Origin: Kingella negevensis
GTDB lineage: Bacteria; Pseudomonadota; Gammaproteobacteria; Burkholderiales; Neisseriaceae
Length of the DNA stretch: 64,000 nucleotides
Direction of reading: 5' to 3'
NCBI RefSeq assembly: GCF_030177895.1
Contig: NZ_CP123448.1
Span: forward strand, 372,001 to 436,000
The position numbers and the translations under genes are program-made. The notes beneath the pieces are model-generated. The model was not told the origin of the DNA. It saw nothing but the letters and a program-made list of their open reading frames with translations, and did not search any database. Shown here one piece after another: positions 1-64,000 of this stretch. Numbering within the stretch: the stretch's first letter is position 1; every line of letters begins with the position of its first letter.

Positions 1-451
1 ACAGCGTTTGCTGCGCGTTGCCCTGCGTCAGTTGGTACAATTTATACGGACACAAATATCGTCCGCGCCCTTTCGCAATCGCAAACGACAATTCCAAGCC
101 GCTCTTTTCCACCACAAACGGCAAATCGCGCCCAACCAACTGCTCTTGCAGCGCAACAGTCGCGCTTGACACAATCAACTTTTTCTGACGTGTCTGCGCC
201 ATAATGCCGCCAGCGAGCAAATACGCCAAACTTTTGCCCACACCAGTGGGGCCTTCGATGACGGCAATGCTTTCGCCGTTGCGTTCGGGCGGCGTGTCGC
301 TGCCTTCTTCGCGCGTGAGTGTGCGTGAAAATACGTTGGCAATCGCCGCAATCATTTCACGCTGTGCGGCGCGTGGGCGGAAATTGGGAAGATTATCGGA
401 AATGGCGCGATAGTGGTCGCGAATGGCGTTTTTTTCTAAATCGGTAAGCAT
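1..451 (-). CDS. dinG: ATP-dependent DNA helicase DinG, N-terminal part (runs off window start)
   Basis: Read on the minus strand from an ATG at 449-451, the sequence encodes about 150 residues of a superfamily 2 (XPD-like) helicase. It has an N-terminal stretch PRAAQREMI, a Walker A EGPTGVGKSLAYL, the VSSATVALQEQLVGRDLP block, and GRGRYLCP, whose Cys is the first ligand of the 4Fe-4S cluster. DinG unwinds R-loops, D-loops and forked DNA during repair and replication-transcription conflicts. The rest of the gene, including the DEAH box, lies outside the window. A DUS lies just upstream (461-475). The identification rests on the order of motifs and the E. coli-like N-terminus. Confidence 0.88.
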   Translation of the reverse strand, partial: MLTDLEKNAIRDHYRAISDNLPNFRPRAAQREMIAAIANVFSRTLTREEGSDTPPERNGESIAVIEGPTGVGKSLAYLLAGGIMAQTRQKKLIVSSATVALQEQLVGRDLPFVVEKSGLELSFAIAKGRGRYLCPYKLYQLTQGNAQQTL

Positions 452-501
452 AATGGCTTTCAGGCTGCCTGAAAAAGGGAAGGGCGTATTATAGTTCATA
501 G

Positions 502-539
502 AAAAAAAGCAGCCTGAAAATTTTTCAGGCTGCTTTTTG
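502..539. terminator. DUS-pair terminator downstream of ackA
   Basis: Two inverted uptake-sequence cores (AGCAGCCTGAAAA and its complement) form a long stem flanked by A and T runs. It ends transcription of ackA and could also act towards the other strand. Confidence 0.85.
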
Positions 540-552
540 TTAAGTTACTAGA

Positions 553-1749
553 TTACAGACCAGACAAGCGAGCTGTATCGTGAGCAATCATCAATTCTTC
601 GTTTGTTGGGATAACAACGGCAGTTACTTTGCTATCATCAGCAGTAATCACGCCTGAATTACCGAAGCGAGCGGCCAAGTTGCGTTCGCCGTCCACTTTC
701 AAGCCCAAGAATTCGCAGTAGTTCAACACTTTTTCGCGGATTGCGCCAGAGTTTTCGCCGATACCGCCAGTGAACACCAATGCATCGATGCCACCTGCTG
801 CCACTGCCATAGAAGCCACGTATTTAGCCAAACGGTAAGAGAAGATTTCCAATGCCAAGGTTGCACCTTCGTGACCTTGTTCTGCGCCTTCTTCAATTGC
901 GCGGCAGTCGTTAGACAATTCAGAAATGCCCAACAAACCACTTTGTTTGTTCAAGATGTCAGTAACTTCTTGAATGCTCAATTTCAAGTTATCAGCCAAG
1001 AAAGAGTAAACGCTAGGGTCGATGTCGCCAGAGCGAGTACCCATTACCAAACCCTCCAATGGAGTCAAGCCCATGCTGGTGTCTACAGATTTGCCGTTTT
1101 TCACAGCTGCGATAGACGCACCGTTACCCAAGTGAGCAATCACCAATTTCAAGTTGTTTTCGTCTTTACCTAATACGCGAGCCGCTTCGCCTGCTACGAA
1201 ACGGTAGCTAGTGCCGTGGAAACCGTAACGGCGCAAGCCCAATTCACGGTAGAATTTGCGTGGAATCGCGTAAGTGTAAGCGTGTTCTGGCATAGTTTGG
1301 TGGAACGCTGTGTCAAATACCACCACGTTTGGCAAGCCTTTGAAAATGTCTTGCGCTGCGCGGATACCCAACAAGTTTGCAGGGTTGTGCAATGGAGCCA
1401 ATGGAATGCAATCTTCAATGGCTTTAACCACTTCGTCAGTTACCAAAACTGATTCGCTGTATTTTTCGCCGCCAGAAACCACGCGGTGACCGATGGCAGC
1501 AATTTGGCTTTCCAAACCCAATTTTTTCAATTCATTCAACAAAGCACCTACCGCACCAGTGTGGTTAGGTTCTTCTTTCAATTCAACTTTTTCTTTTTCG
1601 CCGTTTACTTTGAATGTGATGTATGCGTCTGGTAAGCCCAATTTTTCGCCCAAGCAGCTCATCAAAACTTCGCCGCTATCGTTGTTCAATACTGCGCCTT
1701 TCAAAGAAGAAGAGCCACAGTTCAATACCAAAATCAATTTTTGTGTCAT
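553..1749 (-). CDS. ackA: Acetate kinase
   Basis: This 398-residue protein has the full acetokinase family layout. The N-terminal VLNCGSSSLK is the phosphate-binding loop. FDTAFHQTMP carries the catalytic Asp, HLGNGASIAAV and GLTPLEGLVMGTRSGDIDP form the central substrate and nucleotide site, and FTGGIGENSG is near the C-terminus. It interconverts acetyl phosphate plus ADP with acetate plus ATP in the cytosol, as the overflow branch of acetyl-CoA metabolism. The usual partner pta is not adjacent, so it appears to be a single-gene unit ending at the terminator 502-539. Start at MTQKLILVLN fits the family length. Confidence 0.97.
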   Translation of the reverse strand: MTQKLILVLNCGSSSLKGAVLNNDSGEVLMSCLGEKLGLPDAYITFKVNGEKEKVELKEEPNHTGAVGALLNELKKLGLESQIAAIGHRVVSGGEKYSESVLVTDEVVKAIEDCIPLAPLHNPANLLGIRAAQDIFKGLPNVVVFDTAFHQTMPEHAYTYAIPRKFYRELGLRRYGFHGTSYRFVAGEAARVLGKDENNLKLVIAHLGNGASIAAVKNGKSVDTSMGLTPLEGLVMGTRSGDIDPSVYSFLADNLKLSIQEVTDILNKQSGLLGISELSNDCRAIEEGAEQGHEGATLALEIFSYRLAKYVASMAVAAGGIDALVFTGGIGENSGAIREKVLNYCEFLGLKVDGERNLAARFGNSGVITADDSKVTAVVIPTNEELMIAHDTARLSGL

Positions 1750-1854
1750 GAGACTTTATCCTTAATATTCAAAATGAATGTTACTCGGGAGGATTCCCGC
1801 GTAACCAATTATTTTAACGAAAACGCCGTTATAAATAAAGGCTGAAACTTTTAC

Positions 1855-1893
1855 GCAGCCTGAAAATTATCGTTTGGTACTTTTCAGGCTGCG
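1855..1893. terminator. Spaced inverted DUS pair between ackA and the glycosylase-like gene
   Basis: GCAGCCTGAAAA at 1857 and its complement near 1880-1892 form a stem with a loop of about 14 bases. There is no strong T run, so this may be a weak terminator or simply an uptake-site pair. Confidence 0.4.
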
Positions 1894-1937
1894 TTTCAGC
1901 TAAAATGCAGTCTGAAAACCCATTTCAGAGAACCACC

Positions 1938-2528
1938 ATGACCCAAGAAGTCGAAACCATACCCTTTCCCCCATTTCTGCCACCACACGCCACCGTTATG
2001 CTCATGGGAACATTTCCGCCTACGCCTGACAAACGCGCCATGGTATTTCACTATCCCAATTTTCAAAACGATATGTGGCGCATTTACGGCATGATTTTTT
2101 TCAACGACCCCACCCATTTTCAGGCTGCGTCAGGCAAAGCGTTTGACGCAGACAAAATCAAAGCCTTTTTGTGGGAACGCGGTATTGCGTCTTGCCCAAC
2201 CGTTCACAAAGCCATTCGCCTGCACGGTAACGCGTCTGACGATTTTCTGCAAGTGGTTGAAAGCGTGGACTTGCCAGCCGTGTTGGCACAAATGCCCAAC
2301 TGCACCAAAATCGCCACCACAGGCGGCAAAGCCACCGAAATTTTGCTCGGATTGCAGCCTGAAAAAATCAAGCTGCCCAAAACCAATCAAACGATCGATT
2401 ACACCTGCGGCGACCGTACCTTGCAATTAACACGATTACCGTCCACATCACGCGCCTATCCCTTATCGTTGCAGAAAAAAGCAGACGCGTATCGCGCCTT
2501 TTTTCAAGCTGTGGGATTGGTTGAATAA
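1938..2528 (+). CDS. Uracil/hypoxanthine-DNA glycosylase superfamily protein
   Basis: About 196 residues. The N-terminal LMGTFPP resembles motif A (GxxPG-like) of the UDG superfamily. The C-terminal LPSTSRAYPLSLQKK resembles the second motif (LPSTSxAN) of the family-6 / Mug-like branch, followed by the helix ADAYRAFFQAV. Such enzymes remove deaminated bases from DNA; the substrate cannot be read from sequence. The start at 1938 (MTQEVET) is preferred, because the upstream in-frame ATG at 1905 lies inside a degenerate DUS. An XRE regulator follows 20 bases downstream and is probably co-transcribed. A DUS-derived FQAA stretch lies within the gene. Confidence 0.65.
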   Translation: MTQEVETIPFPPFLPPHATVMLMGTFPPTPDKRAMVFHYPNFQNDMWRIYGMIFFNDPTHFQAASGKAFDADKIKAFLWERGIASCPTVHKAIRLHGNASDDFLQVVESVDLPAVLAQMPNCTKIATTGGKATEILLGLQPEKIKLPKTNQTIDYTCGDRTLQLTRLPSTSRAYPLSLQKKADAYRAFFQAVGLVE

Positions 2529-2548
2529 TTCAAACACAAGGAAAACAA

Positions 2549-2827
2549 ATGTCAGCAAAACTACAAGCCCCCGAAACCCTGCCAGACAACAACGATTTGC
2601 GCGATATTTTGGCGTATAACATTCGCCTGTTTCGCGTGAACAAAGGCTGGTCGCAAGAAGAGTTGGCGCGACAATGCGGCTTGGACAGAACGTATGTGTC
2701 GTCCGTGGAACGCAAACGCTGGAACATCGCGCTATCCAATATTGAGAAAATTGCGATTGCGCTGGAAGTTGAGCCGTATCAGTTGCTTTTGTCGCCGACT
2801 ACGCGATTGGCAATGATTGGCGCGTAA
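2549..2827 (+). CDS. XRE-family helix-turn-helix transcriptional regulator
   Basis: This 92-residue protein is essentially one HTH_3 domain. NIRLFRVNKGWSQEELARQC is the first part of the fold, LDRTYVSSVERKRWNIALSNIEKIA holds the recognition helix, and the hydrophobic stretch EVEPYQLLL follows. The size and layout resemble small repressors and the controller proteins of restriction-modification systems, but no restriction gene is adjacent. AAGGAAAAC precedes the ATG. It follows the glycosylase-like gene at 20 bases and ends before a DUS-pair terminator. Its target is unknown; autoregulation of the two-gene unit is a guess. Confidence 0.8.
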   Translation: MSAKLQAPETLPDNNDLRDILAYNIRLFRVNKGWSQEELARQCGLDRTYVSSVERKRWNIALSNIEKIAIALEVEPYQLLLSPTTRLAMIGA

Positions 2828-2834
2828 ACAAAAT

Positions 2835-2870
2835 AACGCAGCCTGAAAAATAATATTCAGGCTGCGTTTT
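2835..2870. terminator. DUS-pair terminator between convergent XRE gene and ampG
   Basis: AACGCAGCCTGAAAA pairs with TTCAGGCTGCGTT around a short AT-rich loop, then TTTTAT. Its position between converging genes suggests bidirectional use. Confidence 0.8.
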
Positions 2871-2922
2871 ATATGATGTGTTTACATCTACGGTGTTTTT
2901 ATCTTATTTGTTTCAGGCTGCA

Positions 2923-4431
2923 TTACTCCCGAAACAAATATTTATCTGCCAACCAAACCAACACCAAAATCGGCAAGCCCAGCGCAGCGGTAAACAAGAA
3001 AAACTGCGTATAACCAATATTGTTCACAATCGCGCCCGAGTAGCCGCCCAAAATCTTCGGCGACAGCGACATCAGCGAAGACAACAGCGCATATTGCACA
3101 GCCGTAAAGCGAATATTCGTCAGCGTGGACAAGAACACCACAAACACCGTACTCGCTAAGCCAGACGCGAAATTATCCACGCCCACCGCAAAATACATCA
3201 ACGCCACATCGTGCCCACGCGTTGCCAATAGCGCAAACAGCAAATTCGTTGCCGCCGCCACAATCGCGCCAATCATCATCATATTCATAATGCGAAAACG
3301 CTGCGCCAAAATGCCACCAGCAAAACCGCCACCGATGGACATAATCACACCAAACGTCTTCACAGCCGTAGCGATTTCCGTTTTCGTGAAACCCAAGTCC
3401 GCATAAAACACATTAGAAATCACGCCCGCCACAATATCCGAAATGCGGTACAAACCAATCAGCGCGAGCAACAAAATCGCCCGTTTCCCATAGCGATGAA
3501 AGAAGTCCGCAAGCGGCGCAACCCAAGTTTGCCAAGCTAACTTTTTCGCTACCAAACCGCTACGCACCACGCCAAATCCCACCACCACCACTGCCACCAA
3601 AGAAATGCTCAAACGCACCGTTTCCCAAAACAGCGACACCACAGGCGAAGATGATTTTTTAGGCAACACGCTGCCTGAAAAACGGAACGCCACCACAAAT
3701 GCCACCACGCACAACACAAACATCAGCAGCAAACGCAGATTGTCAGTTGCGGATAATGCGCTAGTGTTTTCGCGATGATTTTCGGGTTCGCGCACCGACA
3801 ACGTTGTCGCTACACCCACGCCCATAATCGCCGCCATTGCCCAATAAGTGTTGCGCCACGCTTCGTAAACATAATGCTCCTTGCTTGACCCCAGCCATGC
3901 CGCCAAAATCAGCGAACCTGCGCCAGCCGTAATCATGCCCAAGCGATAACCAGCCGTGTATGTGGACGACATGACGGTTTGCATAGACGGATTATTCGGC
4001 GCAATTTCAATGCGATACGCGTCAATCACTACATCTTGTGTCGCCGCAGAAAAGCCGAGCAACACCGCTGCAAACGCCATCGCGTTCAGGCTGCCTGAAT
4101 CCGCAGGATTCACCATCGCCATGCACACAATCGCCACAATAATCAGCGTTTGCGCGAACAGCAACCAGCCGCGTCGTTGCCCCAGCTTGCGCGACAACAT
4201 CGGCAAAGGCAGCATGTCAATCAATGGCGACCACACGAATTTAAATGAGTAACCCAACGCCGCCCAGCTAAAGGTCGTAACCATGTCGCGCGATACACCA
4301 GCTTCGGTCAGCCATAAAGATAAAGTGGAAAAAATCAGCAAAATCGGCACACCTGCGGAAAAACCCAGTAGCAGCAGGGCAATGGCGCGGCGGTCTAGAT
4401 AGCTTTTGACATAGTTTGAAGAATGATGCAT
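2923..4431 (-). CDS. ampG: Muropeptide permease AmpG (MFS transporter)
   Basis: A 502-residue polytopic membrane protein with about 12-14 hydrophobic helices. The start RRAIALLLLGFSAGVPILLI, the loop LGQRRGWLL and the TQDVVIDAYRIE stretch are typical of AmpG. AmpG imports anhydro-muropeptides released during wall turnover from periplasm to cytoplasm for recycling. The middle of the protein (around residues 230-300) carries an extended region with two extra hydrophobic segments and the DUS-encoded FSGSVLP. It stands alone, between a terminator and the catalase remnant on the same strand. No ampD/ampC-type gene is near. Confidence 0.88.
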   Translation of the reverse strand: MHHSSNYVKSYLDRRAIALLLLGFSAGVPILLIFSTLSLWLTEAGVSRDMVTTFSWAALGYSFKFVWSPLIDMLPLPMLSRKLGQRRGWLLFAQTLIIVAIVCMAMVNPADSGSLNAMAFAAVLLGFSAATQDVVIDAYRIEIAPNNPSMQTVMSSTYTAGYRLGMITAGAGSLILAAWLGSSKEHYVYEAWRNTYWAMAAIMGVGVATTLSVREPENHRENTSALSATDNLRLLLMFVLCVVAFVVAFRFSGSVLPKKSSSPVVSLFWETVRLSISLVAVVVVGFGVVRSGLVAKKLAWQTWVAPLADFFHRYGKRAILLLALIGLYRISDIVAGVISNVFYADLGFTKTEIATAVKTFGVIMSIGGGFAGGILAQRFRIMNMMMIGAIVAAATNLLFALLATRGHDVALMYFAVGVDNFASGLASTVFVVFLSTLTNIRFTAVQYALLSSLMSLSPKILGGYSGAIVNNIGYTQFFLFTAALGLPILVLVWLADKYLFRE

Positions 4432-4439
4432 GAGATGAT

Positions 4440-4863
4440 TTAATCAATTCGGAAAGCGTGATTATAGCATTTCAGGCTGCCTGAAATAGAAAACGCAGCC
4501 TGAAAAGTCGTTTTGTATGGAACAGGTGCTAACAAGCTCAGTTGTCCCAATGCTGGGTCGGTTTCGTAAGCCGCACCGCGCTCGCCCGCCACCGTGGTGA
4601 AACGCGCAAACAATTCGGTTTCTTTGCCCACTTCGCTAAAAATCGCTGCTTTGGTGTATTTTGTGATGTCGTGGGTAACGGTAAATTTACCAAACGCGCC
4701 CGAACCTTTCGCGTGCATACGGCGTTCTGGAATCACTTCGCGCACGAAAGTCGCCAATTTTTCATTCAGCTACAAATCTTGAGCTAGCAGTCAGTGAGTT
4801 TTGGTTATCGGCAACAGGTGCGCCGTTGTTCATCGTCAAATGCGTTACAGGACATTGTTTCAT
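4440..4863 (-). pseudogene. Catalase remnant (KatA-type, N-terminal fragment with deletion)
   Basis: The minus strand starts at 4863 with MKQCPVTHLTMNNGAPVADN, a typical KatA N-terminus, then stops after the equivalent of QNSLTAS. After a gap of about ten missing residues and a frame change, the sequence resumes as [20 protein letters not shown], continues past the distal-face HGSGAF-type region (here [16 protein letters not shown]), and ends after [11 protein letters not shown]. Everything beyond, including the haem-ligand Tyr region, is missing; the following residues do not resemble catalase. The gene cannot encode an active enzyme. A ribosome-binding site AAGGAAC is still present before the old ATG. 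Confidence 0.85.
4471..4487. repeat. Representative DNA uptake sequence, quasi-palindromic form
   Basis: TTCAGGCTGCCTGAA at this place reads AGGCTGCCTGAA on one strand and AGGCAGCCTGAA on the other, two described Neisseriaceae DUS dialects in one 15-mer. The shared core GCAGCCTGAA recurs throughout the window, in intergenic and coding DNA. Function (binding of minor pilin ComP, uptake of kin DNA) is family knowledge. Confidence 0.9.
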
Positions 4864-5083
4864 GATTTGTTCCTTGTGTTAAAAATAGATAAATTAAATC
4901 AAAAATAGAAAATTGTTTTATAAAAGCTATTATGAATGATACGCCAATGCTGCCAGTGAGAACATAAGCCACGCTAAAAGCGGTGCTGAAATGCAAAATA
5001 GCGAAAATTTCAGGCAGCCTGAAAATCTAATCTGTGTTACAATCGCGCCCAATTTTTGACCAACAAAAGATAAACAAAACAAT

Positions 5084-6712
5084 ATGATTTCTACTAATAA
5101 CATCACAATGCAATTCGGCGTAAAGCCCTTGTTTGAAAACGTATCCGTGAAATTCGGCGAAGGCAATCGCTACGGCTTAATCGGTGCGAACGGTTCGGGC
5201 AAATCCACATTCATGAAAATTTTGGGCGGCGATTTGGAGCAAACTTCGGGCGAAGTCGCGATTGAGAACGGCGTGCGTTTGGGTAAATTGAAGCAAGACC
5301 AATTTGCTTACGAAGACATGCGCGTGTTAGATGTCGTGATGATGGGACACGTTGAAATGTGGGCGGCGATGACCGAACGTGATGCGATTTACGCCAATTT
5401 GGAAGCCACTGACGAAGACTACATGAAAGCCGCAGATTTAGAAGCCAAATTCGCCGAATACGATGGCTACACCGCCGAAGCGCGTGCAGGCGAATTGCTG
5501 CTGGGTGTGGGCATTGAAGAATCTTTGCACAACGCGACCATGGCAGAAGTGGCTCCGGGGTTTAAATTGCGTGTATTGTTGGCACAAGCCTTGTTTTCCA
5601 AACCAGATGTTTTGCTGTTGGACGAGCCTACGAATAACTTGGACATTAACACGATTCGTTGGCTGGAAAACATGTTGAATCAATATGATAGCACCATGAT
5701 TATCATTTCCCATGACCGCCACTTTTTGAACGAAGTTTGCACCCACATGGCGGATTTGGATTACAACACGATTACGATTTACCCTGGTAATTACGATGAT
5801 TATATGTTGGCATCGGCTCAATCGCGTGAACGTGCGATGAAAGATAATGCCAAAGCCAAAGAAAAATTGCAAGAATTACAAGAATTTGTGGCGCGTTTCT
5901 CTGCAAACAAATCCAAAGCGCGTCAAGCAACCAGCCGCCTGAAACAAGCCGACAAAATCAAAGCGGAAATGGTGGAAGTCAAACCTTCTACCCGTCAAAA
6001 TCCGTTTATTCGCTTTGAAATGGACGAGAAAAATAAATTGCACCGTCAAGCCGTTGAAGTGGAAAATTTGGCGAAATCGTTTGATAAGACATTGTTTGAA
6101 AAGCTGTCTTACATTATGGAAGCAGGTCAGCGTTTGGCGATTATCGGCCCGAATGGTTCGGGTAAATCCACGTTGTTGAAATTGTTGGCAGGCGCGTTCA
6201 ATCCCGAATATGCAGATGGTGTTACGCCTGATGCTGGCACGATTAAATGGGCGGAAAAAGCGACAGTCGGCTACTATCCGCAAGACCACGAAAAAGATTT
6301 TGATTGCGATATGGATTTGAGTGAGTGGATGCGCCAATGGGGTCAGGAAGGCGATGATGAACAAGTGATTCGCGGCACGTTGGGGCGTTTGTTGTTCGGC
6401 AGCAATGACGTGGTGAAAAAAGTGAAAGTGTTGTCGGGTGGCGAAAAAGGTCGTATGTTGTATGGCAAACTTTTGTTGTTGAAAACCAATGTGTTAATCA
6501 TGGACGAGCCGACTAACCACATGGACATGGAAAGCATTGAATCGCTGAACATGGCGTTGGAAAAATACAAAGGCACGTTGATTTTTGTGTCGCATGACCG
6601 TCAATTTGTGTCGTCTCTTGCCACGCAAATTATTGAATTGGACGGCAAAGGTGGTTATGAATATTACTTGGGCGATTACGAAAGCTATTTGGCGAAAAAA
6701 GGCGTGGAGTAA
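5084..6712 (+). CDS. ybiT: ABC-F family ATPase YbiT
   Basis: This 542-residue soluble protein has two ATP-binding domains. The first has Walker [10 protein letters not shown] (about residue 34), the divergent signature [15 protein letters not shown], and Walker [12 protein letters not shown]. The linker is [19 protein letters not shown]. The second has [18 protein letters not shown] and [11 protein letters not shown]. Opening [20 protein letters not shown] closely follows E. coli YbiT. ABC-F proteins lack membrane domains and act on the ribosome, relieving stalled translation. It is a single gene: a DUS lies upstream, and TTACAAT at about 5037 may be part of its promoter. A DUS-pair terminator follows. 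Confidence 0.93.
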
Positions 6713-6727
6713 TCGTTAAATTTATAT

Positions 6728-6760
6728 AAAAAAGCAGCCTGAAAATTTCAGGCTGCTTTT
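6728..6760. terminator. DUS-pair terminator after ybiT
   Basis: AAAAAGCAGCCTGAAA pairs with TTTCAGGCTGCTTTT with almost no loop, followed by T-rich sequence. Confidence 0.85.
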
Positions 6761-6762
6761 CT

Positions 6763-6817
6763 TATAGTTCATGCACATTTTTTAATACAAGGCGACAACG
6801 GGTGCCGTGTACGAATA
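6763..6817. mobile_element. Half of a Correia-like miniature element (MITE), cut by the IS630-type element
   Basis: It begins TATAGTTCATGCACATTTTT, then ATACAAGGCGACAACG and GCCGTGTACGAATA, i.e. the left terminal repeat and the centre of the Correia-like elements seen elsewhere (compare 40732-40842). It stops abruptly at a TA where the IS630-type end begins, so the IS appears to have inserted in its centre. Confidence 0.65.
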
Positions 6818-7190
6818 TATAGTTAATTAAAACAAAAATAGGACAGTAACGCATCTGTGAAATTATTATAACTAGGCAAAATTGAACGCATATATTTCTT
6901 AATATTTGCCCATGTTTTTTCTATTGGATTTCATTCAGGCGAATAAGGTGCAAGCGGTAGCATTTTATGCCCCAAATGGTGCACCATTTCTTGCAGAATA
7001 CCCATTCTGTGGAATCTGGCATTATCCAAAATAATCAATGACTTTTCGGGTAAATTGGGCAATAGCATAGTTTCAAACCATGCTTCAAAAAAATCGCTGG
7101 TCATTGTATTTTGATAAATCATTGGCGCAATTAAATTTTGCCCAATTTGCGCTGCAACTCATGATAAGCGTTGGTATTTTCTACTGTCAG
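6818..7190 (-). pseudogene. IS630-type transposase remnant (DDE_3 domain)
   Basis: The minus strand reads VAAQIGQNLIAPMIYQNTMT, then SDFFEAWFETMLLPNLPEKS, IILDNARFH (second catalytic Asp in LDNARFH), MLPLAPYSPE and NPIEKTWANIKKYM (the catalytic Glu). These are hallmarks of IS630/Tc1 transposases. A TGA interrupts SPE-NPIE, where Leu is expected, and another TGA precedes VAAQ. The N-terminal half is missing. The gene ends about nine bases from the outer end TATAGTTAATTAAAACAAAA at 6818. Upstream it is fused to a broken hsdS gene, so this copy is immobile. Confidence 0.82.
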
Positions 7191-7819
7191 TCCCTATTAT
7201 TGCCACTTTTGCTAACGTTTTCCACTGCACATTGCAGCCTGAAAACGGATTTTTAGGGTGTTCATAATCCAGCAGTAAATCTCTGTAATACGTGTATTGT
7301 TTCTTCCGCAACGTTAGCTCTGTAAACGTGTCCAACATGCTGGCAATTTTTTTGCTGAACGTGAAGCGGTGGAATGGGGACTAAAAATTTATCCGTGTCA
7401 GGTGTGGCAATTTGCGGCATTTGCATTTTGGAACTCAATTTCTGAAAGTGCGGTTCATGTTGCTTCAAAAAATAATAGATAAATTTAGTGTCAATTTGTT
7501 CGTTTGTTGAGTGATACGCCCACATTTCGCTTTTGTGTGAAAAAGGTTGGTCGTAATACTCAAATTCAATAAAACCACGCGATTTCACAATGATAGACGG
7601 CTGATTTTGAATGTCTTTGCTGGGTATATCCGCGTAGTCCACAAAAGCAACCGTTTTGCCGCCCGCAAAAATTTTAACGGGTGCGTTCTCTTTGTGCAGT
7701 TCCTTCATTTGTCCCGCCGTGATTTTTGTCCCTTTGGTGCGTCTCAATATCTCGCTCAATGGCTTCCATTCCACCTTCTCGCCTTGTAGCAATTTAGCCA
7801 AAAATTTATTCATTTGCAT
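7191..7819 (-). pseudogene. hsdS: Type I restriction specificity subunit (HsdS), frameshifted and truncated
   Basis: From the ATG at 7819 (AAGGACAAA upstream) the protein reads VEWKPLSEILRRTKGTKIT through a first target recognition domain to [14 protein letters not shown] run of seven A (minus strand; 7347-7353) shifts the frame. Using six A restores [20 protein letters not shown] and [11 protein letters not shown], the conserved helical spacer, and then [10 protein letters not shown], the start of a second recognition domain. There the gene breaks off into the IS630 remnant. HsdS selects the DNA target of HsdM/HsdR, but neither partner is in the window. The upstream in-frame extension to 7873 is probably not translated. 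Confidence 0.8.
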
Positions 7820-7851
7820 AATTTTGTCCTTATTTGTATTTTCAGGCTGCC

Positions 7852-9366
7852 TTAACGCATCACATTCGCCCAATCCGCCTCAAAATACGCCACCAATTTC
7901 TGATTATTCAAATAATTCGGCTCCATTTTCCGCCGTGCCATATCCGCAGGAAAACGAAACATCTGCGCCAATTCCGTCGCATTCAAAAACCGCGTCGGCA
8001 CATCAATTTTTTCAGGCAGCCTGAAATCATCTGCCGCGCTTGCCAACACATAACCCCACTCGCCAAAACTCGGCACATACACATGATACGGCGCAGTTTT
8101 TAGCCCCGCTGCTTCCAAAGTTGCCACCACTGACCAAAACGCATTCGGCGCAAAATAAGGCGACGTGGATTGCACCACCATCTTGCCACCGCCATTTAAA
8201 TGCCGCGCCACCAAGCGATACATCGGCACGGAATACAGTTTCCCGAGCGAAAAATTAGACGGGTCAGGCAAATCCACAATAATCACATCAAACTTCTCTG
8301 CCGAGCGCTCCAACCACTTTGCCGCGTCATCGTTAATCACGCGCATTTTCGTGTTATTCAAGGAATTGTGATTCAGCGCGACCAACTTGGCAGATGTGCG
8401 AAATGTTTTCGTCATATCAGGGTCTAAATCCACTAGCGTAACTTGTTGAACTTGCGGATATTTCAACACTTCACGCGCCGCCAAACCATCGCCGCCGCCC
8501 AAAATCAACACGCGCCCTTGTTGTGCTGACATCTGCATGGCTGGCATCACTAACGCTTCGTGATAACGCGCTTCATCACGCGATGAAAATTGCAAATTGC
8601 CATTAATATACAATCGCGTATCGTCTTTCCATTGTGTTACAACTAAACGCTGATACGGCGAATGGCTCTCAAACACTACAGGGTCGCCAAAATAACGCTG
8701 TTCCGCTTGGAAAACCCAACGATTGGCAAACACAAACGCAATCGCCAAGCCTGCCAAAACCGCGTAGCCACGCCATTTCAGGCTGCGATAATTGGGCAAA
8801 TGCAGCCTGAAAACACGCGCCGTTAAAACCGCCACCGCCGCATTCAGTAAACCAAACAGCAACGCAGAACGCGCCATGCCCAATTTTGGTGCAAGAATCA
8901 GCGGAAACAGCAGCGAAACGGCTAATGCGCCCATGTAATCAAACGTCAGTACACGCGAAACGGTGTCTTTAAATTCAAGCTGTTGCTCGTTTAACACGCG
9001 CATTACCAACGGTATTTCCATGCCAACGACTGTGCCGATGATGAACACTAACCCATAAAGCAGCGTGCGAAACGGTGCAGCCGCCACGCCAAACGCGGTA
9101 AACAAAAACAGTGCGGATAAACCGCCAATCAAGCCGACCAGTAGCTCAATTTCTACAAAGCGCGTCAGCACGTCTTCATCTTTGATGTAGCGTGTGAGAT
9201 GTGCGCCAATGCCCATGGAAAATAGGTATAAGCCGATGATGAGTGAATATTGGAAAATGCTATCGCCGAGCAGATAACTGGCAAGTGCGGCGGTAATTAG
9301 CTCGTATGCTAAGCCGCAACTGGCGACGATGAAGACGGAAATAATGAGCGTGCGATGGGATTTCAT
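7852..9366 (-). CDS. Polyamine aminopropyltransferase-like protein with N-terminal membrane domain
   Basis: About 504 residues from ATG 9366 (MKSHRTLIIS); the longer reading upstream runs through DUS and repeat DNA and is unlikely. Residues 1 to about 215 form seven or so membrane helices. The C-terminal half is a spermidine-synthase-type methyltransferase fold with VLILGGGDGLAAREVL (SAM-like ligand loop), TLVDLDP, and VIIVDLPDPSNFSLGKLYS. This architecture is the membrane-anchored SpeE-like family common in proteobacteria. Transfer of an aminopropyl group to putrescine is the family reaction, but the real substrate is not shown here. It lies downstream of the MoxR/DUF58 pair on the same strand. 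Confidence 0.78.
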   Translation of the reverse strand: MKSHRTLIISVFIVASCGLAYELITAALASYLLGDSIFQYSLIIGLYLFSMGIGAHLTRYIKDEDVLTRFVEIELLVGLIGGLSALFLFTAFGVAAAPFRTLLYGLVFIIGTVVGMEIPLVMRVLNEQQLEFKDTVSRVLTFDYMGALAVSLLFPLILAPKLGMARSALLFGLLNAAVAVLTARVFRLHLPNYRSLKWRGYAVLAGLAIAFVFANRWVFQAEQRYFGDPVVFESHSPYQRLVVTQWKDDTRLYINGNLQFSSRDEARYHEALVMPAMQMSAQQGRVLILGGGDGLAAREVLKYPQVQQVTLVDLDPDMTKTFRTSAKLVALNHNSLNNTKMRVINDDAAKWLERSAEKFDVIIVDLPDPSNFSLGKLYSVPMYRLVARHLNGGGKMVVQSTSPYFAPNAFWSVVATLEAAGLKTAPYHVYVPSFGEWGYVLASAADDFRLPEKIDVPTRFLNATELAQMFRFPADMARRKMEPNYLNNQKLVAYFEADWANVMR

Positions 9367-9426
9367 GGGTTTCAGGCTGCGTGAAAAGGAAAAATGGGAT
9401 TTTAACAAAAATGTAGGGCGATGGAG

Positions 9427-9512
9427 CGTCGGTGGCTCGGCGACATATTTTGTCGCCAAACTGATTTCCCCAAAATTCACTACAATTGTCGGCGAGCCGC
9501 TGACGCTCCAGC
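9427..9512. repeat. Inverted pair of GC-rich palindromic units (GAGCGTCGGC family)
   Basis: TGGAGCGTCGGTGGCTCGGC on the left and GTCGGCGAGCCGCTGACGCT on the right are near-perfect inverted copies about 40 bases apart. Related single units occur at 40867-40895 and 45795-45818. They sit between the SpeE-like gene start and the next terminator. Confidence 0.7.
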
Positions 9513-9522
9513 AAGCCCACAT

Positions 9523-9559
9523 AAAAAAGCAGCCTGAAAATATTTTCAGGCTGCTTTTG
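9523..9559. terminator. DUS-pair terminator after the DUF58 gene
   Basis: AAAAAAGCAGCCTGAAAA and TTTTCAGGCTGCTTTTG form a long stem directly downstream of the minus-strand gene ending at 9561. Confidence 0.85.
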
Positions 9560-9560
9560 T

Positions 9561-10529
9561 TTACATCAGCGCGAGCGCATTCAAACATTTCTCACGTAAC
9601 CCATTTTGTGGCGTGAGCGTGAGATTGGGCAATTCCAAGGTGTACGGTGCGCCCAGTTTATCCGCTTGCAGCACGCGATGTGTCAGCAAACTGGCGAGCT
9701 TATCCACGGGTATTCCTGCTGGATAGTCTTGATAGGAAATGATTTCGCTGTGCATGGTTGGCGGCGGTTCGTCAAAAACTTTGTCCAACAATTCGCCACG
9801 TTTGGCAAACGTCTTCCAAGAAATGTGTTGCAACGGCATGCCGTCTTGATGATTTTTCAGGAACGCGATGTCTTCGCCGTGAACGCCTGTGCGCTGTGAA
9901 GTCTCTTCGGAATCGGGCGTGGCGGCTGTGCCAAAATCGTTGTGTGCCAACGGCGCGGCATAGGCGACGGCTTCGGTGTGCCATTCCAAATGGCTTTCGG
10001 CGTGGAACAAACCAAACGGTGCGGAAGTTGCCAAACGCAAGCATAACGGGCGTGGGAAGTAGCCACGTTGTGTAATCGGAATGTGCCATTTAATCGCGTT
10101 GTCCGTTTTCAGGCTGCCTGAAACTTCGCAGCGTTGCCATTCTTCGTCTTGCAGGGAAACCGCGTCTGTTTCGTTGAGATGATGGCGGATTTCGCTGTGC
10201 AACCAAAACAATCGCGTGCGTTTGCCTGACGGCATAATGTGGAATTTGGCTTCAGCGGTTTGTCCTACAAACACTTCGTCTGCGTATTCAATTTGCACGT
10301 TCAAGCCCAATAATTGGCGTTGGGTGAGCAGCGCGGCAACCGCTAAAAAGCCGACTAGCCAAAAACAAATGGCATAAGCCACGTTCACTTGATAGTTTGC
10401 TGCGCCAATCCAAATGGCGACGCTCAAGGCGAAAATGCTGAGGCATAACTTGGTTGGACGCAAGGAAACGTGTCTGCCTGCGATTGCGCCTGTTTGCTCG
10501 ATGATTAAGGTTTCTTTTTTGCGAAACAT
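9561..10529 (-). CDS. DUF58 domain protein
   Basis: About 322 residues from ATG 10529 (MFRKKETLII). Two hydrophobic helices lie near residues 30-75 (LCLSIFALSVAIWIG, ICFWLVGFLAVAALL). A soluble region follows with ITQRGYFPRPLCLRLATSAP and the family-typical HQDGMPLQHISWKTFAKRGE. DUF58 proteins are usually encoded next to MoxR ATPases and are thought to work with them on membrane or periplasmic targets. Here the MoxR gene is just upstream on the same strand, separated by an inverted GTCGGATAC repeat. The transglutaminase-like gene that often completes this cluster is absent, and a SpeE-like gene follows instead. Confidence 0.82.
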   Translation of the reverse strand: MFRKKETLIIEQTGAIAGRHVSLRPTKLCLSIFALSVAIWIGAANYQVNVAYAICFWLVGFLAVAALLTQRQLLGLNVQIEYADEVFVGQTAEAKFHIMPSGKRTRLFWLHSEIRHHLNETDAVSLQDEEWQRCEVSGSLKTDNAIKWHIPITQRGYFPRPLCLRLATSAPFGLFHAESHLEWHTEAVAYAAPLAHNDFGTAATPDSEETSQRTGVHGEDIAFLKNHQDGMPLQHISWKTFAKRGELLDKVFDEPPPTMHSEIISYQDYPAGIPVDKLASLLTHRVLQADKLGAPYTLELPNLTLTPQNGLREKCLNALALM

Positions 10530-10543
10530 AAAATTCTTTAGCT

Positions 10544-10616
10544 GTAGGTCGGATACTTGTATCCGACATTTTGATTCTTTGGGAAAAATTGTCGGATACA
10601 AGTATCCAACCTACGG
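10544..10616. repeat. Inverted pair of GTCGGATAC palindromic units
   Basis: GTAGGTCGGATACTTGTATC ends in GAC, and the inverted copy GTCGGATACAAGTATCCAAC lies 25 bases on. Each unit is itself a hairpin (GTCGGATAC-TT-GTATCCGAC). Family members: 28099-28197 (pair) and 42915-42941 (single). Confidence 0.85.
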
Positions 10617-10632
10617 AATGCAGCCTGAAAAC

Positions 10633-11538
10633 TCACACCGCCACGTTTTCCAAAATTTCTGCCAGCGGTTTGCTGCTCGATTGCTGCTGCAACGATTGCA
10701 AACGGTGATTGCCAACAGAAATCCAAACTGCTTTCACGTCTTCAGGCAGCACAAAATCGCGTCCGTCCAAAAACGCCCACGCTTTTGCGGCATTGGTCAC
10801 CGCCAAACCTGCACGCGGACTCAGTCCCAAAGCAAACAACCCTGGGCGACGCGTTGCCGCAACCAAGCGATAAATATACGCGGCAACGGCTTCGGAAACC
10901 GTTACTTGTTTCACTTTCGTTTGCCATTCGTGCAGCGTTTCTGGCGACGCAATCGCTTGCACTTTGTGTACCAACTGGCGGCGGTCGCCCATGTGATACA
11001 GCATTTTTTCGGCTTCTTCCACGGGGTAGCCCATGCTCAAGCGCATCATAAAGCGGTCTAGCTGGCTTTCAGGCAGCGGAAATGTGCCTAATTGCTCGCT
11101 TGGGTTTTGCGTGGCGACCACCAGAAACGGCGTAGGTAGCGCGTAGGTTTTGCCGTCCACGGAAACTTGCCCTTCTTCCATGGCTTCTAATAGTGCGGAT
11201 TGCACTTTGGGCGACGCGCGGTTGATTTCGTCTGCCAGCATGAATTGGCTGAAGACTGGGCCTTCGTGGAATTTGAATGTGCCGTTGTTAGGTGAAAATA
11301 TGTTCACACCCAATAAATCGGCGGGCAGCATGTCGTTGGTGAACTGTACGCGTTGGTATTTCAAACCCAGCACGGCGGCGAGTGATGTGGCTAATGTGGT
11401 TTTACCGACCCCTGGTACGTCTTCTAGCAAAACGTGTCCACCTGCTAGGATACAGGCAATCAGTTGTTTTAAAACGGGTTCTTTGCCTAAGATGATTTCG
11501 TTGAGTTGCTTGAAAACGGGTTCAAAAGTTTTGTTCAT
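10633..11538 (-). CDS. MoxR-family AAA+ ATPase
   Basis: A 301-residue MoxR ATPase. Walker A is in LLEDVPGVGKTTLATSLA, Walker B and adjacent motif in FMLADEINRASPKVQSALLE, sensor 1 in FLVVATQNPSEQLGTFPLPE, and a C-terminal lid domain contains SPRAGLAVTNAAKAWAFLDG. MoxR proteins are chaperone-like ATPases that help assemble or activate partner proteins, often VWA or DUF58 proteins. The DUF58 gene directly downstream supports that pairing. DUS precedes the start at 11538; a short DUS-bearing gap separates it from greB upstream. Confidence 0.9.
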   Translation of the reverse strand: MNKTFEPVFKQLNEIILGKEPVLKQLIACILAGGHVLLEDVPGVGKTTLATSLAAVLGLKYQRVQFTNDMLPADLLGVNIFSPNNGTFKFHEGPVFSQFMLADEINRASPKVQSALLEAMEEGQVSVDGKTYALPTPFLVVATQNPSEQLGTFPLPESQLDRFMMRLSMGYPVEEAEKMLYHMGDRRQLVHKVQAIASPETLHEWQTKVKQVTVSEAVAAYIYRLVAATRRPGLFALGLSPRAGLAVTNAAKAWAFLDGRDFVLPEDVKAVWISVGNHRLQSLQQQSSSKPLAEILENVAV

Positions 11539-11578
11539 TTAGTGTTCCTTGTGATGTGTTTTTCAGGCTGCCTGAAAA

Positions 11579-12070
11579 TTAGTCAATCTTAATATATTCC
11601 ACAACCAAAATTTCAATCTGTTCGCGTCCATCTGGTGTGTTGAGCCAAACGGTATCGCCTTCACGTGCTTTAATCAGTGCACGGGCAAGCGGCGATTTCC
11701 ACGAGATTTTGTGTTGCGCCGTGTCAATTTCATCTTCGCCGACAATCTTCACGGTTTGTTCTGCGCCGTTGCCGCGCTCAATCGTTACCGTTGCGGCAAA
11801 GAAAATTTGGTCGGTTGCCTCGCGCGTTTCGGGATTGACGACAACAGCGTTTTCCAAGCGTTTGGTCAGAAAACGAATGCGGCGATCGATTTCGCGCATG
11901 CGGCGTTTGCCGTATAAATAGTCGCCGTTTTCACTGCGATCGCCGTTGCTGGCTGCCCAGTTCACAATCTGCACGATTTCGGGGCGTTCTTTGTTTACCA
12001 GTTGATACAGTTCTTCCTGCAAGGCTTGGTGTCCTACAGGCGTGATGTAATTGGGAAGTGCGTCTGCCAT
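11579..12070 (-). CDS. greB: Transcription elongation factor GreB
   Basis: About 163 residues from ATG 12070 (MADALPNYITPVGHQALQEE). The N-terminal coiled coil includes AASNGDRSENGDYLYGKRRM, the acidic tip (DRSEN-D) characteristic of Gre factors; RMREIDRRIRFLTKRLENAV is GreB-like. The C-terminal FKBP-like domain ends EGDTVWLNTPDGREQIEILV. Gre factors insert the coiled coil into the RNA polymerase secondary channel and stimulate cleavage of backtracked RNA. Longer in-frame starts (up to 12187) read through a DUS and AT-rich DNA and are not favoured. Confidence 0.92.
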   Translation of the reverse strand: MADALPNYITPVGHQALQEELYQLVNKERPEIVQIVNWAASNGDRSENGDYLYGKRRMREIDRRIRFLTKRLENAVVVNPETREATDQIFFAATVTIERGNGAEQTVKIVGEDEIDTAQHKISWKSPLARALIKAREGDTVWLNTPDGREQIEILVVEYIKID

Positions 12071-12180
12071 GGTATTGTTTGGCTGTAGTAAAAATACGCG
12101 CATTTTAACTGAATTGGGATTTTCAGGCTGCGATATTCTTTTAATGCAGAACGATAAATGCAGCCTGAAACGCTGGAAAA

Positions 12181-12195
12181 TAGACAAAAAGTCTA
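12181..12195. repeat. Left copy of a 15-bp palindrome flanking the ilvC leader
   Basis: TAGACAAAAAGTCTA. The exact reverse complement is at 12400-12414, so the two bracket 234 bp. Confidence 0.8.
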
Positions 12196-12309
12196 TTAAA
12201 AAATGTAAAAAATGAAGAAGTTTACAAAAAAACGAAATTTTTTTACAAATAGGGCTGTCTAAAAGTCAAAAATGGTGTAGTATGCAACCTGTTTATTCAA
12301 TTTATCGCC

Positions 12310-12330
12310 GATAACAGCACAATTGTTATC
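12310..12330. promoter_or_regulatory. Perfect inverted repeat in the ilvC upstream region (possible operator)
   Basis: GATAACA and TGTTATC separated by 7 bases, about 115 bases before ilvC. The size and symmetry suit a dimeric regulator, but none is identified. Confidence 0.4.
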
Positions 12331-12399
12331 CTGTTTGAATACAGCATTTATATAAGAAATAGTTTAATTTCAAATAGATAAATTCTCTTATTTTTCACT

Positions 12400-12414
12400 T
12401 AGACTTTTTGTCTA
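12400..12414. repeat. Right copy of the 15-bp palindrome, just before the ilvC ribosome-binding site
   Basis: TAGACTTTTTGTCTA, reverse complement of 12181-12195. In RNA it could form a small hairpin about 30 bases before the start codon. Confidence 0.8.
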
Positions 12415-12418
12415 GTAA

Positions 12419-13459
<1,041 letters not shown>

Positions 13460-13473
13460 TTTGGTTTGATAAC

Positions 13474-13506
13474 GGCAGCCTGAAACCTTTTCAGGCTGCT
13501 TTTTAC
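13474..13506. terminator. DUS-pair terminator after ilvC
   Basis: GGCAGCCTGAAA and TTTCAGGCTGC then TTTTTAC, 13 bases after the stop codon. Confidence 0.85.
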
Positions 13507-13525
13507 ATAATGGCAGCCTGAAAAT

Positions 13526-14380
13526 ATGAAAAAACTCAAATCTCTTAAACAGCTTATCAATAAAACCCTGTCTGTACTCAACCGTTTAGACGCAATTTTG
13601 CCGCCCGAATCCGTTGAACCTGATTGGCAAAACACCGTTGCGTATCGCTGGCAACGTGCAGGCAATTCAGGCGTGTTGCACGGATTGCCGCGTCCGCACA
13701 CGTTTCCTTTGTCGCGTTTGGCGGCGGTAAACACGCAACTCACGCGCTTGGTTCGCAACACGGAACAGTTTTTGCACGGCAAGCCTGCCAACAATGTTTT
13801 GCTGACGGGGGCGCGTGGCACGGGCAAATCATCGCTGGTGAAAGCCTTGCTGCACGAATATGCGGAGCAAGGTTTGCGCTTGATTGAAGTCGATAAAAAC
13901 GACTTGGCAACTTTGCCAGCCTTGTTGTGCGTGTTGGAATCGCGCTCTGAAAAATTTATTGTGTTTTGTGATGACTTGTCTTTTGAAAACGGCGAAGATG
14001 GTTACAAAGCTCTGAAAACCGCGCTAGACGGCAGTTTGTCGCGCCGCGCAGAAAATGTGCTGGTGTACGCCACTTCCAATCGCCGCCATTTGATGCCTGA
14101 ATTTATGAATGATAACGTGGGCAACGGTGGCGAAATCCATGCAAAAGAAGCGGTGGAAGAGAAAGTGTCGTTGTCTGACCGATTTGGTTTGTGGTTAAGT
14201 TTTTATCCGTTTGACCAAAATGAATATTTGGCGGCGGTTGAAAATTGGTTGGCGGAATTTGATTTGCCGTTAGATGACGCGGCACGAGTGGCAGCGTTGC
14301 AGTGGGCGCAAATGCGTGGCAGTCGCTCGGGGCGCACGGCTTATCAGTTTGTTTGTGATTGGGTGGGACAGCATAGTTGA
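13526..14380 (+). CDS. DUF815-family P-loop ATPase
   Basis: A 284-residue AAA-type protein. Walker A is LLTGARGTGKSSLVKALL, Walker B-like IVFCDDLSFE, and sensor VLVYATSNRRHLMPE; the C-terminal DRFGLWLSFYPFDQNEYLAA is typical of DUF815 proteins. Function is not established; the family is widespread in proteobacteria. A DUS (13512-13523) lies immediately before the ATG, with no clear Shine-Dalgarno. The last codons, HS plus TGA, lie inside the Correia-like element at 14373, so the 3' end of this gene was supplied or altered by that element. Confidence 0.82.
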   Translation: MKKLKSLKQLINKTLSVLNRLDAILPPESVEPDWQNTVAYRWQRAGNSGVLHGLPRPHTFPLSRLAAVNTQLTRLVRNTEQFLHGKPANNVLLTGARGTGKSSLVKALLHEYAEQGLRLIEVDKNDLATLPALLCVLESRSEKFIVFCDDLSFENGEDGYKALKTALDGSLSRRAENVLVYATSNRRHLMPEFMNDNVGNGGEIHAKEAVEEKVSLSDRFGLWLSFYPFDQNEYLAAVENWLAEFDLPLDDAARVAALQWAQMRGSRSGRTAYQFVCDWVGQHS

Positions 14381-14477
14381 TTAAAATATCAATGATACCG
14401 CGTTGCCAACGTCCTTATGTGCTACTCGCACACGGCGGACGTTGTCGCCTTGTCTCATTTTCATTTTAATTAACTAT
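14373..14477. mobile_element. Correia-like miniature element (105 bp)
   Basis: Left end CATAGTTGATTAAAATATCA, right end (complement) TATAGTTAATTAAAATGAAA. The interior carries GCGTTGCCAACGTCC and GGACGTTGTCGCC in inverted orientation. No coding capacity. Same family as 21687, 29472 and 46890. It overlaps the stop codon of the DUF815 gene. Confidence 0.85.
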
Positions 14478-14514
14478 AAAAAAAGCAGCCTGAAAAGTTT
14501 TCAGGCTGCTTTTT
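14478..14514. terminator. DUS-pair terminator between DUF815 gene and BI-1 gene
   Basis: AAAAAAGCAGCCTGAAAA and TTTTCAGGCTGCTTTTT with minimal loop, between convergent genes. Confidence 0.85.
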
Positions 14515-14523
14515 ATCGTGCAA

Positions 14524-15207
14524 TTAGTCATCGTTGCCACTAAACGCCAACAACAAGCGCAAAATGCTGCTAAACAAGTTGTAGATTGAAATGAAAATGC
14601 TCAAAGCCGCGCTAATGTGGCTATCTTCGCCGCCGTCAATGATGTTGCGGATTTGCCAAGTAATCATCAGTGAGCTGAAAACCACAAACACGCCACTCAA
14701 AGTCAAAGACAACAAAGGCAGTTGCAAGAAAATGTTTGCCACCACGCCAACCATCACCACAATCGCGCCAACCGATAAGAATTTGCCCAACTCGTTGTTA
14801 TTAAACTGAGCTTTGCGCGCCAATGCAGACATTGTGAAGAACACAGCTGCCGTCATCGCTGCCGCCAAAGCCACCAATTTGCTGCCATTTGGGAACATGC
14901 CGCTATATTGCAACACTGGCGACAACATAATGCCCATGCCAAACGTGAACACCATCAGCAACACTGCCCCTTTTTGTGAATAACGGTTTTTCTCAATCAA
15001 AAAAATCATGCCGTAGAAAAACGCAAAGGTTACGCCCAAAATCAGCCAGTAGTTATCCAACAACAATAATGGGTTGAAAACCATGCCTGCAAACGCACCC
15101 AAAACACAAGGCACAAATGACCAAGCCAGCAAGTTGTAGGTTTTGCGCAACATCACTTCTTGCGAAGAAACTTCCGAGCCAACTTTGGTAAAGTCTTGAA
15201 TATCCAT
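14524..15207 (-). CDS. Bax inhibitor-1 / YccA family membrane protein
   Basis: A 227-residue protein with seven predicted helices (such as FVPCVLGAFAGMVFNPLLLL, YWLILGVTFAFFYGMIFLI, GVVANIFLQLPLLSLTLSGV). The C-terminal helix ends with the family-typical ISIYNLFSSILRLLLAFSGN. YccA-type relatives modulate the FtsH protease, and others are pH-gated Ca2+ leak channels; which applies here is unknown. Starts at 15207 with a good AAGGAG site. It is likely a single-gene unit between dapF (upstream, same strand, 70 bases) and a terminator. Confidence 0.87.
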   Translation of the reverse strand: MDIQDFTKVGSEVSSQEVMLRKTYNLLAWSFVPCVLGAFAGMVFNPLLLLDNYWLILGVTFAFFYGMIFLIEKNRYSQKGAVLLMVFTFGMGIMLSPVLQYSGMFPNGSKLVALAAAMTAAVFFTMSALARKAQFNNNELGKFLSVGAIVVMVGVVANIFLQLPLLSLTLSGVFVVFSSLMITWQIRNIIDGGEDSHISAALSIFISIYNLFSSILRLLLAFSGNDD

Positions 15208-15279
15208 AAAATCTCCTTAAGTGGTGTGTGAAAAATTTAGATTGTAACAGCAAACTACATTTTTTGGGCAAAAATTTGT

Positions 15280-16128
15280 TTACAAATCGATTTGCCCGTC
15301 AAACACGCTTACCGCAGGACCTGTCATCATCACATCACCGCCGTCTTGCCAACTGATGTGTAAGTCGCCACCAGGCAGCGACACGCGCACATTTTCGCCA
15401 GATGCCAGCAATCCCAAACGCATGCCAGCCACCACTGCCGCACACGCGCTTGTCCCACACGCTTGAGTTTCGCCAGAACCACGCTCAAATACGCGCAATT
15501 TGATGTTGTGTACGTCCACGATTTGCATGAAGCCCACGTTCACACGCGCTGGGAAACGCTCGTGGTTTTGCAGCGCGCTACCCCATTGTTCCACGGGCGC
15601 GGTTGCCACGTTGTCCACCAACATCACGGCATGTGGGTTGCCCATGCTAACCATGCTCATTTCTGCGCTGTCAATGCCGTTTACCACGATGTAGGTTTTT
15701 TTGCCTGCGGTCTCGTTGGCACGTAACATAAACGGCACTTCTTCTGGCGCGAAACGGGGTTGTCCCATGTTCACGGTAACCAAACCGTTGTCGTTCAAGC
15801 GTGGTTTGATAATGCCGCGTTTGGTTTCCACTACGATTTCTTGTTTTTGCGTTAAGCCTTTTTCGGACACGAATTTCACGAAACAACGTGCGCCGTTGCC
15901 GCATTGTTCCACTTCGCCGCCGTCTGCATTGAAAATGCGATAGCGGAAATCAACGCCTTCGTTTTGGGCGCGTTCTACCAGCAGCAGTTGGTCAAAGCCA
16001 ATGCCTGTGAAGCGGTTTGACCATGCGACGATTTGTTTTTCATCAGGCGTGAAGGTTTGGTTGATGCCGTCAATGACCATGAAGTCGTTGCCGAGTCCGT
16101 GCATTTTGGTGAATTTTAGGGTTGTCAT
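15280..16128 (-). CDS. dapF: Diaminopimelate epimerase
   Basis: About 282 residues from ATG 16128 ([20 protein letters not shown]), preceded by AAGGAAACTCAC. Both catalytic Cys motifs are present: [14 protein letters not shown] and [13 protein letters not shown]. It interconverts LL- and meso-diaminopimelate, the last step before lysine and the peptidoglycan precursor. The GT8 gene upstream ends 18 bases before this start, so they may be co-transcribed. The upstream in-frame ATG at 16143 is too close to the previous stop and lacks a better site. Confidence 0.96.
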
Positions 16129-16146
16129 GTGAGTTTCCTTCATAAG

Positions 16147-17019
16147 TTAGTTTTCAGGCATATTCGAGGCAGCCTGAAAAAATTGAGCATTGGTTGAAAT
16201 GACGGTTTCCCATGTCATTTGGTGGTATTGCTGATAAAGCGGTGCATAAAATGCGGTTGGGTCATTCCATGGTTTGGGTTGCCCTGAAAAATGCACAATA
16301 GCTAATTGCTCGTTTGGGCAATAAGTGGATTCGCCAAGATAATGGTAGGCGTGTTGCTCTACAAACCGCGCTAAAACGTGGGTTTGATAGTTGTAACCTA
16401 TTTTTTCAGGCTGCCATTTGCCGTCAAGTGCTATATTGAGAATGTCTTGGTCGCCATTTTTGCAATGTGGGTGTGCTGCCATAACTTGCGTGAGGTGTTG
16501 GGTAAACTGTGTCTCCCGCCAAAGAGCGACATTCATCAGCAAAACACCTGAATTAAAGTAATTGGATAAATGCGGCAAAATAGCGCGTTCAATATCAGGG
16601 TGCATTAAAAACATATCAGGCACAGCAACCGTAAGGCAGCCTGAAAAATCTTGCCAATAAAAAGTATTGAGCGGCAGTCGCACAACCACATCAGAATCTA
16701 AATACAAAACTCTATCTGCTTCAATCAACTGCGGAATAGCCATGCGATAAAAGCTACTTTCAGGCAGACCTACGCCTGAACGCAACTGAGCAAATAGTTC
16801 ATTCTTGATTAAGACGCTATGAATATGACTATTAAGCAGTTTCAGGCTGCGATTGATTTGTGCAAACCATTGTTCATTATATTGATTGTGATGAATTAAA
16901 TGAAAATGCACATGGCGATGGCAGCACATAACTGATTTTAAAACTGTTTCTAATGGTTCAATGTAGCGAGCATCAGCCGTTAATGCAATGTGCATAATTT
17001 GATTGGTTGGTTGGGACAT
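16147..17019 (-). CDS. Glycosyltransferase family 8 protein (LgtC/RfaJ-like)
   Basis: A 290-residue soluble enzyme. The start region IMHIALTADARYIEPLETVL is the nucleotide-sugar fold, DRVLYLDSDVVV carries the metal-binding DxD, and LSNYFNSGVLLMNVALW, NGDQDILNIALDG and IVHFSGQPKPW are conserved GT8 blocks. Relatives are retaining galactosyl- or glucosyltransferases building lipo-oligosaccharide cores. The acceptor here is unknown. The start could also be the ATG at 16995 (MHIAL). No phase-variable homopolymer such as in neisserial lgtC is seen. It is followed 18 bases later by dapF. Confidence 0.82.
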   Translation of the reverse strand: MSQPTNQIMHIALTADARYIEPLETVLKSVMCCHRHVHFHLIHHNQYNEQWFAQINRSLKLLNSHIHSVLIKNELFAQLRSGVGLPESSFYRMAIPQLIEADRVLYLDSDVVVRLPLNTFYWQDFSGCLTVAVPDMFLMHPDIERAILPHLSNYFNSGVLLMNVALWRETQFTQHLTQVMAAHPHCKNGDQDILNIALDGKWQPEKIGYNYQTHVLARFVEQHAYHYLGESTYCPNEQLAIVHFSGQPKPWNDPTAFYAPLYQQYHQMTWETVISTNAQFFQAASNMPEN

Positions 17020-17029
17020 TTTTACGTTT

Positions 17030-17881
17030 TTATTGATTAGGTTGAGAAGACAGCCTGAAATGCGCCCAAACGGGTTTGCAAATGGGTGGTAATTCGGGAC
17101 ACGCGCCCAATACGCCGCCGCTATAGTCGCCGAGCCGATGAAAATCGCTGCCTGCGCTGGCGAGTAAGCCGTGGCGTTCGGCGGCGAGTGCGTAATTTAA
17201 TCTGTCGTTCAAGCTGCAACTGCCACTGTGAACTTCTATGCCTTGTCCGCCCAACGCGACAAATTCGTCAAACAGGTTGCGCCGTGCGGTGGCGGATAAG
17301 TCGTAGCGCATGGGGTGGGCGACAATGGCGATACCATTTGCGCCTGTAATCGCGGATACGGCTGCGTCTAGCTCTGCCCATTGGTGGCGGACGGACGCGC
17401 ATTTGCCGTCGCCGAGATATTTGGTGAACGCATTTTGTTTATTGCGTGCGTGTCCTTGCTGCACGAGCCAGTCGGCGATGTGGGTGCGTGAGACCATTTC
17501 TGGATTGGCGGCGAGTGTGAGTGCGCCGTCAAATGCGCCGTTGATGCCTTTTTTGGCGAGTTTATCGGCGATTTGTTGCAGGCGTTCGATGCGCCCTGTG
17601 CGGACTTGGGCGAGGAGGTTTTGTAACGTAGGGTCGGTGTCGTCAAAATCCAAGCCGACGATGTGTATGGTGCGTCCGCGCCATGTGACGGAGATTTCTA
17701 CGCCGTTGATAAATCGGATATTTTGGTGTGCGGCTTCGGCGCGTGCTTCGGCTAGTCCGCCTGTGTGGTCGTGGTCGGTTAGGGCGAGTAGTGTGCAGCC
17801 GTTTTGGGCGGCGAGTTGCACCACTTGGGTGGGGGTGAGTGCGCCGTCTGATGTGGTGGAATGGCAGTGTAAATCTATCAT
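17030..17881 (-). CDS. PHP-domain phosphoesterase (3',5'-nucleoside bisphosphate phosphatase / RnmA-like)
   Basis: A 283-residue PHP protein. The metal-binding motifs are DLHCHSTTSDGALTP (N-terminus), LLALTDHDHTGG, INGVEIS, AIVAHPMRY, and LASAGSDFH near the end. This is the YciV/RNase AM family, which hydrolyses 3'-phosphoadenosine-type nucleotides and trims RNA 5' ends. The protein reads directly from MIDLHCHS, as in the family. It precedes the GT8 gene by 10 bases. The 3' half is richer in GC than its neighbours. Confidence 0.85.
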   Translation of the reverse strand: MIDLHCHSTTSDGALTPTQVVQLAAQNGCTLLALTDHDHTGGLAEARAEAAHQNIRFINGVEISVTWRGRTIHIVGLDFDDTDPTLQNLLAQVRTGRIERLQQIADKLAKKGINGAFDGALTLAANPEMVSRTHIADWLVQQGHARNKQNAFTKYLGDGKCASVRHQWAELDAAVSAITGANGIAIVAHPMRYDLSATARRNLFDEFVALGGQGIEVHSGSCSLNDRLNYALAAERHGLLASAGSDFHRLGDYSGGVLGACPELPPICKPVWAHFRLSSQPNQ

Positions 17882-18135
17882 TGGGAGGGTCTTTGTTCGG
17901 GGTGTTGGCAGCCTGAAAGTTTTTGGTGGTTTTCAGGCTGCGTGAATGTTGGATTATTGGATTGGAAAGCTAACCTATGGCTGCCTGATGTTTCTGTGTG
18001 GAGTGTACTAAAAGTTTTGGTGCGCGGGGCACCCCCTACAACTGTGGGGTCTCACGAATCTGAAGCGCGGGTGTGGCGGCGCAACGCCACGCTCTTTCAT
18101 CTTAACGAAATGTTTTTTCAGGCTGCGATAATTAT
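17882..18135. other. Intergenic stretch with DUS and small hairpins
   Basis: Contains two DUS cores (17909-17942), a GC-rich patch with GTGGCGgcgcaaCGCCAC near 18070, and no convincing gene. The GC-rich part resembles decayed repeat DNA. Confidence 0.4.
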
Positions 18136-19464
18136 TTATTTTGCTGCCTGAAAACTGTTCGCCAAAATCTCTATCTCTTTTTCTTTTTCAGGCTGCAATC
18201 GGTTGTTTTCACTGCTGTTGAGTGGTGACCATTTGGGGTAATTTCGTGCTTTTCTTAGGCTTTCAGGCTGCGTTTGCCATGGGTTTTGTACGCTGTTTAA
18301 TATGATTTCGCTATTGGCGGCGTGTCCGCGTGTTTGCAGTATGGCGAGTAAATTCAGGCTGCGTGCGGCTAATACGGCGAGGGTTTGTTCGTCTATGTGT
18401 AGGGTTTCTACGCCGTTGATTTTGTCGGACAGGGTTTGCCAGTTGCTGGCGAAGCCGCCGATGATGCCGCCGATGGTTGCGCCTAATCCGAGTGATGTGC
18501 CGAGTGTGAGTGCATCTAATCCTAATCCGATGAGTGCACCTGCTGCTGCGCCTGTGCTGGTGCGTATGCCGTATTCTTTGAGTAGGTCGCTGTCGAATGG
18601 GTCGCGACTGAAGGCTTGTAATGCCCAGTCGCTGCTTTGGGCTTCGTTTTGGTAGAAGTGGTATAGGGAGAGCAGTTGGCGGTGTAGGTTGTGTTCGTGT
18701 TTGCGAACTTGGGTTTGTATGGTGGTTTGTAGGGCTTCGCGTTGGCTAGGGTCGGTACAAACTTGGGCGTAGGCGGCGGCTTCTATGAGGAAACGGGCGA
18801 TGTGTCGCTTGGCTTGGATGTCTAGGTTGTGCCAGTCGTTTTGGCGTGTGGCGATGAGGGTTTTCAGGCTGCTTTGGGCTTGGTTTTCGGGCAGCATGGT
18901 GGCGAGGTTGTTCCATAAGCGGATTTCGCCTTGAAAATCAAATGCTACGGTGTCAAAGCTGCTGTAAACGTGCAGGTTTCGGCGTGATAGCATGGTTTGC
19001 CATTCGCTTAAATCGCGGTTGTGCGTGAAGTTGAAAATGGGCATGACGGGTTTGGCGCACCATGATAATACGGTGAGTTCGTCTTTGTATTTGGGCAACA
19101 CGGGTTCTCGTGCGTCTATTACATATAGAGCGGTGTCGCTGGCAATGAGTTGGCGCAGGACTTTGGCTTCTTGTGAAAATTCATTTTGTGCGGCTTCGCT
19201 AGAGAGAAAGTGTTGAACGCGGTCGATACCGTCTTGTTGATTGCTGGTGTGGTCTTCTAGCCAGTCTAACACGCCGCCTGCGTCTTCTAAACCTGGGGTG
19301 TCGTATAGGCGAACGGTGTCGTTGATTTGGGCTTCTTCTACATGGCGCGTGGTGGCGGCGGCGTTTTTCACTTCGCCGAATGTGCTGTCGCGCAGCAGGG
19401 TGCGCATGAGTGAGGTTTTGCCTGTGTTGGTGTGTCCGACTACGGCTAAAAGCAGTGGATTCAT
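18136..19464 (-). CDS. Era-like GTPase with DUF3482 domain
   Basis: About 442 residues from ATG 19464 (MNPLLLAVVGHTNTGKTSLM). G1 is GHTNTGKTS and G3 DTPGLED. The usual NKxD is replaced by FNFTHNRD, as in the DUF3482 family. The C-terminal part includes a Gly-rich membrane-like stretch (TGAAAGALIGLGLDALTLGT and GLGATIGGIIGGF), suggesting membrane association. Such proteins are often paired with DUF2868 proteins; none is visible here. The role is unknown. Start chosen because G1 normally lies within the first 15 residues. The C-terminus ends in a DUS-encoded FQAAK. Confidence 0.8.
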   Translation of the reverse strand: MNPLLLAVVGHTNTGKTSLMRTLLRDSTFGEVKNAAATTRHVEEAQINDTVRLYDTPGLEDAGGVLDWLEDHTSNQQDGIDRVQHFLSSEAAQNEFSQEAKVLRQLIASDTALYVIDAREPVLPKYKDELTVLSWCAKPVMPIFNFTHNRDLSEWQTMLSRRNLHVYSSFDTVAFDFQGEIRLWNNLATMLPENQAQSSLKTLIATRQNDWHNLDIQAKRHIARFLIEAAAYAQVCTDPSQREALQTTIQTQVRKHEHNLHRQLLSLYHFYQNEAQSSDWALQAFSRDPFDSDLLKEYGIRTSTGAAAGALIGLGLDALTLGTSLGLGATIGGIIGGFASNWQTLSDKINGVETLHIDEQTLAVLAARSLNLLAILQTRGHAANSEIILNSVQNPWQTQPESLRKARNYPKWSPLNSSENNRLQPEKEKEIEILANSFQAAK

Positions 19465-19528
19465 GTGTGTTTGAATGGGGGTGTAAGGGGTTTGAATTAT
19501 AACGGCTTTCAGGCTGCCTGAAAATGGC

Positions 19529-19562
19529 AAAAACCCTGTTTCATTTCTGAAACAGGGTTTTT
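19529..19562. terminator. Strong non-DUS terminator downstream of 4.5S RNA
   Basis: AAAAACCCTGTTTC-att-c-TGAAACAGGGTTTTT, a GC-containing stem with A and T flanks. It lies about 60 bases after the mature 4.5S RNA on the minus strand and upstream of the GTPase gene. Confidence 0.85.
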
Positions 19563-19621
19563 GCCTCAACCATAAAGAAAGGAACTTTTCATGCAACTGC
19601 ACCAATCATGCAATTACAAAA

Positions 19622-19729
19622 TAAGGGTGGCGAGCCTAACCCTCGGCACTGACTTTTCCAAGTGGGCTGCTAGCTTCCGCTCCTGACCCGTTGCTCAAAA
19701 TCATCATGCGAGGAGACCCGCCGTGAAAC
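19622..19729 (-). ncRNA. ffs: 4.5S RNA (bacterial small signal recognition particle RNA)
   Basis: The minus strand contains GGGTCAGGAGCGGAAGCTAG then CAGCCC (19662-19689), the universally conserved SRP RNA tetraloop and asymmetric-loop region that binds Ffh. The flanks GGCGGGTCTCCTCGC and GAGGGTTAGGCTCGCC pair to close the long helix. A good promoter lies just upstream and a terminator downstream. The ends are estimated, to within about 10 bases. Confidence 0.9.
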
Positions 19730-19734
19730 CGTGC

Positions 19735-19762
19735 ATTATAGCGATTGGTAGAAAAATAGCAA
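19735..19762 (-). promoter_or_regulatory. Sigma-70 promoter of 4.5S RNA
   Basis: On the minus strand, TTGCTA (19762-19757), a 16-base spacer and TATAAT (19740-19735). The transcript would start about six bases downstream, matching the RNA 5' end. Confidence 0.8.
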
Positions 19763-19769
19763 GTACTTT

Positions 19770-20003
19770 TTATTCTTCGGGGTCGCTGCCGTTTTGCACT
19801 TCTAAAACGCAGCCTGAAAATTCAATCACTTCGCCGCCGCGAATTTTGGCGGTTTTGCGGGTTTCTACTTCGCCGTTGCGTAATACTTGTCCTTCGGCGA
19901 TAAACATTTTGGCTTGTCCGCCGCTTTCCACTAAGCCTGCGAGTTTGAGTAAATCGCAAAGGGCAATATATTCTTGGTCTTCTAAATAAACGGTTGCTTG
20001 CAT
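19770..20003 (-). CDS. S4-domain RNA-binding protein (YbcJ-like)
   Basis: A 77-residue single-domain protein, MQATVYLEDQEYIALCDLLK, then LAGLVESGGQAKMFIAEGQV and LRNGEVETRKTAKIRGGEVI. This is the S4 fold as in E. coli YbcJ, which binds RNA. The exact target is unknown. AAGGAAACC precedes the start. It sits between the decayed XRE gene (upstream) and the 4.5S RNA promoter. Confidence 0.85.
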   Translation of the reverse strand: MQATVYLEDQEYIALCDLLKLAGLVESGGQAKMFIAEGQVLRNGEVETRKTAKIRGGEVIEFSGCVLEVQNGSDPEE

Positions 20004-20018
20004 TTTCTAGGGTTTCCT

Positions 20019-20423
20019 TTATTTGGCGTTTTGTTCATACACGGCTAACATTTTTTGCGCTAAGGCTAATTCTCGTGCTTGCTGTGCTAAGAGTTCTTCT
20101 TGGTACTTGATGATGAGTTTGAGTTTTTCGATTTCGTGAATGAAATCTTGGCTTTCTACTGTGCCGTAAATCGTACAATCTTTATTACTATAATTGATAT
20201 TACCGCCGCGATTATCTACCCCCTGTAAATCCCCTTGTATTAAATCGAAAATATCCATTTCAAAAATCTCTGCAAACTGCTCCAATCGCAGCAGATTCAA
20301 GCGTGTTTCGCCACGTTCAATTTTGGCATAACCATTGGGCGATAAACCTAGTAAGTTTGCCAAATATTCTTGCGGCCATTTTCTTTCTTAACGCAGTTGG
20401 CGGATTTTTTCATAGGATTTCAT
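20019..20423 (-). pseudogene. XRE-family regulator interrupted by a nonsense codon
   Basis: From the ATG at 20423 the minus strand reads MKSYEKIRQLR, then TAA, then ERKWPQEYLANLLGLSPNGY and AKIERGETRL. The helix-turn-helix is clearly one domain with a single stop at codon 12, one base from a Gln, Glu or Lys codon. The rest, to 20019, is open and ends in a coiled-coil-like tail (IEKLKLIIKYQEELLAQQAR). A reinitiation product from the TTG at 20363 would lack helix 1. It is most likely inactive. Confidence 0.75.
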
Positions 20424-20575
20424 GAGGGAATCTCACTTTTCGGGTAGAAAAATACCACTTTTTGTATGTGGTAAGTTCAGGTTAAATAAAATTAAAATAT
20501 TTGCTGCCTGAAATGTATTCAAACACATTTCCTTAATCTTACCGAAATTTTCTTAATCACAAAAGGATAATCTGA

Positions 20576-21224
20576 ATGAAATTATGGTTTTCTACTGGCG
20601 TTGCAACAATTACGGTTTTAGTCTTGCTTTCAGGCTGCCAAAAAGGCGATGATGAAATGAAAAAAGAAATTAGCGTAAGTTCAAGCGCAATTAGCGGAAC
20701 AACAACGTTTGGCAGATGAAGTGAAAAATAAAGAGCGTGAAGCCAAAATGAAGGAATAACAGGCGCAACGTGAGCAAGAGTTATACGAACAGGCTAAATG
20801 AAGATGCAAAGAATGAAATGCAAGCGTTGCAGGCTGAACAGGCTTCTCAAGCGAAAGCTCAGCAAGCGAAACAGGCTGCTAAGGCAAAGGTGGCTAGTCC
20901 TAAAATTACAGAAAAGTGGTTCGTTATCCTGCAACCGTGGTTACGCAATCAGGTTATGGTGAATTGACGTTACGTGGTTCAGCTTCTGCTAAGGGATTGG
21001 AAGTTGGACGTGTGCGAGATGGTGATGAAGTTCAAGTGGTTTCTAGAACGAATAAATGTGAAGTGATTGGGAACGTTGATAGCTGCTGGGTTAAGGTTTA
21101 AATTGGTAGTATAAATGGTTATATGTTTGACGGCTATTTGAATCGTGAAGTTTTGTCTCGCGAAGAAAAACAAAATCTAACCAATCAAAATCAGGAAGAA
21201 TATGAATGTGATGTCGAGTGCTGA
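20576..21224 (+). pseudogene. Decayed lipoprotein with coiled coil and SH3-like domain
   Basis: MKLWFSTGVATITVLVLLSG then CQ is a lipoprotein signal peptide whose lipobox is encoded by a DUS (TTTCAGGCTGCC). After KKGDD-like residues the frame must shift to give EQQRLADEVKNKEREAKMKE and then NEDAKNEMQALQAEQASQAK, and again to give GYGELTLRGSASAKGLEVGR then VRDGDEVQVV and NVDSCWVKV. After a TAA, IGSINGYMFDGYLNREVL follows, completing a bacterial SH3-type fold. At least three frameshifts and two stops are present. The intact form would be an outer-membrane or periplasmic lipoprotein of about 210 residues. Confidence 0.75.
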
Positions 21225-21335
21225 TGTTAATTTTTGGACTGCTTGAGAGAAGTTTTGATAAATTGAAAGGTTATTTTAATGAAAAAAAATGGTTTTAACT
21301 GTATTTGCTGTGTTAGAACCCGTATTCACAAACAA

Positions 21336-22204
21336 CTATTTGATAAATTTTAATATTTGTGAAATATACCCTAGTTTAACAAAATTTTCAGCAGATAAAT
21401 TCGTCTGCTCAAAATCTTTTGCTAAACGTCGAGACCAACCTAACCATGCAAACGTTCGTTCTACAATCCAACGTTTGGGCAGAATATGCCAAGAAATATC
21501 TTGAATTCTCTTTGAAATCTCAACAGTTAAACCCAATTGCTCTGATACTTCACGCTCAAATGTATTCCGATAACCTGCGTCCGCACAGAAACCTTTTAAA
21601 CTCGGATAGGTCTCAAACGCTTTTTTTGCTACAAAAATACCTGCTTTTGTGTCATGAATATTGGCTGCATGAACCACAACAGACAATATAGTGAATTAAA
21701 TTTAGATTAGTACAGCGTTGCCAACTCCCTTATGTACTAGGTGTACACGGCGGTCGTTGTCGCCTTGTCCTAATCTAAATTTAATCCACTATAGATTACC
21801 CAACGTATCAACAGCTATATGTCGCTTACGACCTTTGATTTTTTTACCTCCATCAAAACCTTTATCATGTGCGCTAGAAGCTGTTTTGACACTTTGTGAA
21901 TCAAGAATGGCATAAGTTGGCATTGCTTGTTTTTGATGGATTAAACGTTTTTTTGAACCAATGCCAAAAGAATTCTATCCCATAAGCCTGATTGATTGGC
22001 TCTGCGATAGAAACTCCATACGGTTGAATAAGGTGGAAAATCATTGGGCAGCATACGCCATTGGCAACCTGTTTTGGTGATGTACAAAACGGCATTCACT
22101 AATTGACGTTTATCCCATTTGTAGTGGCGTAGCTGGTTAAAATATGGCTCAATCGCTTGCCATTGGGCATCGGTTAAGTCTGTTGGGTAGGATTTTCTAG
22201 TCAT
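21336..22204 (-). pseudogene. IS5-type transposase (orfA/orfB), split by a Correia-like element
   Basis: orfA starts at 22204 (MTRKSYPTDLTDAQWQAIEP) and ends about 87 codons later. At 21953-21947 the minus strand has A-AAA-AAC, a canonical -1 slippery heptamer. Shifting -1 continues as [20 protein letters not shown] (first catalytic Asp), then [15 protein letters not shown]. There the element at 21687-21793 introduces a stop. Beyond it, LSVVVHAANIHDTKAG, GFCADAGYR (second Asp) and WIVERTFAWLGWSRRL (Glu) complete the DDE triad. Apart from the insertion, the gene looks intact, about 254 residues as the fusion. Confidence 0.85.
21687..21793. mobile_element. Correia-like miniature element inside the IS5-type transposase gene
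   Basis: Ends TATAGTGAATTAAATTTAGA and (complement) TATAGTGGATTAAATTTAGA, interior GCGTTGCCAACTCCC and CGTTGTCGCC. Deleting it with one TA copy restores GGTAATCTATTGTCTGTT, i.e. G-N-L-L-S-V, the uninterrupted transposase. This marks the exact target (TA) and the direction of events: IS first, MITE second. Confidence 0.93.
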
Positions 22205-22715
22205 AAAGATATTTTATCATTTTTGTGAATACAGGTTCTTATTTTTATCTACTCTTGCGCTTGCAGATGATAAGCAAATGTTTCTTCGGTCGCTAGAAAG
22301 ACCTGCTAAAACAGAATTGCATACCTGTGCTGGAGGGGTTAGTGATATTGTTAATGTTGGCAATCAATATTTCGTTCTTTATATTGGTCAGAAGGAGTTT
22401 GGGAAGCGGAAATAGATGACGGAAAACATTATTGTAGTGGTAATGGTACATACTACCATATTGCCAAGTTTGTAAAAAATAATAGGCGTTATACTTTGGT
22501 TAATCCAAGCGTATTAGGAAATGTGAATATTGGGGATATTGAGAATATTACAAGAGTGTCAGATGATTTGGTTGCAGTATTGAGAACGCGTAAACTAAGT
22601 GAAAAAGATAATGTACATTATCCAAGAAATTTGCATGAAGTTCGTGTTAATCTGAGAACTGGCATGGTTTTGAATGATAATTTCATTGGACGCGCACCTA
22701 ATTACGCTAATTATG

Positions 22716-22755
22716 AAAACGCAGCCTGAAAACCCATTTTTCAGGCTGCGTTTTC
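22716..22755. terminator. DUS-pair terminator before the rpsF promoter
   Basis: AAAACGCAGCCTGAAAA and TTTTTCAGGCTGCGTTTTC around a short loop; insulates the decay zone from the ribosomal operon. Confidence 0.8.
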
Positions 22756-22786
22756 ATATCAATAAAAAATTGGTACTTAAATAGGC

Positions 22787-22815
22787 TTGTAAACCAATAA
22801 ATAGTGAATTATAAT
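22787..22815 (+). promoter_or_regulatory. Sigma-70 promoter of the rpsF operon
   Basis: TTGTAA (22787-22792), 17-base spacer, TATAAT (22810-22815), about 70 bases before rpsF. The leader then carries a stem GTCTCTcGC...GCaAGAGAC (22832-22858) and CCGTAAGG next to the ribosome-binding site, which may relate to S6:S18 autoregulation; that link is inference. Confidence 0.8.
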
Positions 22816-22888
22816 GCTGCGTTTTGCAACCTTGTCTCTCGCAATCGCATGGCAAGAGACTGTTTTTAACCAACCGTAAGGAGATAAC

Positions 22889-23260
22889 ATGCGCCATTAC
22901 GAAATCGTGTTTATCGTTCATCCTGACCAAAGCGAACAAGTAACTGCTATGGTAGAACGCTATAAAGCCATGATTGCAGAAGCAAACGGTAAAATCCATC
23001 GTTTGGAAGACTGGGGTCGCCGCCAATTGGCTTACCCAATCAACAAAGTTCACAAAGCACACTACGTTTTGATGAACATTGAAGCAACACCTGCAACAGT
23101 TGAAGAGTTGGAGACTGCTTTCCGTTTCAATGATGCAGTATTGCGTCATTTGACAATTCAAACTAAAGCTGCTGTTACTGAAGCATCTCCAATGATGCGC
23201 GAAGAAAAATCAAAAAGTTTGATTAACGAAGCAGCAAGCGAAGAAACTGCTGAAGCATAA
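22889..23260 (+). CDS. rpsF: 30S ribosomal protein S6
   Basis: A 123-residue protein starting [20 protein letters not shown] and containing [20 protein letters not shown] and the C-terminal [15 protein letters not shown], all typical of bS6. It binds the platform of the small subunit together with S18. First gene of rpsF-priB-rpsR-rplI, with a strong AAGGAG site. The acidic tail after residue 110 ([19 protein letters not shown]) is a common feature. Confidence 0.97.
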
Positions 23261-23557
23261 TTGAACAATCAATTTGAATTGACCGCTACTTTGTACAAAG
23301 TAGATACTTTGCGCTACACACCAGCAGGTGTTCCTGTTTTAGATGTGGTTTTACAGCATGAAAGCTGGCAAGAAGAAAATGGTTCGTGCTGCCAAGTTAA
23401 ATTTGAACTTCCAGCAAAAATCATCGGTCAAGATGCTCAAGCATGGCAACACAAACAAGGCAAAATGGTTTCAGTAACAGGTTTTTTAGCCCAACGAAGC
23501 CAACGAATTTTACGCCCTGTGTTGCGAATTCAACATATCACAGAATATAAAGGTTAA
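23261..23557 (+). CDS. priB: Primosomal replication protein PriB
   Basis: A 98-residue OB-fold protein: [40 protein letters not shown], and the end [20 protein letters not shown]. PriB joins PriA and DnaT during replication restart. The reading frame begins immediately after the rpsF stop (TAA then TTG), so a TTG start without spacer is the best choice; translation is presumably coupled to rpsF. Its place between rpsF and rpsR is the normal proteobacterial order. Confidence 0.93.
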
Positions 23558-23562
23558 ACGAC

Positions 23563-23793
23563 ATGGCTCGTCAAACATTTAAACGTCGTAAATTCTGCCG
23601 TTTTACAGCAGAAAAAATCCAAGAAGTGGATTACAAACAAGTAGATTTGCTAAAAGATTTCATCACTGAAAACGGCAAAATCATCCCAGCTCGTATCACT
23701 GGTACTAAAGCTCACTACCAACGTCAATTGGCAGTTGCTGTGAAACGTGCACGTTTCTTGGCGTTGTTGCCTTACACTGACCAACACAAATAA
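23563..23793 (+). CDS. rpsR: 30S ribosomal protein S18
   Basis: A 76-residue bS18: [20 protein letters not shown], then [20 protein letters not shown] and [20 protein letters not shown]. The FCRFT stretch keeps a single Cys. It partners S6 on the 30S platform. Separated by 5 bases from priB in the same operon. Confidence 0.97.
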
Positions 23794-23809
23794 TTAGGAG
23801 TACATAACT

Positions 23810-24262
23810 ATGCAAATTATCTTGTTGGAACGCGTTGCTGGTTTGGGCAACTTGGGCGATGTAGTAAGTGTAAAAAATGGTTACGCTCGCAATTTCTTGA
23901 TTCCTACTGCAAAAGCTAAGCGCGCTACTGAAGCAAACTTGAAAGAGTTTGAAGCTCGCCGTGCTGAATTGGAAGCAAAACAAGCAGCGATTTTGGCAGA
24001 TGCTCAAGCGCGTCAGGCTAAATTGGACGGTCAAACAATCATTGTTGCTCAAAAAGCTGGTGTTGATGGTCGCTTGTTCGGTTCTGTTACTAATGCAGAC
24101 ATCGCTGATGCAATTAAAGCAACTGGCATTGAAGCAGCTAAAGCAAACGTACGTTTGCCAGAAGGTCCTTTCAAAGCTGTTGGTGAATACGAAGTTGAAG
24201 TGGCATTGCATGCAGATGCTGTAGCAACAATCAAATTGGTTGTTGTTCCTGCTGCTGAATAA
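23810..24262 (+). CDS. rplI: 50S ribosomal protein L9
   Basis: A 150-residue bL9. The N-terminal domain is [20 protein letters not shown] then [16 protein letters not shown], followed by the long connecting helix ([20 protein letters not shown]) and a C-terminal rRNA-binding domain ([20 protein letters not shown]). Last gene of the operon, TTAGGAG before the ATG, followed by a terminator. Confidence 0.97.
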
Positions 24263-24272
24263 TATGTAAATT

Positions 24273-24310
24273 AAAAAGCAGCCTGAAAATTATTTTTCAG
24301 GCTGCTTTTC
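24273..24310. terminator. DUS-pair terminator between rplI and xseA
   Basis: AAAAAGCAGCCTGAAAAT and ATTTTTCAGGCTGCTTTTC between convergent genes. Confidence 0.85.
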
Positions 24311-25663
24311 TTATTCAAATAAATCTTTCTGGCGCGTATTACTCAATACCTGCACATCAACCGCCCCCTGCGCAAACATCACATTCAACTTCTGCCCCTG
24401 TTTCACATCGCCCGCGTCATGCACAACCTGCCCACGCGTATTTCGCACAATCGCAAACCCACGCTGCAAAACCGCATTCGGCGACATCGCTTCCAGCAAT
24501 TCCGCCTGTTTCAAAACACGTTGATGTTTTTCCGCCAACGCATTGCGCTGCGACACCGATAACGCAGCCTGAAAACCCAACACCCGTTGCGAAAGCTGCG
24601 CCACATTCGGGCGAACATTTGGCAACATCGCCGCTGATTGCACCACCGCGTGTTTTTTCTGTGCCAACTGCTGTTTCATCGCAAAACCCAGTTGCGCGTG
24701 AAGCTGTGCCAACTGCGCTTGCTGCTGCTTACATTTATCGCGCGGATGCTGCAAACGCTGCGCCAAAAAGTCTAGCGTTTGCGCTGATTTTTGATAACGC
24801 TGCAACAAATATTCATGCAAGCGCGAACGCGTCCGCGCCAACTGCGCCAACATTTCTTCACGGTTCGGGCTAACCAATTCTGCCGCCCCCGTTGGCGTGG
24901 GCGCGCGCACATCTGCCACAAAATCGCTGAGCGTGAAATCCGTTTCATGCCCCACGCCACTCACAATCGGCAAATCACACGCCGCAATCGCACGAACCAC
25001 TACTTCTTCGTTAAACGCCCACAAATCTTCAATGCTGCCACCGCCACGACACACAATCTGCACATCCACTTCTGCGCGTTCGTTCGCAGCCTGAATCGCT
25101 TGCGCAATCTGATGTTCGCTGCCAGCCCCTTGCACAGGCGTGGGATAGACAATCACAGGAATATGCGGCGCACGACGGCGCAACGTCGTCAGCACATCGC
25201 GCAAAGCAGCCGCCGTCAAACTGGTTACTACACCAATACGTTTTGGGTTTTCAGGCAGCGATTTTTTGCGTTCCGCCGCAAACAAACCTTCATTTTGCAA
25301 CTGCATTTTCAAGCGTTCATAGCGTTCAAAAAGCTGCCCCAAACCCACTTGGCGCACTTCGTTTACCGTAATCTGAAATTCGCCACGTGCCTGATACAAG
25401 CTGATTTTGCCGCGAACTTCCACATGGTCGCCTTCGCGCAAGGGTTTTGCCAAACGTGCCGCCGCCTGTTTGAACAACACACAACGCACTTGTGCGGTTG
25501 AGTCTTTGAGCGAAAAGTAAAAATGCCCACTCGTGGCGCGTGTGAGATTGGAAATTTCGCCGCCAATCCATAAGCCTGAAAGCTGGTTTTCCAGCAATTC
25601 GGCAGCAATTGCGTTCAGCTCGGAAACGGATAGTGCGGCAGGGGTAAATAAGTCGGATAGCAT
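24311..25663 (-). CDS. xseA: Exodeoxyribonuclease VII large subunit
   Basis: A 450-residue protein. The N-terminal OB fold covers about residues 1-100 (GLWIGGEISNLTRATSGHFY, FSLKDSTAQVRCVLF). The central catalytic domain has KRIGVVTSLTAAALRDVLTT, VQIVCRGGGSIEDLWAFNEE and GVGHETDFTLSDFVADVRAP, and a long coiled-coil region follows. With XseB it degrades single-stranded DNA to oligonucleotides in mismatch and damage repair. xseB is not adjacent. A DUS overlaps the region before the start. Confidence 0.95.
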   Translation of the reverse strand: MLSDLFTPAALSVSELNAIAAELLENQLSGLWIGGEISNLTRATSGHFYFSLKDSTAQVRCVLFKQAAARLAKPLREGDHVEVRGKISLYQARGEFQITVNEVRQVGLGQLFERYERLKMQLQNEGLFAAERKKSLPENPKRIGVVTSLTAAALRDVLTTLRRRAPHIPVIVYPTPVQGAGSEHQIAQAIQAANERAEVDVQIVCRGGGSIEDLWAFNEEVVVRAIAACDLPIVSGVGHETDFTLSDFVADVRAPTPTGAAELVSPNREEMLAQLARTRSRLHEYLLQRYQKSAQTLDFLAQRLQHPRDKCKQQQAQLAQLHAQLGFAMKQQLAQKKHAVVQSAAMLPNVRPNVAQLSQRVLGFQAALSVSQRNALAEKHQRVLKQAELLEAMSPNAVLQRGFAIVRNTRGQVVHDAGDVKQGQKLNVMFAQGAVDVQVLSNTRQKDLFE

Positions 25664-25786
25664 AAATCGCAGCCTGAAAAAATAGGCGCGTATTTTAACA
25701 ATTTGTTACAATATACGCATTGTTTTTGGACTGAAATCGCAGCCTGAAAATAATTATTTAACTAACCGACTAAGGAGAAAAAAGTC

Positions 25787-26497
25787 ATGTCTGCAATAAA
25801 ACAACAAATCGTAGGTTTCGTGGATTTCACTACATTGAACGACACCGATACAACTGAAAGCGTACGAGAATTTTGCAAACGCGCCGTTACCCCATTGGGC
25901 AACGTGGCGGCTGTGTGCGTGTACCCACAATTCGTGAGCGTGGCAAAAGAAACTATCCCTGCCACTATCGGCTTGGCTACTGTGGTGAACTTCCCAAGCG
26001 GCGCGGAAGAGGATGAAGCGATTTTCGCGGAAACGCGTCAAGCATTAAAAGACGGCGCAAACGAAATTGACTTGGTGTTCCCATACGGTCGTTTCCAAAA
26101 AGGCGATACACAATACGCGCATGAATTGACTGAAAAAGTAGGCAACATCTGCCACGAAGCTGGCGCGAAAATGAAAGTGATTTTGGAAACTGGCGCGTTG
26201 TCAGCAGAAGAAACACACGCTGCAGCGAAAATCGCGATTGCAGCAGGCGCGGATTTCTTGAAAACTTCAACGGGCAAAATCAAAGTGGGCGCAACACCTG
26301 AAGCGGCTGCAATCTTGTTAGCAGAAATCAAAGCCAGCGGCAAACCTGTTGGCATTAAATTGTCTGGCGGTGTGCGTGAATTGGCAGCAGCTCAAGGTTA
26401 TGTACAACAAGCGGTTGATGTGATGGGTGCGGATTGGTTGAAAGCTGAAAACTTCCGTATTGGCGCGTCTGGTTTGTTGGAAGCGTTGTTGAAATAA
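25787..26497 (+). CDS. deoC: Deoxyribose-phosphate aldolase
   Basis: A 236-residue class I aldolase: IVGFVDFTTLNDTDTTESVR, AVCVYPQFVSVAKETIP, EIDLVFPYGRF, VILETGAL, ADFLKTSTGKIKVGATPEAA (Schiff-base Lys in KTSTGK) and GIKLSGGVREL. It splits deoxyribose 5-phosphate into acetaldehyde and glyceraldehyde 3-phosphate in nucleoside catabolism. AAGGAG precedes the ATG. No other deo gene is near. A DUS-pair terminator follows, with one arm mutated (CAGACTGC). Confidence 0.95.
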   Translation: MSAIKQQIVGFVDFTTLNDTDTTESVREFCKRAVTPLGNVAAVCVYPQFVSVAKETIPATIGLATVVNFPSGAEEDEAIFAETRQALKDGANEIDLVFPYGRFQKGDTQYAHELTEKVGNICHEAGAKMKVILETGALSAEETHAAAKIAIAAGADFLKTSTGKIKVGATPEAAAILLAEIKASGKPVGIKLSGGVRELAAAQGYVQQAVDVMGADWLKAENFRIGASGLLEALLK

Positions 26498-26508
26498 TCA
26501 TTTAAACT

Positions 26509-26546
26509 AAAAGCAGCCTGAAAAATGTTTTTCAGACTGCTTTTTT
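26509..26546. terminator. DUS-pair terminator after deoC
   Basis: AAAAGCAGCCTGAAAAA and TTTTTCAGACTGCTTTTTT; one arm has a G-to-A change, still pairing as A-C mismatch. Confidence 0.8.
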
Positions 26547-26622
26547 ATGAGTGCTACAAAGTATCGTATAATTTGTGTTATCAATAACTATCTTTTTCAG
26601 GCTGCCTGAAAACACTAAATCT

Positions 26623-28065
26623 ATGCAAAGAATTTTCCAAACCGTTTCACAAGACTTACTTCACGCCAACCAACTGGGCGCGGAAGAACTCGCCAAATCA
26701 CTCGCCATTATCGGCAATCATCACGTTGATTATGCAGATATTTATTGCCAACGCACCGCATTTGAAAGCTGGCATTTAGACGAAGGCATGGTTAAATCGG
26801 GCAGTTTTCAGATTGACCAAGGCGTGGGCGTGCGTGCCGTGTCGGGCGAAAAAACGGCGTTTGCCTATGCTGATAGTTTGACGGCGGACGCAATCCAACG
26901 CGCGGCGCAAACCGTAAAAGTGATTGGCGCGGCTGGCAATGTTGCGCCTGTGCGTGTGCCAACGCCTGTTTACGGCAAGGCGGTTCACGCTTGTGCCAAT
27001 CCAATTATCACGCTGCAATCGCCTGAAAAAGTGACGTTACTTCAAAAGGTTGAGCAACTGGCGAAAGCGGCTGACCCACGCATTGTGCAGGTGATGGCTG
27101 GTTTGACTTGTGAACACGATATGATTTACATCGCGCGTTTGGACGGCAAACACGCGGCGGATATTCGTCCGTTGGTGCGTTTGAGCGTTACTGTGATTGC
27201 GAAACAGGGCGAACGCCGCGAACAGGGCAGTGCAGGCGGCGGCGGTCGTTTTGATTTGACGTATTTTGATGATGCGAAAATCAAGGAATATGTAAATAAG
27301 GCGGTTCAGCAAGCCTTAATCAATTTGGAATCGCGTCCTGCGCCTGCTGGGGCGATGATGGTGGTGTTGGGGAATGGTTGGCCCGGTGTGTTGTTGCATG
27401 AAGCGGTGGGGCATGGTTTGGAAGGCGATTTCAATCGCAAGCAAACCAGCGTATTCACAGGCAAAATTGGCGAGCGCGTGGCGGCGAAAGGCGTTACCGT
27501 GATTGACCAAGGCGATATTCCCAACAGACGCGGCAGCCTGAATATTGATGATGAGGGCAACGAAACGCGCCGTACGGTGTTGATTGAGGACGGCATTTTA
27601 ATGGGCTATATGCAGGACGAAACCAATGCGCGTTTAATGGGCGTGGACGTTACGGGCAATGGTCGTCGCGAGAGTTATTCGTCTGTGGTGATGCCGCGCA
27701 TGACGAATACGTTTATGGAAAGCGGTACGCACGACCCACAGGAAATCATTGAAAGCATGGATAAAGGGATTTATGCGGTGAATTTTGGTGGCGGTCAGGT
27801 GGACATTACGAGCGGTAAATTTGTGTTTAGTGCAAGCGAGGCTTGGTGGGTGGAAAATGGTAAATTGCAATATCCAGTCAAGGGCGCAACGATTATCGGC
27901 AGTGGCTCGGAAGTGTTGAAACACGTTTCGATGATTGGCAATGACAGCGCGTTGGACACAGGCGTGGGCGTGTGTGGCAAAGACGGTCAAAGTGTGCCTG
28001 TAGGCGTGGGACAGCCGACTTTGCGGATTGATGCAGGTTTGACGGTGGGCGGTAGCGAAGCGTAA
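26623..28065 (+). CDS. tldD: Metalloprotease TldD
   Basis: About 480 residues from ATG 26623 (MQRIFQTVSQDLL); the longer upstream reading passes through a DUS and is not favoured. The zinc motif is HEAVGHGLEGD (HExxxH form of the family), followed by FNRKQTSVFTGKIGERVAAK and the Gly-rich C-terminal region (GKDGQSVPVGVGQPTLRIDA). TldD forms a heterodimer with TldE/PmbA that degrades unfolded peptides and matures some modified peptides; pmbA is not in the window. A -10-like TATAAT (26567-26572) may serve it. Confidence 0.94.
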   Translation: MQRIFQTVSQDLLHANQLGAEELAKSLAIIGNHHVDYADIYCQRTAFESWHLDEGMVKSGSFQIDQGVGVRAVSGEKTAFAYADSLTADAIQRAAQTVKVIGAAGNVAPVRVPTPVYGKAVHACANPIITLQSPEKVTLLQKVEQLAKAADPRIVQVMAGLTCEHDMIYIARLDGKHAADIRPLVRLSVTVIAKQGERREQGSAGGGGRFDLTYFDDAKIKEYVNKAVQQALINLESRPAPAGAMMVVLGNGWPGVLLHEAVGHGLEGDFNRKQTSVFTGKIGERVAAKGVTVIDQGDIPNRRGSLNIDDEGNETRRTVLIEDGILMGYMQDETNARLMGVDVTGNGRRESYSSVVMPRMTNTFMESGTHDPQEIIESMDKGIYAVNFGGGQVDITSGKFVFSASEAWWVENGKLQYPVKGATIIGSGSEVLKHVSMIGNDSALDTGVGVCGKDGQSVPVGVGQPTLRIDAGLTVGGSEA

Positions 28066-28098
28066 TTTTCAGGCTGCCTGAATATGATTTCATCAAAC

Positions 28099-28197
28099 GT
28101 AGGTCGGATTCTTGAATCCGACTTCCGAAATTTCACACACAATCTTATTTAATTATGAAACTGGAAAATTGTCGGATTCAAGAATCCGACCTACGTT
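28099..28197. repeat. Inverted pair of GTCGGATTC palindromic units
   Basis: GTAGGTCGGATTCTTGAATC plus CGAC on the left and GTCGGATTCAAGAATCCGAC plus CTAC on the right, about 55 bases apart. Same family as 10544-10616, but with the stem pair changed (ATTC/GAAT instead of ATAC/GTAT). Confidence 0.88.
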
Positions 28198-28222
28198 TGC
28201 TTATCTAGCCATTCAAATAATC

Positions 28223-28253
28223 GCAGCCTGAAAAATTATTTCAGGCTGCGATA
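28223..28253. terminator. DUS-pair hairpin after tldD
   Basis: CGCAGCCTGAAA and TTTCAGGCTGCG around a short AT loop, without a strong T run. It may terminate tldD transcription. Confidence 0.55.
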
Positions 28254-28273
28254 ATGTGATACAAACACCGTAT

Positions 28274-28525
28274 ATGTTTACAATACAAACCAACAAAACC
28301 ACGTTCACGCTGCAAGAAAACGAGACGCTTTTAGAAGCCTTGGAACGCACGGGACACGCGGTAGAATACCAATGCCGAAGCGGCTACTGCGGCACATGTC
28401 GCACAAAAATCCTTTCAGGCTGCGTGAATTATGATGAATTGCCGATGGCGTTTGTCATGCCTGATGAAATTTTGCCATGCTGTTGCAGAGTGGAAAGTGA
28501 TTTGCAACTGGATACCCCAAAATAA
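28274..28525 (+). CDS. [2Fe-2S] ferredoxin, plant type (YfaE-like)
   Basis: An 83-residue protein from MFTIQTNKTTFTLQENETLL. The cluster ligands are in YQCRSGYCGTCRTKIL (C-x4-C-x2-C) with a fourth Cys in ILPCCCRVES. Size and spacing match YfaE, the ferredoxin that maintains the class I ribonucleotide reductase cofactor, but nrdAB is not adjacent, so that role is inferred. KILSGCVN is DUS-encoded, within the loop between ligands 3 and 4. The 28256 ATG gives six extra residues from the preceding spacer and is less likely. Confidence 0.85.
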   Translation: MFTIQTNKTTFTLQENETLLEALERTGHAVEYQCRSGYCGTCRTKILSGCVNYDELPMAFVMPDEILPCCCRVESDLQLDTPK

Positions 28526-28556
28526 AAAAGCAGCCTGAAAGTTTCAGGCTGCTTTT
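28524..28556. terminator. DUS-pair terminator between ferredoxin gene and EamA gene
   Basis: AAAAAAGCAGCCTGAAA and TTTCAGGCTGCTTTT, convergent genes on both sides. Confidence 0.85.
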
Positions 28557-28559
28557 GTG

Positions 28560-29420
28560 TTATGTGAACAGATTTGCGCCATAAAATAAGCAAGTTATCG
28601 CAGCAAAGGCAAGCGCGATGCCAACAGCGTTGAGCTTGCTGATTTTTTCACGGAACAGGATTGCGCCGATCAGTGTGCCGAGTGCAATCACGCCCATGTT
28701 CATGCCTGCAAAGACGAGTGTGGGATTGCTGCTAAAGGCTTTGTGGGCTTTGAGATAAAACAAGATATTGATGAAATTCAGGCTGCCTAATGCGATGCCA
28801 CCGATTAAGTCGTAGCGTGTCCAACGTGCTTTTTTGATGAGCAAGTAGCTGAACATCAAAATACCTGCCAACACGAACGTAACCAGTAAGTTGCTGCCAA
28901 TGCCTGCTTCTTTGGACAGTTGTTTGAGCAGAATATCAATCGTGCCATAACCAAGCCACACGCCTAATAGGAGTTGGATTTGGGTTTTCAGGCTGCTTGA
29001 TGTGTGTTGGCTGGGTTTGTTTAGTATGCAGACTAGTGCGGCGATGGCGAGTAACAAACCGATAACACGGTGGGTGGTGAGGGTTTCGCCAAAAAAGGTG
29101 AATGCGGCGAAAACAGGTAGGAAAAGGGAAAGGCGTTGGGCGGCATCTGATTTAACGATGCCTGTGCTTTCTACAGCGCGTCCCATGATGATGAAGACGC
29201 TGGGGAATAATATGCCAAGCAATACAAAAAGCCATGATTTTGGCAAAAGGGTTTGTTGCCAGTTGCTGAGATTGGGGAAGAGGAATAGGGCGGATAGGGT
29301 GGCGGCGATGATGTAATTGATGGCGACGGATTGCGCTAATTGAATTTGGTTGCGGCGCATGGTCTTCAATAAGATGGATACGGATACGCTGGCTAAGATG
29401 CTGATAATTAAAAATACCAT
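28560..29420 (-). CDS. EamA/DMT-family transporter
   Basis: A 286-residue integral membrane protein with about ten helices in two repeats, e.g. VFLIISILASVSVSILLKTM, WLFVLLGILFPSVFIIMGRA, GLLLAIAALVCILNK, and the last LNAVGIALAFAAITCLFYGA. The second repeat has NPTLVFAGMNMGVIALGTLI, then FREKISKLN, as in EamA proteins. Substrate unknown; members export amino acids or nucleotide-linked metabolites. GGAGA precedes the start. It is read towards the ferredoxin gene. Confidence 0.82.
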   Translation of the reverse strand: MVFLIISILASVSVSILLKTMRRNQIQLAQSVAINYIIAATLSALFLFPNLSNWQQTLLPKSWLFVLLGILFPSVFIIMGRAVESTGIVKSDAAQRLSLFLPVFAAFTFFGETLTTHRVIGLLLAIAALVCILNKPSQHTSSSLKTQIQLLLGVWLGYGTIDILLKQLSKEAGIGSNLLVTFVLAGILMFSYLLIKKARWTRYDLIGGIALGSLNFINILFYLKAHKAFSSNPTLVFAGMNMGVIALGTLIGAILFREKISKLNAVGIALAFAAITCLFYGANLFT

Positions 29421-29437
29421 TGATTTCTCCTATATGA

Positions 29438-29466
29438 ATGCAGCCTGAAAATTTCAGGCTGCGTTT
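29438..29466. terminator. DUS-pair hairpin upstream of the EamA gene
   Basis: ATGCAGCCTGAAA and TTTCAGGCTGCGTTTT; on the plus strand it is followed by T-rich DNA. Confidence 0.5.
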
Positions 29467-29471
29467 TGTTT

Positions 29472-29578
29472 TATAGTGAATTAAATTCAAATCAGGACAA
29501 GGCGACAACGCCCGCCGTGTACGCGTGGTACATAAGGGCGTTGGCAACGCTGTACTGGTTTGAATTTAATTTACTATA
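29472..29578. mobile_element. Correia-like miniature element (107 bp)
   Basis: Ends TATAGTGAATTAAATTCAAA and (complement) TATAGTAAATTAAATTCAAA; interior GGACAAGGCGACAACGCC, CCGTGTACG, GCGTTGGCAACGC. The right end forms ACTATAATGG, a potential -10 box reading out towards 29600. Intergenic insertion. Confidence 0.9.
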
Positions 29579-29661
29579 ATGGAGAGAAATTATATCAAAT
29601 GAATAGATGAGAAAGAATCCCTTTCAAGTTTGAAAACCGAAAGGGATTTTTCAGGCTGCGA

Positions 29662-30807
29662 TTATTTCAATTCGCGGTATAGGGCTTCTAACCATTTGGT
29701 GGCGTTTGTGCCGGTCATCGGTTTGCCGAATTGGTCAAGCAATACAACGCGCTGACCGTTTTCCAATGCCTCTAAGCCAACATACATTTGAGCGGCTTGT
29801 GTAGAAGCAGTTGAAGTTTCTGTTTCGCTAGTGTCTTTTTTACCAAACAAACGCGCTAAACGGCTAGGTTTTTTGTTATCTGCTTCTGCTTGGGTAACGG
29901 TTTCACTTACGCTTGGCGCAGGGCGAACCACAAACATGCCGCGTTCGCTAACAAATTGTTGAACAGTCAAACCCACGCGGTCTAGCGCAGAAGCGACACG
30001 GTTTACGTTGCGTTCTGGTGCGCCGTACACAATCACGCTATCGCCATCGATTTTGGCAAATGCTGTGCCTTTGCTTTGGTCGATTTGCGTTTGCATTTGG
30101 CGGTCAATTGCAGCTTCATCAACGCCTAAGTATTGCATGAAGCGTGCTAAGAAAGCAGCTTCTAAATTAGGGTCGTTAGCGCGTGGTTGCCAAACGGTGC
30201 TTTCTTCTTTTTTGCTGTCAAAAACTTCTTCCAAGCCTTTGTGTGTAAAGAAAACATCAACGCCGTCGCCTGATTGGCTGCGTTCCATGCGAATCAAGAA
30301 TTTATCTCGTTCGCTGGTGGTGTATACGCCACCCATACCTACGGCATCAAATAATCGACGCAAGCCTTGGCTTGGTAATTTTGCGCGATTTTCAGCCCAT
30401 TCGGTTTCCATTAAGCCTGCTTGTGGTTCTTCTGAATAAATCGTGAAACCAGCTTCTTGCCAGAATGCGCGTAGCAATGGCCACATTTCTGCTGCAGATT
30501 TGTTTTTCACAACCAACCAGCGTTGTGTGCCACTGCGTTCGATGTAAGCATCTTTTACAGTGGCTAAAACAGCTTTGTTGGCTTTTCCTGCCGTTTGCTT
30601 CATGGCATTTGGGCTAGCTATTGTGCCTTTTGGCAAGCTATACAAATCGCCATTGCGTGGGTCATTCAAATCAGGCGGCACTTCCAAATTAACAATTTTG
30701 TTGTTTTCAGATTGATAATCCAATTTTGGTTTATCTTTTTTGCTGCCTGAACAAGCAGCAAGACTGGTCATCAGAAGAGCCAAAGCAAGGGTTTTGGTGG
30801 GTTTCAT
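29662..30807 (-). CDS. bamC: Outer membrane assembly lipoprotein BamC
   Basis: About 381 residues from ATG 30807, preceded by AAAGGTG. The signal peptide MKPTKTLALALLMTSLAACS ends in a lipobox (LAAC). The unstructured N-terminal segment LDYQSENNKIVNLEVPPDLN is the BamC signature that contacts BamD, followed by two helix-grip domains (for example GLMETEWAENRAKLPSQGLR and YGAPERNVNRVASALDRVG). BamC is a lipoprotein of the BAM complex that inserts beta-barrel proteins. Directly downstream of dapA on the same strand, the usual pairing. Confidence 0.93.
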   Translation of the reverse strand: MKPTKTLALALLMTSLAACSGSKKDKPKLDYQSENNKIVNLEVPPDLNDPRNGDLYSLPKGTIASPNAMKQTAGKANKAVLATVKDAYIERSGTQRWLVVKNKSAAEMWPLLRAFWQEAGFTIYSEEPQAGLMETEWAENRAKLPSQGLRRLFDAVGMGGVYTTSERDKFLIRMERSQSGDGVDVFFTHKGLEEVFDSKKEESTVWQPRANDPNLEAAFLARFMQYLGVDEAAIDRQMQTQIDQSKGTAFAKIDGDSVIVYGAPERNVNRVASALDRVGLTVQQFVSERGMFVVRPAPSVSETVTQAEADNKKPSRLARLFGKKDTSETETSTASTQAAQMYVGLEALENGQRVVLLDQFGKPMTGTNATKWLEALYRELK

Positions 30808-30828
30808 GTACACCTTTCGTTACAAAAA

Positions 30829-31704
30829 TTAAATGATTTTAGAAGCCTTCATGGCAGCCAAAACTTTAGGTTGCGCTGCTTCGCTCAATGCCAAGATAGG
30901 CAAGCGAACATGTTCTGCACAGACACCTAATTGTGATGCCACCCATTTTGGAGAAGCTGGGCTTGGTTCAACAAACATCACGTTATATAAAGGAATCAGT
31001 TGGTCGTTCAGCGCACGTGCTTCGGCGATTTCGCCATTTAATGCGTGATGACACATTTGTGCAAATTCTTTTGGTGCAACGTTTGCCACAACAGAAATCA
31101 CGCCATGACCGCCGCACAATAAGAATGGCAAACCAGTTGGGTCATCACCAGAATAAATAGCAAAGCCTTCAGGTGCTTCACGGAACAAGTTTAAATCACG
31201 AGCAACATTGCCGCTTGCTTCCTTCACACCCACAATATTCGGGATTTGAGCCAAACGCAAAATAGTTTCATTGCTCATGTCTACCATAGTGCGACCTGGT
31301 ACGTTGTAAATAATCATTGGAATATCAACGGCTTCTGCAATCGTTTTGAAGTGTTGATAAATGCCTTCTTGAGAAGGTTTGTTGTAATAAGGCACAACAG
31401 ATAAGGTGTAATCCGCGCCCAAACGCTTCACTTCTTTAGCCAATTCAATGGCTTCTAAAGTATTGTTTGCGCCTGCACCTGCAATCACAGGAATACGCTT
31501 GTTAGCGGTTTTCACAACGCATTCAACCACTGCCAAATGCTCTTTAACTGATAAAGTTGCAGATTCGCCAGTTGTACCAACTGCCACAATCGCGTCAGTA
31601 CCGTTAGCAATGTGCCATTCAGTCAATGATTGGAGTTGTTCAAAGTTCACGCTACCATCAGCGTGCATAGGAGTGATAATTGCGACAATGCTGCCTGTAA
31701 GCAT
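30829..31704 (-). CDS. dapA: 4-hydroxy-tetrahydrodipicolinate synthase
   Basis: About 291 residues from ATG 31704 ([20 protein letters not shown]), preceded by AAGGTG. The active site is seen as [10 protein letters not shown], the Tyr in [12 protein letters not shown] and the Schiff-base Lys in [10 protein letters not shown]. It condenses pyruvate and aspartate semialdehyde, first committed step of lysine/diaminopimelate synthesis. bamC follows 21 bases downstream, as in other proteobacteria. Confidence 0.96.
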
Positions 31705-31744
31705 GGGATTCACCTTAATGTATGGAAGTTTGAGAAATGCGGGA

Positions 31745-31816
31745 TATTAGTTGATGCAATTATTTTTTGATACAAGGCGATAACGCCCACCGTAGCAAAA
31801 GATAAGTGCATTAACT
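31745..31816. mobile_element. Internally deleted Correia-like element upstream of dapA
   Basis: Outer parts TTAGTTGATGCAATTATTTT plus GATACAAGGCGATAACGCCC and, at the far side, CGTAGCAAAAGATAAGTGCA. Compared with 40732-40842, about 35 central bases are missing. Confidence 0.7.
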
Positions 31817-31950
31817 GAACGCACAAGGAAACAGGATTGTAGCTCACTTTGTGGATTGTGCCAAAGCAAAAACGGTTTTCAGGCTGCCTGAAAATGAATA
31901 TATTTGTAAATTAAGGTAAATAAAATAAACTTTTCAGGCTACGCTTAATA

Positions 31951-31969
31951 ACTATTGGTAATCGTTATC
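31951..31969. promoter_or_regulatory. Fur-box-like site upstream of bfrA
   Basis: ACTATTGGTAATCGTTATC agrees with 14 of 19 positions of the classical Fur consensus, by hand alignment. It lies about 125 bases before the bfrA -35 box, a position that could suit activation as well as repression. Confidence 0.5.
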
Positions 31970-32004
31970 AGATTAGTTATTTGATATATCAATAAAAAAG
32001 CACA

Positions 32005-32023
32005 GATGATAATGGTTGCTATC
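32005..32023. promoter_or_regulatory. Second, weaker Fur-box-like site upstream of bfrA
   Basis: GATGATAATGGTTGCTATC matches about 12 of 19 consensus positions. Support comes mainly from its closeness to the first site and to iron-storage genes. Confidence 0.35.
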
Positions 32024-32075
32024 CCAGTTTTCAGGCTGTATTTGTTTGATAATTATTTGTATTTTAAACTGAAAA

Positions 32076-32103
32076 TTGTCAAATCTGAAAATCCTGTTAC
32101 AAT
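32076..32103 (+). promoter_or_regulatory. Sigma-70 promoter of bfrA-bfrB
   Basis: TTGTCA (32076-32081), 16-base spacer, TACAAT (32098-32103), about 50 bases before bfrA. Confidence 0.65.
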
Positions 32104-32153
32104 GCACAGCGTTTCAGGTAGCGACCTGATATTTTTTTGAAAAGGAAATTATT

Positions 32154-32618
32154 ATGCAAGGCGATAAAGAAGTTTTAGATTACATGAACCAAATGTTGGC
32201 AGGCGAATTGGCTGCACGCGACCAATATTTCATTCACTCACGCATGTACGCAGAGTGGGGCTACACCAAATTGTTCGACCGCATTGGTCACGAAATGGAA
32301 GATGAAACCATTCACGCAAACAATTTTATCCAACGCATTTTGATGTTGGGTGGTACGCCAGTGGTTGTGCCTTCAGCGATTCGCGTGGGTAAAACAGTTG
32401 CTGAAATGTTGCAATTGGATTTGGAAACTGAGTACGAAGTACGCGACAATTTGAAAAAAGGCATCAAATTGTGCGAAGAAAAACAAGACTATGTAACTCG
32501 CCAAATGTTGGTTGAACAATTGAAAGACACTGAAGAAGATCACGCTCACTGGTTGGAACAACAATTGCGCTTAATCAGCATGATGGGCGAACAAAACTAC
32601 TTGCAAAGCCAACTGTAA
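32154..32618 (+). CDS. bfrA: Bacterioferritin subunit A
   Basis: A 154-residue four-helix ferritin. MQGDKEVLDYMNQMLAGELA opens the first helix, with Glu18. Glu51 and His54 are in MEDETIHANN, and Glu and His of the last site in DTEEDHAHWLEQQL, so the di-iron ferroxidase centre is complete. Position 52, the haem-ligand Met in E. coli Bfr, is Thr. The protein therefore supplies iron oxidation but not the usual haem ligand. First gene of a pair with bfrB (9 bases apart). GAAAAGGAAAT precedes the ATG. Such heteropolymeric bacterioferritins store iron in the cytosol. Confidence 0.93.
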   Translation: MQGDKEVLDYMNQMLAGELAARDQYFIHSRMYAEWGYTKLFDRIGHEMEDETIHANNFIQRILMLGGTPVVVPSAIRVGKTVAEMLQLDLETEYEVRDNLKKGIKLCEEKQDYVTRQMLVEQLKDTEEDHAHWLEQQLRLISMMGEQNYLQSQL

Positions 32619-32627
32619 GGAGTAATC

Positions 32628-33092
32628 ATGCAAGGCAACCGTCAAGTTATTCAAGAACTTAACAAAAACTTAGGCTTATTGTTGGTAACGATTAACCAAT
32701 ATTTCTTGCATGCTCGTATGTTGAAACACTGGGGCTTGGAAGAGTTGGGCAACAATTTTTACAAACAGTCTATCAGAGAGATGAAATCTGCTGATGTGCT
32801 AACTGAACGTGTTTTCTTTTTGGAAGGTTTACCAAATTTGCAAGAATTGGGTAAATTGTTGATTGGTGAAACACCTGAAGAAATCATTGCGTGTGATTTG
32901 AAAAAAGAATATGAAAAACACGCGGCTTTGATTGCAGCGATTGCTGTTTGTGAAGAAAAACAAGATTACGTTTCTCGTGAATTGTTGGAAAAACAAAAAG
33001 ATGAAAACGAAGAGCGTATTGATTGGTTGGAAACTCAGCAAGAAATGATTGCAGATATGGGTATTCAGAACTATCTGCAACAAGCGGCATAA
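32628..33092 (+). CDS. bfrB: Bacterioferritin subunit B
   Basis: A 154-residue paralogue of BfrA (MQGNRQVIQELNKNLGLLLV). The haem-ligand Met52 is present in SIREMKSADV. The ferroxidase positions are changed: Leu replaces Glu18, Ser replaces His54, and ENEERIDWLE has Arg in place of His130. BfrB thus complements BfrA: haem binding here, iron oxidation there. This division is known from Neisseria bacterioferritin. TAAGGAGTAATC precedes the ATG. Confidence 0.93.
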   Translation: MQGNRQVIQELNKNLGLLLVTINQYFLHARMLKHWGLEELGNNFYKQSIREMKSADVLTERVFFLEGLPNLQELGKLLIGETPEEIIACDLKKEYEKHAALIAAIAVCEEKQDYVSRELLEKQKDENEERIDWLETQQEMIADMGIQNYLQQAA

Positions 33093-33094
33093 AC

Positions 33095-33129
33095 AAAAAA
33101 AACACCTGTTGAAAAACAGGTGTTTTTTA
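33095..33129 (+). terminator. Terminator after bfrB
   Basis: AAAACACCTGTTgaaaAACAGGTGTTTTTT, a non-DUS stem followed by a T run. Confidence 0.88.
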
Positions 33130-33172
33130 TTTTTCAGGCTGCATTCTGATATTGCAGCCTGAAAACCAAGTT

Positions 33173-34045
33173 TCACGAATAAAACGATTTTTCTCCATCA
33201 GGGCGCGTTTTAAACCGCTTGTGTAACCAATAATATTGCTCAGGCATTTCACGAATCCGCTCTTCAATAAACGCATTCATTCGGCGCGTATCCGCAACCG
33301 CGTCTTCCGTTGGAAAATTATCCCAAGTAGGATAAAACCGCAAAATCACAGTACCATCTTTTTGGCGTGTAGGAATGGCTGGAATCACTTTCGCATCAGT
33401 CATCTTAGCGATGCGCGATAAACCCGTAATCGTGGCGGTGGGGATATTGAAGAAATCCACGAAAATGGAATCTTTTTCACCAAAATCTTGGTCGGGTAGA
33501 TACAAAAATGGGGCGTTGTTGCTGCGGATTTGCTTGATAATGCTGCGTAATCCCTCGGTTCGTCCAATCAAAAAAACGTTGTTGTAACGGTGTCTGCCAC
33601 GCAAGATTTGCTCGTCCAACTCGGCATTTTTTTGGTGGGAATACACGCTAATTAGTGGCACTTCTTGGTTGAGTGCGTAAACGGCAGCTTCAAAGGCGGT
33701 GAAGTGCGGATACAGCAAAATCACTTTTTCGCCGCGCTGCAAGGCTTCGTCCAAAATGGCTTTGTCTTGATAGCGTACGGCATTTTTCAGGCTGCTTGCG
33801 TCTGCATACCAATAGCGTCCGTATTCTAAAACGAGTAATGCCATGTGATAGAAGTGTTGGTGCAGAATGTGTTTGCGCTCGGCTTCGGTTTTTTCGGGGA
33901 AACACAGCTCTAGGTTTTTTAAGCCCACTTTGCGGCGTGGCACGACTAGCCAATAACACAGCCAGCTGAAAATATGGGCGAGTCCGCGCAGGATAATGTG
34001 GGGTAGGTGGGAGAGTAGTTTGAGAAATATAAAGGCAAATTTCAT
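33173..34045 (-). CDS. Lipid A biosynthesis acyltransferase (LpxL/HtrB family)
   Basis: A 290-residue protein with an N-terminal membrane helix (HIILRGLAHIFSWLCYWLVV). The catalytic HX4E/D motif is in LLYPHFTAFEAAVY, then ILRGRHRYNNVFLIGRTEGL and FLYLPDQDFGEKDSIFVDFF with the family GxxVPF-like variation. Members add secondary acyl chains to Kdo-lipid A at the inner membrane. Whether it is the LpxL or LpxM/LpxP type cannot be read reliably. It converges with bfrB and is followed upstream by two lipoprotein genes on the same strand. Confidence 0.87.
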   Translation of the reverse strand: MKFAFIFLKLLSHLPHIILRGLAHIFSWLCYWLVVPRRKVGLKNLELCFPEKTEAERKHILHQHFYHMALLVLEYGRYWYADASSLKNAVRYQDKAILDEALQRGEKVILLYPHFTAFEAAVYALNQEVPLISVYSHQKNAELDEQILRGRHRYNNVFLIGRTEGLRSIIKQIRSNNAPFLYLPDQDFGEKDSIFVDFFNIPTATITGLSRIAKMTDAKVIPAIPTRQKDGTVILRFYPTWDNFPTEDAVADTRRMNAFIEERIREMPEQYYWLHKRFKTRPDGEKSFYS

Positions 34046-34084
34046 ATCGGTTTCATTCTTTCAGGCAGCCTGAAAATCAAATCA

Positions 34085-34558
34085 CTATTCGCAGCGTAAT
34101 TGGTAAGCAACGGCATCAAAGCTGCGGTTGAGTGCTTGGCAAGCGGCTTCGTCTGGGCTTTCGCGCATGACTTCTAATCGTGCTTCTTGGTTTTGTGCGC
34201 GTAAGGTGTCAGCATCTTCGCCTTGTTTGGCGAAACAGGCATCGGCGCGGTGATAGTATTGTTCGCAGATGGGATTGAGTGGAGGGAGATTGGCTTCGCT
34301 GGCGGCTGGAAAGGGTGCGCTGGCGGTGTCAATTGGGAATTGGGTTTGCGCAGCTGCAGTAACATCGGAAGCGGTTACGGCATTTTTGGCTTCTTTGCGT
34401 GCGGACAAGATGTCTTCTTGTGATGCGCTGGCGATGATGTCGTTGGCGATGGCGGTGCTTTCGCTGGCTGTTTTTGGGGCGGAAGCGGCGGTTTGTTGCG
34501 TGGTTTCGCTTGGGGAACAGGCGGCGAGTAGAGTCAGTAAAAGTAGTTTTTTAAACAT
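34085..34558 (-). CDS. Putative lipoprotein
   Basis: About 157 residues from ATG 34558: MFKKLLLLTLLAACSPSETT has a lipobox (LAAC) and an Ala/Ser/Thr-rich linker (about 60 residues), then a compact C-terminal part with four Cys in ICEQYYHRADACFAK, EAACQALNRSF and LRCE, which could form two disulfides. No family recognised. It lies between the lipid A acyltransferase gene and the DUF1311 lipoprotein gene, on the same strand. Confidence 0.7.
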   Translation of the reverse strand: MFKKLLLLTLLAACSPSETTQQTAASAPKTASESTAIANDIIASASQEDILSARKEAKNAVTASDVTAAAQTQFPIDTASAPFPAASEANLPPLNPICEQYYHRADACFAKQGEDADTLRAQNQEARLEVMRESPDEAACQALNRSFDAVAYQLRCE

Positions 34559-34612
34559 GGTATTCAATATGGGAAAAAGCTGCCTGAATATTTCAGGCAG
34601 CCTGAAAGTGGT

Positions 34613-35746
34613 TTAGTCGATACTATAACCATTGAGGTATTGAATGCGCTCGTTCACTAAACGGGTGTCGCATTGCAGTTGTTTGTAACGGCTGTCGGAT
34701 TCGTCGCTGCCTGTGGCGGCTGCGCTTCGGCAGGCTTGTTGTTTTTTGCGTTCCCATGCGCGTTGGTCGTTCACTAAATCGCGTTGGATTTCTGGGTCGA
34801 TTTTGCGCCATGCGGATTTGATGGATTGGTCGGCTTTGCGATTGGCAGACTGTGCGCTTTCCAATTCGCTGTCGCTAATTTTGTTAGGTTTGGCTGGGGT
34901 AGGCGGGGTCAGCACTTCGGGTTTCACTTCTTCTGTGATTTGTGGTTCTGTTGGCACGGGTTTAGGTGCGGCAGATGCGCTGATTGGGGCTACTTCCACT
35001 TTCTTCAAATCAGCTGGTGGATTGGGAATGCTGTCGGCAATGGTTGGCGCGGCTTTGGCTCTTGGCGTGGACGCTGTTTCAGGCTGCGTTTCTTTGGGTT
35101 CTGGACGGCTGGCTGTTTGTAAGCTGCGTAACAGGGTTTCTCGTGCTACGGGTTGTCCGTTGATATTTAAGGTGTCTTTTACGCCGTATGCCAATAGGGA
35201 TTGGGCAAGCAGGTTTGTTATGCCGCTTAAATTGTTATCGGTTGGGGCAAATGTGTTGCCTTGAATGGAGAAATTCAATGGGAATGTGAGTGTTTCGCCG
35301 TTGAATGTGGCGTTGCTGCCAATCAGTTGTTTGCTGATGATTTCTGCTGGGTTGGGCAGTTGCAATAATGGGGCGTTGGTTCGCGCTTGAGCTAGGACGT
35401 TTTGTGGAATGTTAATTGCAACTTGTGCTTGGCAAGTGCTGGGGATGCTGCCTGCTTGGGCGTTGTTTACGCTGATGTCTAGCTGTGCGGCTGCTGCAAT
35501 CAGTTTATCTGAATCAATAAATTGGTTGGTGTCTTGACTGGCGTAGCGTTGTGCTTCGCTGGTAATGCTTTGTTGAATGGTGTCGCGGATTTTGTTGGTG
35601 AATGTGGAATTGTCGCAGCTCATGATTGTGGCTGCTGGTGTTGAAGCGGCTGCGGCAGATGCGGCAGGTTGTGCTTCTTTTTTGTCAGAACAGGCACTTA
35701 GAGCTAAAGCTGCAAAAATGGCAGTTGAAAGAATGTGTTTTTTCAT
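34613..35746 (-). CDS. Lipoprotein with C-terminal LprI-like (DUF1311) domain
   Basis: A 377-residue protein. MKKHILSTAIFAALALSACS is a lipoprotein signal peptide with LSAC. Residues about 40-210 form an uncharacterised domain (TFTNKIRDTIQQSITSEAQR, IPQNVLAQARTNAPLLQLPN). A Pro/Ala-rich linker follows (about 215-300). The end SAWRKIDPEIQRDLVNDQRA and LQCDTRLVNERIQYL has the layout of LprI-like domains, which inhibit lysozyme in some bacteria. Envelope role likely; function otherwise unknown. GAGAGACACA precedes the ATG. Confidence 0.75.
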   Translation of the reverse strand: MKKHILSTAIFAALALSACSDKKEAQPAASAAAASTPAATIMSCDNSTFTNKIRDTIQQSITSEAQRYASQDTNQFIDSDKLIAAAAQLDISVNNAQAGSIPSTCQAQVAINIPQNVLAQARTNAPLLQLPNPAEIISKQLIGSNATFNGETLTFPLNFSIQGNTFAPTDNNLSGITNLLAQSLLAYGVKDTLNINGQPVARETLLRSLQTASRPEPKETQPETASTPRAKAAPTIADSIPNPPADLKKVEVAPISASAAPKPVPTEPQITEEVKPEVLTPPTPAKPNKISDSELESAQSANRKADQSIKSAWRKIDPEIQRDLVNDQRAWERKKQQACRSAAATGSDESDSRYKQLQCDTRLVNERIQYLNGYSID

Positions 35747-35851
35747 TGTGTCTCTCTTTTAAGATTAAGTTGCGTATCATATCAAAAAACAAGAAATGTG
35801 CCAAAATGCTTTCAGGCTGCCTGAAATCTATCAGGCAGCCTGAAAATGTAA

Positions 35852-37087
35852 TTAACCAAAGAATGCCATCATGCGGTCAAGAATGGCGGCGTTGATTAAG
35901 TCGATGAAGAATGCGCCAACAAGTGGAACAATCAGGAACGCTTTGTGCGATGGGCCAAATGTGCCTGTTACGGATTGCATATTGGCTACGGCGGTTGGTG
36001 TTGCACCTAAGCCGAAGCCGCAGTGTCCTGCTGCCAAAATAGCAGCATCGTAGTCTTTGCCCATAAAGCGGTAAGTAACAAAGTAGGCATAAAAAATCAT
36101 CGCAAAGGTTTGCACCAACAAGATAACCATCAATGGACCTGCCATGCCTGCCAGTTGCCATAATTTCATGCTCATCAATGCCATGGCTAAGAATAGGCTC
36201 AATGATGCGTTACCAAATACGTCAATCGCGCGGTCGAACATATTGAAGCGGAACACTGATGTGAGTACGTTACGCAATACCACGCCGAAACCCAATGCCC
36301 AAACGAATTGTGGCAATTTGAAATCTGGGAAATGCTCAGTCATATAGCCATACATAAATGATGAAAATGCCAAGCAAGCGGCAAACAATGCCATGGTTTC
36401 AATCGCAGATTCTGCGGTAATCAAACGGCGACGGTGTGCTCGTTCAAAAGTTTTATCATCGTAATGCTCTGCACTTGAGTCAGTATTTGAATCATCTTCA
36501 TTGATAGGTTGAATGCCTATTTTGTTCACTAAACGGCGTGCAACTGGACCACCAATCAAACCGCCTGAAACCAAGCCGTAAGTAGCAGCAACCATGGCTA
36601 ATTCCACTGCGCCTTGCACGTGAAACTTATTGGCTAATACGCCACCATAAGCCGCGCCTGTACCATGACCGCCAGTTAAGGTAATCGAACCAGCAATCAA
36701 GCCCATCAATGGATTTTGTCCCATTAAAGTGGCTAAGCCAATGCCCACAAAGTTTTGCACGATGATAAAAATGCTCACAATCAGCAAAAACGCAACCAAT
36801 GGAAAACCGCCTTGTTTCAAGCGAGAAAAATCGGCAGACAAACCAATAGACGAGAAGAAAATCAGCATGAATGTGCTTTGCAGCGAGCTTTCAAATTTGA
36901 AGGTAACATGGGCAAAGTAATACAGCGATGTGATGATAAACGCGGCAATCAAACCGCCTGCAACAGGTTCAGGGATATTGAAATCGCGGAAAAATTTTAC
37001 TTTTTTCACAACCAGCCTACCAACCAACAAAACCAGTGTTGCGGCGATTAACGTGTAATAGCCGTTAAATTCAATAGTATGTTCCAT
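35852..37087 (-). CDS. gltS: Sodium/glutamate symporter
   Basis: About 411 residues from ATG 37087 (MEHTIEFNGYYTLIAATLVL), with AGAGGTACG before it. Roughly ten helices; the two re-entrant-loop repeats carry GSITLTGGHGTGAAYGGVLA and ILAAGHCGFGLGATPTAVAN, which are the conserved ESS-family pore motifs. It imports glutamate with Na+ across the inner membrane. The extra N-terminal residues of the longer reading come from DUS-containing spacer. Confidence 0.95.
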   Translation of the reverse strand: MEHTIEFNGYYTLIAATLVLLVGRLVVKKVKFFRDFNIPEPVAGGLIAAFIITSLYYFAHVTFKFESSLQSTFMLIFFSSIGLSADFSRLKQGGFPLVAFLLIVSIFIIVQNFVGIGLATLMGQNPLMGLIAGSITLTGGHGTGAAYGGVLANKFHVQGAVELAMVAATYGLVSGGLIGGPVARRLVNKIGIQPINEDDSNTDSSAEHYDDKTFERAHRRRLITAESAIETMALFAACLAFSSFMYGYMTEHFPDFKLPQFVWALGFGVVLRNVLTSVFRFNMFDRAIDVFGNASLSLFLAMALMSMKLWQLAGMAGPLMVILLVQTFAMIFYAYFVTYRFMGKDYDAAILAAGHCGFGLGATPTAVANMQSVTGTFGPSHKAFLIVPLVGAFFIDLINAAILDRMMAFFG

Positions 37088-37272
37088 GAAATCGTACCTC
37101 TTGAAAATATAAATGAAATAATGAAAGCAGCCTGAAAAACGATTTAACGCAGGTTTCAGGCTGCTTGAAGTCATAATATAGTCTATTTGTTAAAATATGT
37201 CAAAAAAAGGCAAGATTTATTATTGTAAAAATTTCAGGCTGCAACTGTATAACAATTGCAGCCTGAAAGCTA

Positions 37273-38565
37273 TTATTCCTCAGAATCCTTATCCCCAGCA
37301 GGACGACGCGAAAACTGAATCCCCAGTTGTTTTAACTTGCGATACAAATGCGTGCGTTCGAGTCCCACTTTCTGCGCCACGCGACTCATATTGTGGTTTT
37401 CCTGACGAATATGAAATTCAAAGTAACGGCGTTCCAATTCCTCACGCAATTCACGCAACGGTAAATTAAAATTGAAGCCACCACGAATATCGTTCATTAA
37501 ATCATCTTGCTGGAACTGATTGAGTAAACGTGCCACATCGCCGTCATTCACTTCAAATTCTTCCGCGTTCAACGCCAAGCTGTTTACCACGTTTCTGAGT
37601 TGCTCCATATTGCCTGGCCAATCGTATTGACGCAGTTTAGTAATCGCCGCATTGGTAAATTTCACAGGCGTGGATAATTTTGTTTCCGCCAATTCTTGCA
37701 AGATTCTTTCAATCAACGCAGGAATGTCTTCAGGGTGATGACGCAAAGGCGGAATGTTAATCACGGTGCTAGACAAAATCGGCATCAAATTCGCATCTTG
37801 GTCGGCATTGCCCAGCAATTCGTGCATCGGGCGGCTGCTGGCGCAAATAATGCGTGTGTGATGACGCCCTGCTTTGCTCAACAAAAAGTTAATGCTTTGG
37901 CGGATATTTTTGCTGTATTGCGAAATATCGCCAAGATACAACACGCCGTTAGTTGCCTTGTTCAACAATTCCAACGGAATATCTACAATATGTTGCGCGC
38001 GAGACGGCTGTACCCAAGGCGTGTTCTCTTTGTGAAACGCGTGGGCAATCATTTCAAACGAAGAACCCGTTTCGCCCAACAGCAAAACCGAACAACTTTG
38101 TAACAAAGCATGTTCAATTTGCTTGTTTAATTCTTTCAGGCTGCCTGTACTATTGTTCAAACTTTCTACGGATAACGCAGCTTCAACCTGCATTTCGCCG
38201 TGTTTCAGCGCGTTTTCAACCGCAGCCAAGAGTTTTTGCAACGGAATCGGTTTTTCCAAAAAATCCAACGCACCGATTTTGGTGGCTTCCACAGCAGTAT
38301 CAATGCTGCCGTGTCCGCTCATCATCACCACAGGCATGGTTAATTGACCATTCTTTGCCCATTCTTTCAGCAACGTAATTCCATCGCTGTCAGGCATCCA
38401 AATGTCCAGCAGCACCATGGCTGGGCGGTTTTTGTTTCGCAAGGCGCGTGCTTCTTCTGCGTTACACGCCAAGGCAACGGTGTAACCCTCATCTTCCAAT
38501 GTTTCTTGCAATACTTCGCGGATGCCGAGTTCGTCATCAACAATTAAAATATCGGTACTTCGCAT
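37273..38565 (-). CDS. ntrX: NtrX response regulator with degenerate AAA+ domain
   Basis: A 430-residue regulator. The receiver domain has Asp54-type phosphorylation site in MVLLDIWMPDSDG and Lys in DFLEKPIP. The central domain is a worn-down sigma-54 activator: Walker A is LLLGETGSSFEMIAHAF (lacking GKE), the loop that carries GAFTGA is missing, and Walker B is NGVLYLGDIS rather than LFLDEI. RQYDWPGNMEQLRNVVN is conserved. The C-terminal Fis-type HTH is SRVAQKVGLERTHLYRKLKQ. It therefore should bind DNA and be phosphorylated but not activate sigma-54 polymerase. Follows ntrY by 21 bases. Confidence 0.9.
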   Translation of the reverse strand: MRSTDILIVDDELGIREVLQETLEDEGYTVALACNAEEARALRNKNRPAMVLLDIWMPDSDGITLLKEWAKNGQLTMPVVMMSGHGSIDTAVEATKIGALDFLEKPIPLQKLLAAVENALKHGEMQVEAALSVESLNNSTGSLKELNKQIEHALLQSCSVLLLGETGSSFEMIAHAFHKENTPWVQPSRAQHIVDIPLELLNKATNGVLYLGDISQYSKNIRQSINFLLSKAGRHHTRIICASSRPMHELLGNADQDANLMPILSSTVINIPPLRHHPEDIPALIERILQELAETKLSTPVKFTNAAITKLRQYDWPGNMEQLRNVVNSLALNAEEFEVNDGDVARLLNQFQQDDLMNDIRGGFNFNLPLRELREELERRYFEFHIRQENHNMSRVAQKVGLERTHLYRKLKQLGIQFSRRPAGDKDSEE

Positions 38566-38586
38566 AATCTTAAGTTTTTATCAGTT

Positions 38587-40683
38587 TCAAATAGAGGGAA
38601 AAGAAACGGTAACGATTGCGCCTGTTGGTTTTTGGTTGGCAATCGAGATTTGTCCGTTATGTTCTTCTACAATTTTTTTCACAACTGGCAAGCCTAAGCC
38701 TGTGCCTGTTGCTTTATCGGTGGCATACGGTTCAAACGCGTTTTGTAACATTTGCTGGCTGAAACTTTTACCATTATTGGCAACACTTAAACAAATTTTG
38801 CCATTTTCCTGCGTCAGTTGAATGTGAACGCGAGGATTGTCATCTTCTTCAGCTGCTTCCGCCGCGTTTTTGAACAAATTATGCAACACTTGGCGCAGGG
38901 CGGTAGTGTCTGCTTTTAGCAACATCGGTATCTTACCCAAATCAGCCCTAAAAGTACACGGGCTACTTTCGTACAGCGTAAGTACTTCTTCTGTAATATG
39001 ATTTAAATCGGTTTCTGCTAATTTCAACCCAGGGGCGCGTGCATAATTTCGGAACGCTTCCACCATTTCTTTGAGTGCTGCCACTTGTTTCACAATGGTA
39101 TTGGTGGATTTTGACAATATTTGCGCATCAGAGTCGGAAAGTTTGTTATGCAATTTGTATGCCAATCTTTCGGCGGAAAGCTGAATGGGTGTGAGCGGAT
39201 TGCGAATTTCATGCGCCAAGCGTTTTGCCACTTCTCCCCATGCGGCTTCTTTTTGTGCGCGGACAAGTTCTGTGATGTTGTCAAACACCAGCACCACGCC
39301 ATTGCCGTTTTCATCGGGCAGGCGTACGGCTTTGCCGAGCAGAATGCGACTGTCATCACGCGCCATGTAGGGGATTTCGGCGGCTGCGCCTGTTTGCTCG
39401 GTTGCCAATAGGGCAGAAAAAGCATCTGCGGCGGCGTGATGTTGCGGCGAAAGTTGCCCGAAATCTAGCAGCTTTAAGCCGATGTGTTTACCGAGTTGAA
39501 TATCCAAAATGTTTTCTGCGCTGGTGTTATAAGTTTTCAGGCTGCCTGAAGCATCTAAAGTAATCACGCCTGCGCTTAGGCTGGCTAACACGCGCTCTAA
39601 ATAATGGCGTGCGGCTTCTTGCTCGGCACGGTGTTGCTGGTCGGCTTGTTTGGCGATGGCGAGTTGTTCGGTCATGTGGTTGAACAAGCCTGCGAGTTTG
39701 CCGAGTTCATCTTTGCTGTTTTCGGGAATGCGGCGGCTGAAATCGCTTTGTGCGACTGAGCGTGCGCCGTCTGCCAAAGCTAAAATGGGTTCAACAAATC
39801 GTCTGGCAAAATAAAGCGCGGCAGCAAGTGATAGCGATATGGCTAACACGGTGGCAATCAGCAAGGTAATCAGGAAAAAGGTTTGCAAGCCTTTTTGGGC
39901 GTACAGCAATTCGGCGTATTTGGCGCGGGCGTTTTCAATTAACTCTGCGTCTGACGCGATTTCTGTTGGCACGGGCTGCCTGAAAAATAGGGCGTGTTGT
40001 TTGCCGTTGATTTTGGGTAGCAGTATCCAGCCGCTGGTGTATAACGTGCCGTTTAGGTTTTCGGTGGTGCTAATGGTTTTGTTTTTGCGTAATGTGTCTA
40101 TGGTGGTTTGGTCGATTTCAGGCTGCCGTAAGGTTTTGGGATTGCGTTCTGCAATGGCTTTGCCTTGTTGCCAAATGATTAGGTGGTCGAATTTTTTGGC
40201 GTATTCGGTTTGCAGGGCAGTTTCGGCTGGGTTTTGTTGTGTGAGTGCGGTCATCACATCGGCACGAACGCGCTCGGCTTGTTTGACGCTGTGTTTGGCT
40301 GCGCCTTCCAATGCGGTTTGGCTGAGTTTCAGGCTGCGTTCTAGGGCTTGAGCGGTGTCGTTGCCGAACCATGAATGAATGCTTTGTGAGATGAATTGAG
40401 CGGATACGAGAAACAGGAATAGGGCGGGCAACACGGCGACGAGTGTGAACATAATGGACAATCGTCGGGCGATGCTTGAGCCGAAAACGTGGTTGCGTTT
40501 GTCGCGAATAATGCGCCAGATGTATCGAGCGATGACGATGAACATCGCGCTGGCGAACAGAGCGGCGGCGGTGGTCATGTGCCAGAAATAGGGTGCAAGG
40601 CGGCTGTTGCTGTCGGTGGATAGGGTGATGGTGTAGAGTGTGAGTGTGGCGAGTATGCCGCAGGTAATCAGGAATTTTTGCAT
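38587..40683 (-). CDS. ntrY: NtrY sensor histidine kinase
   Basis: A 698-residue membrane kinase. Helices lie at about residues 5-60 and 80-105, a periplasmic region at about 110-270, then another helix (FFLITLLIATVLAISLSLAA). A HAMP domain follows, then a PAS domain (LASLSAGVITLDASGSLKTY), a HisKA with phospho-His in KRLAHEIRNPLTPIQLSAER, and an ATPase domain with LRQVLHNLFKNAAEAAEEDD and TGTGLGLPVVKKIVEEHNG. It senses an unknown signal and phosphorylates NtrX. A DUS lies directly before the ATG, with no clear Shine-Dalgarno. Confidence 0.94.
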   Translation of the reverse strand: MQKFLITCGILATLTLYTITLSTDSNSRLAPYFWHMTTAAALFASAMFIVIARYIWRIIRDKRNHVFGSSIARRLSIMFTLVAVLPALFLFLVSAQFISQSIHSWFGNDTAQALERSLKLSQTALEGAAKHSVKQAERVRADVMTALTQQNPAETALQTEYAKKFDHLIIWQQGKAIAERNPKTLRQPEIDQTTIDTLRKNKTISTTENLNGTLYTSGWILLPKINGKQHALFFRQPVPTEIASDAELIENARAKYAELLYAQKGLQTFFLITLLIATVLAISLSLAAALYFARRFVEPILALADGARSVAQSDFSRRIPENSKDELGKLAGLFNHMTEQLAIAKQADQQHRAEQEAARHYLERVLASLSAGVITLDASGSLKTYNTSAENILDIQLGKHIGLKLLDFGQLSPQHHAAADAFSALLATEQTGAAAEIPYMARDDSRILLGKAVRLPDENGNGVVLVFDNITELVRAQKEAAWGEVAKRLAHEIRNPLTPIQLSAERLAYKLHNKLSDSDAQILSKSTNTIVKQVAALKEMVEAFRNYARAPGLKLAETDLNHITEEVLTLYESSPCTFRADLGKIPMLLKADTTALRQVLHNLFKNAAEAAEEDDNPRVHIQLTQENGKICLSVANNGKSFSQQMLQNAFEPYATDKATGTGLGLPVVKKIVEEHNGQISIANQKPTGAIVTVSFPSI

Positions 40684-40731
40684 TTTCAGGCTGCGTTTTG
40701 GGGACTGAGGAATGGTTTTTCAGGCTGCATT

Positions 40732-40842
40732 TTAATGATTTGCAGCTATCTTTTGCTACGGTGTTGCCAACGCTCTTATATACTATTCGTACACGGCGAG
40801 CGTTGTTGCCTTGTATCAAAAAATAATTACACCAACTATAAA
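40732..40842. mobile_element. Correia-like miniature element, divergent subtype
   Basis: Right end (complement) TATAGTTGGTGTAATTATTT then TTGATACAAGGC; the interior has GTTGCCAACGCTC, CGTACACGGCGAGCGTTG. The left end (about 40732) is worn but matches the end of 31745-31816 over ATCTTTTGCTACGG. Lies between ntrY and the next repeat. Confidence 0.75.
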
Positions 40843-40866
40843 ACGAGTATTGGGGTAAATATTACG

Positions 40867-40895
40867 CTGGAGCATCGGCGAGCCGCCGACGCTCC
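40867..40895. repeat. GC-rich palindromic unit (GAGCGTCGGC family)
   Basis: GGAGCATCGGCGAGCCGCCG then ACGCTCC, 12-base arms with a 3-base loop and one mismatch. Related to 9427-9512. Confidence 0.7.
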
Positions 40896-40910
40896 AAGAG
40901 TGGACGAAAA

Positions 40911-41507
40911 CTACCGCACATCTAAATATCGCCAACCTGAATCTAAATCCCAGTTACTGGAAGTGAGTGCGTTGATTTGGAACGGTTTGGGTAATCGTGT
41001 GGTGGTTAAGCTCAGGCGAATTTGTACTTTTACTTCGCTGGGGTGAGTGTCGTCTAATGCGCCTTGGTTTAACACTTGCCAGTTAGCAATTGCGCCCACA
41101 GCTTTGAGCGCGGTGCTTAGGCTATTGTATTCCGATGAGAATGTGCCAACGGAAACACGATAGCGGTTAGTGAGCGGATGAAACGATAACCGATAATTAA
41201 CCACGCTGTCTTCATTCGCTAACTGGCTAATTTTGAAACGATAAGCGGCAATTGTGGGCTTTCTCAAACGATACGTCAAAGCAAAATCCAACGGCACGCC
41301 CTGTTTCAACGCGCCTTGCAACTGCTCAGGCAATTCCGTGATAAAACGGCTGCTGATACCTAGTTGCCCATTTTGCAAAATGTGTGCTTCATAGCGGCTG
41401 TGGCGAATGCCCTCCGCGTGCGCCAATGGCAGCGCAAACAGGCAAACGCTCAGCAGCAAAGTTTTCAGGCAGCCTGAAAACCGATTATTTTTTTTCAATA
41501 AGTGCAT
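40911..41507 (-). CDS. DUF4390 domain protein, exported
   Basis: A 198-residue protein with a signal peptide after a basic start (LKTLLLSVCLFALPLAHAEG). The mature part has RHSRYEAHILQNGQLGISSR, GVPLDFALTYRLRKPTIAAY and QIRLSLTTTRLPKPFQINAL, the DUF4390 family. Function unknown; it is habitually located between rsmB and ntrYX in betaproteobacteria. It overlaps the rsmB end by 23 bases, so translation is probably coupled. A DUS encodes FSGCLK in the N-region. Confidence 0.85.
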   Translation of the reverse strand: MHLLKKNNRFSGCLKTLLLSVCLFALPLAHAEGIRHSRYEAHILQNGQLGISSRFITELPEQLQGALKQGVPLDFALTYRLRKPTIAAYRFKISQLANEDSVVNYRLSFHPLTNRYRVSVGTFSSEYNSLSTALKAVGAIANWQVLNQGALDDTHPSEVKVQIRLSLTTTRLPKPFQINALTSSNWDLDSGWRYLDVR

Positions 41508-42741
41508 AATAAAACCCGTCTTGTTTTTCGCTTGGCAATAAAGTTTTTTCCTCCTTTAAAACCGCGTCTTCATGACGGCGCAAAAATTTCTCACGCTGCA
41601 ACTGGTTTTCTTCCTCAAAAATCGAACACGTCGCCAACAGCATACGTCCACCTGATTTCAGCGTTTTCCACAATTCGTCCAACATCGCTTCTTGTTGTCG
41701 CGCCGTTTTCAGCGCATCGGTTGGGCGGCGCAACCATTTAATATCGGGATTGCGCTTAATCGTGCCAGACGCGGTACACGGCACGTCCGCCAAAATCGCG
41801 TCAAACGGCACACCGTCCCACCAATCCACCACATTTTCCGCAGGCGCACAATGCAAGGCAGCCTGAAAATGCAAGCGGTCTAAATTCTCCTGCACACGCG
41901 CCAAACGCTTGTTATCAATATCCAAAGCCGTAACCGCGCAATCCGCCATTTCCAAAATATGCCCCGTTTTGCCGCCAGGGGCAGCGCAAGCGTCCAACAC
42001 GCGCTCGCCGTTTTGCGGATTGAGCAAATACGCCGCTTGCTGTGCGCCAAAATCTTGCACCGACACCACACCTTCGGCAAATTTCGGTAACTGGCTAACA
42101 GGCACGGGCGTGGCAATGCGAATGGCGTAATCGTCCAACTGTTTCGCTGGAATTTCAAGCTCTTGCAGCAGTTGCAAATATTGCTCCGCGTTCATGTGGC
42201 GGCAATTGACGCGCAACGTGAGCGGTGGGTGCGATTGAAACGCTGTAACCATGTTGTGCCAATGTTTTGGGTATTGATTTTGCAATGTTTTTTGCAACCA
42301 AATTGGCAGATTGTGTTTTGCCACATCGTCAAATTTACACGCTTTATTCAAGCCGTCTTTTTCGCGCAAAAAGCGGCGCAAAATCGCATTGGCAAATGAA
42401 CGATATTGACCGCGCCCGATTTTGGCGATGTTGTCCACCGCTTCATTTACTACGGCGTGTGGGGCGTTGCGCGTGTGGTTGAGTTGATACAAAGCAACCA
42501 GCAGATAATGTTCCAATGCTTTGTTTTCAATTGGTTTGTTTAGCATTTTGCCGAGCATATATTTCAGGCTGCCTGAAAAGCGTTGGCAGCCGTAAGCGAT
42601 GTCTTGCAGCATGCCTTTGTCTTGCGCGGTTAAATCGGGGTTTTGCGCGATGATGTAGGCGAGTTCATCTGATAAGTTTTTGCCGCTTTCTACGGCGAGT
42701 AAGGTTTTTGTGGCTAGGGTTTGGACTTGGGATAGGGACAT
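41485..42741 (-). CDS. rsmB: 16S rRNA (cytosine-967-C5)-methyltransferase
   Basis: A 418-residue enzyme. The N-terminal NusB-like domain covers about residues 1-140 (HYLLVALYQLNHTRNAPHAV then VNEAVDNIAK). The methyltransferase part has VSVQDFGAQQAAYLLNPQNG, LDACAAPGGKTGHILEM (SAM site), ILADVPCTASGTIKRNPDIK (catalytic Cys in PCTASG) and LLATCSIFEEEN (second Cys). It methylates C967 of 16S rRNA. First gene of the rsmB-DUF4390-ntrY-ntrX set. Confidence 0.95.
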   Translation of the reverse strand: MSLSQVQTLATKTLLAVESGKNLSDELAYIIAQNPDLTAQDKGMLQDIAYGCQRFSGSLKYMLGKMLNKPIENKALEHYLLVALYQLNHTRNAPHAVVNEAVDNIAKIGRGQYRSFANAILRRFLREKDGLNKACKFDDVAKHNLPIWLQKTLQNQYPKHWHNMVTAFQSHPPLTLRVNCRHMNAEQYLQLLQELEIPAKQLDDYAIRIATPVPVSQLPKFAEGVVSVQDFGAQQAAYLLNPQNGERVLDACAAPGGKTGHILEMADCAVTALDIDNKRLARVQENLDRLHFQAALHCAPAENVVDWWDGVPFDAILADVPCTASGTIKRNPDIKWLRRPTDALKTARQQEAMLDELWKTLKSGGRMLLATCSIFEEENQLQREKFLRRHEDAVLKEEKTLLPSEKQDGFYYALIEKK

Positions 42742-42914
42742 TTTTGACTTTCTTTCTATAAATTTCAGGCTGCTTAATTATAGTGGAAAACTATTGTAGG
42801 CAGCCTGAAAAATTGGGGAATAGGGGGGATTTGTGTGAAATATGTTGTTTATACGTGAATTTGTTGGTGAGCTACCGACACTTCATTATTTTCAGGCAGC
42901 CTGAAAGTTGCGGT

Positions 42915-42941
42915 GCGTAGGTCGGATACTTGTATCCGACA
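42915..42941. repeat. Single GTCGGATAC palindromic unit
   Basis: GTAGGTCGGATACTTGTATC then CGAC, identical to the left unit at 10544. It lies five bases before the 3' end of the MmeI-like gene. Confidence 0.8.
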
Positions 42942-42945
42942 ATTT

Positions 42946-45720
42946 TTACACCCCTTTCATTTTCTCATACACCCCAAACAAAAACTCCACTCTATCCGCA
43001 TCATCGTTACCGCCAGTGTAGCCGTATGCATTATCCACAGCTTTATCTAGCGCGACGTGGGCGGTGTGCAAGCGCGTAAACGGTGCGCCCCTGCGATACA
43101 AATCCGCCAAGCTCGGCTCGGGCAAGTTTTCCTGTTGCGCTTGGGCGATGTAATGCGCTCGTGCGTCCAACACGGCTTGGGCGGCTGTGGCAATCGCGGT
43201 GCGGTGTTTTTGTTCGGCTGGGCTGATTTCGGTTTCAGGCTGCCTGAATGCGGCAAACGGAAACGGAAAATTGTTATAAACAATCGTATTGGAATAGCGG
43301 TAATCGCTTTTCAATCGCCCTGCCACGGTTCGCATAAACGCATTGTGCATGGTGCTGCTTAATAGCCCGAAGTGGTACAAAGTCGCGTTTGGCAAACTAA
43401 AATTTGCATTGCCGTTAATCGTATTACTATCCAAATAACCAATCGGGATAAATTCGCGTGTTTCCGATGAAGCGCTTGGAATTAACAAATAATTTCCGCT
43501 TTCAGGCTGCCTGATTGCTTGAAATAAATGCGGCGTGGCTGCGGCTTTATTGGTTTGCTTATCTGAACTTTCTAAACGCATTTGTTTAACCAATTCAATG
43601 CGTTTGGCAACCAAAGGCATTTTTTGTAAATCGGTAAACAATCGCATTTCACTCATTCCATGAAACCACAAACACCAGCGTTCTTTATTATTCAAAAATT
43701 CTTCCGCGCCCAAAAATCGGCGAATGTATTGTTCCGCCAATGGTTCGGCTGCAATCAATTCGTTTTTTTCTTCGGTTGATAAAATTAAATTACCGCCGTC
43801 AGTTGGTTTGCTGCCGTAAATCATTTCAGGTTCGCCCGAAATCGGTTTACTGCATTTTTCAATAATCACATTCGGCGCATCAATCAAATACGGATTGATG
43901 TTCGCCACTTCGCGTTTTTCAGGCTGCCCTTTGATGTCTGGATAATCAAATAAATATTTCGCACCCGAATGCTTTTCAGGCTGCCTGAAACCGACAATCA
44001 CGCAATGCACCGCCGCTTTGCCGTGCGCTTGGCTCGTCCATTGAAACGTGCGGTGCGCGAAATGAATTTCCACGCCCCAATCCAACAACGCGCCCCAAAG
44101 TGCTTCCACTTGCTGCCCTTGACAAATGGAATTGGTAGAAACAAAAGCAGCCTGCACTTGCGGATTGTCGCGCATGATTTGCGCCGCTTTCACATACCAA
44201 TTTGCCACATAATCCAAAATCCCAGCATTTTTCAGGCTGCCTGAAACGGCTTGCGTGTCCGCTTTTTGTTCTTTGGTTTGATACGTTGAACCGATAAACG
44301 GCGGATTGCCAAAAATAAAATCCACGTTTTCCCAATCCAAACGCAGCGAATTGCCGTGCGTGATGTGTGCCGATTTGCGTAGTGGAATATTCAGGCTGCC
44401 GTAGCCTTTGCCCAATGCCGCGCCTTCGTGCAAATTGCATAAATGGTCAATCAACCACATGGACAACACCGCAATTTCCGCCGCCAATCCGTCAATTTCA
44501 ATGCCGAAAAATTGCTCAATGCTGACGGCAGATTGCAAATGCGTTTTATCCAATTTCTGATATTCGTGAATGACTTGAATCTCCAATTCACGCAAGGCGC
44601 GATACGCCGCCACAAGAAAATTGCCTGTGCCGCAAGCTGGGTCTAAAAATTTGAGTTTCGCGATTTTTTGTTGAAATTCAATCAAGCGTTTTTTCTTGTC
44701 GCGTTTCAGGCTGCTAATTTGCGCCAATTCCGCTTTTAAATCGTCTAAAAACAACGAGTTGATGACTTTTTCAATATTGTCTTTTTCGGTGTAATGCGCA
44801 CCCAATTCGCGGCGTTCGTTCACGTCCAACGCTTCCTGAAACAGCGAGCCGAAAATTTCGGGCGAAATAAAGCCCCAGTTGATTTCCCTGCCGATGTGAA
44901 TCAGCTTTTGGCGCATTTCGCTGTCAAAATAAATGGTGGGCAGCGTTTCGGCGAATAAGCCGCCGTTGATGTAGTCAAATTCTTGTAAATATTCAGGCAG
45001 CTTGGGTGAGCGTTTGGCGGTGTTGAGCGTTTGGAATAATTCCGTGAGCATTGCGCCTGTGTCGCTGCCGTCTGCTTTGGTGTGTTTGTCAATCAGGCGG
45101 TTGAATTGGTCGGGGCGGAAAATGCCTGTGTCTTCGGCGAATAGGCAAAACAAAATGCGGATTAGGAATTTACGCACGGTGTCGGTATCGTAATCGGCTT
45201 TAATGCCGTTGTAGAGTTCGCGCATCATCGCGGACGCTTGCAAATTAACAAGGCTTTGCGCGTGATGAATTTCCGTTTCCAAATCCAGCAAAAAATTGAA
45301 TAAACCGATGTTTTCAGGAAGCTTTTCAAGCGGAAATTCTACGCAAGCCGTGCCAATGGTTTCGTAAAATCGCATGGTTGCGAAATCGCACACGATGAAA
45401 TACGGCGGTAAATTTTCGGGTTCTTGGGCGCGGATTTGTTCTAAATATTCACGCGCTTGGGCGGCGGCACCGTCTAGGTTTTTGCCTTTGGTTTTTTGTT
45501 CGCAGAGTAATTTTTTCGGCACGAACACATCGGCGAATTTGGTGGATTTTGCGGATTTGAGCCGTTTTTCCAAAATGGCAATGGCTTTGCGGTCTAGCCC
45601 GAAAATGGCGAAAAATTCGTTCCAAAAGGTTTGGGATTCGGATTTTTCGTCTGATTCGTTTTGCCAGCGTGCGGCGAAGGTTTGGGCGTTGATTAGGATT
45701 TGAGATGGGGTGATGGGCAT
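42946..45720 (-). CDS. MmeI-like single-chain restriction-modification enzyme (type IIG/IIL)
   Basis: A 924-residue protein with the layout of MmeI-family enzymes. The N-terminal nuclease motif D-x9-E-x-K is at residues 64-76 (in FADVFVPKKLLCEQK). A helical spacer follows (RKFLIRILFCLFAEDTGIF, LGAHYTEKDNIEKVINSLFL). The gamma-class adenine methyltransferase has LKFLDPACGTGNFLVAAYRA (motif I) and FIFGNPPFIGS (motif IV NPPF). The C-terminal target recognition region carries ILDYVANWYVKAAQIM, TFQWTSQAHGKAAVHCVIVG and YSNTIVYNNFPFP. One chain would cut, methylate and recognise DNA. Four DUS-encoded motifs lie within (FRQPE, IRQPE, GQPEK, SGSLK). AAGGAACC precedes the ATG. No partner genes. Confidence 0.88.
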   Translation of the reverse strand: MPITPSQILINAQTFAARWQNESDEKSESQTFWNEFFAIFGLDRKAIAILEKRLKSAKSTKFADVFVPKKLLCEQKTKGKNLDGAAAQAREYLEQIRAQEPENLPPYFIVCDFATMRFYETIGTACVEFPLEKLPENIGLFNFLLDLETEIHHAQSLVNLQASAMMRELYNGIKADYDTDTVRKFLIRILFCLFAEDTGIFRPDQFNRLIDKHTKADGSDTGAMLTELFQTLNTAKRSPKLPEYLQEFDYINGGLFAETLPTIYFDSEMRQKLIHIGREINWGFISPEIFGSLFQEALDVNERRELGAHYTEKDNIEKVINSLFLDDLKAELAQISSLKRDKKKRLIEFQQKIAKLKFLDPACGTGNFLVAAYRALRELEIQVIHEYQKLDKTHLQSAVSIEQFFGIEIDGLAAEIAVLSMWLIDHLCNLHEGAALGKGYGSLNIPLRKSAHITHGNSLRLDWENVDFIFGNPPFIGSTYQTKEQKADTQAVSGSLKNAGILDYVANWYVKAAQIMRDNPQVQAAFVSTNSICQGQQVEALWGALLDWGVEIHFAHRTFQWTSQAHGKAAVHCVIVGFRQPEKHSGAKYLFDYPDIKGQPEKREVANINPYLIDAPNVIIEKCSKPISGEPEMIYGSKPTDGGNLILSTEEKNELIAAEPLAEQYIRRFLGAEEFLNNKERWCLWFHGMSEMRLFTDLQKMPLVAKRIELVKQMRLESSDKQTNKAAATPHLFQAIRQPESGNYLLIPSASSETREFIPIGYLDSNTINGNANFSLPNATLYHFGLLSSTMHNAFMRTVAGRLKSDYRYSNTIVYNNFPFPFAAFRQPETEISPAEQKHRTAIATAAQAVLDARAHYIAQAQQENLPEPSLADLYRRGAPFTRLHTAHVALDKAVDNAYGYTGGNDDADRVEFLFGVYEKMKGV

Positions 45721-45794
45721 TTTTTGGGGTTCCTTGTTTTTTTGAATGGGGTGTCGGTGGTTTGCGGATAGGTTTTGTGAAGGTTTGAGGGTTT

Positions 45795-45818
45795 TGTCGG
45801 CGAGCCGCCGCTCCGTGT
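45795..45818. repeat. Partial GC-rich palindromic unit (GAGCGTCGGC family)
   Basis: GTCGGCGAGCCGCCGCTCCG, a shortened copy upstream of the MmeI-like gene. Confidence 0.5.
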
Positions 45819-45867
45819 TATCCTGATTTGAATAACGAATTTATAGTGCGTTACTTTTGTTATAGCA

Positions 45868-45903
45868 ATGCAGCCTGAAAAATAAATTTTCAGGCTGCAT
45901 TTC
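45868..45903. terminator. DUS-pair terminator after fmt
   Basis: AATGCAGCCTGAAAA and TTTTCAGGCTGCATTTC, directly downstream of the minus-strand fmt gene. Confidence 0.8.
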
Positions 45904-45904
45904 G

Positions 45905-46834
45905 TTATTCAAACGCTTTGCCATTCGCCAACTCACGCCCCGCCAAAAACGCGCTCGCTGTCATGCGTTTGCTGCCAGACGGTTGCAATTCTGTAATACA
46001 AACCGCGCCGTCGCCGCAGGCAATGATAATGCCATTTGCATTGGCTGCTAACACTGTGCCAGTCGCGCCGTTTTGTGCAACGGGTGCCGCTGCCCAAATT
46101 TTCATCGGTTTGCCTTGCCATTCTGTCCATGCGGTTGGCACGGGATTGAAGGCGCGAATTTTTCGTGCGACCACTTCGGCTGGTTCTTGCCAGTTGATTT
46201 TGGCTTCTTCTTTGGTCAGCTTTTGCGCGTAGGTTACGCCGTCTTCAGGCTGCACGGTGCTTTTTAGGCTGCCTGTTTGTTGCAAAGTTTGCAAGTCTTG
46301 CACGATGGCGGTTGCGCCTAATGCCATGAGCGCGTCGTGAACTTCATTGGCGGTGTCGGTGGGTTTGATGGCGTAACGGTGTTCGCTCACCACATTGCCT
46401 GTATCCAAACCGATGTCCATTTGCATAATGCACACGCCTGTTTCTGCGTCGCCTGCTTCAATGGCGCGTTGAATAGGGGCTGCGCCGCGCCAACGGGGTA
46501 AGATTGATGCGTGAATGTTCAGGCAGCCGTGTTTGGGCGTGTCCAGTACGTCTTGCGGCAAAATCAAGCCATACGCGGCGACAACCATGATGTCGGCATC
46601 TACGTCGCGCAGCATTTGCAAGGCTTCGGCGTTGTTGCGCAATTTTTCAGGCTGCTCTACGCGCAAGCCGAGTTCTAATGCGGTTTGTTTGACTGCGCTG
46701 GCTTGCAACTGCATGCCGCGACCTTTTGGGCGGTCTGGTTGGGTTAAGACGAGTGGGATTTCAAAGCCTGCGGCGGCAATGGCTTTGAGTGCAGTGGCGG
46801 AGAAATCGGGTGTGCCTGCAAAAATAACTTTCAT
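45905..46834 (-). CDS. fmt: Methionyl-tRNA formyltransferase
   Basis: A 309-residue enzyme. KVIFAGTPDFSATALKAIAA opens the folate-binding domain; GLILPQDVLDTPKHGCLNIH and ASILPRWRGAAPIQRAIEAG contain the catalytic Asn and His; MDIGLDTGNVV follows; the C-terminal OB-like domain starts around residue 205. It formylates initiator Met-tRNA. The usual neighbour def is not visible, and the gene stands alone here. Confidence 0.96.
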   Translation of the reverse strand: MKVIFAGTPDFSATALKAIAAAGFEIPLVLTQPDRPKGRGMQLQASAVKQTALELGLRVEQPEKLRNNAEALQMLRDVDADIMVVAAYGLILPQDVLDTPKHGCLNIHASILPRWRGAAPIQRAIEAGDAETGVCIMQMDIGLDTGNVVSEHRYAIKPTDTANEVHDALMALGATAIVQDLQTLQQTGSLKSTVQPEDGVTYAQKLTKEEAKINWQEPAEVVARKIRAFNPVPTAWTEWQGKPMKIWAAAPVAQNGATGTVLAANANGIIIACGDGAVCITELQPSGSKRMTASAFLAGRELANGKAFE

Positions 46835-46873
46835 GTTTGTCCTTCTAATAAAATGGGGTTAGAACGCAAATAG

Positions 46874-47009
46874 GTGCGCCCGATGTATTTATAGTTGATT
46901 AAAATTGCAATGATACAGCGTTGCCAACGTCCTTATGTGCTATATGCACACGGCGGACGTTGTCGCCTTGTCTCATTTTTATTTTAATCAACTATATTAT
47001 CGGGCGCAC
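46874..47009. other. 11-bp hairpin whose loop is split by a Correia-like element
   Basis: GTGCGCCCGAT (46874-46884) and ATCGGGCGCAC (46999-47009) are perfect complements. Removing the element 46890-46996 with one TA leaves an 11-bp stem with a loop of about 9 bases (GTATTTATT), placed like a terminator downstream of the SirB2 gene. Confidence 0.75.
46890..46996. mobile_element. Correia-like miniature element (107 bp) in a hairpin loop
   Basis: Ends TATAGTTGATTAAAATTGCA and (complement) TATAGTTGATTAAAATAAAA; interior GCGTTGCCAACGTCC and GGACGTTGTCGCC. Flanked by the 11-bp inverted arms described separately. Confidence 0.92.
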
Positions 47010-47022
47010 TTTCAGGCTGCGT

Positions 47023-47400
47023 TTAGAATGGTTTGTAGTACGCGAGATAAACGATGGCGCCAATCAACGCGCAGCAAATGAGATAAGCAATCCATGATTT
47101 CAGGCTGCGTGGTTGGCTGCGTAAACAGATAACGCCGATGATGATGTAGCCCAATACGCACATCAGTTTTGTCCCTAGCCAGTAATATGCGCCGCCGATT
47201 TGCCAGTGGGCGATTTGCATCATCAGCATGCCTGTAAACAGCAGCATGGAATCGTTGATGTGCGGAATGATTTTTAATGCTTTGTGCAAGGGTTTTTCAG
47301 GCTGCCAAGTTCGCAACCAAAAGCGAAAATTGAATAGCAAAATGGTGATGCACACAAAGGTGATGTGTACGTGCCGAATCGGTAAATACATCGATTCCAT
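47023..47400 (-). CDS. SirB2 family membrane protein
   Basis: A 125-residue protein with four hydrophobic helices: HVHITFVCITILLFNFRFWL, SMLLFTGMLMMQIAHWQIGG, LMCVLGYIIIGVICLRS and SWIAYLICCALIGAIVYLAY. Length, the HVHI start and IIPHINDSMLLFTG are typical of SirB2/YchQ-like proteins. The function is not settled. It follows the DUF3108 gene by 9 bases, so they are probably one unit. AAGGAGACTTT precedes the ATG. Confidence 0.83.
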   Translation of the reverse strand: MESMYLPIRHVHITFVCITILLFNFRFWLRTWQPEKPLHKALKIIPHINDSMLLFTGMLMMQIAHWQIGGAYYWLGTKLMCVLGYIIIGVICLRSQPRSLKSWIAYLICCALIGAIVYLAYYKPF

Positions 47401-47409
47401 AAAGTCTCC

Positions 47410-47973
47410 TTAAGGTTGAACGCTCACGCCGTCAATCACGGCGGATTTGAGCGTTAAATTGTATGATTTTCTGCCATCGGAATAGCTGATAATGGCGAGA
47501 ATGTGGACTAAATCGGGCGCAAAGCCATATTTTACATTGCTATCGCCGCGCTTCAAACTGAATTGTGAAACGGGCATAGACGTGCCGTTAATCGTTAATT
47601 TTGTGTCGCTCAAGGCTTTCAGGCTGCCAACTTTATGCAAGGTTTTACCGTTGGTTACGCTCATATTGCTAGACAATTTGCCTTTGTTTGCGCCCAGTTG
47701 CCATGCCAAAGAAAATAAATCTGACACTGCGCCGTTTACGGTTTTCACTTCTTGATAATCAGGTTTGCTGTATTTCACTTGGCTATGCGCAAACGTGGCT
47801 GTGGCATACGTTTTGCCGTTGCGGATGTCGCGATAATATTCAGGCTGCAACTCGTTACCTACAATTTTACCACCTGCTTGAAAGCTCATTTTGTACTTCG
47901 GCATGTTGATGTTTGCCACGATTGTGTAGCTATCGCCAGCGCGTTTAAACGTCATCGTGGCAGGAATGCCCAA
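47410..47973 (-). CDS. DUF3108 domain protein, apparently lacking its signal peptide
   Basis: 187 residues if a TTG at 47973 is used (AAAGGAACACAA before it). The content GIPATMTFKRAGDSYTIVAN, YYRDIRNGKTYATATFAHSQ, SDLFSLAWQLGANKGKL and ISYSDGRKSYNLTLKSAVID is typical of DUF3108 proteins, normally exported and starting with a signal peptide and about 20 more residues. Here an in-frame TAG lies just upstream and no signal peptide is seen. Either the gene has lost its 5' end or it uses an atypical start. Function unknown. Confidence 0.65.
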   Translation of the reverse strand: MGIPATMTFKRAGDSYTIVANINMPKYKMSFQAGGKIVGNELQPEYYRDIRNGKTYATATFAHSQVKYSKPDYQEVKTVNGAVSDLFSLAWQLGANKGKLSSNMSVTNGKTLHKVGSLKALSDTKLTINGTSMPVSQFSLKRGDSNVKYGFAPDLVHILAIISYSDGRKSYNLTLKSAVIDGVSVQP

Positions 47974-48026
47974 ATTGTGTTCCTTTGAAAAAATAAACAG
48001 GCTACATGATTGCAGCCTGAAAAATC

Positions 48027-48833
48027 CTAACCCAAACTCATCATCTCAATCTGTCCCAAACTGCGCCCCAAAAACCGCTCGCCAATCGTTTGGAAACGCA
48101 ACGGAATATCCGACACATAAAAGCGATAATCAGGCACTAGATTACTGGTGTTCAACAAGCCAGCCGCTGCCAACGCCTGCGCGGTGGCTTCCGCCGTGGT
48201 TGTGGACGAATCTACCAGCTCAATTTGCGGCGCTTCCGCCTTAATCAACGGTTTCAAATGCGGAAAATGCGTACAGCCCAACACCAGCGTATCAATATCC
48301 TCCACCAAAAGCGGTTTCAAATATTCACGCACCGTTAAACGCGTTACTTCGTGGTCAATCCAGCCCTCCTCCACCAACGGCACAAGCAGCGGCGTGGCTT
48401 GCGAAACCACACGCGCGTCAGGATTATGCGCATGAACCGCGCGCGCATAGGCATTGCTGTTTACCGTCGTATTGGTGGCAATCACGCCGATGTGATTATT
48501 TTTAGTCGTCGCCAACGCCGCTTGCGCACCCGCTTCAATCACGTTTAACACAGGCATATTGCCCGCCATTTTTTGCACTTTTTGCCCAGCCACCGCCGCA
48601 ATCGTGTTACACGCAATCACCAACGCTTTCACTTGATTTTGCAGCAAAAAATCCACAATTTGCCCCGTGAATGTTTCAATTGTAGAACGCGATTTCACAC
48701 CATAAGGCACACGCGCCGTGTCGCCAAAATACATAATATTTTCATTCGGCAAACGCTCCATCAACGCGCGAACCACGGTTAAACCGCCCACGCCCGAATC
48801 AAAAACACCAATCGGTTGAGTATTAGAATCCAT
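48027..48833 (-). CDS. murI: Glutamate racemase
   Basis: A 268-residue enzyme. PIGVFDSGVGGLTVVRALME has the active-site Asp and Ser; MYFGDTARVPYG; VIACNTIAA holds the first catalytic Cys; TLVLGCTHFPHLKPLI the second. It makes D-glutamate for peptidoglycan. Stands divergent from accA, with several DUS between. Confidence 0.96.
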   Translation of the reverse strand: MDSNTQPIGVFDSGVGGLTVVRALMERLPNENIMYFGDTARVPYGVKSRSTIETFTGQIVDFLLQNQVKALVIACNTIAAVAGQKVQKMAGNMPVLNVIEAGAQAALATTKNNHIGVIATNTTVNSNAYARAVHAHNPDARVVSQATPLLVPLVEEGWIDHEVTRLTVREYLKPLLVEDIDTLVLGCTHFPHLKPLIKAEAPQIELVDSSTTTAEATAQALAAAGLLNTSNLVPDYRFYVSDIPLRFQTIGERFLGRSLGQIEMMSLG

Positions 48834-49010
48834 TATTTCCCTTTCAGGCAGCCTGAAAAATCAAAACCGCGTATTTTACGCGCAAAAAAACTTTCAGGCA
48901 GCCTGAAAACGTGCAAAAAACAAATGAATAGCGTATCATTCGCACAATTTGCAGCCTGAAAAATAGGCAGCCTGAAAGATTTTTACTATACAAGAGGCCG
49001 AGATAAACCG

Positions 49011-50003
49011 ATGAAACCCGTTTACCTAGATTTTGAACAACCCATCGCCGAACTCAATAACAAAATTGAAGAATTACGCTTTGTGCAAGATGATTCAGCC
49101 GTTGATATTTCAGACGAAATCAAACGCTTACAGAAAAAAAGCCACGAGCTGACCAAATCCATTTTTGCTAAACTCACGCCCGCACAAATTTCCCAAATTT
49201 CGCGCCACCCACAACGCCCTTATACGTTGGACTACATCAATGCACTTTGCACCGATTTCCAAGAATTGCACGGCGACCGCCATTTTGCCGATGATGCTGC
49301 GATTGTGGGTGGCTTAGCGCGTTTCAACGGACACAGCGTTGTTGTGATTGGACACCAAAAAGGACGCGACACCAAAGAAAAAATCCAACGCAACTTTGGC
49401 ATGCCACGCCCCGAAGGTTATCGTAAAGCCCTGCGCCTGATGAAAACCGCCGAAAAATTCAATTTACCCGTGCTAACTTTCATCGACACCCCCGGTGCAT
49501 ACCCCGGTATCGGCGCAGAAGAGCGCAATCAATCCGAAGCCATCGGCAAAAACTTGTATGAATTGACGAAATTGCGCGTTCCCGTGATTTGCACCGTGAT
49601 TGGCGAAGGCGGTTCAGGTGGCGCGTTAGCCATTGCCGTCGGCGACTATGTGAACATGCTGCAATATTCCACTTATTCCGTGATTTCGCCCGAAGGCTGC
49701 GCGTCAATCCTCTGGAAAACCGCCGAAAAAGCCCCAGAAGCTGCCGCCGCATTAGGCATCACTGCCGAGCGTTTATATAAACTCGGCTTGATTGACCGTG
49801 TGATTGAAGAACCGCTAGGCGGTGCACACCGCGATTACGAAGCGTTAATGGCAAAAGTCCGCGAAGTGATTGACGACCAATTACGCGCCGCACAATTCAT
49901 GCCGCTAAATGATTTGTTGACACGCCGTTTTGACAGAATCATGGATTACGGTCAATTTATCGATAAAAACGATAAAGAGAAAAAAGCGAAAAAAGCGAAA
50001 TAA
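49011..50003 (+). CDS. accA: Acetyl-CoA carboxylase carboxyltransferase, alpha subunit
   Basis: A 330-residue protein: [20 protein letters not shown], then [60 protein letters not shown] and [20 protein letters not shown], covering the crotonase-like carboxyltransferase fold. With AccD it transfers CO2 from biotin to acetyl-CoA. The Lys-rich tail ([12 protein letters not shown]) is slightly unusual. GAGGCCGAG precedes the start. Confidence 0.97.
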
Positions 50004-50029
50004 GTCTTTTAATACACGGTAATTCTTTC

Positions 50030-50117
50030 GTAGGGTGCGCCCCACGCACCATTTTCAAATGAAATCAATCTTTCAGGCTGCCTGAAGATTTTGGTGTGCA
50101 GGGCGCACCCTACAAAC
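50030..50117. repeat. Inverted pair of GTAGGGTGCGC units enclosing a DUS
   Basis: GTAGGGTGCGCCCCACGCAC and (complement of the right side) GTAGGGTGCGCCCTGCACAC, about 45 bases apart, with TTTCAGGCTGCCTGAA between them. Fills much of the gap after accA. Confidence 0.8.
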
Positions 50118-50163
50118 AGCCTGAAAAACACAAGGGATAAAGCCAGTCTTTGTCCCTTTTTAC

Positions 50164-50191
50164 TTGACTTTTCGCAGATAAACACTATAAT
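50164..50191 (+). promoter_or_regulatory. Strong sigma-70 promoter reading into the rhlE leader
   Basis: TTGACT (50164-50169), 16-base spacer, TATAAT (50186-50191). It is about 260 bases before rhlE, one of the best promoter matches in the window. Confidence 0.8.
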
Positions 50192-50197
50192 CCGCCG

Positions 50198-50452
50198 TTC
50201 TCTTTTTGAAGCCATCGTCTTCAGCCAACCCAGATTTGTTATCCAAATCTCAACTGTGTATTCATATTTTGCAGGTTGTTGTCGATGTAACCCCCAGTGC
50301 AAAAGCTGGCGACAACAATGCAGTTAAATTCTTTCGCCGTTTTTCAGGCTGCCTGAAAAATCGCCGCAACTAATTTCCCATGCTTCCCATGCTTCTAAGG
50401 CTGCCTGAAAACCGTTCAGCGCAGAATGTTGTTGTGCCATTTAGGAAAAATA
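50198..50452 (+). other. Long structured leader of rhlE (or separate small RNA)
   Basis: No gene is seen. It contains the stem TTGTTGTCG and CGACAACAA (about 50277-50318) around a C-rich loop, then a DUS at 50342-50359 and another core near 50402. A leader of this length suggests post-transcriptional control of the helicase gene, or an independent RNA. Confidence 0.45.
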
Positions 50453-51856
50453 ATGACGATTAAATTCGCCGATTTAAATTTAGATAAAAACATTCTTTCA
50501 GCATTGCAATCAGCAGGTTACGAAAGCCCAACGCCGATTCAAATGCAATCGATTCCAGCCGCATTAGCTGATAAAGACATCATGGCTTCCGCGCAAACAG
50601 GTTCAGGCAAAACTGCCGCATTCTTGTTGCCAAGTCTGCAAAAAATCACACACCGCAGCGAAAAACCAGGTAAAGGCCCGCGCGTTTTGGTTTTAACGCC
50701 AACACGCGAATTGGCAGCGCAAGTTGAGAAAAACGCACAAATCTACGCGAAGAACATGAAATGGGTTCGCACCGTAACATTGGTGGGCGGTTCATCTTTT
50801 GGTCAGCAAATCAAAGCGTTAAGCAAACCGATTGACGTGATTGTGGCAACTCCGGGGCGTTTGATGGACCACATGCGTTCAGGTCGCATTGACTTTGACC
50901 GCTTGGAAGTGCTGATTTTGGACGAAGCCGACCGCATGCTGGACATGGGTTTCATTGACGATATTGAAACGATTGTGGCTGCGACACCAGAAGACCGCCA
51001 AACGCTGTTGTTCTCGGCAACTTGGGACGGCCCTGTTGGCAAATTGGCGCGTAAATTGACTAAAAATCCAGAAGTGATTGAAATTGCGCGTGAAGACAAA
51101 CAAGGCAAAATTGACGAACAATTATTGTATTGTGATGACAAAAATCACAAAAATCGTTTGTTAGACCACATTTTGCGCGATGCGAATATCGACCAATGTA
51201 TTATTTTCACATCAACCAAAGCGATGACGGAAGTGTTGGCGGACGAGTTGTATGAAAAGGGTTTCGCGGCAAACTGCTTGCACGGCGATATGCCACAAGG
51301 TTGGCGTAACCGCACGTTGATGGATTTACGCAAAGGTCGTTGCAAAATTTTGGTGGCGACTGATGTGGCAGCGCGTGGTATTGACGTGCCAACGATTACA
51401 CACGTGATTAACTACGATTTGCCGAAACAGGCGGAAGATTATGTGCATCGTATTGGTCGTACAGGTCGCGCGGGGCGTTCGGGCATTGCGATTTCGTTTG
51501 CTGAAGTAAACGAATATATGTCGGTTCACAAAATTGAGCGTTACATCAACCGCAAGTTGCCTGAGGTTACGATTGAGGGTTTAGAGCCAACGCGCAAACG
51601 CAACAAAAATACTGACCGTAAACCACGTGGCAAAGGTGGCTTTGGCGGTGGTCGTCGTGGGGGAGACCGTTGGTCTAGCCGTAGTGGTGATAAGAAACCT
51701 TGGGGTGAGAAAAAATCGTTTGGCGATAAACGCAAAGACGGTGAAAAACGCGACGGTGGTTTCCGCAAAGACGGTGCGAAACGTGATGGTGGCTTTAAGA
51801 AAGATGGCTTCCGTGGTAAACCTAAATCTGGAAATGGTGGTCGTTTCCGCGACTAA
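50453..51856 (+). CDS. rhlE: DEAD-box RNA helicase, RhlE type
   Basis: About 467 residues from ATG 50453 (MTIKFADLNLDKNILSALQS), TAGGAAAAA before it. Motifs: Q-motif in PIQMQSIPAAL, ASAQTGSGKTAAF, VLTPTRELAAQVEK, LDEADRMLDMGF, LLFSATWDGP, HGDMPQGWRN, and HRIGRTGRAGRSG. After residue 390 the tail is Arg/Gly/Lys-rich with repeats of the GEKRDGGFRKDG type, an RNA-binding extension. RhlE-type helicases remodel rRNA and mRNA structures. The long leader upstream is notable. A DUS-pair terminator follows. Confidence 0.9.
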   Translation: MTIKFADLNLDKNILSALQSAGYESPTPIQMQSIPAALADKDIMASAQTGSGKTAAFLLPSLQKITHRSEKPGKGPRVLVLTPTRELAAQVEKNAQIYAKNMKWVRTVTLVGGSSFGQQIKALSKPIDVIVATPGRLMDHMRSGRIDFDRLEVLILDEADRMLDMGFIDDIETIVAATPEDRQTLLFSATWDGPVGKLARKLTKNPEVIEIAREDKQGKIDEQLLYCDDKNHKNRLLDHILRDANIDQCIIFTSTKAMTEVLADELYEKGFAANCLHGDMPQGWRNRTLMDLRKGRCKILVATDVAARGIDVPTITHVINYDLPKQAEDYVHRIGRTGRAGRSGIAISFAEVNEYMSVHKIERYINRKLPEVTIEGLEPTRKRNKNTDRKPRGKGGFGGGRRGGDRWSSRSGDKKPWGEKKSFGDKRKDGEKRDGGFRKDGAKRDGGFKKDGFRGKPKSGNGGRFRD

Positions 51857-51861
51857 TCATT

Positions 51862-51903
51862 AAAAATGCAGCCTGAAAATATTTGTTCAGGCTGCATTTT
51901 TTG
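51862..51903. terminator. DUS-pair terminator after rhlE
   Basis: AAAAATGCAGCCTGAAAA and TTCAGGCTGCATTTTTT. Confidence 0.85.
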
Positions 51904-51993
51904 TTATAAAATGTAAATTAATTTTCAAGATGCGTTTGATTATGTAAAGAAAGCAGTCTGAAATCTCTTTCATTTAAATAAGGAATAACGACC

Positions 51994-53019
51994 ATGATTA
52001 CCCCACAACAAGCTCTGGCTCGTTTGATTGACAACAATGAGCTTTTTTACGATGAAATGCAAGATTTAATGCGCCAAATCATGAGCGGCGAAGTGCCGCC
52101 TGAACAAATCGCTGGGATTTTGGTGGGTTTGCGCATGAAAGTGGAAACGGTGTCTGAAATTGCGGCAGCGACTAGCGTAATGCGTGAATTTGCCACTAAA
52201 GTGCCTGCGCAAGACGTGGATAGTTTGGTGGATATTGTCGGCACGGGCGGCGATGGCGCGAAAACGTTTAATATTTCAACCACTTCTATGTTTGTCGCGG
52301 CAGCGGCTGGGGCAAAAGTGGCGAAACATGGTGGGCGTTCGGTTTCATCGTCTAGCGGTGCGGCGGACGTGTTGGAAACTATGGGCGCGAACTTGGCGCA
52401 GTCGCCACAGCAAATCGCGGACAGTATCGCGCAGTGTGGCATGGGTTTTATGTTCGCGCAAAATCATCATTCGGCAATGCGTTTTGTTGCACCTGTTCGC
52501 AAGGCGTTGGGTTTTCGCACAATGTTCAATATTTTAGGTCCGATGACAAACCCTGCTGGCGCGAAAAACCAAGTGATTGGCGTGTTTCATATTGATTTGT
52601 GCGGCATTTTGTCTCGCGTATTGCAGCAACTGGGTTCACATCATGCGCTGGTGGTGCATGGCAGCGATGGGCTTGATGAAATCACGGTAACGGGCAGCAC
52701 GCACGTTACGGAATTGCAAAACGGTACGGTGCGCGAATACGATATTCACCCCGAAGAATTTAGTTTGCCAGTGTATGCGGATTTGGACGCGATTCGTGTG
52801 AACAATGCGGCGGAATCGTTGGCGATTATGAACGCAGTTTTGGACAACACGGCTGACCCTGTGGCGCGTGATATTGTGTTGCTGAATGCGGCGGCGTGTT
52901 TGTATGCAGGAAACGTGGTATGCAGCCTGAAAGACGGTGTGGCGCATGCGCGTGAAGCGTTGGCAAGCGGTGCGGCAAAAGCCAAACAAGCGGAATTTTT
53001 GGCGTTGAACCACGCTTGA
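51994..53019 (+). CDS. trpD: Anthranilate phosphoribosyltransferase
   Basis: A 341-residue enzyme: [40 protein letters not shown] (PRPP loop), [40 protein letters not shown] and [11 protein letters not shown]. Second step of the tryptophan branch, joining anthranilate to PRPP. AAGGAATAACGACC precedes the ATG. It is not next to other trp genes, as in several Neisseriaceae. Confidence 0.96.
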
Positions 53020-53035
53020 TTTTTTGTGTTTTCTT

Positions 53036-53067
53036 AAGGCAGCCTGAAAGGTTTTCAGGCTGCCTTT
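53036..53067. terminator. DUS-pair terminator after trpD
   Basis: AAGGCAGCCTGAAA and TTTCAGGCTGCCTTT. Confidence 0.8.
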
Positions 53068-53076
53068 CGCTTATCG

Positions 53077-53085
53077 TGCTATAAT
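53077..53085 (+). promoter_or_regulatory. Extended -10 promoter element upstream of typA
   Basis: TGCTATAAT (TGn plus TATAAT) about 95 bases before typA. No good -35 box is seen, as is common for extended -10 promoters. Confidence 0.5.
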
Positions 53086-53180
53086 GCGCAGTTTCCCAAA
53101 TTCTTAACCCGTATCAATATTTCTCCTGTTTCAGGCAGCCTGAAAAACTGATACATCTTTATATAAAGTTCATAAATCAA

Positions 53181-54992
53181 ATGAAAAATATTCGTAACAT
53201 TGCCATTATCGCCCACGTTGACCACGGCAAAACCACACTTGTAGACCAATTATTACGCCAATCAGGCACATTCCGCGAAAATCAACAAGTTGATGAGCGC
53301 GTGATGGATAGCAACGATTTGGAAAAAGAACGTGGCATCACGATTTTGGCAAAAAATACCGCCATTGAGTACAACGGCTATCACATCAACATCGTGGACA
53401 CCCCCGGACACGCGGATTTCGGTGGCGAAGTAGAGCGCGTTTTGGGTATGGTAGATTGTGTGGTGCTGTTGGTGGACGCGCAAGAAGGTCCAATGCCACA
53501 AACTCGTTTCGTAACCAAAAAAGCGTTGGCTTTGGGCTTGAAACCGATTGTGGTAATTAACAAAATTGACAAACCGTCTGCTCGTGCAAGTTGGGTAATC
53601 GACCAAACATTTGAATTATTTGATGCTTTGGGCGCAACTGATGAGCAGTTGGATTTCCCAATCGTTTACGCTTCAGGCTTGAGCGGTTTTGCACGTTTGG
53701 AAGAAGACGGCACTGAAACCGATATGCGCCCATTGTTTGACACAATCTTGAAACACACACCAGCTCCTAGCGGCGACGCTGAAGCCCCATTGCAATTGCA
53801 AATTTCGCAATTAGACTACGATAACTATACGGGTCGTTTGGGTATTGGTCGCGTGTTGAACGGTAAAATCCGCCCAGGTATGCAAGTTGCTGTGATGAAT
53901 CACGAAGAGCAAGTGGCTACGGGTCGCATCAACCAATTGTTAGGCTTCAAAGGTTTGGAACGCGTACCGCAAGACGAAGCGGAAGCGGGCGACATCGTGA
54001 TTATTTCAGGTATTGAAGAAATCGGTATCGGCGTAACGATTTGCGACAAGGAAAACCCTGTTGGCGTGCCAATGTTGAGTGTCGATGAACCAACTTTGAC
54101 CATGGACTTTATGGTAAACACCAGCCCATTGGCAGGCACAGAAGGTAAATTTGTAACGTCTCGCCAAATCCGCGACCGTTTGAACAAGGAATTGCTGACC
54201 AACGTGGCGTTGCGCGTGGAAGATACGGCGGATGCGGACGTATTCCGCGTGTCGGGGCGTGGCGAATTGCATTTGACGATTTTGTTGGAAAATATGCGCC
54301 GTGAAGGTTACGAATTGGCTGTGGGTAAACCACGCGTTGTGTTCCGTGAAATCAACGGCGAAAAATGCGAACCTTACGAGAATTTGACTGTCGATGTGCC
54401 TGATGAGAATCAAGGTGCGGTCATGGAAGAATTGGGTCGCCGCCGTGGCGAATTGACGAATATGGAAAGTGACGGTAACGGTCGCACACGTTTGGAATAC
54501 CACATTCCTGCGCGCGGCTTGATTGGTTTCCAAGGCGAATTTATGACGATGACTCGCGGTACGGGTTTGATGAGCCATGTGTTTGACGATTACGCGCCTG
54601 TGAAACCTGATATGCCTGGGCGACACAATGGTGTGATGGTGTCGCAAGAGCAAGGCGAAGCGGTGGCTTATGCGTTGTGGAACTTGGAAGACCGTGGTCG
54701 CATGTTTGTGTCGCCAAACGATAAAATTTACGAAGGTATGATTATCGGTATTCACAGCCGTGATAACGATTTGGTGGTAAACCCATTGAAAGGTAAAAAA
54801 CTGACCAACGTTCGCGCGAGTGGTACGGACGAAGCGGTGCGCCTGACCACGCCAATTAAATTGACTTTGGAAAGCGCAGTTGAGTTTATTGATGATGACG
54901 AACTGGTGGAAATCACGCCAGTTTCTATCCGCTTGCGTAAACGCTACTTGAGCGAATTGGAACGCCGTCGCCATTTCAAAAAATTAGACTAA
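53181..54992 (+). CDS. typA: Ribosome-associated GTPase TypA/BipA
   Basis: A 603-residue translational GTPase. G1 [16 protein letters not shown]2 region [15 protein letters not shown]3 [18 protein letters not shown]4 INKIDKP. Domains II and III are EF-G-like; the C-terminal BipA domain includes [20 protein letters not shown] and [20 protein letters not shown]. It binds 70S ribosomes in an EF-G-like way and supports growth under cold and other stress. Followed by a DUS-pair terminator. Confidence 0.97.
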
Positions 54993-55002
54993 TTTGAAAG
55001 CA

Positions 55003-55040
55003 TAAAATGCAGCCTGAAAATGTTTTCAGGCTGCATTTTT
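55003..55040. terminator. DUS-pair terminator after typA
   Basis: AAAATGCAGCCTGAAAA and TTTTCAGGCTGCATTTTT. Confidence 0.85.
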
Positions 55041-55056
55041 CATATGGAGGAAAAGA

Positions 55057-55728
55057 ATGAATAACAATAACTTAAACCTTGTGGTTATGCTGACACATAA
55101 CGACCACACCGTCCCAAACGCCGAAGAAATTTACGCGCAATGCGAACACAGCCAAGCGCAATTTTGGGGCTTCAAAGAAAAGCCTTTGCCAATCGATACG
55201 ATGAAACGCCTATTTAAACGCATGAAAAACGCAGGCAAAACCACCTTTTTGGAAGTGGTCGAATACACCGAAGCGGAAGGCTTGGCAGGCGCAAAAACCG
55301 CGCTGGAATGCGGTTGCGATATTTTAATGGGAACGAAATTCCACGATTCTATCAACGCGTTTTGCCAACAGAACGGCTTGAAATATATGCCGTTTGTCGG
55401 GGAATTGGCAGAGCGACCGACGGTGTTATCGGGCGAAATCAGCGACATCATCGCCGAAGCACAACGCTACGAAGCCAAAGGCGTGTATGGCATTGATTTA
55501 TTAGGCTATCGCTATGTGGGCGATGCGGCGAAATTAAACGCGGAATTAGTCCGCAGCCTGAATATTCCCGTGTGCATCGCTGGCAGCGTGAACAGCTATC
55601 AGCGTTTGGACGAACTCAAAGTGGCGCAACCGTGGGCGTTTACCATTGGCAGCGCGTTTTTTGACAATCAATTTTCAGGCAGTATGGCGGAACAGATTGA
55701 TACGGTTTGCGATTATATGCGGAAATAG
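55057..55728 (+). CDS. Uncharacterised TIM-barrel protein
   Basis: A 223-residue protein with alternating beta strands and helices: LNLVVMLTHNDHTVPNAEEI, KTTFLEVVEYTEAEGLAGAK, CDILMGTKFHDSINAFCQQN, YMPFVGELAERPTVLSGEIS, AKGVYGIDLLGYRYVGDAAK, IPVCIAGSVNSYQRLDELK and AFTIGSAFF. The order fits a phosphate-binding (beta/alpha)8 barrel; GSAFF near the end may be the phosphate site. The nearest known types (NanE- or KDPG-aldolase-like) are only loosely similar, so no function is assigned. GGAGGAAAAG precedes the ATG. Confidence 0.7.
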   Translation: MNNNNLNLVVMLTHNDHTVPNAEEIYAQCEHSQAQFWGFKEKPLPIDTMKRLFKRMKNAGKTTFLEVVEYTEAEGLAGAKTALECGCDILMGTKFHDSINAFCQQNGLKYMPFVGELAERPTVLSGEISDIIAEAQRYEAKGVYGIDLLGYRYVGDAAKLNAELVRSLNIPVCIAGSVNSYQRLDELKVAQPWAFTIGSAFFDNQFSGSMAEQIDTVCDYMRK

Positions 55729-55736
55729 TCAGGCAG

Positions 55737-55907
55737 CCTGTTCAGCAAGGCAAACCTGTGCAATTTACATTTCAAGGCAAAGTGATTGCCGATGTAATTC
55801 CCACGCAATCCAGTTATGATTATCTAATGAATATGGATTATCCCGAAGATTTAGCCAATATTGAAGACGATGATATGCCAAAACGAAATCAAATTCAGGC
55901 TGCCTGA
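55737..55907 (+). pseudogene. Antitoxin-like remnant (Phd/YefM-type core)
   Basis: The stretch QQGKPVQFTFQGKVIADVIP resembles the core of Phd/YefM antitoxins (GxPVxxTxxGKxxAxxxP), followed by an acidic tail EDLANIEDDDMPKRN. The 5' part is absent: upstream in frame lies the end of the TIM-barrel gene and a DUS, and the 3' end is also a DUS. No toxin gene is seen downstream. It looks like a fragment caught between two uptake sequences. The family call is tentative. Confidence 0.4.
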
Positions 55908-56026
55908 AAAAATATAATAAATCGTAAAGAAATTTTAGCCGTAATTCACGCCCTCGCGTTGAGTTGGCGCACACGGAACCTGTGCCATTATTGACGGATT
56001 ATTTGGCGCATTCGTAAACAATTTTC
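55908..56026. other. Non-coding remnant between antitoxin-like fragment and yheS
   Basis: Short open stretches only (RKEILAVIHALALSWRTRNL, then a stop). This may be decayed coding DNA of unknown origin. Confidence 0.3.
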
Positions 56027-56062
56027 AGGCAGCCTGAAAAATCCCTTTCAGGCTGCCTTTTT
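56027..56062. terminator. DUS-pair terminator before yheS
   Basis: AGGCAGCCTGAAAAA and TTTCAGGCTGCCTTTTT. Confidence 0.75.
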
Positions 56063-56104
56063 GCTAAAATACGCGCCTAAAATTCATTTACTCAAAGTCA
56101 AATC

Positions 56105-58027
56105 ATGATAGAAATCAGAAATTTAGTTCTCCAACGTGGCACAAAAGTTTTGCTCAACCAAGCCACCGCAACCATCAACCCACGCCAACGTGTCGGCTTA
56201 ATCGGCAAAAACGGCACAGGCAAATCCAGCCTATTCGCGCTGATTAAAAGCGAAATCGCCCAAGACAGCGGAGAAATCAACATTCCCAAAACATGGAAAC
56301 TCGCCGCTGTTGCTCAAGAAACGCCAGCATTGGAAATGTCCGCATTGGATTACGTTTTGCAAGGCGACAGCGAATTGCAACATTTTCAGGCAGCCTTAAA
56401 ACAAGCGGAAACCGAAAACAACGGCATTCAAATTGCCGAATTTCATGCAAAATTAGACGAAATTGACGCTTACACCGCGCCCGCTCGCGCCGCTAAATTA
56501 TTGAGTGGACTGGGTTTTGCGCAGGAAGAACACGCCAAACCTGTGAAAGCGTTTTCGGGCGGTTGGCGAATGCGTTTGAATTTGGCGCAGGCATTGATGT
56601 GTCGCGCCGATTTGTTGCTGCTGGACGAACCGACCAATCACTTGGATTTGGAAACCGTGTTGTGGCTGGAAAATCATTTGGCAAATCTGCCGTGTACGCA
56701 AATCATCATTTCCCACGACCGCGATTTTTTGAACGCCACCACCACGCACACGTTGGAATTGTCGGCGCAAAAATTGCACAGCTACGGCGGAAATTACGAT
56801 TTTTATCTGAAAGAACGCGCCCAACGCCTTGCCAATCAGCAAGCCGCCTACACCAAGCAGCAAGCGCACATCAAGCATTTACAATCGTTTATTGACCGAT
56901 TCAAAGCCAAAGCCACCAAAGCCACTCAAGCGCAAAGCCGCGTGAAAGCGTTGGCAAAACTGGAATTGATTGCGCCAGCGCATTTGGACAGCGAATTTAG
57001 TTTTGAATTTGAATCACCCTATCATTTGCCTAACCCATTATTAAAATTGGACGAAGTGGATTTGGGTTATGGCGATAATGTGGTTTTGAAAAAGATTAGT
57101 TTGTCGTTAGAAAATGGGGCGCGTTTGGGACTGCTGGGCGTGAACGGTTCGGGTAAATCCACGTTCATCAAAGCCCTTTCAGGCAGCCTGCAACCGTTGA
57201 GCGGTCAAATTATTAAATCTGAAAAACTGAATATCGGTTATTTCGCGCAACATCAGTTGGACACGTTGCGAGACGACCAAAGTCCGATTTGGCATATTCA
57301 AAAATTGTCACCCGATGTGAAAGAGCAAGACATTCGCAATTTTTTGGGCGGATTTAATTTTGTTGGCGATATGGCGATGCAAGCGATTGCGCCGTTTTCA
57401 GGAGGCGAAAAAGCGCGGTTGGCGTTGGCGATGTTGGTTTGGCAGAAACCGAATTTGCTGTTGCTGGACGAACCGACCAACCACTTGGATTTGGATATGC
57501 GCCACGCGCTGACGGTTGCGCTGCAAAGTTTTGAAGGCGCGATGATTTTAGTGTCGCACGACCGCAGTTTGTTGGAAAGCACGACCGACCAATTTATGTT
57601 AATTCATTCAGGCAGCCTGAAAACCTTTGACGGCGATTTGAACGATTACCGCGCTTGGCGTTTGGTGCAGGAAAACGCAACCGCCGCGCCAGCGCAATCC
57701 ACGCAATCGCAAAACCGCAAAGACACGAAACGCTTGGAAGCGCAAATCCGCCAAGAAAAAGCCAAGCGTTGCAAACCAATCCAGCAAAAAATTGATAAAA
57801 CGGAAAAGGAAATGGCGCAACTTCAAATCGTGCAAACCGAGTGTGATGAATTTTTGTCGCAAGAAAGTGCCTATTTGCCCGAAAATAAAGCCAAATTGCA
57901 AGAAGTGTTGGCGCAAGCTGCGGAAGTTAAAGTAAAATTGCAGCGTTTGGAAGAAAATTGGCTGCTTTGGCAAGATGAATTGGAAAGCGTGAATGCGGAA
58001 ATTGACGCGGAATTTCAGGCAGCCTGA
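56105..58027 (+). CDS. yheS: ABC-F family ATPase YheS
   Basis: A 640-residue double-ATPase protein. First domain: Walker A GKNGTGKSSL, signature FSGGWRMRLNLAQAL, Walker [14 protein letters not shown]. Linker SFIDRFKAKATKATQAQSRV. Second: [46 protein letters not shown]-terminal coiled coil (KAKRCKPIQQKIDKTEKEMA) ends in a DUS-encoded FQAA. Matches YheS-type ABC-F proteins, ribosome-bound translation factors. Second ABC-F gene in the window besides ybiT; the two subfamilies usually coexist. Confidence 0.92.
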   Translation: MIEIRNLVLQRGTKVLLNQATATINPRQRVGLIGKNGTGKSSLFALIKSEIAQDSGEINIPKTWKLAAVAQETPALEMSALDYVLQGDSELQHFQAALKQAETENNGIQIAEFHAKLDEIDAYTAPARAAKLLSGLGFAQEEHAKPVKAFSGGWRMRLNLAQALMCRADLLLLDEPTNHLDLETVLWLENHLANLPCTQIIISHDRDFLNATTTHTLELSAQKLHSYGGNYDFYLKERAQRLANQQAAYTKQQAHIKHLQSFIDRFKAKATKATQAQSRVKALAKLELIAPAHLDSEFSFEFESPYHLPNPLLKLDEVDLGYGDNVVLKKISLSLENGARLGLLGVNGSGKSTFIKALSGSLQPLSGQIIKSEKLNIGYFAQHQLDTLRDDQSPIWHIQKLSPDVKEQDIRNFLGGFNFVGDMAMQAIAPFSGGEKARLALAMLVWQKPNLLLLDEPTNHLDLDMRHALTVALQSFEGAMILVSHDRSLLESTTDQFMLIHSGSLKTFDGDLNDYRAWRLVQENATAAPAQSTQSQNRKDTKRLEAQIRQEKAKRCKPIQQKIDKTEKEMAQLQIVQTECDEFLSQESAYLPENKAKLQEVLAQAAEVKVKLQRLEENWLLWQDELESVNAEIDAEFQAA

Positions 58028-58042
58028 AAATAGGAATAAGCA

Positions 58043-58597
58043 ATGAAAACGAAAATTTTAGCGAGCGTGCTGGTGTTAGCAGCTTCGCAAATGGCGGCAG
58101 CGGAAATTTATAGCTGTGGCGATGGGTGCTACACATCTAGCCCGAAAAAAGCGACTGGCGGCAAGGCGAAATTAGGCAACAAAATTGGTAGTTATACCAG
58201 CGTAATGCCTGAAAGAGTTTCGCCCACAGTAACGGCAGAAGCTGCGTCCAAAGTGGAACCGAAAGCTGCGCCTGTTCGCACAGCGGCGGTGCGTCGTGCG
58301 CCTGCGTATGTTGCGCCATCTCGCCCAGCAACTGCGCCAACGCCAACGCCAACGGCGGCGGCTCCTGCTGCACCACGTATGAGCGCGACACGTGCCAGCG
58401 GTCGTCGCACGATTTTGGAACAGGAATTGAATAATGAGCGCAGCGCGTTGTCGCAAGCGCAAAAGGCGTTGGCTGATGGTCGCGCGGTCAGCACCAATGA
58501 TGAGAATCATCAGGCGCGTGTGCGTCAATTGGAGAGTGCAGTGCTTGACCGCCAGCAAAATATTCAGGCGTTGCAGCGTGAATTGAGTCGTATGTAA
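58043..58597 (+). CDS. Exported hypothetical protein with Pro/Ala linker and coiled coil
   Basis: A 184-residue protein. MKTKILASVLVLAASQMAAA is a Sec signal peptide. The mature start EIYSCGDGCYTSSPKKATGG has two Cys that may pair and resembles the start of DUF4124-type proteins. Residues about 65-115 are Pro/Ala/Thr-rich, and the end (ILEQELNNERSALSQAQKAL, QLESAVLDRQQNIQALQREL) is a coiled coil. No family confirmed. It lies 15 bases after yheS, with a DUS between, and 30 bases before the DUF6636 gene. Confidence 0.75.
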   Translation: MKTKILASVLVLAASQMAAAEIYSCGDGCYTSSPKKATGGKAKLGNKIGSYTSVMPERVSPTVTAEAASKVEPKAAPVRTAAVRRAPAYVAPSRPATAPTPTPTAAAPAAPRMSATRASGRRTILEQELNNERSALSQAQKALADGRAVSTNDENHQARVRQLESAVLDRQQNIQALQRELSRM

Positions 58598-58627
58598 TTT
58601 TCAGGCTGCCTGAAAGAAAGGATTTTT

Positions 58628-59074
58628 ATGTTGAAATGGACTGCGTTGTCAGCGGTGCTTTTGGTTGGCTCTGCTTTGGCAGAGGATATTGATTTGAATG
58701 ATGATTATGCGCAGGTGTTCACAACGCCTAGCAAAAATATTTTGTGCGGCGGTGATTCGTTCAAAAAACCTGATGGTGCGTTGTATCGAAATGATTTGTA
58801 CTGCTTTGTTTATGAGAATAAAGCTATTCCAAAATCTTGTGAAACGTATGGCAATGGTTTGGATTTTGTATTGAATAAATCAGGCAAAACGCAAATGCAA
58901 TGCGCGGGTTTTGCATCGCTGCCTGAAAACACAAACGAAACCAAAACGCTGGCGTATGGTGAAAGCTTGAAGGGCGATGGCTGGTCTTGCAAAAGCGAAA
59001 CTTCGGGCTTGACGTGTAAAAATGATGAAGGACATGGTTTTTTTGTGAACCGTTCACGTTATCAAGAATTTTAA
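58628..59074 (+). CDS. Exported DUF6636-like protein
   Basis: A 148-residue protein with signal peptide MLKWTALSAVLLVGSALAED. The mature part begins VFTTPSKNILCGGD, as in DUF6636 proteins (FxTPSxNIxC), and holds six Cys (ILCGG, LYCFVY, KSCETY, MQCAGF, WSCKSE, LTCKND), consistent with three disulfides. Ends GHGFFVNRSRYQEF. Periplasmic or secreted; function unknown. AAAGGATTTTT precedes the ATG. The next gene follows at once. Confidence 0.7.
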   Translation: MLKWTALSAVLLVGSALAEDIDLNDDYAQVFTTPSKNILCGGDSFKKPDGALYRNDLYCFVYENKAIPKSCETYGNGLDFVLNKSGKTQMQCAGFASLPENTNETKTLAYGESLKGDGWSCKSETSGLTCKNDEGHGFFVNRSRYQEF

Positions 59075-59088
59075 TGGAAAGGAAAGAG

Positions 59089-59373
59089 ATGATTGGTGTT
59101 TATGCGGCTTGCCAAGTGAAAGCGGATAAAGTGGCGGAATTTGAGCAACTGGTACAAAAATTTGTGAACGAATCGCGCACGCATTCAGGCTGCGTTTCTT
59201 ATGATTGCGGCAAGGTTTCAGGCTGCGAGAATGGTTATGTGTTCTTGGAAAAATGGGCAAGCAAAGCTGATTTGGACGCGCATTTGGCTTGTGCGTTCTT
59301 CACAGACAACGCGCCTGCGCTGGTGTCGTTTACGGAAAATGGTTTGGATATTCAAACGGCTGAATTGCTGTAA
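59089..59373 (+). CDS. Antibiotic biosynthesis monooxygenase (ABM) domain protein
   Basis: About 94 residues from ATG 59089 (MIGVYAACQVKADKVAEFEQ); AAGGAAAGAG directly before it favours this over the ATG at 59074, which overlaps the previous stop. The ferredoxin-like ABM fold is seen in HSGCVSYDCGKVSGCENGYV, FLEKWASKADLDAHLA and the C-terminal ALVSFTENGLDIQTAEL. Members are small cofactor-free monooxygenases, such as YgiN on quinols. DUS-encoded SGC motifs occur twice. A non-DUS terminator follows. Confidence 0.82.
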   Translation: MIGVYAACQVKADKVAEFEQLVQKFVNESRTHSGCVSYDCGKVSGCENGYVFLEKWASKADLDAHLACAFFTDNAPALVSFTENGLDIQTAELL

Positions 59374-59378
59374 AACAT

Positions 59379-59410
59379 AAACCCCTGTTGTGATGACAGG
59401 GGTTATTTTT
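59379..59410 (+). terminator. Terminator after the ABM-domain gene
   Basis: AAACCCCTGTtgtgatgACAGGGGTTATTTTTT, a GC stem with a T run. Confidence 0.85.
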
Positions 59411-59489
59411 TCAGGCTGCATTTCTATTTGCAGCCTGAAAAGTACGTTGTGATAAAATACGCCCACTTTAATCTATTGGAAAAACAAAA

Positions 59490-60584
59490 ATGTATGAAAA
59501 TCAAAATATTATCGTAGGATTGTCGGGTGGTGTCGATAGCTCGGTTACGGCGGCGTTGCTCAAACGCGATGGCGCAAACGTGCGCGGCGTGTTCATGCAA
59601 AACTGGGAAGATGATAACAATGATGAATATTGCAGCATCAAACAAGATTCGCTAGACGCAATGGCGGTGGCGGATATCGTTGGCATTGACATTGATATTG
59701 TCAATTTCGCTGCGCAATACAAAGACAAAGTATTTGCTTATTTTTTGGAAGAATATCAAGCTGGTCGAACGCCAAACCCTGACGTTTTATGCAATGCAGA
59801 AATCAAATTCAAATGCTTTTTAGATTACGCGATTGAGCAGGGCGCGGAAGCGATTGCGACAGGTCATTACGCTCGTAAAGAAGTGCGAAATGGCGTACAT
59901 TATTTGCTTAAAGGTTTAGATGTAAACAAAGACCAAAGCTATTTCTTATACCGTTTACAGCCGTATCAATTAGAAAAAGCCTTGTTTCCATTGGGGCATT
60001 TGGAAAAGCCTGAAGTGCGCCGTTTGGCAACCGAGTTCAATTTGCCAACCGCCGCGAAAAAGGACAGTACGGGCATTTGCTTTATCGGCGAGCGTCCGTT
60101 CCGCGAATTTTTGCAGAAATATTTGCCGACTCATAACGGTAATATGGTTACACCTGAAGGGCAAATTGTCGGCGAACACGTTGGTTTGACGTTTTACACG
60201 ATTGGGCAACGCAAGGGTTTGGGTATTGGCGGTGCGGGCGAGCCTTGGTTTGTGGTTGGGAAAAATTTGCCGAAAAATGAATTGGTTGTGGTGCAGGGGC
60301 ATGACCACTCGTTGCTTTACACAAAATCATTGCAGATGAAAGATTTGAGCTGGACGCTGCCTGAAAAACCGCGCGAAGGTCGTTACACTTGCAAGACGCG
60401 TTATCGCATGGCAGACGCGGCGTGTGAATTGCGTTATCTTGATGAAAATACGGCGGAATTGTTATTTGATGAGCCGCAATGGGCGGTTACGCATGGGCAG
60501 TCGGCGGTGTTGTATGACGGCGAGATTTGTTTGGGCGGTGGGATTATCACGGCAACGGATAAACCTGTGATTATTGTTGAATAA
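59490..60584 (+). CDS. mnmA: tRNA-specific 2-thiouridylase
   Basis: A 364-residue enzyme. The PP-loop [42 protein letters not shown] (first catalytic Cys), [29 protein letters not shown] (second Cys) and the C-terminal barrel ([20 protein letters not shown]). It puts sulfur on U34 of Lys, Glu and Gln tRNAs. Stands alone, preceded by DUS and followed by a compound DUS cluster. Confidence 0.97.
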
Positions 60585-60591
60585 AATCGTC

Positions 60592-60632
60592 AGGCAGCCT
60601 GAAAAAATGTTTTCAGGCTGCCTGAAAGCGTT
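60592..60632. terminator. Compound DUS hairpin after mnmA
   Basis: CAGGCAGCCTGAAAA then TTTTCAGGCTGCCTGAAAG, two quasi-palindromic DUS in inverted order, followed by TTTTTG. Confidence 0.7.
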
Positions 60633-60686
60633 TTTGTTATAATTGAATGATTAGCCTATCAAGGCATTTACACTAGGATAAAGCAA

Positions 60687-62351
60687 ATGGAAAAAATTTG
60701 GTTAAACAGCTACGAAGCAGGAGTGGAAGCTGAAATTGATATTACACGATATAGCTCGGTGATTGACGTGATGCAGCAAAGCGTGGACAAGTTTGGCGAA
60801 CAAACGGCGTTTCACAACATGGGCAAAGACGTGAGCTATCGCGAAGTAGGTAAGTTGGCGACTGATTTCGCGTCTTATCTGCAAAATGTGCTGAAATTGC
60901 CGCGTGGCGAGCGTGTGGCTGTGATGATGCCAAACGTGTTGCAATATCCGATTGCGGTGTTTGGTATTTTGAAAGCGGGCTTGGTGACTGTGAACACAAA
61001 CCCACTTTACACGCCGCGCGAGTTGGAACACCAACTGAAAGACAGTGGCGCAACAACGATTGTGGTGCTGGAAAACTTTGCCAACACGCTGGAACTGGTC
61101 TTGCCAAAAACCGATGTGAAAAACGTGATTGTGGCGAACATCGGCGAAATGTTTGGCGCATTCAAAGGCACAATCATGAACTTTGTGTTGCGCAAAGTGA
61201 AAAAAGTCGTGCCTGAATACCGTATCCCGAATGCAGTTACATTCAAACAAGCCTTGGCGCAAGGTGCAGCGCAAGCGTTTACGCCTGTGAATTTAACGCG
61301 CGATGATTTGGCGTTCTTGCAATACACAGGCGGCACAACTGGCGTGGCAAAAGGCGCGATGCTGACACATGGCAATATCTGCGCCAATATGTTGCAGGGC
61401 AAAGAGTGGATTAAACGCAAATTGGTGGACGGACAGGAAGTGGTGATTGCTGCGCTGCCGATGTATCACATTTTTGCGCTAACCGTGAATTTGCTGGTAT
61501 TTTTTAAAGCTGGTGCGAAAAGCATTTTGATTACTAACCCACGGGATATGGACGGCTTCATCAAAGAATTGCAAAAATTCCCTGTAACCGTGTTTATCGG
61601 CGTAAACACTTTGTATCGCGGCTTATTAAGCAAGCCTGAGCTGAAGCAAGTAGATTTTTCTAGCTGGAAATTGTGTATCGGTGGTGGCATGGCAACTTTG
61701 CAATCCACAGCAGAGCAATGGAAAGCGGTTACAGGTCAGCTGATTGTGGACGCGTATGGTTTAACCGAAGCCAGCCCCGGCGTGTGCGTGAACCCGTTGA
61801 ATATTACAGAATATTCAGGCGGTATCGGCTTGCCATTGCCAAGTACTGATGTGCAACTGCGCGACGGACATGGCGGTTTTGTGGCGACTAGCGAAGCAGG
61901 CGAATTGTGGATTCGTGGTCCGCAAGTGATGCGTGGCTACTGGCATCGCCCTGATGAAACCGCCAAAGTGATTGACCAAGATGGTTGGTTGGAAACAGGC
62001 GATATTGCCGTGATAAACGAACAAGGTTGGCTGCGCATTGTGGACCGCAAAAAAGATTTGATTGTGGTGTCTGGTTTCAATGTGTACCCAAATGAAATTG
62101 AAGACGTGGTAGCGCATCACCCGAAAGTACAAGAAGTGGCTTGCGTTGGCGTTCAAAGTGAAAAAACAGGCGAAGCGTTGAAATTGTTTGTGGTAAAAAA
62201 AGACAATTCGCTCACGGCTGATGAATTGATTGCGTTCTGTCGCACACAATTAACGGGCTACAAAGTGCCGCGTGATATTGAATTCCGTGATGAATTGCCA
62301 AAATCCAACGTGGGCAAAATCTTGCGCCGCGAATTGCGTGAACAAAAATAA
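60687..62351 (+). CDS. fadD: Long-chain fatty acid--CoA ligase
   Basis: A 554-residue ANL-superfamily enzyme. The AMP-binding P-loop is LQYTGGTTGVAKGAMLTHGN, followed by DAYGLTEASPGV, GELWIRGPQVMRGYWHRPDE, GWLETGDIAVIN, RKKDLIVVSGFNVYPNEIED and the C-terminal Lys in PKSNVGKILRREL. It activates long-chain fatty acids with ATP and CoA at the inner face of the membrane. TATAAT (60638-60643) upstream may be its -10 box. AGGATAAAGCAA precedes the ATG. Confidence 0.94.
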   Translation: MEKIWLNSYEAGVEAEIDITRYSSVIDVMQQSVDKFGEQTAFHNMGKDVSYREVGKLATDFASYLQNVLKLPRGERVAVMMPNVLQYPIAVFGILKAGLVTVNTNPLYTPRELEHQLKDSGATTIVVLENFANTLELVLPKTDVKNVIVANIGEMFGAFKGTIMNFVLRKVKKVVPEYRIPNAVTFKQALAQGAAQAFTPVNLTRDDLAFLQYTGGTTGVAKGAMLTHGNICANMLQGKEWIKRKLVDGQEVVIAALPMYHIFALTVNLLVFFKAGAKSILITNPRDMDGFIKELQKFPVTVFIGVNTLYRGLLSKPELKQVDFSSWKLCIGGGMATLQSTAEQWKAVTGQLIVDAYGLTEASPGVCVNPLNITEYSGGIGLPLPSTDVQLRDGHGGFVATSEAGELWIRGPQVMRGYWHRPDETAKVIDQDGWLETGDIAVINEQGWLRIVDRKKDLIVVSGFNVYPNEIEDVVAHHPKVQEVACVGVQSEKTGEALKLFVVKKDNSLTADELIAFCRTQLTGYKVPRDIEFRDELPKSNVGKILRRELREQK

Positions 62352-62401
62352 GTAGCGCATGTTGTAAAAAATTTGTAAAATCTGATTTATTATTCTAAAT
62401 G

Positions 62402-62430
62402 ACAGCCTGAAAATATTTTCAGGCTGTTTC
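62402..62430. terminator. DUS-pair hairpin after fadD
   Basis: ACAGCCTGAAAATATTTTCAGGCTGT plus TTC; the outer base pair has changed on both arms (A and T), so the stem is preserved. Confidence 0.6.
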
Positions 62431-62459
62431 TGTATTCATTTGATTGAAAGGAAAACAAA

Positions 62460-62810
62460 ATGACTGGCGCATTTATGTTGATTGCATTTATTTTGGGATT
62501 TTGGTGTATTTGGTCTGCCAATCGCGAAGTGAACTCTATTGGTGAAGCCTTGGGTTTTACATTACTGGCGATTATTCTCAAAGGCTTGATGGAATGGAGC
62601 GGTATGCCACACTTTGACAAAACGTTGATGGCAATCTGGGGGATTTTGTTTGTGTTTACCGTGATTGTTTTCGAATTGGTAGAACGTTTGTCGAGCAATA
62701 TAAGTGCGAACATGGGGGTTGCGCTGGCGGGTGCTGGTGGCTGGTTTGGGATTGCCAAATGGGCGTTTAGCACGGCAGGTATGACTAAGATTGCGAGCTG
62801 GGTAATTTAA
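62460..62810 (+). CDS. Small membrane protein of unknown function
   Basis: A 116-residue hydrophobic protein with three or four helices: FMLIAFILGFWCIWS, ALGFTLLAIILKGLM, LMAIWGILFVFTVIVFELVE and MGVALAGAGGWFGIAKWAF. Loops are short and nearly uncharged. No family recognised. AAAGGAAAAC precedes the ATG. It sits alone between fadD and trpS, enclosed by DUS-pair hairpins. Confidence 0.65.
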   Translation: MTGAFMLIAFILGFWCIWSANREVNSIGEALGFTLLAIILKGLMEWSGMPHFDKTLMAIWGILFVFTVIVFELVERLSSNISANMGVALAGAGGWFGIAKWAFSTAGMTKIASWVI

Positions 62811-62852
62811 AACAAAAGCAGCCTGAAAAATAGTTTTCAGGCTGCTTTTGTT
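62811..62852. terminator. DUS-pair terminator between the small membrane protein gene and trpS
   Basis: AAAAGCAGCCTGAAAAA and TTTTCAGGCTGCTTTTG between convergent genes. Confidence 0.85.
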
Positions 62853-62863
62853 TTGTGTGGGAA

Positions 62864-63871
62864 TTAACCCAGCTTGCGAATACCCACAGCATCTTTCACT
62901 TGCACCAACAATTCACGCGCTTCCTTGCGCGCTTTTTCTGCGCCTGCTTGCAATACTTCTTCAATACGCGCAGGGTTCGCCATCAATTCGTTATACACTT
63001 CGGTTTTGCTGTCCAATTCCGCGCCAATTTTCGCCGCTAAAATTTTCTTCGCTTCGCCCCATGCCAAACCTTCGTTCAATGCGCGTTCATATTCTGCGTA
63101 TTCTTCTGCGGTTGAAAAGGCTTGGTAAATCTCAAAAATTGGGCTTTCGCCTTTGAATTTAGGCTCACCTGGTTCTTTCAAATTGGTGATGATTTGGTTA
63201 ATCGCTTTTTGGCGTTGTTTCGGTGTCAAGAAAAGCGGAATGGTGTTGCCATAGCTTTTAGACATTTTGCGACCGTCCAAACCCACCAACAATTCCACGT
63301 TGTCATCAGTTTGGGCTTCAGGCAGCGTGAAGATTTCTTTGCCAAAACGATAGTTGAAACGTTGCGCAATATCACGTGCCATTTCAATGTGCTGAATTTG
63401 GTCGCGCCCCACAGGTACTTTGTGCGCATTAAACATCAAAATATCGGCAGACATCAAAATAGGGTAGCTATATAGGCCCATTTCCACTTCAAAATCAGGG
63501 TCTTGGTCTTCCACCACATTTTTATCTACGGCAGCTTTGTACGCATGTGCGCGGTTCATCAAACCTTTTGCGGTGATACACGTCAAAATCCAGTTCAGTT
63601 CAGGAATTTCGGGAATGTCGGATTGGCGATAAAACGTGGTGCGTTCCGTGTCCAAACCGCAAGCCAACCATGTTGCTGCAACTGCTTGAGTGGATTGTGC
63701 AATCATTTCAGGGTCGTGACATTTGATTAAGCCGTGATAGTTTGCCAAGAAAAGATAAGATTCGGTGTTATCTTGTGCCGCAGCCTGAATAGCTGGGCGG
63801 ATTGCACCAACGTAATTGCCTAAGTGCGGGATACCTGTTGTGGTAACGCCTGTGAGAACGCGAGTAGTCAT
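62864..63871 (-). CDS. trpS: Tryptophanyl-tRNA synthetase
   Basis: About 335 residues from ATG 63871 ([20 protein letters not shown]); the further upstream reading is spacer. The class I signatures are [10 protein letters not shown] (HIGH-like) and [14 protein letters not shown] (KMSKS). [20 protein letters not shown] and [20 protein letters not shown] are TrpRS-typical. It charges tRNA-Trp. The usual family length is about 334. Confidence 0.96.
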
Positions 63872-63959
63872 GTTTTTTCTGCTTTCGTGGTTATTCTGAA
63901 AAATGGTAAATCTTAGCACACGCAGCCTGAAAAGCCTATCTATCCACTTTAAAAGCGCA

Positions 63960-64000
63960 TATAATACGCACGTTTTCAACTAACCCTATTTTTTAAAGGA
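63960..64000 (+). promoter_or_regulatory. Possible -10 box and ribosome-binding site for a gene beyond the window
   Basis: TATAAT at 63960-63965 and AAAGGA at the very end point to a plus-strand gene starting just outside. The -35 region is weak. Confidence 0.4.

What the first reader, a model, noticed from the sequence alone, without database searches (positions are those of the whole stretch)
6818..7190. IS630-type remnant shares its terminal sequence with the Correia-like elements: candidate autonomous partner
The outer end of the transposase remnant reads TATAGTTAATTAAAACAAAA, and the transposase gene would stop nine bases inside it. The Correia-like element ending at 14477 starts (complement) TATAGTTAATTAAAATGAAA: the first 15 bases are identical, and a GACA follows a few bases later in both. 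IS630 elements also target TA. I infer that this transposase family mobilises, or mobilised, the miniature elements. Correia elements are described as miniature elements (MITEs) with TA duplication, and to my knowledge their source transposase is not settled.
Basis: partly seen in the sequence, partly recalled or inferred. Interest (0 to 1): 0.78.

Follow-up and report, generated by a model that had tools for sequence, protein, structure and literature searches.

The report
Likely transposase source of Correia elements
A dead transposon fragment in this bacterium belongs to a family of small jumping genes whose complete copies in related bacteria carry much the same end sequences as the abundant, engine-less Correia elements, making that family the best candidate for the engine that moved them.

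Summary
Window 6818-~7184 (-) is the 3' part of an IS630-family transposon (82% DNA identity to the N. animalis copy) with two in-frame stops. Its outer 28 bp match the R ends of two window Correia-like MITEs at 24 of 28 positions, in register.

Of 52 complete IS630 copies recovered from 55 Neisseriaceae loci, 38 carry this 28-bp end: T at position 25 of L (AGTACA), G of R (AGGACA). MITEs show the same asymmetry: 86 of 93 scored (45 of 47 in two contiguous 400-kb stretches) have one G end and one T end. In 83 genomes, end patterns without the next MITE core base are mostly IS-like (49 of 54 R-type, 53 of 68 L-type). Genome G083 shares a lineage-specific end change between IS and MITEs.

The remnant also abuts half a MITE (6763-6817), consistent with insertion at the MITE's central TA; two other genomes show the same site.

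Against: some MITE-rich genomes hold no detectable IS630, MITE ends do not generally track the resident IS, the MITE core is unrelated to the IS, and nothing shows transposition. One 2010 paper already calls Correia elements IS630-derived. The specific partner is what appears new.

The parts
6818..7184 (-). IS630-family transposon remnant, 3' part only (about IS nt 544-905); DDE_3 domain; two in-frame stop codons; 5' half lost at an hsdS-like pseudogene
   Evidence: blastn 82% to the N. animalis IS over 7179-6818, 75.8% to the G083 IS over 7184-6818; tblastn 77% to P0002 residues 156-282; Pfam DDE_3 E 1.1e-17
6818..6845 (+). R terminal inverted repeat of the IS (28 bp, TATAGT..ATTAAA....AGGACA); first TA = target copy
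   Evidence: same kind of end in complete copies of related genomes; 24 of 28 identical to two window MITE ends
6763..6817 (+). left half of a degenerate Correia-like MITE, apparently cut at its central TA by the IS insertion
   Evidence: 26 of 32 positions match the intact MITEs; alignment to the degenerate MITE at ~40748-40840 up to the centre CCGTGTACGAATA
14372..14478 (.). 107-bp Correia-like MITE, GAGACA/GATACC type; R end on the - strand at 14478
21687..21793 (.). 107-bp Correia-like MITE, AGGACA/AGTACA type
29472..29578 (.). 107-bp Correia-like MITE, AGGACA/AGTACA type
46890..46996 (.). 107-bp Correia-like MITE, GAGACA/GATACA type; R end on the - strand at 46996
40748..40840 (-). degenerate fifth MITE with a readable centre; R-side end at 40840, the other end only approximate
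7195..7833 (-). hsdS-like (type I restriction specificity) pseudogene at which the lost 5' side of the IS ends
   Evidence: Pfam Methylase_S E 3.3e-9 for ORF 7262-7873; the adjoining 59-aa ORF has no Pfam hit and is called hsdS by eye only

Best explanation
The Correia-like MITEs are non-autonomous passengers of a Neisseriaceae clade of IS630 (Tc1/mariner-like) insertion sequences. The ~905-bp IS encodes a DD34E transposase, in several copies split over two overlapping frames. By inference, this transposase binds a 28-bp end (TATAGT..ATTAAA....A..AGKACA), cuts at the outer TA and inserts at TA with a 2-bp duplication. The MITEs keep the same kind of end in the same L/R polarity (AGTACA / AGGACA), so the same transposase could pair and move them. 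The window copy is a dead 3' relic that most likely landed in the central TA of a MITE. Shown: shared ends, shared end asymmetry, TA target of the IS, family-restricted distribution, nested insertions. Inferred: transposase binding and mobilisation in trans.
For: End identity beyond chance: the IS-end consensus finds 49 (L) and 21 (R) places at >=21/28 in 400 kb of G083 and 10 and 41 in G029, against 0 in one Markov sequence each. At >=19/28, 57 of 76 paired hits in G029 and 44 of 90 in G083 are 102, 107, 152 or 157 bp apart. Asymmetry: 38 of 38 main-clade IS have T at position 25 of L and G at 25 of R. 86 of 93 MITEs have one G end and one T end, after 27 of 120 candidates were dropped for lacking AC at 26-27; 19 of the 93 come from loci fetched with a pattern that fixes G at one end, but the two contiguous stretches alone give 45 of 47 (25 of 72 dropped; 48 of 72 without that filter). 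Exclusivity: end patterns lacking the next MITE core base in 83 genomes gave 54 R-type (49 IS-like by sequence, 4 MITE variants, 1 unassigned) and 68 L-type (53 IS-like, 15 MITE-like), reversed-pattern controls 0. Of 30 R-type loci examined, 21 abut a transposase frame. Lineage-specific change: C at position 12 in 24 of 26 G083 MITE ends against 1 of 146 elsewhere; the IS L ends of G083 (5 of 5) and G067 (7 of 7) carry it. TA duplication: the flanks of IS L074, joined with one TA, give 242 bp at 98.8% of another IS copy. Co-occurrence: MITEs in 12 of 12 genomes with main-clade IS against 24 of 71 without (Fisher 1.3e-5; >=5 MITEs within 53 nearer genomes, 10 of 12 against 13 of 41, p 0.002). 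MITE pattern in 7 of 349 order genomes, all seven also in the family set.
Against: G034 has 218 MITE matches and no DDE_3 match; 7 of 12 MITE-bearing genomes searched show none. One of the seven, G003, does carry IS630 pieces, and drafts can hide copies (many G037 IS ends sit at contig edges). MITE ends are not closest to their own genome's IS in general. G052 and G039 MITEs carry AGGACA-type ends while their resident IS630 ends differ at 22-28. Type-1 MITE R ends differ from the G029 IS R end at positions 7, 8, 15, 17, 21, 22, and the MITE core is unrelated to the IS interior. Two published CREE insertions were at CA, not TA (PMC2649163, passage). Only 10 of 52 IS copies have MITE sequence within 120 bp, none of the 9 in G018. 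The Fisher tests ignore phylogeny. No transposition was observed.
Confidence: 0.8

Rival explanations
1. The MITEs descend from, and are moved by, another still unknown TA-targeting transposon whose ends are closer to the Correia repeat; the IS630 clade seen here is a cousin sharing ancestral ends.
For: Recurrent differences between IS and MITE ends (positions 7-8, 15-17, 21-22); MITE-rich genomes with no DDE_3 match, e.g. G034; resident IS630 of G052 and G039 differs from their MITEs.
Against: No other long element with these ends was recognised under two strict patterns in 83 genomes: the non-IS-like hits read as MITE variants, plus one unassigned solo end in G051 (contexts checked for 30 R-type loci and not for the L-type hits). 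The G083-specific end change is shared with the IS.
Confidence: 0.13
2. The IS1106 (IS5-family) transposase mobilises Correia elements, as proposed in a 2009 review.
For: Stated in PMC3898611 from similarity to the N-terminal part of the IS1106 transposase gene (passage).
Against: Correia elements are described with TA duplication (PMC3898611, passage) and often inserted at TA (PMC2649163, passage), the IS630 target. The end patterns recovered IS630 as the long element. Similarity to a gene could simply reflect insertion in or next to it (inference). IS1106 ends themselves were not compared here.
Confidence: 0.03
3. The shared ends reflect selection for promoter/IHF/RNase III functions of an AT-rich TATA motif, not a common transposase.
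For: Correia elements carry promoter sequences (PMC10969869, passage), at their ends (PMC9778887, passage).
Against: Does not readily explain the in-register AGGACA/AGTACA asymmetry at positions 23-28 in both, nor the joint lineage-specific change, nor the near-restriction of the ends to two element types.
Confidence: 0.03

Closest known systems
IS630-Spn1 / RUP pair of Streptococcus pneumoniae
   Same: Related transposases: the two streptococcal IS630 proteins aligned are 54% identical to the N. animalis protein, and listed proteins named IS630-Spn1 match the window remnant at 57-62%. A 107-bp MITE with TIRs like the IS and TA targets (PMC2229807 and PMC3049150, passages).
   Different: Different hosts. 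The streptococcal IS and RUP sequences were not compared here letter for letter.
Correia elements / CREE / NEMIS of Neisseria
   Same: The published repeat TATAG[CT]GGATTAAATTTAAATCAGGAC / ...CCGGTAC (PMC2649163, passage) matches the AGGACA/AGTACA-type MITEs of this window and its relatives; 107 and 157 bp are the commonest lengths found.
   Different: Two of the four intact window MITEs have a second end type (GAGACA/GATAC), also seen in G005 (C. steedae), G012 (N. animalis) and G029.
IS630 family (Tc1/mariner superfamily), e.g. ISY100
   Same: DDE_3 plus HTH_Tnp_IS630 domains in P0002, TA target duplication, overlapping frames at an A7G run.
   Different: A clade with its own 28-bp asymmetric ends, found here in Neisseriaceae; no characterised element name was assigned. 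ISY100 is named from an abstract in a search listing, not compared.

Membership tests
IS630 insertion-sequence family | DDE_3 catalytic domain and IS630-type HTH domain | tested here: met
   Relative P0002: PF13358 E 2e-25, PF01710 E 6.8e-24. The remnant has DDE_3 only, its 5' half being lost.
IS630 insertion-sequence family | Insertion at TA with TA duplication | tested here: met
   Nested IS in IS: joined flanks 242 bp at 98.8% across the junction with one TA. The 52 elements start and end in TATA (one in TATT...AATA, C. steedae), partly by construction of the search.
IS630 insertion-sequence family | Terminal inverted repeats | tested here: met
   L and R ends of 52 elements.
Correia-type MITE (window elements) | ~107 or ~155 bp, 26-28 bp inverted repeats starting TATAG, core GACAAGGCGAC...GCGTTG | tested here: met
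   Four 107-bp elements, one starting CATAG; pattern in 36 of 83 family genomes, reversed control 0.
Correia-type MITE (window elements) | TA target duplication | tested here: inconclusive
   Element ends carry TA; a MITE inside a gonococcal IS630 lies at a TA, with the far copy read as TG. No empty site was sought or available for the window copies.
IS/MITE partnership (RUP-like) | MITE ends match IS ends in sequence and L/R polarity | tested here: met
   general per-genome matching not met.
IS/MITE partnership (RUP-like) | Transposase binds and moves the MITE | not testable with these tools
   Needs an experiment.

The most novel reading that the evidence does not exclude
This IS630 clade is the long-missing driver of Correia elements throughout Neisseriaceae, and the MITEs double as landing pads for it: its copies hit the MITE's central palindrome TA (window, G029, G002) or terminal TATA, while MITEs in turn land in and break the IS (gonococcal copy). 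Such mutual nesting would help kill the driver, leaving driverless Correia populations in species such as the gonococcus.
Probability: 0.35. Interest if true: 0.72.

Novelty: new member of a known kind. Interest (0 to 1): 0.6.

Why it matters
Correia elements make up about 2% of the meningococcal genome (PMC3898611, passage) and carry promoters, IHF sites and RNase III sites (PMC10969869 and PMC2649163, passages). Yet held papers leave their mobiliser undetermined (PMC2649163) or propose IS1106 (PMC3898611). A 2022 survey of gonococcal and meningococcal mobile elements lists IS5, IS30, IS110 and IS1595 but never mentions IS630 (PMC9778887, passages). Pointing to complete, multi-copy IS630 elements in relatives gives a concrete enzyme and concrete substrates, so the question becomes a simple test in laboratory E. 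coli.

Tried and rejected
A scan of genome contigs and one of viral contigs with the remnant protein found no relatives, and phage records gave no DNA match. A second genome-contig scan with an alignment gave 3 loci, which opened the 83-genome family search. Own-genome searches were not possible.

Rejected: the end at 6818 as mere leftover of a neighbouring MITE. The neighbouring MITE half is real, but the end is the IS's own. Rejected as a general claim: MITE ends tracking the resident IS in every genome. The identity matrix shows no general diagonal; G083 (24 of 26 ends) and one N. animalis MITE share lineage-specific letters with their IS. The co-occurrence test counts G037 as IS-bearing because IS ends sit at contig edges; other drafts may hide copies too. 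Three of 55 loci gave no element under the end patterns (L077, L016, L089) and are left out of the 52. Reading frames were inspected in five elements only: three have the clean two-frame layout, those of G083 and G012 do not, so 'complete' here means both ends present, not a working gene.

Literature: Buisine 2002 was not looked up by id (seen only as a citation); Siddique 2011, Siguier 2014 and Delihas 2011 were looked up and are not held, so prior naming of this partner there cannot be excluded. Searches made.

Full report
What is there. On the minus strand at 6818-7184 lies the 3' part of an IS630-family transposon. It aligns to nt 544-905 of the 905-bp N. animalis element (locus L017, genome G012, named by its contig length) at 82%, and its translation aligns to residues 156-282 of the transposase P0002 at 77%, with two in-frame stops. 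The Pfam hit is DDE_3 (E 1.1e-17). Beyond about 7184 the sequence is an hsdS-like pseudogene (Methylase_S), so the 5' half and L end of this IS are gone. The transposase stop codon lies inside the terminal repeat (6823-6825), as it does in complete copies. The window has four 107-bp Correia-like MITEs (14372, 21687, 29472, 46890) and a degenerate fifth ending at 40840.

The end match. The first 15 bases are identical between 6818 and the MITE end at 14478. Over 28 bp the remnant matches the R ends of two MITEs at 24 of 28 positions and the other six window MITE ends at 19-22. Of four IS copies compared with the window by blastn, all four find the remnant and one (N. animalis) also finds two MITE R ends. 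The published Correia repeat, TATAG[CT]GGATTAAATTTAAATCAGGAC (PMC2649163, passage), has AGGAC at the same distance from the end.

Complete relatives. A profile of six IS630 transposases hits 27 of 83 genomes of the family of N. elongata. From 55 loci in 12 genomes, 52 elements with both ends were recovered (898-918 bp). In 38 of them (seven genomes) the L end has T at position 25 (AGTACA in 31, GGTACA in 7) and the R end has G at 25 (AGGACA in 37, AAGACA in 1). One (C. steedae) has GGCACA/AAGACA. Thirteen (G022, G052, G039) share roughly the outer 20 bp but not positions 22-28. Frames were inspected in five elements: all five hold an A7G run where two frames overlap, and three (G029, G018, N. 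elongata) show a clean 129/197-aa pair, while the G083 and G012 copies do not. The layout fits a programmed -1 frameshift (inference). The catalytic aspartate and glutamate of ILDNARFH and NPIEK in P0002 are spaced as DD34E (counted on the sequence).

MITE asymmetry. MITE candidates picked by an inverted-repeat search requiring TA[TC]AG[TC] ends number 120. 27 were dropped for lacking AC at positions 26-27 at one end. Of the remaining 93, 86 have G at position 25 at one end and T at the other, as the IS does. 19 of these 93 come from single loci fetched with a pattern that fixes G at one end. In the two contiguous 400-kb stretches (G083, G029), which are free of that bias, the figures are 45 of 47 with 25 of 72 dropped, or 48 of 72 with no filter.

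Exclusivity. Two strict patterns for the end, written to exclude the next base of the MITE core, were run over 83 genomes. The R-type gave 54 matches: by sequence, 49 IS-like, 4 MITE variants and 1 unassigned in G051. The L-type gave 68: 53 IS-like and 15 MITE-like. Reversed-pattern controls gave 0 (the sorting by sequence is my reading of the listings). Of the 30 R-type loci fetched, 21 abut a transposase frame, 3 are cut by a contig end, 1 reads by eye as IS DNA without a significant protein hit, 4 read as MITE variants and 1 is unassigned. The contexts of the L-type matches were not checked one by one. In contiguous 400-kb stretches, matches of at least 21/28 to the genome's own IS ends number 49 and 21 (L and R, G083) and 10 and 41 (G029), against 0 in one Markov sequence each. 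At 19/28 or more, 57 of 76 paired hits in G029 and 44 of 90 in G083 have spacings of 102, 107, 152 or 157 bp.

Lineage-specific letters. In G083 the IS L end reads ATTCA at positions 9-13 and the R end GTTAA. 24 of 26 MITE ends there have C at 12, and the other two read GTTAA; elsewhere 1 of 146 MITE ends has C at 12. One N. animalis MITE shares TTTAA with its IS L end. Against this, a full identity matrix shows no general own-genome preference, and in G052 and G039 the resident IS630 ends differ at 22-28 from those of their MITEs, which read AGGACA.

Nesting and target. An IS copy inside another IS copy (L074) gives, with flanks joined and one TA kept, 242 bp at 98.8% of an IS across the junction: direct evidence of exact ends and TA duplication. 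In G029, copy L015 lies inside a 157-bp MITE at its central TA, with 151 bp at 98% across the junction. In G002 the left flank of a copy stops at the same central TA; its right flank was not seen. In the window, 6763-6817 aligns with the MITE left half up to CCGTGTACGAATA; the degenerate MITE at 40840 continues there with GTATATAAG, while the window continues with the IS end. So the window remnant most likely is an IS that hit a MITE centre. Over all 52 copies, 10 have MITE sequence within 120 bp of the insertion point: 6 of 9 in G029, 3 of 4 in G012, 1 of 5 in G083, and none of the 9 in G018 or the 25 in the other seven genomes. Of the 9 G029 copies, 1 is inside a MITE and 2 sit at a MITE's terminal TATA. 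Detected MITEs hold 3.5% of TAs in the sampled 400 kb, so 3 of 9 or more has binomial p 0.003, or 0.02 if the MITE share is doubled; this test was chosen after seeing the data. Conversely, a Correia element sits in a gonococcal IS630 copy at a TA: the left flank aligns to IS positions 213-92 and the right to 91-2.

Distribution. The MITE pattern occurs in 36 of 83 family genomes and in 7 of 349 genomes of the order, all seven also in the family set. Close IS630 transposases (E <= 1e-45) occur in 2 of 349, both in the family. MITEs are present in 12 of 12 genomes that I scored as holding main-clade IS and in 24 of 71 others (Fisher 1.3e-5). Among 53 genomes nearer by the ABC-F gene, at least 5 MITEs are found in 10 of 12 against 13 of 41 (p 0.002). 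These tests ignore phylogeny. G034, with 218 MITE matches, has no DDE_3 match; of 12 MITE-bearing genomes searched, 5 have one and 7 do not, though one of the seven, G003, holds IS630 pieces. Draft assemblies hide IS copies: in G037 many IS ends lie at contig edges. The window's own genome is not held. The nearest held genomes are 86% identical at the ABC-F gene 5084-6712 (G083, G066, G067), so the window is most likely from Neisseriaceae.

How it likely works. By IS630/Tc1-mariner precedent (general knowledge), the transposase binds the terminal repeat, cuts at the TA and joins to a new TA. Shown here: ends, polarity, TA target of the IS, nested insertions. Inferred: binding of the MITE ends and mobilisation in trans. 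The MITE core is unrelated to the IS interior, so the MITEs are not simple internal deletions of the IS seen.

What is known. The IS630-Spn1/RUP pair is the closest precedent (PMC2229807 and PMC3049150, passages). A 2010 paper lists Correia elements among IS630-derived MITEs, citing Buisine 2002 (PMC2817692, passage), so the family-level idea is in print. A 2009 genome paper says the mechanism is undetermined and notes two insertions at CA (PMC2649163, passages), a 2009 review suggests IS1106 (PMC3898611, passage), and a 2024 MITE review never mentions IS630 (PMC10969869, term count). Among the papers found by seven searches and looked into by passages, none names this IS as the partner; most listed papers were seen as listing and abstract start only. 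Siddique 2011 is not held, and Buisine 2002 was seen only as a citation.

Verdict. Observation confirmed and interpretation supported with qualifications. A new IS/MITE pair of a known kind, and a testable answer to an old question.

Noticed in passing
window 7195-7833 (-): hsdS-like type I restriction specificity pseudogene, frameshifted, at which the IS remnant ends; its hsdM/hsdR partners were not looked for.
   Followed up: partly
window 6763-6817 and 40748-40840: Two degenerate MITEs with the same diverged end (ATTTTTTnATACAAGG), probably older than the four intact ones.
   Followed up: partly
G022, G052, G039 (loci L021, L023, L022): A sister IS630 group with other subterminal sequence (e.g. 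GAATTC / CTACGTAG in G022) in place of AGKACA; whether it has its own MITEs is unknown.
   Followed up: no
G051:C1:2498669 (L210:1501): Solo IS630-type end (TATAGTTAATTAAAATAAAAACAGGACAC) with no transposase hit in its 3-kb locus and no MITE core next to it.
   Followed up: partly
L001 3317-3470: A 154-bp Correia element inserted at a TA in a gonococcal IS630 copy; the 2.17-Mb record, filed as a plasmid in PLSDB, has chromosome size.
   Followed up: yes
window 19626-19722 (-): Bacterial small SRP RNA (RF00169), ordinary.
   Followed up: no
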